Shown here piece by piece: positions 1 through 64,000 of a stretch of 64,000 bases of DNA. Source of the DNA: Hydractinia symbiolongicarpus (lineage: Eukaryota > Cnidaria > Hydrozoa > Anthoathecata > Hydractiniidae); assembly GCF_029227915.1 (NCBI RefSeq), contig NC_079876.1, positions 26,013,828 to 26,077,827 of the forward strand, written 5' to 3'. Position numbers and translations under genes: made by a program. The notes below the pieces were generated by a model. It saw only the letters and a program-made list of their open reading frames with translations, was not told the DNA's origin and ran no database searches. Numbering within the stretch: the first letter of the stretch is position 1; each line of letters begins with the position of its first letter.

Positions 1-1344
1 CATAATTAAAAGGTGAAAAGGTTTTTGAAACTAACAAAAGCATTTGGACAGGGTGGAAGATGTTAGAAATGAATTAAAATAGTTGGGAAGCCTATGAATA
101 TTTTTATGGTAATATTACTATAAAAAATTACTTGAATTTCATTTATATTTCACTTTTTATTTATTGTGGACAAAATTAATGAAACAAGGGTTAATACTCT
201 GCAGGTCAGGTAGAGAGCATTTAAATTGCAAGTGAAATTCCTTAGTGTACACACGCATCTAAATAATCCAAATTGGGGCCTCTAAAGGTGCCAAAATTAA
301 AGGAAAAAGGTTGTGCTGACGTCTGCAACAACTACCATGTTTCAAACCTTCAGATTTACCCGAATAACTTAAAATCCTAAAGTCCACTGTAAACATTGAG
401 AAGTAAACTTTGACAAGTAAATAGAATATATCTAATATAGAAACATAGACCCAAAAGAAAGACCCATAGAAACACAGACCCAGGTGAAGGGTGTCTTTAA
501 GAGACAAGAGAGGAGTTGAACGTCCTCCACCATACCTTAGTTTAAAGGGGCGATTGTGGAAGTCCCATGAAATGCCACATAGTGATGGTGTCACCTTAAA
601 AAACACCCAGTCCGGTCTGTGAACGGTTGGCGCTAGGAAGGGCATCCAGCTGTAAAACAATGCCAAACTCTTTATTAATGGCTGTAAGAAAAACGCAGAA
701 AAACTGCGTAAACGGGCAAGAACTGTAAGTAGTGAAGGTGTCGCGCACGGTAGGACAGATGTCAGGTGTGAGCATCGTCAGACCGTTACCCAGCTATCAC
801 ATCACAAGGTAGATAACACTAGGTTGAGGATGGCTAGTGTAAATGTTGGTACTCTGTGAGGTAGAGCAGGTGAAGTAGTTGAAATGTTAGAACGTAGATC
901 TGTTGATATGTGTTGTGTTCAGGAAGTCAGGTGAAGAGGAGCTTCAGTGAGATTTGTGGAAGGCAGGAGGGCAAGGGTATAAGCTTTTTTTGATTGGTAA
1001 TAGTGATGGATATGGGGGAGTTGGCATATTCGTTGCAGAAAAGCGGGTAGAAAAAGTAATAGATGTTATACGTGTTAATAGTCATATTATAGTGATAAAG
1101 TTTTTGATAGGTAATAGTATTATCACTTTTCTGTGAGTTTATGCTGCACAGTGTGGACTCAGTGAGGAAGATAAAGATAAGTTTTATGATGAGTTAATAG
1201 CAGTCACATCAAAGTTTGGAGACACTGAACTTGTCATGGTGGGCGGCGACTTTAATGGTCATGTTGGGAAGTCATGTTGAAGGTCATAGAGGTGTGCATG
1301 GAGGCTATGGATTTGGGAGCAGAAATAAGGAAGGGGAGAGATTG

Positions 1345-1726
1345 AGCTTTTGATAGAGTGCCACGTAAAGTTATTTGGTGGGCTATGAGAAAATTAGGTG
1401 TGGATGAGTGGCTAGTTACGATGGTACAGTCTTTGTACAGCAATGCTAGAAGTCGTGTCAGGATTAACGATTCACTTAGTGATGAATTTAGTGTAAATGT
1501 TGGTGTACATCAGGGTTCTGTACTTAGTCCTTTGTTGTTTGTTCTAGTCTTAGAAACGCTGTCGATGGAGTTCAGAACAGGTTGTCCATGGGAGTTATTG
1601 TATGTAGATGATTTGGTTTTCATAGCAAAGTCGATGGAAGAATTAGTTGAAAAGTTTGAGAAGTGGAAGAAAGCACTAGAAGAGAAAGGGCTAAAGGTAA
1701 ACACAGCAAAGTCTAAAGTCATATGA
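1345..1726 (+). pseudogene. LINE reverse transcriptase fragment with YVDD
   Basis: This open stretch encodes the central part of a non-LTR reverse transcriptase. It starts abruptly at AFDRVPRKVIWWAMRKLG, passes GVHQGSVLSPLLF and reaches the active-site box ELLYVDDLVFIAKS. It ends at a TGA after NTAKSKVI. The palm aspartates are present, but the N-terminal fingers and the link to the endonuclease are deleted, so this is a non-functional remnant. The next LINE segment starts at 1767. Confidence 0.75.
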
Positions 1727-1766
1727 TTAGTAGCATTGCAGCCAAGTGTGGCCTTGTAGTTAAAAA

Positions 1767-2486
1767 ATGTGGCTTTGTGGAGTTTGCAGGAAAGGGGTTG
1801 GTAGTAACTCAATTTTTTGTCAGACTTGCAAGCATTGGGTACATAAGAAGTGCAGTAGTATTAGTGGAAAGTTAAAAGCTGACATACAGTTTGTATGCAA
1901 GCGTTGCAAAGGTGAGATTATAGAGAATGAAGTATTTCCAGCTTTAATGATGTACAACAGTGGCTCGTTAGAGATAGTTAAGAACTTCTGTTACTTAGGT
2001 GATATGTTGGGCAGTGAAGGGGATGTTGGAAGAAGTGTTACTTGCAGGATAGGTTCTGCTTGGAAAAAGTTCAGAGAGTTACTTCCTTTGTTGACTAGCA
2101 GAGTCCTGTCAATTGAGGTAAAAGGTAGGTTGTATGAGGCCTGTGTAAGAAGTGTTATGTTGTACGGTTGTGAGACATTGGCAGTGAAGCAGGAAGATCT
2201 TGACCGCTTAGAAAGGAATGATATGAGAATGGTTAGGTGGATGTGTAACGCCAGTCTGAGAGACAGAAAGTGTTCAGATGAGCTAAGAAGCAGGCTAAGT
2301 CTCCGTAGCATTAAAGATGTTATCCAGATAAGAAGATTGAATTGGCTGGGGCACTTGGAAAGAATGGAGGAGGATAATTTGGTAAGAAAGTGTAGAGACT
2401 TGATAGTTCCTAGGGCAAAGCCCAGAAGCAGACCGAGAAAGACTTGGAAGGAGGTTATAAGGACAGACTTACAAAGAGGAAGTTGA
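1767..2486 (+). pseudogene. LINE ORF2 C-terminal part with an RT-embedded zinc finger
   Basis: About 239 codons in one frame. The first about 50 residues form a C-x2-C...C-x2-C-x4-H-x2-C...C-x2-C array (CGVCRKGVGSNSIFCQTC, HWVHKKC, FVCKRC) that looks like a PHD/treble-clef finger sitting between the RT palm and thumb. The rest is the thumb and C-terminal tail (NFCYLGDMLG, VMLYGCETLA, RRLNWLGHLERM, PRKTWKEV). It belongs to the same element as the upstream RT fragment, from which a stop at 1724-1726 separates it. Family assignment as RTE-like is by motif resemblance. Confidence 0.7.
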
Positions 2487-2714
2487 GTTTAGATCTAACA
2501 CAGTCTAGATCAGATTGGAAGAGGGTCATTAATATACCCCGTCCAACCCATGCTAGCATGGAAAACGGACGTTAAGCCGAGAATGATGAATGATGAGAAT
2601 GATGAGAAACAACCAACACTTATGGAGGTAAAATGCAAAATTAAGTGGCCTGTTTCATTATATTTTGTCCATGACTCTATGCCATCGCAAAATTAAAACC
2701 CAGAAGATACTTAC

Positions 2715-5700
2715 TTTTTTCGAGCACTTAATAAATGCTCTAAGATCTCCGGTAACAGGCCTTTTCTAAGATGTGCTTTCACGAAATGGTGACCACAAGG
2801 TGTGATGATGTATTCGTCAGGACTAAGCCTAAACAACAACATACATACAAATGTTAAATGAAATGTTATCATAGCAGTGCTGAAGACATAAGAACAAGTA
2901 AAAGTTGATGGAAAGTTTATCATTAATTTTTGTTGATGAAATCCAACAAAAAATTAGCATTTTTTGTTTCCCCCCAAAAATTTGTTATGTGGCCTTTAAT
3001 TTTTTTTAAAGAAATATAAAAAACCTCAGTGCCAACAGAAGCACACGTAACAAGGTATTCATTTAAAATAATTTGGTGAAAATATTTATCACACTTTTCT
3101 ATCTTTCATTCTTGATCAGTTTTTTTAGTGAGGGGTCACTTCCCACACAAAAATTTCTGTATGTCCATAAAGAACTCAAATTCAATAAGTTAAATTTATG
3201 ATGTGAAAAGCTTATAGTTTTGATGGAACCATCTGAATTATGGTGTAAATATAGAACCAAATGCTAAAATCAATCTTATGTTATGCTAACACCAACTGTA
3301 AAATCAACCTTTAGACTATTTGATAAAGCAGTGGATATAATAATTTAATAGATAGATTATCCAGTATTTATCATTCTGGCAATTACTGCAGAAACCTTTT
3401 CCTTGGTCTGGATGATCATTCCTAACCTTCTGCCAACCATTAAATGGTGATTCTGTCAACCATTAATTAGTTATTTCCCCCCTTTATTTTATGTGCTAAA
3501 ACTGTGTTAGTCCAGTGAGTTGTATTTTACATCTTTGCAGTAAATATTGCAAATAAAAAAAAAATTGTGATATATCTTCAAGAAAAGCATGTTCACAGTA
3601 AAACCTTTACCACTTTTCATGTTAACATGAAGTAATGAACTTTATTTGGAGAGGGGTTTATTACCATGTGTAAATGCTCAATTGTAATGGCTTTTCAATT
3701 AAACCCGTTTTTTTTAAATTGATTCACAGACAGACAGCAAGTATTTTAATACAGATTATTTAACTTGCTGATGTCTGACCTGACTTAAATTTCAATGCAC
3801 AACTTCCCAACATATTTCCTTAATGTATTTTAAAGCTGAATTTTTCTTTTATGTTTTAAAAGCTATTACAAACAAGGATAAGTATTTTGATTCCTTTTTA
3901 CACAATTAAAATATAGTAGCATTTGTTTATTGTGTTTAACTTGAAAATGACACACCTTTCTGCTGTTACAACAGTATCCTAAAATAGTTTCCAGTAAAAC
4001 TCTTTATTTGGTAGCTTTGGAACATACGTATACTTACTAATCAATCCACGCTATTTTTTTAAACTTTTACGTGTTAAGTCTCAGTTAAAGTCACATGGAT
4101 TTAAAATGAAAATAAAAAATTAATTGCTTACTTAGCAGCATCTTTCTTCATGAGAAGGGATGTGTAACACAAATTGTGCGCCATCATGATAGAGGGATAC
4201 AAAGAAGCAAAATCCAGCGTTGCGATTGGCATGTTGTAATATCTGAAAATTTAGTGAATGTTAAACATCAATATTAGCAGAGGTCATGAATGAACAGAAC
4301 AGACTATCTGTTACATAATACATAAAGAGAAATGAAAAATAGGAAGTTATTACTAAAAAAAAAGCTAATAATCTCAAGGGAACTTCATTTAATTTTAAGT
4401 GTATACAGGCAAATAAACTAAAAAATATTATGAAAGAAAAACATGCATTGTTGGAGTATAAAGGAATATTTTTTATACCTACCCCTTCACAGGTTCAATA
4501 ACAGTTGCACCTTCATATTCATCACCTGCATCAATTTTCTGTGCAGGAAGAATCAGATCTTGAAGCTTCGACTAAATAAAATTATCAATAAAAAAAAATC
4601 TCGAATTATAAATTGAAACTTTCATCCAACAGCACAGGTACTGTGCATTGGCTTCTCTATGAGTTTAAAGGTTTGCTCAACACAGATAAAGCCTGATATA
4701 TTTTCAAAACCCTTCGCATAATGCCATCATGACAATAATCTTTTGTCATCAGTCACGATAAAATAATATTAAAACTGCAGTTATACAAGAATTTTCAGGC
4801 TACAAAACTAGAAAAAACTTATAACCTTTAAACTAAGCTGAAAAGTAGAGACATCGCCCATAGGGTATTTCAAGGTAAACTTGTAGCAGGGACATCGCTC
4901 ATAAAGTATTTATAGATTACAATCAATTACCTTTCTTAGCAACTGTGATACCACCTTTATTTGTTGACCACGTGACAATAGATATGACAATGGTACACCA
5001 GTCACACGTGCCATTTCAATATAGTTTATAATACACATCAACTTTTCAAGAAGTCTTAATGGTAGAATTGCATCTTTCATACAATACACGGCCAAACGAC
5101 GACGAGTTTGGTTGGTACCATTCTAAAACACAGATGTTATATAAAAGTTTAGCACATTGATTTTTAGATTAGGGGAATAGTTCAGATACTCCAATGTTTC
5201 ATATCCTTCTTCAATATGCCTTGCCTAAATTACCAAATCTGGTAATAAGCAAAATTTGTTTTGGCTTGTTAAACTTTCACCATACTGTATAAATTAAACA
5301 CTTTATAGTAACACTAAATTTTAACAATTTTTGCTGAGCTATTTTGTCAAGAGACTTAAGTTAACATAGAAATGTTAATTTAAAGTGTTGCAAATAATGT
5401 TTGACACAAATGCATAATCACATCTTAAAATGCAATTTGGAAACAAAGTATCAAAAAATGTAAAAAGATTTGCTAAAAGGCAGTACAAATCAAGCCTTCT
5501 GATTCTGCTTATTTTGGTGACCAAACTACAGCCTTCAGACGTTTTTAAAAAAAAAATCACAGTTAAACTCTTCTAGGTGTATGTGTAGTGCTGGGTCATT
5601 TTTATAGCGGTAACAGGAAAATTAATTCCAATCAGAGCTGATGTAAGTCACAAGGTCCAATACGCTTTAAAATTAGACGAAAAAGACTAACAAAGTTTTA

Positions 5701-8700
5701 AACATAAGTTATTTTTAATTTTAAGGCTACTTAGCTCATTAGCTAGCAAAATATAATCTGTATAATTACCCTCAATTAATTTCAAATTTATTAAATTTAT
5801 TAAATTTAGCAAGCATTTGGAGAAATGTGAATTTGTTCTCATATTCTTGGTGACCAAAACACTATTATTCAATATCCACTTACCTGTAAATCTGTAATAA
5901 TTGAATGCTGTACATCTTCTTTTTGTTCTTTTAGAAAATGATAACTAACAGAGTTCAGTGTGTATGATCTCAACTTATAATCTCGCAACAAAACATGTAA
6001 CAAATCAAATTGTACAGTTCCCGATATATTTATAACTTTATTTTCACGTTTTCCATATGCCCTTGATTGAAACGTTGTAGTAGAAACAACACTTTTTTCA
6101 CCCAAAATACGTCCTATGCATGAGAAGCGATCAATTTTTAAGGTGTTTGCACGGTTAAGCAAGTATGGGAAATCAAAGTTAACAATGTTGTAGCCAGTGA
6201 TGATGTCAGCATCGACTTCGTTTACAAAATCTGACCATGCCTTAAAAAATAATTAGCCCCCTTAATCAAACTATGTATTTCCTGTGCGCCTAAAGAACAG
6301 ATAACTACAATTTCTTAATTGATACAGACACGAGGCCAGTGATTTCTACAAATGTAAAAGAAACATAAACATTTATAGAAGCTACATCTACCTGCAGCAA
6401 GTCTTTCTCCTTTTGATATGAATGTATATCACAGCCAACTACTGGTGCACATGTGTTTAATGTAAAAACATTGCGGATAAATGGATCTTTTTCTCCTTGA
6501 CACACCACCATATTGGCTATCTGGATGACTGGATCAATTTCCGGTTCAGGAAATATGCCTTTTCTGCCAGCACATTCAATATCGAAACTTAAAACACGTA
6601 ACGGCGCAATCTTATCCCATTCACCTAACAGAAACAAAAAAATCTTTGGTGCAATAATCAACATTCTTTTCTTCTTAATTTTTCCTTCACTTTGATTTTA
6701 ATCTGTTTTTTTTTTCTTTAATCTCCATCAGATTTTTTAGGACAAGCTCATGCAAAATTGATCACTCAAAATTTAGTTTTAGATAAGAAATTAATACCTT
6801 TTAAAATCTTACTAAAAATGTGAACAAAAAGAGTATCAGAGGCAGTAGCCTAAAATTCAGGGTACTGTTTCGAAACTAATTGTTGTACACACACGCAAAA
6901 ATAATTTGGGTACTTGGAGAAAAAGTAAGCAAGTAAACAAAACACAAAAAAACTTCTCTTTTTTATGAAAAACTTCAGCCTTCCATTTTGGGACAGTAGT
7001 TGTTGTAGAAATATTAGGTTACCAGCACTTACCATTACTTAGAATTGCAATGTTTTAAGTAATACCGGAAGATGGGAGCAACCACACAAGCACACACGAA
7101 ATAATTATTAGTACTCATTGTACAATCGAAGTTTTAGCAAAAACAAAGAATTACTAAATTAGATTTATGCTTAACAAAGATCTCTAACCTTCAGGTGCGT
7201 GACTGATGAATCTGTCATAAGCAACATCGACTTCAATTTGACACCGGGATGTTTTATTAGTAGTTCTTACTTTGTACGCATCAGTGGGTAGTTCTATCCA
7301 GTTGCAACCCACTGTGTTTGTATCCACCAGAAAACGAACCTAAGTAAATAAAGGGACAACAACAACATCACACAGAGCAACTACCTTAATTACTTTAAAG
7401 GTACAAAGCTTTTTTTAAGTCGATAATTTAACTGATTCCCTGTTCTAACTGTCTTCTAATAGGCACTACCAGACTGAAAGTTAAACATTAGGTTTTTCTA
7501 CTCTGACTTAAGTTAAACATATTTCAAGGTATCTAGCAAGTTTTTTAAATTTCCTGATTTTTAACACCAAATTCTGCTCGAATTCCCTTAATATTTTCTT
7601 ACATTCTCATTGAAGTAAGTTGTAAAAACATTTCTTGCATGAAAGACAAAGATTCCACATGTTAATTACCACTGAAGAAAAGTATATACTGATAAATAAA
7701 AAAATACATATATACAACAAGCACAAATCCTCACAAATTTCCCTGGTTTTTTCCTGAACAACAGGGGAAATTTAAACTTTTCCCTGATTTTTCTTGATTC
7801 CCAGATATTCCCTAATTTTCCTGATGTAAGTAGTTTTATTTTTTTACCTATTTCTGCATGCTATTAAATTCTTTGAAATTATTTTTTCTGACGAAGAACA
7901 TACATGGTACACTTTTCTGTGAAATTTATACAAACTCATTCTAAATGAACAACACAAGGAAATGCTGGATAAATAAACTGTTATGTCTCCTTTGATTGCA
8001 GTTTAGTTAAACACAAACTTTACCTCAAAATCGATATTACTTTCGAATGTTTTGTAGCTTCTTTCGCCATACCCAGAAACCGAAATACCACACTCTAACA
8101 AGCGTCTTGCAGGTGCAACAAGCTTTTGCAGCGCTACAGTGACACACAAAAATGGCATCTTCTTATTACCATTAAAGCCATATATATTTTCTTTCATAAC
8201 CAGCTCAACGTTGAGAACAGCCTGTTGCAAAAACACAAAACTATGTACATTATGGATGGATTGTAAATACAATAAAAACACTAAAAACTACACAATCATC
8301 GAGGAAAAAACAAAAACTATTTTATCAATCATTACCTGTGTCACATTGTCTTTGTTTGAGCGCAAGTCCCCAAGCACAGTTTTATTTAACGCTTCTCTAA
8401 ATGTCACACAGTCTTCTGTTTTAAATCCTACTGGAGCAGGAATATAAAAGTATGGCACAAATCCATGTACGTGACACATGACACTGTTTCCTTCCATTGT
8501 TACTCCATAAAATCGAATAATAGGTGTGGGGCCAGTTGTGCAGCCAGGCATCCCTGAGAAATGCTGGCCTAAAAATATATAAAAATACAGAAAATATGAA
8601 TAAATATAGAGGAAAACAATATGTATTGATGAACAACGAATTAAGGTAGTGCACCATGTAATCTTGGTTGTAAACAAGCATACAAAACATTTTTGGCTAG

Positions 8701-8996
8701 AACAGACTTCACTGTATTTATTAAATTTATTAAATTTTACCTATATACTTACCAACATAGTGATCCACCTCAACCTGTTGAAATATTAGTGGATCCGATT
8801 TTGGATCAAGTTTGCCAACTGGAGGTCGCATCCATTTTTTGTTGGAACTGTGTGCAGAGTTATCCTTTTTTTCATTCTCAAGTGAATCAAGCAATGCCAA
8901 GTCATCTTCGAAGGAACTTGGGAAATCATCCAGCTCTGACTTTTGACGTTTTACCTCTGGCTTACTCAAAGATGCATTTTTTCTCTTGCTTGCCAT
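2715..8996 (-). CDS. POLD1: DNA polymerase delta catalytic subunit, first ten coding exons (partial)
   Basis: Family-B replicative polymerase and 3'-5' proofreading exonuclease. Exons in transcript order: 8753-8996, 8336-8568, 8024-8221, 7189-7339, 6392-6624, 5884-6240, 4931-5122, 4483-4571, 4132-4242, 2715-2828. All junctions are GT/AG and the phase stays closed for 640 codons. ATG at 8996 starts [12 protein letters not shown], a basic N-terminus. Landmarks: [14 protein letters not shown]; Exo [17 protein letters not shown] (D290, E292); Exo [14 protein letters not shown] (D376); Exo [15 protein letters not shown] (Y485, D489); [16 protein letters not shown]; polymerase motif [20 protein letters not shown] (D576); ending at LLSARKK. 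Motifs B and C and the C-terminal Zn/Fe-S cysteines lie beyond the left edge. No damage is seen. The family is usually about 1,100 residues, so a little over half is visible. Confidence 0.95.
2829..4131. other. POLD1 intron 9, no feature recognised
   Basis: A 1.3-kb AT-rich intron between the motif A exon and the next exon. I see no coding exon, no clear mobile element and only short homopolymer runs. Intron 10 (below 2715) runs off the window and holds the RTE-like LINE. Confidence 0.6.
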
Positions 8997-11490
8997 AATA
9001 AAGACTTATAATTTTTGGTAATAACTAAATAGAAGCATGTAACTTATTTACATAGATGTATCTAAACAGTATAAGCTTAGTTTTGGTATAGGTGAGACAT
9101 GTTTTATTGCAATGATGATGTTTGATGTTTTATATACCAATCTTCATTGTGAAAGCAGTGCTTAGTAACAAGAAAAGATTTAAAATTTAATTCTGTTCTT
9201 AAAATAAAATTACAGTATAAAATTGTTGTATTTATGAAAATACATATTCAAAACTGCTACATCATTTAACCTTTAAGTTTCCAAGTACATATTTAAATTT
9301 TAATAGGTACTGGGTATTAATTAAGGTTGTGATATTCAAGGGATTGGGAACTTATTAGAAAAAAAAAACTTATTTGGGGGAGTGTTTAACTAACAGAGTA
9401 CAAAAATGTTTTAGGTTTACTAGTAAGCCGTTTGCATGTGCTATATGTAGCACTACAGGGTAGAATCCAGCAATGTAAAATAAGAGCAGCTAAATCTCAA
9501 ATACGAATTCCATCAAGGTCCTCTGAAGTATATTATTGAAATCTTATTCTTTCACAACTTGCATAAAATGGGCAATAAGTCCCATATTTTTTAAGGAATA
9601 TAGTTAGCTTCTCTAATGAATAGAGAAATTTTGGGATAAATATCAATTGGGTGTTTAACGGCTACTGAGAACGCTGGATTACACCCTGCTTTAATCATTT
9701 TGCATGCACATGCACATCCTCTCCTTGAAAAATCCTGGAAATGATCGTTGATCTTCTGACTTACTTTGCAAAGTTGTAGTCTTTATTTATTTATTTATTT
9801 ATATCAATACAATAAAGAGAATATAAAATTTTGCAAATAGATAGATCAGATAAATACAAAAGCAGGAAATCACCTTTTTAGGCAAAAATTCTGATTGTGC
9901 TTTTTAAGAGCTACAGATTGGTGACCAAGATTTAAATTACTTATCAGTCTGAATGGCTAGCCTTGTGATATTTTGCAGATAAGAATATATTCAAACCAAC
10001 TACATGTACTCTCCCTAAACAAGTGACATTGACTTATTAACATATCAAACTGTTAATGCTAAAAAACAACCTATATTTGACACTATTACACTGATGATAG
10101 TGTTGAATTTTATAAAAAATCAAACCAATTGTTTGAAAAAAGTATAGAAAGTTCCTTTGAAAAATGATATGTTTTTCTATTTTTCAAGACAAAGGTCTTG
10201 AGAAGGACCAACATAGAATTAAAAAGAAGCATTGTTAACAGTTACGGAATCCTGTAATTTGTAGGACAGTCCTAATTGCATCCTGTAAGTGGTTCCTGAT
10301 TGCAAAATTTAAAGTAATTGAATTTCTTTTAATTTTTAATTTACAAAATTTCCACTCACTTTGTAACTAAATTTTTAGGGATATTTTAGAAGAATTTGGG
10401 ATATTTTTGTGATAAGCAGGTAAAACACATACAAAAATTTAGGACATTTTAGGAAAATTCAAGTTTGAAAAATGGAAGTACCTTGAAAATTAAGGAGATA
10501 TTAAGATTTTTAGGATTTTTCTTAAAAAAACTAAAAATATTTTTAGAAGGACTTGATTTTATTTACCAATTTTTGAATTAAATAGTGAAACAATTTTCTC
10601 AAACATAGTACAACATAAATGTAACTTTACATGTATGTGATAGTTATAACCAACTTAGAACTTTTTTCGGTATTGTTATCCTATTGTTAAATATACATGA
10701 GCTATATTATTGCTATTTTTGAAAACAACAGAAATCATGTTGTGCATAGGAACTTTAATTAGCTTATGTAAAATTTGAGATGTCTATTGTTGTGTTAAAT
10801 CATTATAGCATGTGTACCTATAACAAAGCTAAGTTTCCTGTATCACACATAAACAATTGTATTTAAAAAATAGAAAAATTTATACATTGTACAAAGTTTT
10901 AAAATTGCCATATTTCTTTATTGCAAGAAAAATGACTGTTACAAGCTTAAAAATATTCATACTTCGTTCTGAAATGCTAAGAAAACTACCATTATTATGC
11001 TTAAAAGTTGCTGTATTCCTTTCTAAAATATCACAAAACGTTCCGCCAAAGCTTAATAATCACCGTATTTTGTACCAAAATGAGGAGAAACCAAACTCTA
11101 AATCTTAAGTTTGGGGTTAAAAAGCATCAAAAGAAGTTGGTATAAATGTCCATTCATTTAAATGTACCTACAAGGTTCGAATTAAAAATATAAAGTCAGT
11201 TTGCAAAAATTTGCTTACTGTAGAAAAGAAAACGGCTAAGACGACATTTCGATTCGCAACTTGTGAATAGCGACCTGCTAATTCAAACCCTGATCTAATA
11301 TTTATATTTTGTGTTCGTTAGTGCCTTTAAACAATAGCTTGCATTCATATCTTATTGTAATGGTGTGCGCACAATAACATAATAACAATAGAAAGCAATT
11401 AAGTTCAAGTGTAAACAAAAGTTCCTTAAATGTAAGTTACATTCAAACAGTGCTGTAGGATTTTTTCAGTATTTTTAAATAAAAAAAGGA
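8997..11490. other. Intergenic DNA upstream of POLD1
   Basis: AT-rich sequence with no ORF that I can relate to a protein family. It holds a short TTTA microsatellite (about 9781-9802). The POLD1 promoter must lie near 9000-9300, but I cannot point to a TATA box or other core element with confidence. The open stretch at 10857-11108 (83 codons) has a low-complexity composition and looks like chance. Confidence 0.5.
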
Positions 11491-11494
11491 TAAT

Positions 11495-11655
11495 AAAAGA
11501 AGTAGATATGTATAGCATTGCTCTAATTTGCTTGACTTCCACACAAGACGGTTTGTAGTAGACTACCTTGTAGTGTATAAAGTGCACTGCAGCGGGGCCT
11601 AGGACATGAAACCTTATGATCACTGGCAAATTCTCTACAATTATACCATCTTTGC
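11495..11655 (-). mobile_element. tRNA-derived SINE copy (degenerate)
   Basis: Read on the minus strand, 11655-11591 looks like a decayed tRNA (GATGGTATAATTGTAGAG, then a mutated B-box GGTTTCATGTCCT). A body follows that resembles the body of another copy at 51465-51640; both carry ATTGCTCTAA, TGCTTG and CCACACAAG. The shared head and body at two distant places support a SINE family rather than a tRNA gene. Confidence 0.55.
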
Positions 11656-13278
11656 TAAATGTACTCAGGCTTTTTAAGGAATATTTGAGTAGGTGTGCGA
11701 TGATTCACACGTGCAAATCAAGTAACACGTGCGATGTAAAACACATGTACAAAGGATTTTAGGCGTGCAATACTGGCTCCGAGGTTAATCTTTGTTACGC
11801 ATTCATTTTGCAGTGGAAAAGTGGGGGATGTTTTGAATAGTGAAACCCAAACACGATGATCGAGCATTTACGTATAGTGACTCTCTCAATCTTAACTTCC
11901 TTTTCTACATGTCCGAAATAGTATGAATGACTATACTGTCATTTTCATAAATTTATTGTTTATTTTTCAGGTCATCACAAGCAAATAGGCAAAAATATGC
12001 TTCGCTTGGGTTTCTTGGTTTTCTAAAATTGTTTGAATAAAAACACTTGCGGCATAAAGAAAAAACTCAATTAAATTGGGACCTACTATGGTTTTCAATC
12101 GTTTTGTCAAATGAAGAAATTATCTACAATTAAATCCATGATGAAATGTCTGTTCGGCTCGTAAGTGCAGTTTTGCAGACTTGCTTAATCCGTGCTCCGT
12201 CGGCGTTCACCTCCGCATTAGTTAGGACCAGAACTATTCAATAATTCTGAGATTTAAAAGTGTCCAAATCTATCGGACGTTTTGTCCAACAAAAGTTCGA
12301 AACGAGCTACGGACATGTTTGACCGGACTGGAAATGTGGTGGACATTTTGTCTGACGAGTCTCCAAAAATTATTTCAAGGGGTTGCCATTGCACGCTACA
12401 AAATGGATTTTATAGGTTGGTTTTTAAAACTTAATATTAATTTTTCAGGCGTATGATTAATCACACACCTGAAACGATTTTCTTCTGAAAATGTTCTAAT
12501 TAATATTCTTGCGGTCGGATTTGCGTCATAATACTGGTTAAACCAATCACGGGCCAGTACTCAGATTAAGCAGCCATTATGAAACGGTGTACTCGTCCAA
12601 GGGTGGCCTTATCCTCGTCTTAGCTTCTGCTATTAGGTAAGGTCTCCCTTCAAAAATAGTTTGTTTGTTTTTTCTCTTCATATTAAAATTTATTTAATTA
12701 TTTGAACTGTACAGCTATTTTTGATTAATAAAATTATCTTATCTATCTTATCTTATGTACAAATGGAGTGATCGTAATGTTTTTGTTGTGAAACCTTTAT
12801 AGATACAATACTGGACTTTTTAAGAAATTTTTTTTTTTAGTCAAATCTTTAATATGTTTTAGATACTGCTTAATTTTTGCCATTTCGCGACATTTTAACG
12901 CCGTGTTGCTTGTAAATTCTGGTTAATTATGATTTCTACTGTGAAGGTTTGACCGTGAAAAGTCCACTTTGACTCCATTGGAGAGCAACGAATGACACAT
13001 TCCGACCACAAGAATGGATAGTTTTTATCTGCAGTAGCACAGGAGGTTATTGAACAAAACCATAAAAAGGTGTCCAACAACAAAAAGACAAACACCTAAT
13101 CATTTGATAAATGTTGTGTAACTGTAGCTAGGTAAAATAGCTTAGCTAGCTAATTAGCTAATTTCTTTGTAAATAGTTATGCAGGAATTGATGAGCTTTA
13201 CCGTAGCTATACCGTGTCCTAATATATAGCTAGCTAGATTCTTTCCAATTTTTTGTAAAAGTTCTAAATATTGGGAAT
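11656..13278. other. Intergenic DNA, nothing recognised
   Basis: Non-coding AT-rich DNA. The stretch 13125-13280 is rich in AGCTAG/TAGCTA words, like other parts of this window, but forms no clean array. Confidence 0.45.
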
Positions 13279-13340
13279 CAATAGCTTAGTCGATAAAACA
13301 TTTCACTCATTTTAAGAGAGCAAGGGTTCCATCCCAAAGG
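13279..13340 (+). repeat. tRNA-Lys(UUU)-like SINE head or tRNA pseudogene
   Basis: The segment aligns by eye with tRNA-Lys: D-arm TAGCTTAGTCGATAAAAC, anticodon loop around CATTTTAAG and a B-box-like GGGTTCCATCCC. Stems are imperfect and the acceptor stem is not closed, so it is not a functional tRNA. It could be the promoter head of a SINE or an isolated pseudogene. Confidence 0.4.
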
Positions 13341-13518
13341 TTTTTTCTACCAAGCTAGCTAGCTTAGCTAAAATCCAAATGGGAGCTTCAAACACTCTAG
13401 AACTGCCTTTTAGTGTGGTAAATCCTCTGGAAACAATTGGCAGGGTATATCCTTTGAAATTAGTGAGGCTAAAATCCTTGTGCTTCTAAAACAATTATAA
13501 CTAGATAGCTGGCCAGCT

Positions 13519-13524
13519 ATCTAG
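13519..13524. repeat. Target-site duplication, left copy (ATCTAG)
   Basis: The hexamer ATCTAG directly abuts the TACCGTGG terminus of the element and recurs at the right end. It is part of a local AGCTATCTAG-rich stretch, so the match has some chance of coincidence. Confidence 0.7.
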
Positions 13525-13800
13525 TACCGTGGCTGATTACAACGTTTTGTTTTCATTTAAAATAGGCGCATTGTAAAAGACGCGGCCGCGTGAAATTATG
13601 TGCGGCCGCGTTTTAAAAAGCGCGGCCGCGTCTTTATAGCAGCGGCCGCGTGTTTCACCGCGAGTTTTACCGCCAGTTTTCAAATCTGGTCCGCAAAATG
13701 TGGCAGTTAAAACAGGTACTAAAATACGCGGCCGCGCTTTTTGCCACTTATTCTGCCGTTAATTTTAAAGTAAAACAGGCGGTAAATGACGCGGCCGCGC
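13525..13800 (+). repeat. Left terminal inverted repeat with six GCGGCCGC palindromes
   Basis: It matches the right terminus over about 275 bp. Six GCGGCCGC cores lie at 13582, 13602, 13622, 13642, 13728 and 13791. The first four are spaced exactly 20 bp apart, nearly two helical turns. Between them are GCGGTAAA/TTTACCGCC words. The GC-rich palindromes stand out sharply against AT-rich surroundings and are candidate transposase-binding sites. Confidence 0.85.
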
Positions 13801-13930
13801 TTTTCTTCCGCAGAAGATTTTCGAAAAACAACGGCATGTGGCCAAGGGCGCAGTGTTCTGGTCTGCAAATTAGAGCCCTGGAACACTAGAACGGAATTCT
13901 TAGAAAGTTACTTCTCAGAACTCACAGAAA

Positions 13931-16274
13931 ATGGCAGCTGCAGCTGGAAGCTTTGAAAAGGTAAACAAGCAATTAGCTAGCTTATTTCGCTTTATTTTTT
14001 GCAAATCTACGAAGATAGTAGGCAAAGAAACACACTGACCTAAGAAAATCTTTCACATCACACAAGTCAGTTTTGATAATAGCTATATGTTTTGTTTAGG
14101 TGAAAACTTTCCTTGAGTCCAGAGGTATAGAGTATTTGTTGAATTCGTTCATCCTGAACAAAATTGACGATAATGTGGCTCCTCAAGTTGAACAACAAAA
14201 GCTTGTGGAGCTAGGGTTGGCGTATGGAGATATATTATCATATCGGCTGATATTTGCACTCCCTGTGGTTGAAGAGAAGTCCTATCATGAAAAGGCAGAT
14301 GAACTAAGAAAAATATTGAAAAGAGCCCACTCTGGGAAATATGATATTCATAACCGTCCGATAACTGTAAGGGAAACCTACAAAGTTAATGTTGGATTGA
14401 AGTGTAAAGATAAGTTATCAAAATATACAATGAAAAACAACCAGAGTTATTTGACACTATTTAATCGATCTACAAAATACCCTGAGCTACATGACGAAAT
14501 ACGTAAACACTATGATATACCACAGAAAGATCAAACATTTGTTGGTAATTATAACGGTCACTCTCTGGAGCAAGATTTCATTGATATAGAAACATATGGT
14601 TTGAGTTGTAGAGACAAAAAAAAAGGAATACAAGTATATTTATACTATCCTAAATCATTTGCGAAGTTGGAGTTTTCAAAGTTGTGCAATAAGTCATATT
14701 CAAGCATGTTTGAATTAGATACAGAAATTATTGGACCAGAAGAAACAGTAATATCATCTGCATGGGCAGAAGGTACCTCAACAATTACTGTGCCACCCAG
14801 TTTACCAGGATCGAATTTTGTTGACAGAAGTATATGCAGTGTTTGTTCTTGTACGTATATTGGTAGCTGTCTACGCTGTGAGCAAAATGAAAGTTACACA
14901 GCAACTTTGCTAGCAGATCAAACAGACAACATGACAGAGGATACTTTTTTAGCATCACCCGATCCAGATGCTGTGACAAATACTGCCAAAACTGACATAG
15001 ATGTAAACATAGAAAATTCTACTCTTCGTGATTTGAGATTGAGACATTTTTCAAGAAACACACAAAAACCAGTGAGATATAGACATTCAATTGGCTCACC
15101 CTCATTGTCTCTTCAACTAGAATCAACAGAGGACAGTTCAGCATTTGGTGATGATGAAGTGAATCGTTTTATGGAAAATTATGAGACAGATAATTTTGAT
15201 AATGCTACTCCACAGTTTGAAGAAACAGAAACTGATTCTATCGCATTTATGCAAAACTGTGAAAGCTACTTCACCAATTTACCAAAAGTAAACACAAAGC
15301 ATATCATCATACAACGAGATTCACAGCGTTTTTGGCCTGTATTATTACGTCAAAATTTTGATCTTTCGTCTGAAAAAATAGCTATCAGATTTGCAGGTGA
15401 ACCCGGTGCTGATGCAGGTGGTCCGCTGCGCGAATTTTACTCATTGTCAATGAGACGGTTTACCACTATCCCTGGGGTATTTTTCGGAGATGACAAAGGA
15501 ATTTGTTTCAAATTAATGCCAGATGGTGTATTAAAAAAAGTATATTACAAGCTTGGGCAGTTAACAGGTGCATCTATTATACATGTTGGAAGAGGTCCCG
15601 AATGTTTCTCTGAGCTCATTTTCAATGCATTGTATGATTTGCCATATCCTGATAAAATAACACCAATAAATGATGCAGAATTCAAGTATAAATTGGATAA
15701 AATTGAGAGTGGCGAGAATGAAGATCTACTTGATTTGAACATTGTTCCTGTACCTGATATCGAACAGAACAAGCAAGTTTTTTCAATCAGTTATTTAGTG
15801 ATGAAAAATCGTGCCGCAATATCACAATTTGGAGAAGGACTAAAAAGTATATGTCCAGAATTTATGTTACAATCCAATTGTCACACTATGAAAGCTTTTT
15901 TATTGCCAGATGAAAAGATCTTAACTCTTGATGAGCTTCTTGTTATTCTATGCTTTCACAACGTCGAAGAAATTGGTTCTAATTTACACCGTGATATTTC
16001 CAATGCCATTTGTGACTGTGAGCTGTTTTTAGCTGATGTTGCTAATGGAAACTATGATGAGATATCTCTTAAAGACATACTGTTTTTATTCACTGGAATG
16101 GATAAAATTCCCAGAAAGGGTTTGGATAAAAACATTGATATTTTTTTTAACTGTGATTTCAACTTTCCAAAAATTTCTACATGTGGACTTAATGCCACTC
16201 TACCAACAAAAAAAGTTGAGCATAATCTGAAGATTGCTGCTAAATTCGGAGGGACTGGATTTGGTGTTGTTTAA
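13931..16274 (+). CDS. Transposon-borne HECT-type E3 ubiquitin ligase
   Basis: Predicted to transfer ubiquitin through a catalytic cysteine thioester. Two exons: a 10-codon exon 13931-13960 (MAAAAGSFEK) and 14100-16274, joined by a 139-bp GT/AG intron in phase 0; total 734 residues. The N-terminal about 240 residues are unfamiliar. A cysteine cluster at about 256-271 (CSVCSCTYIGSCLRC) may bind zinc, and an acidic Ser/Asp/Glu-rich linker follows. The HECT domain fills about 415-734: N-lobe signature FAGEPGADAGGPLREF near 440 and catalytic Cys705 in ISTCGLNATLPT. The frame is intact with no missing key residue. It resembles G2E3-like HECT proteins. Its position inside the terminal repeats, facing the integrase gene, ties it to the element. 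Its role in transposition is inference. Confidence 0.85.
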
Positions 16275-16611
16275 AATATTCATGTTTTGTATCATATATT
16301 ATTGAAAAAATGTTTTTAGTCTTTTTTTAAATGAAAATTTTGTTATCAAGTTTTTTGGTAATCACTTTTTTAGGACTTTCTAGTGTAACCTTATAACCCC
16401 CAAGAGATCTCAGTTCTTCATATACGTTTCATTGAAATTTTTTTGAATTTGTTAAAGTGCTCCCAGTGAAAACGAGCGAATTTCGCCTCTTTTATGATAT
16501 TGGAAAATTTATTGATTGTTATTCTCATGATTTATATGTGATATTTTGTTTGGATATGTTATGTTTCATCAAAGAGACTTAGTATATAAATGTTTCTTTT
16601 TGTTTAGCTTG
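16275..16611. other. Convergent 3' spacer inside the transposon
   Basis: 337 bp of AT-rich DNA between the stop codons of the two tail-to-tail genes. It must hold both polyadenylation regions; I see no canonical AATAAA that I would assign to either gene. Confidence 0.5.
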
Positions 16612-17790
16612 TTAAACTATAAACCCGTCATTCCTTAAGAATCCAAGTAATTGCACATATGTTTCCAATGATTGTTGTGCGTCCATGGGTGCTTGCAAGT
16701 GATGTATCCCCATATAACAAATCAATAAATCATGCAAATCTTTATTTTTGAAAACTGGATGATGATCAATTCCCATGACATTTTCAGCGACAGATATTTC
16801 AGTGCTATCCACAAGCATCCCTTGATTTGAATAGCCACTTGCTGACGGAATATGAAACAATAGGTCTGGACGACCTCCTGGTGCGCTTGATGACTGGCGT
16901 ACGTTTCTTGAATTCCATGTGATGACAAAATCATTAAATTCTCTCTGTAAAACGGGAATATAACAAAGAAATAAGGCTTCTCTATGGGTTGGTAATTCGG
17001 GGTCATATACGAGTGTTGATGTGAGATGTTTGAAATAATTTATCCACCAATTAAGTTTGTACAACTTGAGACGAGACCAAAATGCTTCTATTCTCTGGTT
17101 TCCCGTTGAACGACCGTACTTAAAACTATCGCTGTTACCAGTGAAAAATTCTTGTAAATCCGCACAATAAATGTTTTCCGTCCCTCGGTCCATTCTCAGT
17201 ATACGCGGACATACACCGTATCTCTTCACGCATTGCAAAAACAAATTTCCGATTACAAGTGGATCATTATTTGTTGTTGAAACAACCAACCATAGTAATT
17301 TACGGCTGAAACCATCAATACCACCGTGTATTGCCAATCCCCATCTTTTTAATTTGTCATTTCCATCTATATGATATATGTCACAAGGACCTTTGGTATC
17401 ATATATGCGTCGTGTAATCACTTTTCCAAGCCTTTTTTCTACTCCTGACGGATCCACCTCCTTCAATATAGTTCGCACAGTCTCCTTAGCAACAATCACG
17501 TCAAACTTCAATGCTATCAATTCTGTCATTTGCCGGTAACCGAAACTTGAAGATGACACTTGCAACTCATTCTTAATAATATCTACCAGGATACTGCGAG
17601 AAACATTGCTAGTTCGACGTAAGCCCAATCTTGTGCATATTGATTGAAACTTTCTCATAGATAATGACTTGTGATGACGCTTGTTAATCACCATACATAT
17701 TTCCAAATACTTCAACTTAGGTCGTAGGCTATGATAATACGCCACTAAATCTTCCAATGACACATCGACACCGACTGGCATAGCATCCAT
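16612..17790 (-). CDS. rve/DDE integrase-like transposase
   Basis: A 392-residue single-exon protein starting at ATG 17790. Residues about 20-60 (KYLEICMVINKRHHKSLSMR onward) look like a helix-turn-helix DNA-binding region. The RNase-H-fold catalytic core has D142 (YHIDGNDKLKRWG), D201 (RILRMDRGTENIY) and E235 (GNQRIEAFWSRLK), a D-58-D-33-E spacing typical of retroviral-integrase/IS3-like enzymes. GIDGFSRKLLWL is also characteristic of the core. All three acidic residues are present and the frame is open, so the enzyme may be functional. It would cut and join the element ends. It lies 84 bp inside the right terminal repeat and is transcribed away from that repeat. Confidence 0.9.
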   Translation of the reverse strand: MDAMPVGVDVSLEDLVAYYHSLRPKLKYLEICMVINKRHHKSLSMRKFQSICTRLGLRRTSNVSRSILVDIIKNELQVSSSSFGYRQMTELIALKFDVIVAKETVRTILKEVDPSGVEKRLGKVITRRIYDTKGPCDIYHIDGNDKLKRWGLAIHGGIDGFSRKLLWLVVSTTNNDPLVIGNLFLQCVKRYGVCPRILRMDRGTENIYCADLQEFFTGNSDSFKYGRSTGNQRIEAFWSRLKLYKLNWWINYFKHLTSTLVYDPELPTHREALFLCYIPVLQREFNDFVITWNSRNVRQSSSAPGGRPDLLFHIPSASGYSNQGMLVDSTEISVAENVMGIDHHPVFKNKDLHDLLICYMGIHHLQAPMDAQQSLETYVQLLGFLRNDGFIV

Positions 17791-17873
17791 CTTGCACTAC
17801 GAGTAAACACGTTTTCGTCATTGAACGGTGGTAACTCTCAGGACCACATCGAATCACATCTCAAGGAAAACTG

Positions 17874-18148
17874 CCCGGCCGCGTCATTTACCGCCTGTTT
17901 TACCTTGAAATTAGCGGCAAAATCAGCGGCAAAAAGCGCGGCCGCGTATTTTAGCACCTGTTTTAACTTTGACATTCTGCAGACCAGATTTAGAAACCGG
18001 CGGTAAAACTGGCGGTAAAACACGCGGCCGCTCCTAAAAACACGCGGCCGCGCTTTTTAAAACGCGGCCGCACATAATTTCACGCGGCCGCGTCTTTTAC
18101 AGTGCGCCTATTTTAAATGAAAACAAAACGTTGTAATCAGCCACGGTA
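17874..18148 (-). repeat. Right terminal inverted repeat with palindromes
   Basis: The reverse complement of the left repeat, including the 20-bp-spaced cluster (cores at 18024, 18044, 18064, 18084) and the inner sites (17938 and a mutated one near 17875, CCCGGCCGCG). It differs from the left copy by scattered substitutions and small indels, so the two ends have had some time to diverge. Confidence 0.85.
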
Positions 18149-18154
18149 ATCTAG
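18149..18154. repeat. Target-site duplication, right copy (ATCTAG)
   Basis: The hexamer follows the right terminus CCACGGTA directly and matches the left copy in the same orientation, as expected for a 6-bp staggered insertion. Confidence 0.7.
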
Positions 18155-18745
18155 CTAATGCAAAATTAAGTTTGAAAATTATAAGGTTTTACAAGGACGA
18201 AACTCAACAAAAACCTATTCCTGCGAAAAGTGTGGGAAAATTTTATAAAAATGGCAGTAGCTGATTGCTTAAGCACATGCTAAATGAGAAGTTTTAATGA
18301 AGAGGGTTAAAAATATAAAAATTAGTGTAGTAAGTGTAAACCATGCAGACTCCAACAGCATTTTTCCCGCGTGAAATAGAAATGTTGTTGTTGTTGTACA
18401 TTAGCCTGAAGCCTATATGATTAGTACTTTGTGCAGCCTAGCTAGTTTTTTTTCGCACCACCCAACACGCCCTCGTTTTTCGCTCCCGCCCATTCAACTA
18501 TATTCACCCTTGTTCCCAGGGAAATTTCTCATTTTACAAAAAGGCGAAAATTTCCTTAGAACGAGGGTGAGGTATACTCAATAAGCATTCTCGTTCCGAG
18601 AAATCTTTTTACCTCAAATAGCTGTGAGGACAAGAATGCTCAATTTGTTTGAGTAGTTTGCTAATTTTTAAATTTTGAAGTTCGTCCTCTCCACAAGTCA
18701 AGTCACATTTTCAATAACATGAAATACAACGTGTCGTAACGTACA
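18155..18745. other. Intergenic DNA with an imperfect hairpin
   Basis: No gene is seen. An inverted repeat at about 18504-18568 pairs CACCCTTGTTCCCAGGGAAA with a diverged complement ending GAACGAGGGTG. It belongs to a loose family of C/G-run hairpins found elsewhere in the window. Confidence 0.45.
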
Positions 18746-18747
18746 TA

Positions 18748-19082
18748 CAGTCTACTCTCGATAGGTGAAACCTCCAGGGGGCCGAATAAAATGGTTCCAC
18801 TTATCGAATATTCCACTTATCCGAATTGCTCGATAAGTGAAACGTCTATGAAACCGAAAAAAAGTTCCACTTACCGAACGTCTCTCTTATCTGAAATCTT
18901 AGGAGACCGAAGAATTTACGAATAATCAAAAAGTTTCGCTTCGAAGATGCACAGCTTCCATTTTCGAAATGTGACTGCTGATATAGTTTTTATGTTTTCA
19001 TTACTTGATAGCAATCGAATGTTTTGATTGAAATGATTCCACTAAACACTTACCCGGGGTTCCACATATCGAGAGTAGACTG
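18748..19082. mobile_element. MITE with TA duplication and 25-bp inverted ends
   Basis: A 335-bp non-coding element. The left end CAGTCTACTCTCGATAGGTG matches the reverse complement of the right end (CATATCGAGAGTAGACTG). TA flanks both sides (18746-18747, 19083-19084). Several internal TTCCACTTATCGAA-like words repeat the terminal motif. TA targeting and the CAG start suggest a Tc1/mariner-pogo type non-autonomous element. Confidence 0.75.
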
Positions 19083-19084
19083 TA

Positions 19085-21720
19085 TTATTTTGGCTTTAAT
19101 AATTGATTCAAAAAATAATTATTCTTAATTATTCTTTTTTTTATATATGTATTATTATATATGTATTACGAAAAAAAGTTGAATGCATCCTCCTATCCAA
19201 CCTCTTCCTAAGGTTTTTTGCTTTTTTTATATGAGAGATAGTAAAAGTCTTCTATCATATCAAAAAGACGAACGAGGGGGAATTTTCCTGTTCAATGTGA
19301 CGACAAAGGGAATCCAATCTGATTTACTGACCTCGGTCGGGTATACACGTATCATTTTTTATTAAAAATCCTGCTTAATTGCATCCTCGAATTGTTAGGC
19401 TTTTTATATTTGGACGGCCTAAATAGCCTAAAAAGTCCTGGGGACAAGGTTGTCTTAATTGTACATTACAGGCTAATTCAAACTGGCCGTACAAAGGAAT
19501 ATAAGCAAATTTTCTGAGAGCCCTGGGACTAAGGTTACTCCGCTCGCTTAGATTCAAATTCTTTGCATTGCTGCTGACCTCATGACCCTTGACCCTTTTA
19601 TCGTATTCAGGTGTGTGCCGTTCCTTAAAGGCTTGTTTCCATATGACTCTATTTTCTGCCATAGCGCATAAAGCCTACAAGTTTTTTGTTAGCACGTGCG
19701 CACTTTAGAGATTTTGTCCACAGGCGGGCGTGTCAGAAACTGGTAGATTTTGAACACCCTCTTTTGATTAAACGCCACCCATGACCTAAAAATTATTAGT
19801 TATAATTTGATAACTTCTTGATCCTTTGTTATCCTACTGTTTGGATAATCAAGGAAGAAATATATAAATAAACAAGACATTTTTTAAAATTTCTGAAAAA
19901 TCAATAAATAAAAATTATGTGCCGATAAAATGTATAAAATACAACTAAAACAAAACAATGACATAAGATTCCCAATTTACATTTTGAAATATTCTACATA
20001 TACTGCGTGTATAAACGTTTATTATTTTATGATATATTTTATTATTTTATTTTTTTTTCAAAAATCCATCTAAAAATTAGTCAACAAAACATGACCATGT
20101 TGGTAAAATGTAGTCGATAGAAATCGGTAAAGTGACTATATATTTTTCCAACTTAAATTTATTACTGACCCTCTTTTTTAGCCTACTTTTATTTATCAAT
20201 AAGATGGAGTATTTTTTAATAATAGTTTAAGCAATGAAATATGTTGAAAATTGAAGTACCGTTTCAATACCTCAGTCCAGCCTTCTTATTGAAAATATTT
20301 CCTTAAAAATAAAAAAATATATATAGCCTATATAGAAAATAACTATATAGAGAATATGCCAGCTAAAAGTTATCTAAAATCTATAAGAAATAAAAAATTT
20401 TTTGAGTATACCATGTAAAAAGTTATTGCATCCGCAAACGATCAGGCGATCTTTATCAGCATAGCATAATCCATGTTAGCACATCATACGAATCTTTTAA
20501 CACGAAATGCTTGCGCGAATGAAACATGGTGTGGAATGTTATTATCTCTTTGCAACTGCCCCTACAAAAAAAAAATCACAACAAAAATTGCGAATTTGTG
20601 ATTTCTTAAAATCTCAAGGATACCTTCTACTGCTAAAACATATTGGAAAGAATGAATTGTACCTAGGAGGATATCCTCTTAGATTGTACACAAATTATAC
20701 CGAAGTTGTATCCTTTGATGCGGCGCAGCTCTTTGCTCTATTCTCCTGAAAGATATTTCCCATCGCCACAATACATATCGTACACAATAAATTTTGCACA
20801 ATTCTTCCAGTCGGAATGTCACGTGGTACAACTTTTCAGTTGAGGAGAAACATAGACGGTTAAATTCTCACGAAAGAAGAAGAACAAGAATCACAAGAAT
20901 TTAAATTAAACTAGCAAAAAACTCACCAAACTTCACAATATGACAGGTTTGAAGTTAGAAAGTAAAGATTCTACAAAAAATTCAGCCCTTAACTATGAAG
21001 AGATGACTTGCGTGAACGGCGTCTTTTTCCTCAAATTATAATGGCTACCATAAAAAATCCGGACCTGTCATTGATTTAAAAGTATCACGTGACATTTGCC
21101 GACTGAATATAACGTACAGACAACCACAACGTACAATATATTCTAAGTTCAAAACTCGCACGTTTTTTGAATCACATCAGTTTGATTTGATGAAAGGAGC
21201 AGCAAGGATAATTGTAATAGGAATTGAACTAATTTCAAAAGCATCGAATACCTATTTTGTTTTTGAGCGTTTAAGCGTTACCAAAACAAACGTGTGAGTT
21301 ATTTGTAACCTCTTTGTACAGAATTGTATACTTCTTGTACAGAATTGTGTACCAGTTTCAACAAGTAATAGTACAAAATTGCATGCAATATATTGTCGCA
21401 ATGGACAATACACCTTAAACAGACCTCGGCTGTTGTTATTGCACGTGTATAATTATAAGGACGTTTTCGATTACAAAACCCTCGGTTCTTAAATTGGCTC
21501 ACAGACAGATCCACATGATCGCCCGTCCTTTATATATAGCATTTTGTAGACAGGACAGAATACGGCTATTACTAATATAGAGATTGCTTGGGCTTAAAAT
21601 TGCCAAAACAGGCTTGATTTTACATGCAAACAACCCACGATGACAAAAAGCATTCACATTTAAACAAATGAACACTACCCAAAAAATTTCATGTGGTGTA
21701 AACACGAATAAATTTAACTT
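19085..21720. other. Intergenic DNA, no gene recognised
   Basis: AT-rich sequence. An 80-codon open stretch at 20507-20749 (MLARMKHGVECYYLFATAPT...) resembles nothing I know and has no clear splice or neighbour support. Two CCTGGGGACAAGG-like words (19437, 19523) belong to the dispersed C-run motif family. Around 19735-19790 there is a MITE-like AACGCCACCC word. Confidence 0.45.
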
Positions 21721-21722
21721 AC

Positions 21723-24700
21723 ATTTCTCTTCAATCTCTTTCACCAAAACCTTACATTCAAAAAACAACAAAAGAGAACGCAGTCGCTGCCATGTTACCA
21801 TTTCTGGAGGGTTGTCAGAACTCCATCTGATTAATACTTCCAAAAACTTGCGTGAAATACTATTGTCCTGGTATATTCTAACAACCCTAGTAAAGGGTAG
21901 TAAAAAATATGCTACGAGTTCATCGTCTACAAGTTCATTGGAAATCTTTTTAAAAACCTGCATCTTGTTATTGCCATCATGGAAGGCGATGTCTGCTGTT
22001 ACACCTACAACAGAAAACTTGAATCAATCTTTTCTACTTAGCTTTCGATGTTGGAACATAAAAATCTATTTGGTCAAGTTTAAAATAACACAAAATTCTG
22101 TATAAAAGATGCAAGTCATTTTCAATGAAATACAGAGAGTAATTGATTAAAAGTCTGTAGGTGAAAAAATAAACCCATTTCCTTGTTTTTTTTTATTAGC
22201 CACAGTAACATTCCAGGAAATAATGTAATCATTTCTTTACCTTCTTTAAACGGTGATTTTAACACAGAATCTAAATCCAAAATTAGGCCATACTTGCCAA
22301 ATGCCTCAAATGCATCATTAATTTTCTTCAAGGGTGGCTTAACACCCCTTTCACAAAAAGCGCGCCCAAGAACATGCAGAAACGGGTATTTGTGATAAGG
22401 ACCTGCAAATGCTTCTTCAACAATTCTATTTTTAAAATCCATCAAACAGGCTGCAATATCCTTCTGCAAATCAAGATCGCCTGGAACTTTTAAATAGGCT
22501 TGATAAGCAACCATCATAGGATGAATTTCAGGACGATCTAATGAAAAAAATAAAGTTTGAATTTGGAAACAAAGGGGATAGCTAATATTTCAGTATTTCC
22601 ATGAAGGGGAAATTTGAACATTTACTATCCAGGCAAGTATACAAAATAAAATTTGAAATTAGTTTTGTATCAGGTTCCTTCTCTAAATTAAGGAGAAGGT
22701 TTACGGAGAAACGTGGTAAATATAGGGATGCACTGATGTTTTCACATATAAGGTATAATTCCAATTTCTCATCACCAACATAAAGATTTAACCCAAAGGT
22801 TACTTATCAAAATAAAATATAAAAAATATAGTTTGTTGTGTATATATAATTTAAAAAAAACAAAATAAACCAGTACCTAACATTCAATCAAAACTTACAT
22901 TGGCCAGTTTCAAGATATTCCAAGATTTGATTGCACAATGTTCCATAATTATATCCCTTGTTCACTCCCCCTTTATGGATAGCTATTAGTTTATAATCTC
23001 GCAAGACTGGACTACCAGACGAGCCTTTATCTGTGTCTGCATGATAGCAGATGTTGGTCGAACTAATTTCAACAACTTTTTGTGATGAACCTTTTTTCGG
23101 CTTTCCTTTCGGATGTTGAAATATTGTCACAACATCACCAATGTTTGGTTCATCGACTTTTTCAAATGGAATAGGTATAATACCAAGTTCCTCTATTTCA
23201 TTGCTTTCAAAAGCAACAATCGTAAAGTCAAGCGGTTCCTAAATATCAGTATAAGGTACCAAAAATTATACCAGTTTAGCACCTTCCTAAATTTTTTAGC
23301 TAACAGCATTAACTAGAGTCATAACATTGCTCCAGTTTTGTTGATTCTTAAATATTCCCTAATTATGCCGAATTACATTCTGTTCCACGATTTAAAATTT
23401 CAGAGTGGACAGAAATTGGTAAGAAACACCTTTTGCGTGTGTACTCAGTATAACTTTGCCTTAGGACACATAATTTAGATCCTATTTATCCTAATTATAA
23501 GAAATAGCCATTAAAAAACCACATAATTATGACCAAAGATAACATACCCTATCGGACAAAAGTGACTAAATTTTTTGGAGGTGACTAAAATTATGTCCTA
23601 CTAATATTTTTGTCCGACTAATTATTATGTCCGACTAATTATTTTGTCCAAATCAAGTTTTTCAAAATTATTTTTCAGTGCGGAATTTTACATGTTAATG
23701 ATTTTGTAAAAATCTTTTTCTTCTTGCTAACCAACAAATACAAATATTTTTGGAAAAATTAACGACTTAGTCATAAAAAACAATTTTAACAAAGTGGCTA
23801 AAGTAAGTCTTGATAAAATAATATAAATGGTCTTGTTCATGATGTTATTTTCTCACTGAAGGGATTCTTGACCCTTTCGTAAACGGATTGCACGTTATTG
23901 ATAGCTTCACTCATTTTTTGGAAGTGATTAAAATTATGTCCGACTAATATTTTCGTCAGACTAAAATTTTTTCCGACTAAGTTTTGTCCAATAAGGTAGA
24001 GAAAGAAAGAGGGATACTTATGATTACATAGACAAAAAAGAATGAACTAACACTAATAAATAAAAAACAAAAAACAATAAAAAACAATGAAAAATGCTAA
24101 CATAAAAAAAATTCTTTATAATAAGTTCAACTATAATAAAAACACATACCTCATGAGTAAGAAAAAGCAACTCAGGCTTCAACTTGTAATGTTTCATCTC
24201 ATCTAAGATGATTGGTTGGTCAAAATTAAAATAAACTTCTGCTTTCTCTGCTACACTTTTATTTTTAATCACATGGTTGTTCGTAACAATAACTTTCCAT
24301 TCTTCAACTTCCTCTGTTTCTTTTTTAATGATCTTAATGTTTGCAAAGAAACCAGAGGCATTGCTGGAATAAATTTTATTAAAATTAATAACGGTGTATA
24401 AAACATTGCAAAATTTAAATTAGCAGGTCTTAATTCAAAATTAACACACCAAGAAGCCAAAAAAGATTGGAAAAGTAGGTGAAGTGAGATAACAAAGTAA
24501 AATTGTTCAGGTTTAATAAAAACATCAAACAAGTGTTGGAAGTCTTAGGGCTGAAAAATCTCTGGAGTTGGCAAAGTTTTTGGGGTGATAAATTATTTAA
24601 AAGACATTATCAAAAGATTATAAAAATTTTTTAAAGGGTTTGTTTAATTTTTATGAAAACAATACTGAATACCACCAATGCACAAATAATCAATGCAACA

Positions 24701-24855
24701 GTATCTTTTTAGGTCAAAAAATAAAAGAGATTACATAAGATTTACATACCCTTTTTTTGGAATTTTGATCAAACAAACAGCCCTAATGCATTGCTCAATA
24801 ATACGAGGATCAAAATATTCCCCACCTCGGTTCAAACATTTTTCATCATTTTTAT
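21723..24855 (-). CDS. Trypsin-like serine peptidase with C-terminal death-fold-like domain (partial model)
   Basis: Five exons that keep phase: 24750-24855, 24150-24363, 22899-23238, 22241-22537, 21723-22004. The chymotrypsin-fold triad is readable: His in VIVTNNHVIKN, Asp in EPLDFTIVAFE and Ser in DKGSSGSPVLRD, with the downstream IAIHKGG strand, as in Trypsin_2/HtrA-like peptidases. A helical segment follows (RPEIHPMMVAYQAYLK ... PPLKKINDAFEAFGKY), then a C-terminal block (VFKKISNELVDDELVAYFLL ... LEVLIRWSSDNPPEMVTW) whose W-x-x-L pattern and helix spacing resemble a death-fold domain. There is no signal peptide in the visible part, so it is probably intracellular. The first exon is not found. 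The last exon may splice at GTAAGT after 21723 or read through to a stop at 21499. Confidence 0.65.
23547..23996. mobile_element. MITE in a peptidase-gene intron
   Basis: About 450 bp between TA dinucleotides. The ends are inverted: CCCTATCGGACAAAA at the left, TTTTGTCCAATAAGG at the right. The interior repeats GTCCGACTAAT-like words near both ends. It is non-coding and sits in the intron between exons 24150-24363 and 22899-23238. Confidence 0.6.
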
Positions 24856-25678
24856 CTGTTAGGAAAAAAAAGTTATTTAAGCAAAATAAAAGTTAGGTAT
24901 ATACGATGCAGAAATCAGAATTACTTGACATTTCCTGTATTTAATTCTTTGCTCACTTGTCTAAGCCTTTCTTTGTTTATCTGTAAAAAAATGTTAAACC
25001 AAATACATCAAAGAAATTTGTAAATAGTAAATGTAATAATTATTTCTGCTGCATAGATAATTTTGCATGAAAAGTAAATTATTTCTAGATGCCCTGTTTG
25101 GAAACAAGCAAGTCAGTTGAAAACGCGCTAATAACTCCAAATCTCTAACTAATGTAACAAGAAATAGCATGAGAAGATCAATTTCCATGCATCTGAGATT
25201 GTAGAATTTTAAAACTTTTCCTCCTGACACTACCATTGCCATCCTTCGGAAGACTGTCAATAAATTATCCAATTAAAGCCCCAACAACCCTAATTACAAG
25301 TTTAGTTACCACCCTAGATGAAGAGAATTTCATTCATATTTTCACAGTAAAGATGAAATGCAAGCAGATATTTTTTATAATTTCTAAGGTGTTTTTTATT
25401 AAAAAACTTTAAAATAGACAATTTTTTAAATGTATACAGTATATGCCATATATATATTTGGATAAGAAATAGGGCATCTCATCTTTTGGGTTTTTTGGCA
25501 CACACTATAACAATAACATCTGGTAGGGTCATTAGGTCGTCATCAAAAATATGTTGTGTTCGCATCCTCTGACCGACTCACTTTTGGTAATAAAAACCAG
25601 AGTCGGTAAGTCAAAAAAAGACCAGGAAAAAATTCGCGAAATATTTTTCAAAAAGAAAATTTTTTCGCCAGAACTAAT
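24856..25678. other. Region upstream of the peptidase exons
   Basis: It should contain the missing 5' exon(s) of the peptidase gene. A possible small exon at about 24927-24981 has a good acceptor, but its phase does not join to the 24750-24855 exon, so I do not claim it. A short inverted repeat (ACCGACTC ... GAGTCGGT) lies at about 25571-25608. Confidence 0.4.
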
Positions 25679-25914
25679 TTATGCAAAATTGACAAAAATC
25701 TCAACAGGTACATGCCCCATCAGCACCCCGTGTTCTTCATCTCGATACACACCAACACAGTATGAGCCTCTTCTCTTGAGTCAGGAGCAGTAAAGAGAAT
25801 TTCACCGATTGTAGAGGACCACATCGGCTTGTAAACATGATGACCTTTGATGACACTAATCAAGTCTGTTTTATGGCGCATTTTAAAGGGATAGTGACCA
25901 CTTGCTCGAGCCAT
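25679..25914 (-). pseudogene. HIRAN-like domain fragment, frameshifted
   Basis: ATG at 25914 opens MARASGHYPFKMRH and leads to IKGHHVYKPMWSSTIGEI, a signature I associate with HIRAN-like modules. The frame then loses register near 25758; shifting by one base gives HTVGVYRDEEHGVLMGHVPV, the expected continuation, followed by TAA at 25679-25681. A residue block that usually lies between the two halves seems to be missing. This looks like a truncated, broken gene copy rather than an exon of the neighbouring peptidase gene. The domain name is by memory of the motif only. Confidence 0.45.
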
Positions 25915-26128
25915 ATTTTTACTTCTAATAAAATGTAGCTACGTAATGTTTATTTTGTTTGTTTGTATTTCTTATGACGTTTGTAACAGGCTGAAGTCCT
26001 TGCATTGCAACTTACCTACGCATGCATGGCATTTGAATCATATAATCTCATCATAGTCGTTCGAATCGATTCATTTAAAAAAATTAAAACAACATTATTT
26101 TAATTGTTCTTCCACACACAACAGTCAA

Positions 26129-26370
26129 TATGGCAGAATTATCTGATTTGACCTTACATAAAGTCAAAACAAAATAGCAACATAACAGCAGCTTCTAAGT
26201 TTGGAGTGGAAACCAAAGCGAGTACGAGAGTGGAAAGGAGTTTTAGAGCAGATTAAAATATCAAAGCCAAATAAAGAGAGACTCGAAGGTGGTGGAAGGA
26301 CGCTGCACCAACACTAAACATAATTGATGAAGATGATATAGATGAAGAAATCGACATACTTAACTGTTGA
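26129..26370 (+). pseudogene. pogo/Tigger-like transposase N-terminal remnant
   Basis: ATG 26129 starts MAELSDLTLHKVKTK and soon stops. Further on, SKFGVETK and, after a +1 shift, RVREWKGVLEQIKISKPNKE and RLEGGGRTL are readable. This is the helix-turn-helix N-terminus typical of pogo/Tigger/jerky-type DNA-binding transposases. The catalytic DDE part is absent. Confidence 0.55.
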
Positions 26371-26459
26371 ATATTTATTGTTGTATCATATTTTTTGTTT
26401 GTATTTTGTTTATTTGACTAACTACAAATATAATAACAATTTGAAATTTAACATTTTTT

Positions 26460-26535
26460 AATAGACGCCCCCCTCTTATAAACGCCCCCTCTTATAAACG
26501 CCCCCCTAAATATCAAAATATTTAATAAACGCCCC
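26460..26535 (+). repeat. CGCCCCC-rich repeat (putative transposon end)
   Basis: Three near-tandem TTATAAACGCCCCC/TAATAAACGCCCCC units follow the pogo/Tigger remnant. Similar AATAAACGCC words occur at about 40344-40370 inside the aminopeptidase gene. They are probably the terminal motif of a non-autonomous DNA transposon family. Confidence 0.45.
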
Positions 26536-26539
26536 CAGC

Positions 26540-28025
26540 GTTTAATCGATGCATTTAGGTAATTTCGGTAAAAATTAATTCCTTTAGGGCACTCCTGTGG
26601 CTACTGACAATTTACAGGGCGGCTAAAAATGGCTACAAGTGATGTTGATTGGTGCTATACTGTCTTGGCCCAGGGAACGAATTTGCTTGCTCAGATCTAA
26701 AAATCCCAAGAAAAAATACGCCCGCCCGCCCGCCCGACTCATTTTTGCGAGGTCTTCAGGACGGGAACACAACATATTCTTGATGGTGGCCTTAATAAGT
26801 GTGGACATCATTTTGTTATTTTGTGGTAAATTTCTAATACAGAGTTTCAGTCCCAAGATGTTTCATTTATTATATAAGAGGAGCATATATTATACATACT
26901 TTTTAAAAAGCAACAGAATCAGAGGTTCATGTAATACAGATGGTATAGAAGCAAATTTTCCTTGCTCCAAAAATGTTTTAAAAAACAGGCCTTTTGCAAA
27001 AATATTAATAGGCCTGGAATTGTAGCTAAACAAAAACTCCAAATGAGTGGCCAGCAATGAGGTACAGTTCTTTTCAGTTTTTTCATCTATAAAAGCTAGC
27101 TCAATCATATAGTCATAAGAACAAAAGACTGTGAATACATGATTATCCATTATGGGAACTGAAAAGTGGAGACTGTTGAAGGGGGTAAATGAATGAAAAT
27201 CGATTGCTGATGGATCCTTAATCTAAATATTTGTTTTTAAGGCACCTGTTTAAATTTTAAAGTACCTTCTTGTGAAGAAGAACGACATGCGATTCGCAAT
27301 CACAACCAAACACCACCCTCCTTAAAACCAGACAACAACAGAAGAGCAATTCCGGGAATTGAATGCTAAAACTACAGCCCCATAGACCCTGGCACACGTT
27401 ACGATAAAAAGCGGTAAAAAATAAAATGTTTTATTAAGACAGTTGTAAAATTGTAAAATTAAATTGTTTTTTTATTCCTTTAATCAATGTGCCTTTATTT
27501 GCTTTAATATTTTTAAATACATAAAAGTCTAAGAACGATTCACCTTTAACAAAAAGGCAAAAAAATGGAGACCCAAATACTTCTTTTTCGCATTTTGCGA
27601 CATGTTTTTGCGCTTCTTAGCCACAAATATTTCATTGCGAAACATAAATGCTTGCAATACAGGCCCTGGTATTTTGTGAAATTCAAATCTACAATTTTTT
27701 AACATTGTTCCCCATTCTCTTCCCCCGGAGCTCTTTGAGATTAAAATCTCAGTTCATCTTAAAGAACTTTGAGGCCGAGAATGATCGTTTCCGAGGTTTA
27801 TCATTGATCTTCCATCTATCTGATTTAGAAAATCTTAAAAAAACCTTCAGAAAGTTTTATAATCGTCAGCCTTTTTGTCGCATCATTAAACCATGAAAAA
27901 AGATAAAAATAACTGCCAATTTTTATATGTACCTTGAAACTCAATGCGCACGCGTCAACTCACCAATTAACCAATTACGTCCCAGGGAGTGAAAATGTTA
28001 TTTTTGAAACCACATATTGCATGAT
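26540..28025. other. Intergenic DNA, no gene recognised
   Basis: It contains a (CGCC)n-like GC patch at about 26719-26738 in AT-rich surroundings and several overlapping short ORFs on both strands (26623-27150) that match nothing I recognise. Confidence 0.4.
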
Positions 28026-28029
28026 ATGT

Positions 28030-29105
28030 TCACACTTATGGCGGTACTAATAGATTTTAAAAAAGCGTTTGATACTGTAGATCATAAGATCCTACTTAAG
28101 AAATTATTTTGCTGTGGTTTTCGGAATGCTGCATTCTCCTGACTAGAATCCTATCTTTCGGATAGAAGACAGGTTACGTTAGTAAGCAACTGCACATCAG
28201 ATGTCATTGCTGAGGGATCATATGGTGTCCCACAAGGATCTGTCATTGCTGAGAGATCATATGGTGTCCCACAAGGATCTGTCCTTGGCCCTTTATTTTT
28301 TCTTGTGTACATTAATAACCTGAAATCGGCCATACAACTTTCTTTTTTCCATCTTAAATCATTTGCAGTTGTGACTCGACCCAAGAACTGAAATTGTCAT
28401 TAGAGCAGGATTTAAAAGATATAAGTAACTGGCTCAAGTTAAAAAAGCTCACTAAAATACTAGTAAGACAGAAGTTATATTTTTTGGTAATAAGTCCAGA
28501 TTAAAGTCTTGCAATGATGTAGCTATTCGTTTTGATGGCATTCCTTTGGTATCTAAAAGCAAAGTGAAGTATCTTGGTGTGATTTTTGATAAAAATTTGA
28601 GCTGGAAAAATCAGATAAAAAGTCTTGTCGGTAAATCTTATCACAAACTTAGTCAAATAAGATACATCAGTTCCAACTTCACATCTAACACCAAAAATTT
28701 ATTAGTTAATGCTCTGTTTATGCCTTATTTATACTACTGTTCTTCTGCATGGTGCAATGCTAACAAATCTGTATTGAATAAAGCAGATAAGTTGTACAAG
28801 AATATAAGCACATTTATAAATAAACCAAATATTGAATTGGAGAATTTACTAAATTTTAATCATGGCATTACTACTTTTAAATCCATCCATAAAACAGCCC
28901 CAAATCTAGTCACAGTCACAACACTCGAGCTGCTTCAGACTATATGTTAACGATGCATACAAATGTGTCCAGATGTTTTAGGAGATCCTTTAAATTCCGA
29001 TCACCTAGGCTCTGGAACAGTCTTCCTTTTGAGTTAAGAACTTTGCAGAGTTTGTTACAATACAAGGAGGCTTCTAGTAAACATTTCAATCTAAGGTATT
29101 AATCT
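28030..29105 (+). mobile_element. Degenerate CR1/jockey-like LINE reverse transcriptase
   Basis: A second LINE type. LIDFKKAFDTVDHKILLKKL opens the RT, with an in-frame stop before LESYLSDRRQVTL and then GVPQGSVLGPLFFLVYINNL. The active-site region is broken: FAVVTRPKN stands where F/YADD should be. After frameshifts the thumb resumes at KVKYLGVIFDKNLSWKNQIK (28546-28950) and ends with RSPRLWNSLPFELRTLQSLL before a stop near 29100. The element is 5' truncated and inactive. Confidence 0.75.
28204..28281 (+). repeat. In-frame 39-bp tandem duplication within the LINE RT
   Basis: Two adjacent 39-bp copies, differing at one base, each encode most of VIAERSYGVPQGS. The conserved GVPQGS box is therefore present twice. 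Confidence 0.85.
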
Positions 29106-29305
29106 TAATCTAATTTTTCTTATATAATTTTAATAATAGTTTTTTATTCTATGTTTTCATTGTTAATAATCAATAACTATTTTTAACCTATCTGTTTAAA
29201 AATTATTATTACTCCCACAATATATATAATGATATTTACAAATCTTCAGTGGCCCCCAGTGGAAAGAATTGTAATTGTTGTCTAAAAGCAAAAAGCAGTT
29301 TTTCT

Positions 29306-29368
29306 GGGCATCATCATCATCATCATCATCATTCTCGGCTTAACGTCCGTTTTCCATGCTAGCATGGG
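29306..29368 (-). mobile_element. 3' terminus of the RTE-like LINE family
   Basis: The minus strand repeats, nearly base for base, the 3' end of the element at 2537-2590: CCCGTCCAACCCATGCTAGC through GACGTTAAGCCGAGAATGATGA, with a (GAT)n tail. Only about 60 bp is present, so this is either a severely 5'-truncated LINE insertion or a SINE using the LINE tail. Confidence 0.75.
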
Positions 29369-29466
29369 TTGGACGGGGTATGAATATTATGCTAAAAATA
29401 TTCCTTATTATTATTATGATGATGGAAACTTGCAATCCACATAAGTGCATTACACACAGACCCTAA

Positions 29467-29616
29467 TAAGCTGACGTGTGAACACTGCCGGACAAATAAG
29501 CTGACGTGTGAACACTGCCGGACAAATAAGCTGACGTGTGGACACTGCCGGACAAATAAGCTGACGTGTGGACACTGCCGGACAAATAAGCTGACGTGTG
29601 AACACTGCCGGACAAA
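29467..29616 (+). repeat. 30-bp minisatellite, five copies
   Basis: The unit TAAGCTGACGTGTGAACACT followed by GCCGGACAAA is repeated five times. Units 1, 2 and 5 carry GTGAACAC; units 3 and 4 carry GTGGACAC. The array is otherwise perfect, so it is young. Confidence 0.9.
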
Positions 29617-30991
29617 TCATCCTACAACAGTCAATAATAAAATTTTGACACTTCTTGAATTAAATATTTATAGAAAGCGAGTTCTAAATTCTTGGCTAAT
29701 TTCTTCGTGCTTTTTTTTAAAGATAATAAAGATATTTCGGTTCGCTAGATGTCATAACTGAGGTAAAATATTGTTTTGGAAAACTAATGTTTTACTTAGA
29801 TTCACCTCCACAAGGCAGTGGGCACATGTAAAAGTTATTGGTCAAGTATTTAGAAATCATGTCCCCTGCCCCTTTCCTCCTGTGCCGCAGTTCACATGCA
29901 AGGAGGGTTTGCGTCGCTTTAACAAACAAATACAACAAAATTTAGGCGTAACTTTGAATCAATTATACATCAAGCACAAAATTTACATGAATTTATCATT
30001 TTTATGATTATTGGAAGAGTAAAAAAACGTTTAGTAGCCTTTACATTGACCCGTCATGAGATATCTTCCGCAATGAAATTTTGTTGTGTTTACGTTGACT
30101 TTTTTATATCAGGATAGTGTGAACTACACATGCGTCAAAACTTTGTACACATGCGTAGTAACGTTTCGAGCATGCGCAATAGATTCATTTCGGGTAAATC
30201 GTGTTTACGTGAATATTTTGAGGGCGAACTAAAATTGAGTTTCAGTTCTCCCGAAATCATGTAGTAAACAATAACAAAGACAAGAAGACGAGATGAAATT
30301 TTTATTTCGTCAACCGAAATGAAACTGCATGTAAAGGCTCTAGAAAAAAAAATAAGTTGTCAAGCCTCATAAACACAAAACAAAGTTATTCACAACGTTA
30401 AAAATTACAAACTACTTTACAAGTTTAACAAGAATTATTACATTAGGTTCACGTGTTCTAGATTTAGGTAATTACAAAAATTATATCTCAATTTTCGCCT
30501 CTATTTGGTATGAAACTTTGGGAATGCGCTGAGTGGCGTTTTCAGTTATTTAACAGGTACAGGTCAATACAACGAAAAAATAAGGGTTATGGAAGGTTAT
30601 GAGGGATACGTGCAACATTAATTTCTACGAAAATACAAAACATAAAAACTCTAAATTAGCTCAAAAAAATATATAGCTTCGTCGTAAAATACGCCCTAAT
30701 ATACACAATCAATTTCCGGCTAATTACCGCCCACTTGTTTCATTTTCTGTTATTGCTTCAAAAAGCAGTACTTATAGATAGAAGTAATAAACAATAGAAA
30801 ATACCCTTTGTTCTTCAATTTCCAAAATTTATCTTGATAGAAATTTCCAAGCGACTCGCATAATTCTTTTAAAATATTAAAAACGCTTGGGTATAGAATC
30901 TATTTAAATCAGAAAGCATGAAAATTGCCAATATCCAACGCTCTTAAACATTTCCAACGCCCTACCATTTATCCGACGCCCTACCACGTTT
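29617..30991. other. Intergenic DNA downstream of the aminopeptidase gene
   Basis: No recognisable gene. The 78-codon open stretch at 29771-30007 has no family resemblance. The 3' UTR of the aminopeptidase gene should occupy part of 30600-30991. Confidence 0.4.
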
Positions 30992-46298
<15,307 letters not shown>

Positions 46299-49050
46299 AT
46301 TTTTTAAATTAAACTTGAATGAAAAAAAATATTCACTGGTCACATTTTCCAAAAGTTATATATATATAAAGATTATAGGGCCATTGATAGACAACAACTG
46401 TTATAACATTGTTTTTGAAATTGCAGTAAAATTGTTTTAAATTATCCAATTGAAGCTCAATAATAGTCAATGTTAAATTTTAGCAGCTTTCAGAATCTTG
46501 CGAAGGAATTTATTTTGTTCAAAGGATGTGGATAAAAAATAATACGTTGTCATTCCTCTGAATAAAATAAAAAAAAGCAAAAAGAGTATTTTCCGGCATG
46601 GCACCACAAGATTCCGAAAGCTGTTCATTTTTTTTCTTTTCTTATTTTTTTTGATGGTCATAAATTTAAATAAATGTAAACACTTTTTTTTGTTTAATAA
46701 ATAGAACCTGTTGATAATACCTATTAATTGAAACCTAGATTAGCAAACATATTTCATTATTCTCTTCTATTTCTAACACTTTCATTTGCTCTTTTAACCT
46801 CTCAGTTCTATCCCATAACATGGTGAATTCCATCACGAACTGTAGCTAGCTAGCTAGCTAGCTAGCAAGCTAGCTAGCCTAGCTATACACTATGGATATA
46901 TTAAATTACAGCTATGAATTTGACCCTTTACTAAAGAAGTGTCTGATTAGTTACATAACTATACGATTCCATCACGTAATACTTTTAATAGTTGAAAAAC
47001 ATTAACATTCATATAGTAGCTACCCATTTTGCTTCTCAACCATCCTTATCATTTGGCTATATTTACTACCAAGCAATTAGTTGCAGTGAAAACAAAAGAA
47101 ACATAAGTAATTTGACACAAAGCTATTTAAAATCATTGAGTATTATTTCGAAATCTCTTAAGAAATATTTTTAATAAAAACATACTTGAGGTTAGATTCA
47201 TTCAGTTTTTCGGCCATATTTGTTTGTTTACATTTCTTGGCCGTATTTGTTATAAATGTTGTAAATAAATTTTTTTAACAAGATGGTAGTGTCAGTTTGA
47301 CCATGGTCACTGAAGCACATGGCATCCGAGCCAAAAATTTAAAATCGCTACGGCGTGTGGCGCGGAGAAAAACGGAAAACGGGAAAACAGAGACTGGGCA
47401 AATGAATTCCCTTTACTTCTAAAATAGCTAAAAACAGTAGTTATAAGCGCAAACTTTGAATTGAAGGTAACGTCAAGTTTAAAGACTAAATTTTAGGTTT
47501 ATAGATACACGAGAGGAGAATAAAATAAGTCGTAAAGAACAATTTATAAGAACATAACTCTCGCATTTTCCGAAAAATAAGAGGGAAATAAGCTTCAGGC
47601 TCAAATTATCGTTTTAATAATTAAGAAAAAAACATAATCTTACACACCTTTTTATAAACATTTTTTTTAACCTTTTTCTTGACTGATGTTTTTGTATCAA
47701 TAATAAAAAATAGAATAGCCGTAATTAATTCATTCTAATTCCAAGGTCTCTTTGAGACAAAGCGCGAAGTTTATCTCGAAGAGCTCTGGAGGACGAGAAT
47801 GGTCGCTATACCATTTCAGATTCTAAGCTTTCAATCCTCAATAGAGTGCTTTCTGCATAAAAAAGGCTTCAGTCAGTATTGAAAAACCAGCAACCAAGTT
47901 AGTTAAGAAAGTAGTAGCGTACACACTTTCTTTTATAGATTACCAAAGTTCTAACCAGATATCCGCGCCGCCTTGGATATCAAAAAGCGAAAAATTGCTT
48001 TGAGAACGAGGTTCATTTGCGCTAAGAACATATCAGGCAGCTAAAAAAGAATCCCTGGGAACGAGTGGGAGAAGGCCTCGAAATTGATGTTGAGAAATTG
48101 TTAAAAAATTAGTCATTGTAAGAACATTCGGTCACTCTTGGAACCTTTTGTTACCGATAAAGTACGAATGAGCGTGATGGCAAAAGCACGTCGTTCCAAG
48201 CGCAGCCGTCTTCTCTTGTATTAAAAAGTAAACAAAAAACCACTGGGAAGGAGGGTGGTGCCATGGATCCTTCTTACTGAACTAAGAGTCTAAAAAGAGG
48301 TTAAACGGAGGTGTTTACCTTTGAAATACGCCTGGCAATATCTATGGCAAACATTACAGTAGCGGTGTAATTTTTCGTTTCCCTGACAACTCATCGTAAA
48401 CAATAACAATACATATACTAAATCCAACGTAAACATAATAACGCTGTACAAATTCTTATATGATTTTGAATTCCAGAACCAGCTTGAGTGTCTGACACTT
48501 TTCGAACAGATTTTCTTCGCGTTGTGATTTTTGTAATTTTAGCCGTGGATCATTTGTAGTGTTATAAAACCTATTCTCACTTAATCTGTCATTTCACATC
48601 ACGTGTTCTCCTTATTTCACACTCTCTCACAGTTTTATAACATTCCTTACAGACTTTTTATATTGGCTGTTCGTTATTGTTTACGTAAGTGCTTTTTTTC
48701 AAGGCTGAAGCAGTTTGTGAGGAGCAACAGTCACCGAAGTAAGCAAATGAAAAAATAGAACAAATGGAATTAATTATATAAAAAATACAGCAGTAGTTTT
48801 TGAGACTTTCTTTGTGCTAAAATTCATTCAAGTTTTATTTTGGTTAAAATACACCTTTCTTGTTGGAAAAAAATTGGAAAAAAATTGTTTTGAAAACGAG
48901 GCTATTCTTGGAAAGCGCGACTATATAAAGGGTTTGACCATAAATTCAACTCGGAATTGAGGCACTTAACGAACAGAAATATTTACGAAATTACGTAATT
49001 TGTTGTACCTTTTGCTAAGGAACTTAGGGATAAGAATCATTTCTAGCATC
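46299..49050. other. Upstream region of the aminopeptidase gene
   Basis: The presumed promoter and 5' UTR lie near 46299-46450; a TATATATATAAA-like stretch at 46357-46369 is close to the start but not proven. A (GCTA)n microsatellite occurs at about 46844-46880. No gene is recognised in the remainder. Confidence 0.45.
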
Positions 49051-49055
49051 GACCT

Positions 49056-49151
49056 CTTTAATTGACTTTGACATAATTAGGAAATTCGGGAAAGGTCTAT
49101 TTTCTTTAATTGACTTTGACATAATTAGGAAATTCGGGAAAGGTCTATTTT
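49056..49151 (+). repeat. 48-bp perfect tandem duplication
   Basis: Two identical 48-bp units start CTTTAATTGACTTTGACATA at 49056 and 49104. The surroundings are non-coding. Confidence 0.9.
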
Positions 49152-50330
49152 GATTACGACTTGTTCACGCCCTAACTAAGCACTCAAACACCAACCTCGA
49201 TTCCATGGGCTGTAATGTTTTTTGATATTTGGATTATCAAAAAATACTACAGGCCCTTGTATCGAGGTTAAGCAAGCACGTAAATTTCGTCTTTGAGGGA
49301 AGAAAGTCAACAAGCAAAAAGTAAGCAACTGTTGAGTCTGTAAACTTAAACAATATTAAGCATTTGGCAAAAATTGCTTATAAGGAAAAAGCCTGTGGCG
49401 GAGAAAGTAGTTCGGCCCATGCATGCATAAAAAATTATGTTTCACTTCCAAAAAGCATAAACTTTAAAACTCAAAAAAAAAAAGGTTTTAAAAAATACAC
49501 CTGTTTCATTGGCCACGCCCATTTGCTAGACATCGACGGACATTTTAGTAATTAGCAGGTCATTAGCATCGGTATTTTTTTTCTCAATCTTCTGTAGCCA
49601 AGAGACTTAACTATAATTTTCATCACATTTTCAATAGGATTGTACAGCTCAATTTTGTCAAAACCTTGTGACACACAAAAAACGATTAAAATAACTTCGT
49701 TCCCAATTCATTTTAAAGAGATGGGAAAGTATATCCTTTGAATTATAGCATGATAAGGTCTTTGCGTGAGGTCAGGAGAACCGAATAAAATTTATAGCGT
49801 TTGTTTTGATGGGAGATTGCCGTAATAGCTGACGCAATACGACAAAAAGGTTGATATAACTTTTTAGGTACCAAAGACAAATATACATATCCTTGTAAAA
49901 ATCAACACCCGATCGAACACCTGTATACATTCACAAAATTTTTTGAGAAAGCAGTTAAAAGAAAAATATCAATGAAAAATTTTAATGTTTTAATGACGTC
50001 ATAAACAACACGTGATTATGTTTAAAGCTTATGCAACCCGAAAATGCAACGCCGTTTCAATAAAAGACAAGAAGCCCTGGGGGCTCTAAGAATTTCCGCT
50101 CGCTACCAAAATATTTGATGACAATCTGCTAATTCGTTGTGTTATCGTGCCAAACATTCGAAGAGGTTTGGTGCTTGAAGCTCATAAGATGAAACACACA
50201 AGTGACATTACATCTTACAACAAACGCAAACAAAACGAAACGTGTCATAATAAACTCACACTTTAAAAAAAATTGCGAACAAAAATTATAGCCTATCATT
50301 CATGGTTGAAAGTCTTCCGATTGAAACGTT

Positions 50331-50748
50331 TATGGTCTTAAACGGCATTTAGTTGACAAAAAAACAAAATTTTGATGCCACCATCATGTTCAGCATACTT
50401 TTTTGATTAACTGTGCCAAATTTTGTCGAAAATAAAGTAGTTTAAATTTTTGGACCAATTTTGGCCTAAAATGACATTTCAGGTGGCAAAAAATCAAAAT
50501 TGTGATGTCACCATCATGTTCAGCATATTTTTTTTGTGATCTGTGCGAAATTTTGTCGAAAATAAAGTAGTTTTAATTTTTGGGCCAATTTTGGCCTAAA
50601 ATGACGTTTAAAGTGGCCAAAAATAGAAATTTTGATGTCACCATCATGTTCAGCATATTTTTTTGTGATCTGTGCGAAATTTTGTCGAAAATAAAGTAGT
50701 TTTAATTTTTGGACCAATTTTGGTCTAAAATGACATTTAACAAAAAAT
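50331..50748 (+). repeat. 130-bp satellite-like tandem repeat, about 3.2 copies
   Basis: The marker CCATCATGTTCAGCAT occurs at 50381, 50511 and 50641, a constant 130-bp period. Units share AAATTTTGTCGAAAATAAAG and GGCCTAAAATGACATTT with a few substitutions and 1-base indels. The open frame across it is a by-product of the repeat. Confidence 0.9.
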
Positions 50749-51464
50749 CAGAGGAACGTGAAATCCCAGGGTCGATTTTTTCTCAAAAAATGCTCCAAAA
50801 GAAAAAACGACGGTTTTAAAGAATTTCCTACGCCTTCGGGCGCGGAAATTCAATTACTCGAGCACTGTGGTTTAACCTGAAGGAAGGATGGGGCGAAAAT
50901 AAAGTGTGTAAAATAAAGGCGATCAAGAAAACAAAACAGACATAATTTATTTTGTTTTTTTCACTAAATTTCCATTTTTATTGTTTGATCTAACAGCTAC
51001 TATAATTCTCGTCAACTTCGTCCCGAGACTCTCATTGGTTTATAATATGCTCACAAGTCGGCTCCATACCCTCAGCGTAGAAGAGCCCCGGTGAAGATAG
51101 GTTGTAACATGAGCTTCTTTGTCTCAAGATCTTCAGTACCGGAGTTACTTATCTTGTGTACATGCATTATTTCGTAAACCCGGGGGCCAGTCACATGAGA
51201 AAGCAAAAAAGAAAAGCCCTGGGGGAAAGATTGAAATTATTTGATTTTAATAACAGTTTGTGTTGTACTTTTTCTTATTTTATCTGCTCTTCATATGTCT
51301 CTCATCAAAATAAATCGAAATATTTTAGTAGACACAAAAAAAATTGGCCCAGCGAAACTTTCAAAGAACTGTTATTGTTCTAATCGTGTTTCACCTCCCT
51401 CACAAAATTAAGCGAATTTTACTTTCCCTCCAACTGTAACTAACTATGTCATATTACCGCCACA

Positions 51465-51640
51465 GATAAGTATACTATTGCTCTAACATGCTTGCCTGCC
51501 ACACAAGTCATTTGGCGGTTAGTAGATAGTTATAAATCGGCTGGTAACACTTCAATTTAAGTGCGCAGTAATAGGGACCCGAACCTGCAACATTATGATT
51601 ACAAGTCAACAGCGCTACCATTATACCATCTCCCAAATGC
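51465..51640 (-). mobile_element. tRNA-derived SINE (tRNA-Thr-like head)
   Basis: On the minus strand 51635-51571 reads as a tRNA: A-box TGGTATAATGGTAGCGCTG, anticodon arm GACTTGTAATC (TGT, threonine-like) and B-box GGTTCGGGTCCC. The arms are incompletely paired and the sequence runs into a body shared with the copy at 11495-11655. It is a SINE rather than a tRNA gene; this copy has the better preserved promoter boxes. Confidence 0.65.
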
Positions 51641-51734
51641 TGCTACTTTTTCAGCCATTTTGCGTTTACTTTTTAACACATCTTTCTTAGTCTAATCTTT
51701 TCTACCAAATAAAAAACCTACTCTACCAGGACTG

Positions 51735-52060
51735 CAAGTTTCGCAGGTTTTAGTAGTTAGATAGATTGAAGGAGGCCTGTGTAAAAAATGTAATGATGTA
51801 TGGACTTGAAGCGAGACAGTAAGGAAGAAAGATCTTGATCTTTTAAAAAGGAATGACGTGAGAAGGTTGATGAGTAGCAACAGCCGAAGAGACCAGATGG
51901 ACTAAGGAGCTGCTTATTTAGAGCCCTAAAGATAATTCAATATTGAGTATTGACTTGGTTGGAGCACTTGGAGAGATTGGAGGACGATAATAGCTTGTGA
52001 AATCCTAGAATCTTAATAGCTATTCGGGAAGAACCCAGAGAGGAGATAGGGTCGAAGGTC
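51735..52060 (+). pseudogene. RTE-like LINE C-terminal fragment, heavily decayed
   Basis: Broken frames match the tail of the element at 1767-2486: GGAGGCCTGTGTAAAAAATG corresponds to LYEACVRSVM, followed by pieces equivalent to CETLAVKQEDLDRLERND and LNWLGHLERMEEDN. Many stops and indels. Older than the copy in POLD1. Confidence 0.6.
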
Positions 52061-55000
52061 TTTCATAGATGCAGAAACATTCACTTTTGGTGCGACTCTC
52101 GCTGCTCTACTGAAGCACGAAAAGCATTTTGTATCGGTACCCGTACTTATAATATGTCTGAAAAATATACTTTATAACTACAACAGGCTGAAATTTCAGG
52201 TTAAAAACAACTGGTCTATTGTTTAGAACAATAGATAAATAAGAATAATGAACAGCCTGGTTTGGCTTTTATATTCTTATATAAAAATCGTGTAGGTGTT
52301 GTTATTAGTTGTAAGTGTGTGTTGAAGAAACAAAACAAACAACAAGTACTTTCGAAAATCCCACTAATTTAAATAATTGCCATCACATGTCTATATGCTA
52401 ATGCTAATAACAATGTTTTAAATCTGAACAGAACTAAAATGAAATAAAGAGTTTATAAACACACGTGTGTTAGTTTTGCACACATTTTATGATGGCTTAA
52501 CTTTAACTTGCAGAAATTGTCGGGATCTTGCTTTGAGTCACGACAATAATTAATCACATATAGTTCTATATACTTTTCTTGTATATAAACAGCTTAATAA
52601 GGCTCACTATTTACATCGCACACATAAAATTACTTCTGCTTGTTAGAAGGCGGCCTCGATCTCTATACGTCACCATTCGCTCACGTAACAACTGCACAGC
52701 AGCCCTGCTCACACGGCAGATCACGTGATCAACGAAATAACTCGCGCCAAAACAGCCTGATTAGGATTTTGATATTCTTATATCATGAAATAGTCGTTTA
52801 GTGTTTTTAGCTCTTCCTTACTTAGCATGTTAAGTTACATTAAGTTGGGACATTTTAAACTCTTTAGTAGCAATACACATTCAATAGCCGTCCGTTTAAA
52901 ACTGTTACACACAGCTTTATTTTTTTACGGGTTCGCCGGTCTTTTATATATCGCATTTTGTGTTTCCGTAACACGACCCAACTCTATGTTACAAACAAAC
53001 AGTTGGACCACGGGTATTATTAATATATATATCGCACATATATCCCAGCCATGGCTGTTCCGTGCACAAAGTTGCAACACGGCTACCATTTTTAAGTACG
53101 GCTATTTTTATCATAGAGATGGAATGTAGAGTTCAGGGTTTTTGTTTGGAGAAATCAATAACAATTAATTAAGTTAGGCGCGAAACTTCCTTCTGCCCAC
53201 CATGGCGTCAGTTGTTACCGTTGATAGCTGTTTTTGTTGGAGATTTGTGTAATTTATTGCATTATTTTTGAATACATTGTTTCTGGGTATATTTAATCTA
53301 AATTCCTGAAATTTGAGAAGTTTTTGTTTATCTTGAGTTCTTTACTTTACAAGGATTACAAGTTAATACACGCTTTTTCTCTTTATAAGGAACTTAACAT
53401 TCTAGGTGACACTGGAGTTGCTGAAAAACATGCTTTAAACAAGAAATGTTGCTTAGAGTTTACTAAGCAGAAAGTGGTCAAATTTTTAAGACTATTAAAA
53501 ACCCTGCCAAATAGCAGCCTCGTCCCCAGGGTTTCTTGTCTTTTTGACCAACGGCGAAGAAACTGTCAAGTAAGCAGCTTGGACATCAGACAACAGACTC
53601 AAAAAATTAACATTTTTCCTCCACAATTGTTTGATTTTAGAGTTTAATCCTTATACCAAACTAAATGATTGGTTCAAAATCAGGAAAATATAAACTGTTC
53701 TATAAAATAATATAATAAACGAGCGTCTTAGGGGAAAGAAACTACACAAAGTCAGAAATCAAACCTGGGAATTTATTTTTAAAAATGTGCTGCAAAAATA
53801 GTTTGTTTCTCCTATCCATTGATACCAAAGCTGCATAGAAATAGATTTTAGTACAGTTGCTTATAACAAAATACGTGTTATCCAGTTAATAGATTTTTAC
53901 GAAGAAAGTGATGCGTCTTAAAATAGGTATTTCAGTTAAGTTATAAAAAATGTGTTCGAGTATAAACATAAAGTGTGTTCGAATTCGACTGTGTACAATG
54001 CAGATCTGTGTGAGACCAAGGGTAAAACGCCCATATGCAGTCTAGACCTTGTAATCATCCAACATAAAGATATCACAAAGAAATTCCATAAAAAAGAGAT
54101 ATAAATTTATTTTCTGGCAATGCCCAACTCCGTTACTCTTACGACTGCACCCAATGTCAGAAAAGATACAAGATGACCTGTGCACGAGGTTAAAAAACAT
54201 GAAAAACCCAAAGAAAGTTCGGTATTCTTATTTCGTGATATTTAAAGTTTTGCTCGAAACCAACCTCGTCCATGTGGTTTGTTGTCCAATGTCAGAAGCA
54301 CTATCGCCTACCTCAAGGCTAACAAGACTCTGTCGTCAGCTTCAGTGTCAAAAAAAGTTAGAGCCCCTGAAGCAAAGTTTCTTGGGTTTAACGTCTTAAA
54401 AGCGGAAAAAACACTTTTGACCAACTTAAATTCCAAAGATAAATTCTGCCTAAATATGACGTCAACATAATTAATACCTTTTATTCGCTTGTACTAATAC
54501 CCGTTTTTTAATAAAAACTTCATTTAAAAAAAAATTAAAAGCAAAAATTAATGATCTTATCTGGAGAAGTATAAAAAAAAATTAATTTAAATTCCTTAAG
54601 ACTGGTTTTCATTGATGAAAGCGTTTCTAAGGGCTGCTCTTAACATTCAGATCTAGGAGCTCGCAGCTCTTTCTTTTTTTTCTATAGCTATGAAGTCTCA
54701 ATTTTATTGAATTTAGAAGCCAGCTAATTAAAACATATCAACTTGTAAGCGTCTTTTTAACAACCAATTAAAATACAGAAAACACATCTTGTATCATGTT
54801 GTGTATTTAGAGAGCTAACATCATAGGTTGAGAGTGCAGCCAATAACGCTTTAGTGGAAACCGGTCCTTAAGGCGTTGTGTAAATTTAATAGTAAAAATA
54901 TTTAGTGATACGAAATGTTTAAAGGTCAATAAATAAATAAATAAATAATAATCAAAAAAACCTTAAAATGCTCTTAATTTGTTTTAAAGTTTTGGGTACT

Positions 55001-55086
55001 AAATAATGTGTTGTTATAAATAAATAAACAAATAAATAAATAAAGCAGATAGATAAACAAATTCGACAACTAAATACAAATTTTAC
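52061..55086. other. Intergenic DNA, no gene recognised
   Basis: Open stretches of 60-107 codons on the plus strand (52827-53129, 53324-53647, 54154-54399) have no motif I recognise. A CCTCGTCCCCAGGGTTTC word at about 53518 belongs to a dispersed motif. Short AATA microsatellites lie at 54930-54950 and 55018-55045. Confidence 0.4.
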
Positions 55087-55273
55087 CTTTTAAATCTTTC
55101 TCAGTTTTGTCAAGTTTCTTGTCTGTTTTAACATAAAGAGCTAAAAACACGATAGTCAGCACAACCAGGAGGATAAACAATAAGACGAACACCTTCTCTT
55201 TTGTTGTATATTTTTTCTTCATGCCACCATCGTTCATTTCAAACTTGGCTGTTGAACCACTAAACGAACTCAT
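55087..55273 (-). CDS. Isolated first exon encoding a type II membrane anchor
   Basis: ATG 55273 starts MSSFSGSTAKFEMNDGGMKK, followed by a basic patch (KKKYTTKEK) and one hydrophobic segment (VFVLLFILLVVLTIVFLALY), then KTDKKLDKTEKDLKG. It ends at a GT donor after AAAG in phase 1, the same architecture and phase as exon 1 of the aminopeptidase gene 9 kb downstream on the same strand. It could be an alternative first exon of that gene, or the first exon of another type II ectopeptidase whose body I cannot find. The assignment is open. Confidence 0.5.
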
Positions 55274-58200
55274 CTTCTGTTATCTTCTCTTTCTTCTTCT
55301 TCCTCTTCTTTTTTTTGTCTTTTTTAGGACAGTGTGATGCACCTATTGGCTGCTTTATTCTAGATCTGAAATTTTAAATTTACTAGCTAAGATAAGAGCA
55401 GTTTATTTACTGTTAACAAGCTTCAACGCATTTGTTTTTCATTGGCAAGCAAGAATTTCCTTTTTGTATTTGTTTAAAGCAAGCAGTTAAATGACAGATG
55501 TTTCCAGTCACAAAAACCTGATGTTCATATAATCCAAAAATCACTATGCGCATACGCGAAGCAAACATTAAATGTATTTATTTCAAGATGGCAAATATTT
55601 ATTTATTTGCCGATGGTTACGCAATAAAAGTTTCCAAGCTTTTTATCTATCTTCTCGACTTGACATGCACGAGTAGCACTTAAGTCAGGACAAAATGATA
55701 TTAACAAAGTTATGTAAACAATAAAGGAAAACTTGACAATAAATTGATATTTATAATAACATTGGATTAAACAAGAAAAGAAATTGCCTCGCCTACCATA
55801 GCACATGTTTAATGCAAAAAGAGTAGCAAGCACTAAATTGTCGATCAAACTTTAATATGTTTGATGTAAGGTATCTTGGAGGAAAGGACATATCGTGGAG
55901 AAAGAATTGTAGCTTGCTTGGATATTAGGAACGTTTAAAAATTACAATTTTTCAGCTTAATTTGGCAAGAGGAAAAGTCTAATAGAACATAAAAAACGCG
56001 TGAGGTTTTAAGTTTTGCTAGCACAAGTAAATAAGAAAATTGGAAGAAAAATTGGGCTCCCGAGGAGGATTAGGACATACACCCACCCCTTTCTTCCTGT
56101 TCTCATAAGTAACGTATTGTAGATCAAAACCCTTTTTCCATAAATAATAAAATCCGTAATCCGTTATCAGGACTTTTGTACTTCTATCATATGCCGATGA
56201 TCTACCATAATAGCAAACTCACGAAAATATCTAGAACACAATTTTTTTTAATGCCGAGGAGCTACTTTGTTATAATATATGTTCTGGTTCTTGTTACAAA
56301 ATTTGATGTAATCTGATATAAAGTTTCCCGCCAAACCTGTCTTGCTGCACCTATGACATAAAGGATCTTGCTGCACCAACCATAAAAAAGATCTCGCTTC
56401 ACCAGTCAGAAAAAGTGTCTTACTGCACCAGTCACATCTGCGTGTTAATCTTAAAAGAAATGAAAGAATCCAGCGTCTGTTATTTTTTAAACAAACCATT
56501 CAACTGGACAAACAAATCAACGATTCAGCGATACATGTGAAATGCGATGCTAAAAATGGTGTTCATATTCTTTGTGTAAATTTCATTTAAACAAAATAAG
56601 TGTGGTCTAGCCTTGTTTGTTTTGTGAGATCAATTTCTTTATTTTGACAGTAAAACTCTCATTTCTATTTTTGGCGTCTCAACAGCATGTTGAAATAATG
56701 ATGTATTTAGAATATAAACAACTTTTGATTTTCTAACTTACCAATGGGAGGTCTGAGATCTGGATTTTAAGCTTTGAATTTTGTTGTCAGTTTTTGTAAA
56801 TCCTTGAAAATTTTACTTTTGAAATTCGTGTTTTATTATTTGAGAGCAACGGATGAACATGACTTCTGACAACTTCTTAAAGATGGTTTTTTGAAAGTGA
56901 ATTTTCTTCGACGTCGTTTATAGCTGTCGAATCAGTTTAAACAGCGGAACTGTTGTGTAGTGAAAAGTTGTAATTCAGCAAAGGAGGTCCGCTTAAGGTA
57001 GAAACTCTCCTCCAAATTATTTTAACTTCTAAAGTTACCAAATAGAAAAGTCAAATAACCAACCAATAATTTCTGCATTTGATTTTGTGGAAACAACGTT
57101 TTTGCGATAACGTGTTTAGAAATTCGAAGCTAAATTTTATTTAGCTTATTTAAGAAAATATTAATTTACTGATTTTATAATATTGTCGTCGAAACTCTCC
57201 AAGTTGAATTGTCATGAAGCTTAACAAGTTGGACATGAAATAATAACAAACCAAAGAAAAATGGTAACTGTAACTGTGCATAGACGTAGCAGAAGGCGGA
57301 GTTATGATATTATATTGATGACATAATACTGCTTTAGGTTATTAAGCTGTTGAAGTATCCTAAACACAGAATAGTTTCTAAATAACTAAAATAGAGATGA
57401 CGTTTAACTCGTTCCAATCCATCATCGATATCAAGCCCCTCATTTGATATACGGAGTTCAACCTCTTTCCCAGGACATTTTGTCTTGTAGACTCCATTAT
57501 AACGGCTAAGGGGCCACAAGACCCTGGGGACGAGGTTGATAGGCAGTTGACAAAATATGAAACATTTCCGTTTTGAAGTAAATAAGTGAAGTGCATTCAC
57601 CGCATCGTTGTTATCAGTTTTAATTTGGAGGATAGAGTCATTCTTTTTACACCTTCCTGACAAACACAAAGAGGAATTACTTTTCCGGTGAACATTGGTA
57701 CTTTTGCGGTGGCTGAAATCTTTCTCAATTAGAGGTTTCTTTATATTCTTATACAGTTAGGGTAATACAAAACTACAGATACCACACATTAGTACGGTAC
57801 AGTTAGTCTCAATATATCTAGCTCGTGTGATGTGCCTTATATTAAGGTTAGGTAGACTAACAGCTAACATAATGATAATATAACAAAAGTAGTTCCTGTC
57901 CTTGTGCACTGGCCAGACTAACTAAAGCTAAATTGCTTAAACTACACCTACCTTTCATCAGCTAAGCTAGTTAGCTAGGTAGCTAACTGCACAACTGCAC
58001 TTGCTTACTTTTGAAATATAGTGGTAGTAATTATTGAGGACAATACTTTTTAAAGATAACAATAAAAATTAGCAATGTGGTGCCAACAATAACATTTCTT
58101 CCTGGTTTAACATGTCGGACACTTGACTTTTAGCTAGGCTAACCTTACAACGAAATCAACAGTTTTTAGTCATAAATAACCTTGAATTTTGTGTTTTTGG

Positions 58201-59516
58201 GATAGAATACAGTCCATAAACCATTGAAGAATACCCTTCTTTGATTTTAGTGTTATAATATTAAAGCATGGAGGCATAAAAGTTATTTTATACCTCCATT
58301 GGTAAAGTTACAAGTTAAATTTTCTGGTAATGTTGTTGCTTTCTTCTAGTTGCGCTACCATTATAAAAATATTTGTCCCTACAAGCGCTTTACTAGTGCC
58401 CAGACTGCGCTGTATGAAAGTAGGTAATATATATAATTTCTTGGCTAAAAAAACAACCGTTTTTTGCTAGTAAAACGGAATACTGTCCTCGAAGCTATTT
58501 TACAGTTGGAAAAAACCTAGACATTAAATATACTGAGGATCTTTATTATTAAAATCTGTTGTTTTGCGTCTTCGTTTGGTCGTGGTCTTCTTCGTTTGGT
58601 ATCATACCATTCCTCAGCTATGTTACCATGTCACCAACCTCGCTCCCCGGGTCTTGGCAAAATGTCCGGGGAACGAAGTTAACCGTGTCACCTGTAATAT
58701 TTAGAACTATTACATAAAAAAATACTGTTAGGAGAGTCACTCAATTTTTGAAGCAACATAAAATTGATCGTACTGATGTACATGTAAAATCCGGAGAGAC
58801 CGTGTTGTTTAGTCTTCTTTTATGTCCCACCTTTAACCTACTACGCATGCTCTTCATACACCCTCCTTCACAGAGCCTAAACGAAACTCCATTTTTGATT
58901 ATCTGACGAACTTAAGAAATGCCGTTTGATATTGCTGCTAAATTTCAACAAAGTAAACGAGACAATTTAATTGGAGTAACATATATTTTCATTAAAATAT
59001 AAACAATGAGGCAATGTAATTATAACAAATGACAAAAATATATGTTTGTTTGTACACTGTTGAGATAAACAAAAAAACTAGTCATCTAAGTCCTGGTCAT
59101 CCCTTGAATGCAAACTCGCGCGTTCGAAGTAACAGTGACAATGACAAAGTTCTATCGTGGTCAGATTTGAAAGTATTTTGAATAAACAAGTCTTTGATTA
59201 TAAAAAAGTTTGAACAAACGAATTTTAGGTATTTTTTTTAGGTATTTTGAACAAAGTCGTGCCAAAACTTGAAAATGTCCTTGAGATTTCAAATTAAAAA
59301 AACAAACTTGAATTAACAAGTCTTCAAACTTGAAGTTTTGAATAAGCGAGTTTGCAAATTAGGGTGTTTATCATATTGTCAGATTGTGACGATTGTGGCT
59401 TGTCATCACATGTCCATAGCTTTGAATCATTTATTCATTCATTCATAAGAGAGTGTTTCTTTCTGATCAAATATAGTTGAGTTCTCAATAGTCCACATCT
59501 ATTCGCAGAATTTTCA
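55274..59516. other. Intergenic DNA between the membrane-anchor exon and the muniscin gene
   Basis: No gene is recognised. A C-run motif lies at about 57505-57535 and a near-perfect hairpin at 58634-58680. Short ORFs (56248-56499, 57334-57669) cross these repeats and look like chance. Confidence 0.45.
58634..58680. repeat. Hairpin with CCTCGCTCCCCGGG arms
   Basis: AACCTCGCTCCCCGGG pairs with TCCGGGGAACGAAGTT across a 14-base spacer. The same AACCTCGTCCCCAGGG core appears, singly, at about 53518 and 57520. Confidence 0.7.
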
Positions 59517-62500
59517 TTAGCTTGCTTCGACCATATATTTCCCTGGAAAGAAAATAATGAGTATAAAGAAACTATGAAGAAGTTCTGCTTAAGCCTTTTG
59601 TCTCACTTACTAAAGAGAAAATAACTTCACGCCCCGTTTTATAAATTCCTAAATCCTACTTTTAAATTACCTCCTGTTCTCATTTAAAACCTAAATACTC
59701 AAAACAGACATGAAAACAGCTGAAAACAGCTGTGTCATTAAGTAACCAACATTTTTAACTATCAAATTGAGCGAAAATATGAAAAACCTAAATTGCCCGC
59801 ATTCTGCTACATAAATCATTATCCAACTCTTACCTGAAGCAAATCTTTTCTTCACAAGCGACAACTTGTACGCCGGTGATTTTAAATCAAAATTTAACAA
59901 ACTTATCGTGCTCCCCTCTCCAGTAAATTGGACGGCGATCGGGACGGGTGTGGTAGGCCCACTTGTTATATCGAATCGTGCTCGTAGTGCGTTTACACCT
60001 ACATAAAGAAATGTTAGTGAATTTATGAAAGTTGTCGACCCGCTCAATAAATCGAATCGAGCTCGAAGTGCGTTTAAATCTACACAAGAAAGGTGAGTCA
60101 TTTTCTATGAGAATGGTCGGCCGCTTGATATATCGCATCGAACTCGTAGACGGTATTTAGTAAAACCTATTCTGGAAGTATTTTGAATTAAGTGGTCGTT
60201 CTGAAAATCTGAAGTCACATTTCTATGGCAACAATGCTACGAATAAAATATTTGACTTGGTTAGTTAATGGTCGAACAAGCAACCGTTTCGGGTGTACAG
60301 CCGCCATTGCTTTGAAAACTGAGCTACTGAGCCACTACAAGAGTAAATCGGAATTTAAAATGCACTATAAAATCTTACCGGTATTATCAACTGTGGAAGA
60401 TATCGCAGCGAGTTTCCACATACATCGTTGATGCTCACTCGACCTACGAACACGTAACATGTGATGTACTTTACCCTAATCTTGGCGCTTTTCAAAGCGA
60501 GTAACTTACGGCGAGTAACTTACTGTGAGTAACTTACGGCGAGTAACTTACAGAAAGTAACTTACGGCGAGTAACTTACGGCGACGAACTTACGGCGACG
60601 AACTTACGGCGATGAACTAATGGATATTTTTTTAAAAAGTACGCGCTATATTAAGATTACTTAAAAAAAATCAATTTTTGAAATCGGAACAGTCATCCAC
60701 GATTCCTGGGTTGTGCTAATTGTAGTTGCAATTGATAGCTGAGCAGTAATAACTTTAATAATTTGAAGTCTTTTATTCCGTAATCCATACAAACTTTATG
60801 CAACCTCCGAAAACTCTTCTATAGTTCTTTTTTATCTTGAGGAAATTTAAAAGCTAGCAAGCAAGACGTATCCCGCTGGCATTAACTTTCGCGCAGTTAG
60901 CAAGACAGGAATTTAGTAACATGTTTTCTTTCAACCTAAATTTTGCATATCTATAGTAAATCAAAGGTTTTTTAAAAAGAAGAAAAATCCAAATTTCGTG
61001 AGAATTTATTTTTGCGTCATTCGCAAATGGAGAGGTACTTATTGATTTAAGCAGCAAATTATTTTCGCAAAATTGATAAAAATTTGCGAAAATCAATTCC
61101 CTTTAGGTAGTTGCGCAAATCAAAGAGAAAAAAAAGAAAAAGTGTACACACTTACCATATAGCTGTAGGTTTTGACTGCATAATTGTCACACCACCATCA
61201 ACAGGTACAACGACTGAAACATTGTTCAATGGAACAGGCGATGACATGCAGTTGCAGTTGTATTTATAATCGATTTTTAGGTCCGTCTGTTCCGTGTCAC
61301 AACGCCAGTACGCCGATAGTTGAAGGGGAGCCGACGCCATACCGCTGCATCGTACCTTAGAAATGATAAGAAAAAGACTCGATTATCCCGTTTCTAAAAC
61401 TTGATTATCTTACGAGTTTCCTGAAAAAACATAGCCAAGAAGCTGAAGATGTAAACATACCGAACTCTTCTTGACGATGAAGTTTCGTGGATGTTGAAAT
61501 AGGTGTTACGTGGTCAAACTTACTTGATATTTCAGTATGTCAATGTTGTAATATGATGCTTTTGCACCCTGTTCCGCTTGCTTCTTCAGATACGCTGAAA
61601 GAGCTGCCATATTGAATTTAAACATCATGCCTTCACCACCAGGAAGTTGACCGCCCCTACGAATGAATAAAAACATCGCCGTGGTGAAGAACGAATTGCA
61701 ACACTATTCTTGCGTTCTTCAGCCAACGTCTTTTATTACGCGATCAAAGTGGATAACTTTAAAAGCAAGTACAAAAGTCAGGCGACTTGTACATTTACCG
61801 AGTTTGCGTTCTTATAAACAATGTAACGACTTCACTAATCAGACAAATCTCCGTACATACATACATAAAAGTGTCATAAGACACTCCCGTATTACACACA
61901 TACAAAACAAATGGTAGACAAACCTTTCGACTAAAGCTTTGTTTGGAAATATCTGTTCTAACGACGCCGTCCCCGTCACAAGGAAAGAAAGGACGGGCGG
62001 CGACGTGTTATTTGACAACATCGCAATGATGTTCGCTGGAAAGGAGATGGTCATGTCTCCTGTGATTTTAATGACGCTACTAAAATAAAGAAATACAAGA
62101 CTTGTATGAGCGTGTTATCCAAAAACAACAACTCACAGATTTAAAATAGCTCATTGTTGGAAGATGAAACACGAGGTTTCATCACAAGTTTATTTTTATC
62201 CATGAAACTAAGAAATATTTAAACTATTTAAAAAACGTCTGGCTAAAGCGAATTTGTGCACTGGATTAAATAGAAGAAACACATTGACGTAGCTATAACG
62301 AAAATGGAGCTCATAAAAAATATTACAATACAATATTATGAAAATAATCTTTTCCCAGAAATTACTAGGGAACGTTTAACCCTTGAAACTCAAAAATGGC
62401 GTCTCAGAATGGGCGAAATAAAGGCCTGTTATCTATTAGCCATAACCCTTGGTTTCAGATACCAGGTAGCGGGTGGCCAGAAATCGGGTTCAAAGACGAA

Positions 62501-63778
62501 AGGTTGTCAGCAAAAAAACAATAAAAGTTTTGGGTTTTTCGGAAAAATCTGAGTCTAAGTGTTAAGACCAAAATAACGCCCTCATTTAAAAATATACCTG
62601 CACCGTCGCAAGTACGTGAAAGAAATCTACCGGTACCTATTTTCGTCGGATCCTTTAAACACTCCATTGACTGTCTCGATAAACGCAACAGCGATAGGAA
62701 TCGCTCTTTCTCCGGCCGTCGATGTAGTGGTGGTAGGTGGTCCGCTCGCCGGAAGAGTTGCACTTTTCAGTGGCAGACTGGGTGGTATTCTTATGTCGGG
62801 TGGTACGCTGATGACAGGTGGTATGCTGATGTCAGTCGACAAACTTGGAGTAGGTAGCCTGTCTGTGCTAGACGATGTCTCAGGATTAACCCAATGCGAA
62901 GTTGTGCTTTCCTTCTCTACAGAATTATGACACAATTAAGACTCCTGAGAATATTATCACTCGGTTTCTAGTTACTAGATTTAAACTATGTTGACAAAAA
63001 AGGACCATGAATATTTTTGACCTGGTGAGCGACAATAGGCACTTAGGTTTATAAGAAAAAACGTTGTTCTCTAGACCTACCTGGGACAGTGGGCGACAAT
63101 ACAGGGACGTTTGGTATTGTCGAAAAGTTTATATCTAGTAAGTCTGTCAACGAGCTTTGACTGTTGTCGCTTCGTATGCTTGACGATGAATGCGTAGGCT
63201 GGCGAGGTGGCGCAACAGGAGGGCTGGGAAGCTACAAAAACAGGAAAAAAAGTTTAAATTTATACTAACTTTAAAATCTCATCAATGTACGCGAGTTAAA
63301 AAAAGAGTAAAAGAGAAAAAGATAAATACCTGTCCCGGCTTGGGGCGTGGCAAGGAAGCCGCATTGGAAAGACCTCCCCTACTTCCTGTTGATGACGGTG
63401 GAGGTATAACCGGTCTTTTCTCACTTGGAGGTGGTTTTAGTGGCTCTAGGTTCGTACTTAACTTTGCTGATGGCGGTAGAGAGGATGTTTTCTCAGGCAT
63501 ACCGATAGAGAAAAGCTTGTTAGTGAAATTAACAGCTGTGCTGCTACCCGAAGACAACCTTCCTTCAAGTTCGTTATGAGTTCTATTGTGATCTGCGTTT
63601 TTCTCAAACTCCGCATTGAAATCTGCACTGGACGCAGATGCATTGAGAGATATTGACCGGCTTTTTACAGGTAGTGGTGGAGCCGATTCGTCTGTCAAAC
63701 CTTTGTGTTCCATAATGGTGAGAGATTCGGCGGATTTATCGAAACTTTCTGATGGAGAAGTTGTGAAGGATGCGCGCA
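59517..63778 (-). CDS. FCHO: Muniscin endocytic adaptor (FCHO/SGIP1 family), C-terminal nine exons (partial)
   Basis: Clathrin-mediated endocytosis nucleator. Exons: 63330-63778, 63081-63231, 62637-62916, 61924-62079, 61524-61656, 61156-61355, 60379-60443, 59834-59998, 59517-59542, all phase-consistent. The first two and most of the third encode a Pro/Ser-rich linker ([21 protein letters not shown]). The mu-homology domain starts at [20 protein letters not shown] and continues through [97 protein letters not shown] and [18 protein letters not shown]-stop. The F-BAR end, if present, lies beyond the right edge, so FCHO1/2 versus SGIP1 cannot be settled. The symbol is a family label. Confidence 0.9.
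59971..60170 (-). repeat. 81-bp tandem repeat (about 2.5 copies) triplicating a 3' splice site and exon start
   Basis: Anchors TCGAATCGTGCTCGTAGTGC (59971), TCGAATCGAGCTCGAAGTGC (60052) and TCGCATCGAACTCGTAGAC (60133) are exactly 81 bp apart. Read on the minus strand, the two inner units each contain a pyrimidine-rich tract, an AG acceptor and the exon start xNALRARFD. The downstream acceptor gives the standard muniscin sequence. The middle one would add 27 residues in frame. The most upstream unit is decayed and has a stop (SSGRPFS-stop). Confidence 0.85.
60503..60618 (+). repeat. 14-bp minisatellite in a muniscin intron
   Basis: Eight units of AACTTACGGCGAGT with variants (AACTTACTGTGAGT, AACTTACGGCGACG). 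On the transcript strand each unit contains CGTAAGT. It lies 60 bp upstream of the exon 60379-60443 acceptor. Confidence 0.85.
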
Positions 63779-64000
63779 CTAAAATAATTGCATATAAACA
63801 GAAGACAAAATTAGTTGTGAAATTAAAAGAAATCTGGTAATTTTCCAGCCTCATAGAATTTAGGGAAAAATAAGTGCTATAATTTTCGAACTTACTACAG
63901 AAACTAACCAAAAAAGAGAAATCATTTGACATCAAAATTCAAAGCTGACGTCGCCATGTTGTGCTGACTTCATTGTTTTTTCAAAAAACCGACTTTTAAT

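Follow-up and report, generated by a model that had tools for sequence, protein, structure and literature searches.

The usual view of cut-and-paste DNA transposons is that a transposase is nearly all they require. According to the parts of the published description available to us, members of the IS3EU/GingerRoot superfamily have TA..TA ends, usually 6-bp target site duplications, and a DDE transposase related to those of IS481 and IS3 (Kojima 2023, PMC10045372). Fungal TET+ IS3EU elements, in the accessible sections of a later paper, have 6-bp duplications, TAYGG..CCRTA ends, and an alpha-kinase gene opposite to the transposase; the same sections describe TET dioxygenases, carried by fungal IS3EU and other transposons, that are thought to aid escape from methylation-based silencing (Kojima 2025, PMC12730594). 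RAG-like transposons, in the portion of the source consulted, combine two convergent genes in one element (PMC7204232).

The window analyzed here (the whole stretch of DNA, 64,000 nucleotides) comes from Hydractinia symbiolongicarpus. A 4,624 bp transposon with the ends TACCGTGG..CCACGGTA occupied positions 13525-18148, and a HECT gene (+) and an integrase gene (-), convergent and both intact, lay inside this one element. Its features, in window positions, were as follows:

13519..13524, no strand: left copy of the 6 bp target site duplication, ATCTAG (sequence)
13525..13824, + strand: left terminal inverted repeat, starting TACCGTGGCTGATTAC (sequence)
13581..13799, no strand: six CGCGGCCGCG-type palindromes, at most 1 mismatch, the first four spaced exactly 20 bp (pattern count)
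13931..13960, + strand: HECT gene exon 1, 10 aa (open frame on splicing; P0001 starts with the same residues)
13961..14099, + strand: predicted HECT gene intron, GT..AG (from the sequence and P0001)
14100..16274, + strand: HECT gene exon 2, 724 aa plus stop, with N-terminal regions, a CxxC knuckle, the RYRHSIGSPS motif, and the HECT domain with Cys705
14616..14624, + strand: A9 tract inside the HECT frame (copy comparison)
14835..14879, + strand: CSVCSCTYIGSCLRC, putative zinc knuckle (pattern)
16612..17790, - strand: integrase/transposase, 392 aa, with D142, D201, and E235, Pfam rva_4 (open frame and Pfam)
17849..18148, - strand: right terminal inverted repeat (sequence)
17874..18092, no strand: six more CGCGGCCGCG-type palindromes, the last four spaced exactly 20 bp (pattern count)
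18149..18154, no strand: right copy of the target site duplication, 6 bp, ATCTAG (sequence)

The inverted ends and 6-bp duplication claimed in the initial annotation were thus confirmed to the base (13525-18148, ATCTAG), and its two intact convergent genes with Cys705, D142, D201, and E235 were recovered in the frames and alignment. The inverted arms, about 300 bp each, were 89% complementary over 300 nt and identical in the outermost 46 nt. Even when as many as 3 mismatches were allowed, the 20-bp end sequence turned up just twice in the window, against a chance expectation of 0.00. Palindromes of the CGCGGCCGCG type numbered 12 in the window, compared with 0.09 expected, and all 12 lay within the two ends; they form a candidate transposase-binding array. 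The 20-bp phased GCGGCCGC was present in the left end of one related family and absent from another.

The integrase matched Pfam rva_4 with an E value of 2.7e-35 and rve weakly (0.0019), and its matches to IS481 (E 9e-4) and IS3 (E 1e-3) were both well under their cut-offs. When the protein was aligned with 21 homologues, D142, D201, and E235 showed no variation. The window element has TA..TA termini, and for two further families independent insertions revealed the TA-type left ends TACCGTGGCTGAATTGG and TACGGAGCG; perfect 6-bp duplications flanked 9 of the 13 two-ended copies, and the window integrase is a DDE transposase of the IS481/IS3-related type. Judged by its sequence, the element belongs to the IS3EU/GingerRoot superfamily, because its TA..TA ends, 6-bp duplications, and integrase type are those of that group. 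The superfamily had gone unnamed in the initial annotation.

Joining the exons at 13931-13960 and 14100-16274 gave a 734-aa open frame in which Cys705 lies within ISTCGLNATLP. The zinc-knuckle pattern was seen in seven of the nine HECT genes examined, the window's included. The 614-aa ATG frame of the window matched Pfam HECT weakly (E 7e-4; 19.8 bits, below the gathering score of 23.9), no Pfam HECT match was listed for the 734-aa and 724-aa versions, and the window protein alone retrieved one solved HECT, TOM1, at E 0.0096. A profile of 18 sequences, including that of the window, matched 29 solved HECT sequences, with UBE3A at the top (E 1e-7); five of the 18 members matched Pfam HECT. Seven of the eight HECT-region partner proteins exceeded the Pfam gathering score (L040, L050, L053, L057, L059, L060, and L063; L061 did not). 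The HECT domain is thus assigned through the family profile and these seven partner proteins, with the window protein alone below the cut-off. The catalytic Cys was kept in all 13 integrase-HECT pairs and in all nine database homologues reaching that position (of 27; two of the nine were Hydractinia's own). The HECT protein is probably an active E3 acting through Cys705.

The family is multicopy and young. Near-identical copies were located on contigs C12, C3, C1, and C5 (99.65-99.78% identity); those on C12, C3, and C1 each had their own 6-bp duplication, and the C5 copy was without one end. Among the 13 copies with both ends readable, nine duplications were perfect at 6 bp, one was 7 bp, two matched at 5/6, and one copy had none. 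Both genes, whole or broken, were present at 16 of the 18 family places examined. Nested in the copy at C5_16.75 was another, diverged element, whose remains of an integrase and a HECT gene are arranged in the same way. An A10 at the site of the A9 tract, which is a frameshift, occurred in 4 of 11 readable copies. The complete HECT exon-2 frame was open at 3/18 places and the integrase frame at 9/18; because of this difference, the ligase may be less needed per copy or supplied in trans. Within-family dN/dS was too noisy to count as proof; for HECT and integrase alike, several pairs gave values close to 1 or higher.

The association extended to other families. A convergent HECT segment lay within 3 kb on the 3' side at 78 of 101 listed integrase loci (at least 30% identity), compared with a mean of 0.23 convergent pairs and a maximum of 3 over 300 random placements; the locus list is drawn from the 105 of 759 candidates that were scored, and the pair counts hold for listed loci in one genome. 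Together with the 16/18 family places, this result strongly supports the claim that the two genes belong together in a transposon. At the other 23 of the 101 loci, some of which are fragments, the queries used found no convergent HECT within 3 kb; direct reading revealed a HECT at one of them, C14:3930859, and none at C1:28887876 and C4:1669544. No complete inverted ends were found by scan in loci L040 and above, most of which probably stop before the far end. Integrase and HECT distances were correlated over 13 pairs (r 0.92; 0/5000 permutations as high). Such a correlation is already expected from linked inheritance alone. Between families that clearly differ, the displayed alignment columns gave identities of 12-47% for HECT and 28-56% for the integrase, so that HECT diverges faster. 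Because the layout recurs at 78/101 loci, the distances are correlated, and the Cys is kept in 13/13 pairs, the pairing is almost certainly old and stable, and the ligase looks like a regular constituent of these transposons, not cargo picked up by accident.

The further claim, that such elements explain scattered HECT copies, stood for part of those in this genome. At least one scattered HECT-like segment, LOC130632632, is annotated as a gene. No listed integrase lay within 3 kb of 70/90 Pfam-HECT loci, host genes counted, and none adjoined 68 of the 121 merged HECT loci obtained with the first two HECT queries. Wide merging of HECT matches in the 121-locus count hid one pair; the 78/101 and 70/90 counts use unmerged segments. 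The pairing therefore accounts for part, not all, of the scattered HECT segments in Hydractinia.

Taken together, we read the element as a recently active IS3EU/GingerRoot cut-and-paste transposon with a co-inherited integrase and HECT E3 unit that aids its movement or survival, with a probability of roughly 0.8. The rva_4 integrase would make its cuts at the TA..TA termini, to which the palindromes phased at 20 bp probably guide it, and insertion would produce the 6-bp target duplications. Recurrence and matching distances in this one genome suggest that the HECT-type E3 and the integrase have been inherited as a two-gene unit since before its element families diverged. The ligase would ubiquitinate a nuclear protein tied to transposition, and thereby promote movement or survival of the element. 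The integrase or transpososome is a possible substrate, with effects on turnover, disassembly of the strand-transfer complex, or dosage; a host silencing or repair factor is an equally possible one, and some other protein is only slightly less likely.

Transposons do capture genes, as is generally known, and one IS3EU copy might have taken up a host HECT gene that now hitchhikes, which would fit the whole HECT frame being kept at only 3/18 places. This explanation is very improbable given that the convergent layout recurs at 78/101 listed loci with integrases down to 30% identity, that integrase and HECT distances correlate, and that the Cys is kept in 13/13 pairs. The initial annotation had proposed that a chance capture would appear as copies with the same ends that never contain HECT, or as HECT genes always outside such ends; instead, 16/18 places carry both genes. 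The weak rve match could point to an integrase from a Polinton, a Ginger element, or an LTR retroelement, but this is no more credible, since the 4.6 kb hold two genes only and the long end repeats are inverted and not direct. The TA..TA termini, the duplications of 6 bp, and the low-scoring matches to IS481 and IS3 agree instead with an IS3EU-type DNA transposon.

Two readings concern what the HECT protein does. By analogy, it could serve counter-defence by ubiquitinating host silencing or surveillance proteins, a tentative idea for which transposon-borne modifying enzymes, including those of IS3EU itself, provide a precedent in the available sections of PMC12730594. The faster divergence of HECT than of the integrase (12-47% versus 28-56% identity) is expected if targets vary, but it equally fits relaxed constraint. 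RAG2-like proteins serve RAG1-like transposases, and a HECT protein without ligase activity might similarly act as a scaffold or as a DNA-end cofactor of the integrase. The weak Pfam HECT match of the window protein and the likewise convergent two genes of RAG-like transposons (PMC7204232, in the part consulted) are in line with this; the catalytic Cys in 13/13 pairs and in 9/9 homologues reaching it is more than a scaffold requires, which makes this reading unlikely.

Beyond this genome, scans of viral contigs with both proteins and of genome contigs with the integrase alignment gave no tblastn-confirmed relatives. No other species had HECT and integrase proteins on one contig, by eye, among the matches listed (at most 26 for HECT; 120 of 217 for the integrase), and searches of an open-licence literature collection showed no HECT-bearing IS3EU. 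Integrases related to this one are on record from Clytia, Lingula, sea cucumber, sponge, and fish. We speculate that integrase plus HECT E3 could be the ancestral core of animal IS3EU, a two-gene module with built-in ubiquitination of the integrase or a host silencing factor and a standing source of orphan animal HECT genes.

Many element families in one animal genome retain a ubiquitin ligase beside the transposase across deep divergence. Because a HECT E3 is kept in hydroid families and an alpha-kinase in fungal relatives, control by protein modification suggests itself as a recurrent need of these elements, and its role in transposition becomes testable in a hydroid.

Compared with HECT E3 ligases such as UBE3A, the element's protein shares both profile-matched lobes, the active-site Cys, the LP motif, and a GFG-like end; in contrast, it is divergent, has other N-terminal parts, and is mobile and multicopy. 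The transposase and second protein of RAG-like transposons are presumably unrelated to those of the Hydractinia element. The likeness to these transposons lies in the convergence of a transposase with a second protein (PMC7204232, in the part consulted). IS3EU/GingerRoot elements have TA..TA ends, 6-bp duplications, and the DDE transposase in common with the Hydractinia element, whereas a second gene is unmentioned and the word HECT absent in the available text of Kojima 2023 (PMC10045372). In the accessible sections of PMC12730594, the alpha-kinase of fungal TET+ IS3EU is placed opposite to the transposase, with convergence unstated. These fungal elements share with the Hydractinia element 6-bp duplications and an accessory protein-modifying enzyme, but they carry an alpha-kinase and a TET dioxygenase in fungi where the cnidarian element carries a HECT E3 (PMC12730594, same sections).

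The initial annotation's coordinates for the transposon, 13525-18148, were borne out exactly, including the arms, the ATCTAG flanking the element at either side (a 6-bp duplication), and both genes with their key residues. The inverted arms were identical across their outer 46 nt, and the two genes were convergent, separated by a 337-nt gap.

Features of the transposon (window positions)
13525-13824, left arm, 89% complementary to the right arm
13931-13960 joined to 14100-16274, HECT gene, 734 aa, Cys705
16612-17790, minus strand, integrase gene, 392 aa, D142, D201, and E235
17849-18148, right arm, 89% complementary to the left arm

Twelve CGCGGCCGCG-like palindromes were present in the window (0.09 expected), all within the element ends, and each end carried four of them in series at an exact 20-bp spacing. 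The left ends of two further families, mapped from independent insertions, were TACCGTGGCTGAATTGG and TACGGAGCG; the TACCGTGGCTGAATTGG family had GCGGCCGC sites with 20-bp phasing, and no 20-bp phased GCGGCCGC sites were found at the left end of the TACGGAGCG family. Elsewhere in the window, an open frame at 1764-2486 encoded a PHD finger and, as judged by eye only, a LINE-like tail, and a minus-strand open frame at 43639-44196 with a Peptidase M1 N-terminal domain is probably a host gene.

A search of the 480.9-Mb assembly with the element's first 976 bp gave 43 matches, with the two ends and the pieces of single copies counted separately. Twenty stretches were retrieved, and 18 places, including that in the window, were checked for both genes; three short end fragments (C12:19773332, C5:20813386, and C7:17893944) were left out of this count. 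Copies C12, C3, and C5_16.17 were 99.65-99.72% identical to the element over 4.3-4.6 kb, and C1_4.7 matched in two blocks (99.76% and 99.78%) separated by a deletion of some 213 bp. The proposed co-occurrence of HECT and integrase genes held for most places of this family: sequence of both genes, intact or broken, was found at 16 of the 18. The exceptions were C7_14.51, with an integrase piece only, and C7_14.54, with an end only. Because C7_14.54 (element positions 1-314) and C7_14.52 (312-4624) are complementary in position and identical in orientation, they may be one copy interrupted by an insertion, in which case both genes occur at 16 of 17 places. Perfect 6-bp duplications flanked 9 of the 13 copies with both ends readable (the window copy, C12, C3, C2_21.4, C1_4.7, C5_16.75, C9_19.44, C1_27.5, and C5_16.45), or 9 of 14 if the C7 pieces are joined, as the joined copy would have mismatched outer flanks. 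C8 had a 7 bp duplication, C2_23.8 and C6 matched at five of six positions, and C9_18.94 had none. Nested within C5_16.75 was another element, with integrase sequence and the two HECT termini arranged as in the window element.

The full-length integrase frame was open at 9 of the 18 places and HECT exon 2 at three. A recurrent break in the HECT frame lay at an A9 tract (window 14616-14624), which was A10 in 4 of the 11 copies that could be read; possible causes are slippage, an assembly error, and frameshifting. Estimates of dN/dS within the family were noisy for HECT and integrase alike.

Pfam assigned the integrase to rva_4 (E 2.7e-35) and matched rve weakly; the NCBIfam matches to IS481 and IS3 were also weak, far under cut-off. 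The 614-aa frame of the window HECT protein scored 19.8 bits, below the Pfam gathering score of 23.9, and no Pfam match was listed for its 734-aa and 724-aa versions. Its best protein match was H. symbiolongicarpus LOC130632632 (P0001), 96% identical over 81%. A profile from 18 sequences, including the window's, matched UBE3A and other solved HECT domains over both lobes. Ten partner pieces from integrase loci elsewhere in the genome were run against Pfam; eight had HECT-region sequence, of which seven (L040, L050, L053, L057, L059, L060, and L063) exceeded the HECT gathering score and L061 was not recognised, and the HECT part was absent from two N-terminal pieces (L060 and L066). The HECT assignment thus draws more weight from the family than from the window protein itself. 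The integrase sub-family L056/L057 had an extra zinc-ribbon-like N terminus (for L056, Pfam Zn_ribbon_3 E 0.0014, under its cut-off).

At least 107 integrase protein matches, with 105 of 759 candidates scored, were merged into 101 loci, and HECT places were located with four protein queries (the window's and those of L050, L061, and L063) plus Pfam HECT. At 78 of the 101 listed integrase loci, an opposite-strand HECT segment lay no more than 3 kb from the 3' end of the integrase; the remaining three arrangements occurred at 3, 2, and 2 loci, and random placement, repeated 300 times, yielded 0.23 convergent pairs on average (maximum 3). Smaller HECT query sets paired 53, 72, and 75 of these loci, with a median gap of 504.5 bp in the set that paired 72. 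Among the 23 listed loci lacking a convergent HECT by these queries, C14:3930859 (L062) revealed a convergent HECT N-lobe when its sequence was read. C1:28887876 (L065) had no HECT-like frame of at least 110 aa in 3.4 kb at the 3' side and had same-strand HECT segments at the 5' side; no HECT was found at C4:1669544 (L046) on inspection. Conversely, the first two queries gave 121 merged HECT loci, of which 68 lacked a convergent integrase among the matches listed, and 70 of 90 Pfam-HECT loci, host genes among them, had no listed integrase within 3 kb. The suggestion that such elements explain scattered HECT copies was supported for some, though not all, of the HECT segments in this genome.

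Among the Pfam-HECT loci, a set of nine was nearly alike (C1:29493934, C2:11959064, C3:23045676, C4:21335233, C4:24771145, C4:32094989, C9:26490887, C14:3758304, and C14:8471574): each match fell in an open frame of 641 aa, none had a listed integrase closer than 3 kb, and the set may represent a further mobile carrier of HECT. Twelve places, including C10:11159249 and C8:8224064, held a 96-residue frame containing one and the same HECT piece (profile positions 233-282), as in a non-autonomous repeat.

Integrase and HECT distances correlated over 13 pairs, two of them closely related to others (r 0.92, a value raised by near-identical pairs; 0 of 5000 permutations as high); L062 was excluded because its HECT is partial. 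Since linkage alone can produce such a correlation, it indicates joint inheritance of the two genes rather than joint function. HECT diverged faster than the integrase. The catalytic cysteine was present in all 13 pairs (context TC in 12, AC in one) and in all 9 of 27 database homologues reaching that site, two of them Hydractinia's own (P0001 and P0140); the other 18 stop short of the site or are modelled differently there. A CxxC knuckle was present in seven of nine HECT genes examined, including the window's.

If active, the E3 could clear or limit the integrase; alternatively, its targets could be host factors of silencing or repair, and the present data do not distinguish these possibilities. 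In the open-licence literature searched, no paper had IS3EU and HECT together, and none of the listed titles and abstract openings reported a HECT-bearing transposon, so that a description may exist elsewhere; PMC5913265 is a survey of fungal HECT genes.

Related integrases in the databases were named from Clytia, Lingula, Halichondria, Triplophysa, Holothuria, and Aphidius, while scans of the prokaryote species collection and the viral contigs confirmed none with the patterns used. PMC10045372 describes IS3EU and GingerRoot elements as bounded by TA..TA (mainly in GingerRoot), as generally flanked by 6-bp duplications, and as encoding transposases related to IS481/IS3; the window element shares all three features. 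In fungal TET-bearing IS3EU elements, as PMC12730594 describes them, an alpha-kinase gene is oriented opposite to the transposase. An accessory protein-modifying enzyme would thus accompany the transposase in two kingdoms, alpha-kinase in the fungal elements and HECT in the hydroid one, a parallel that may point to a shared need.
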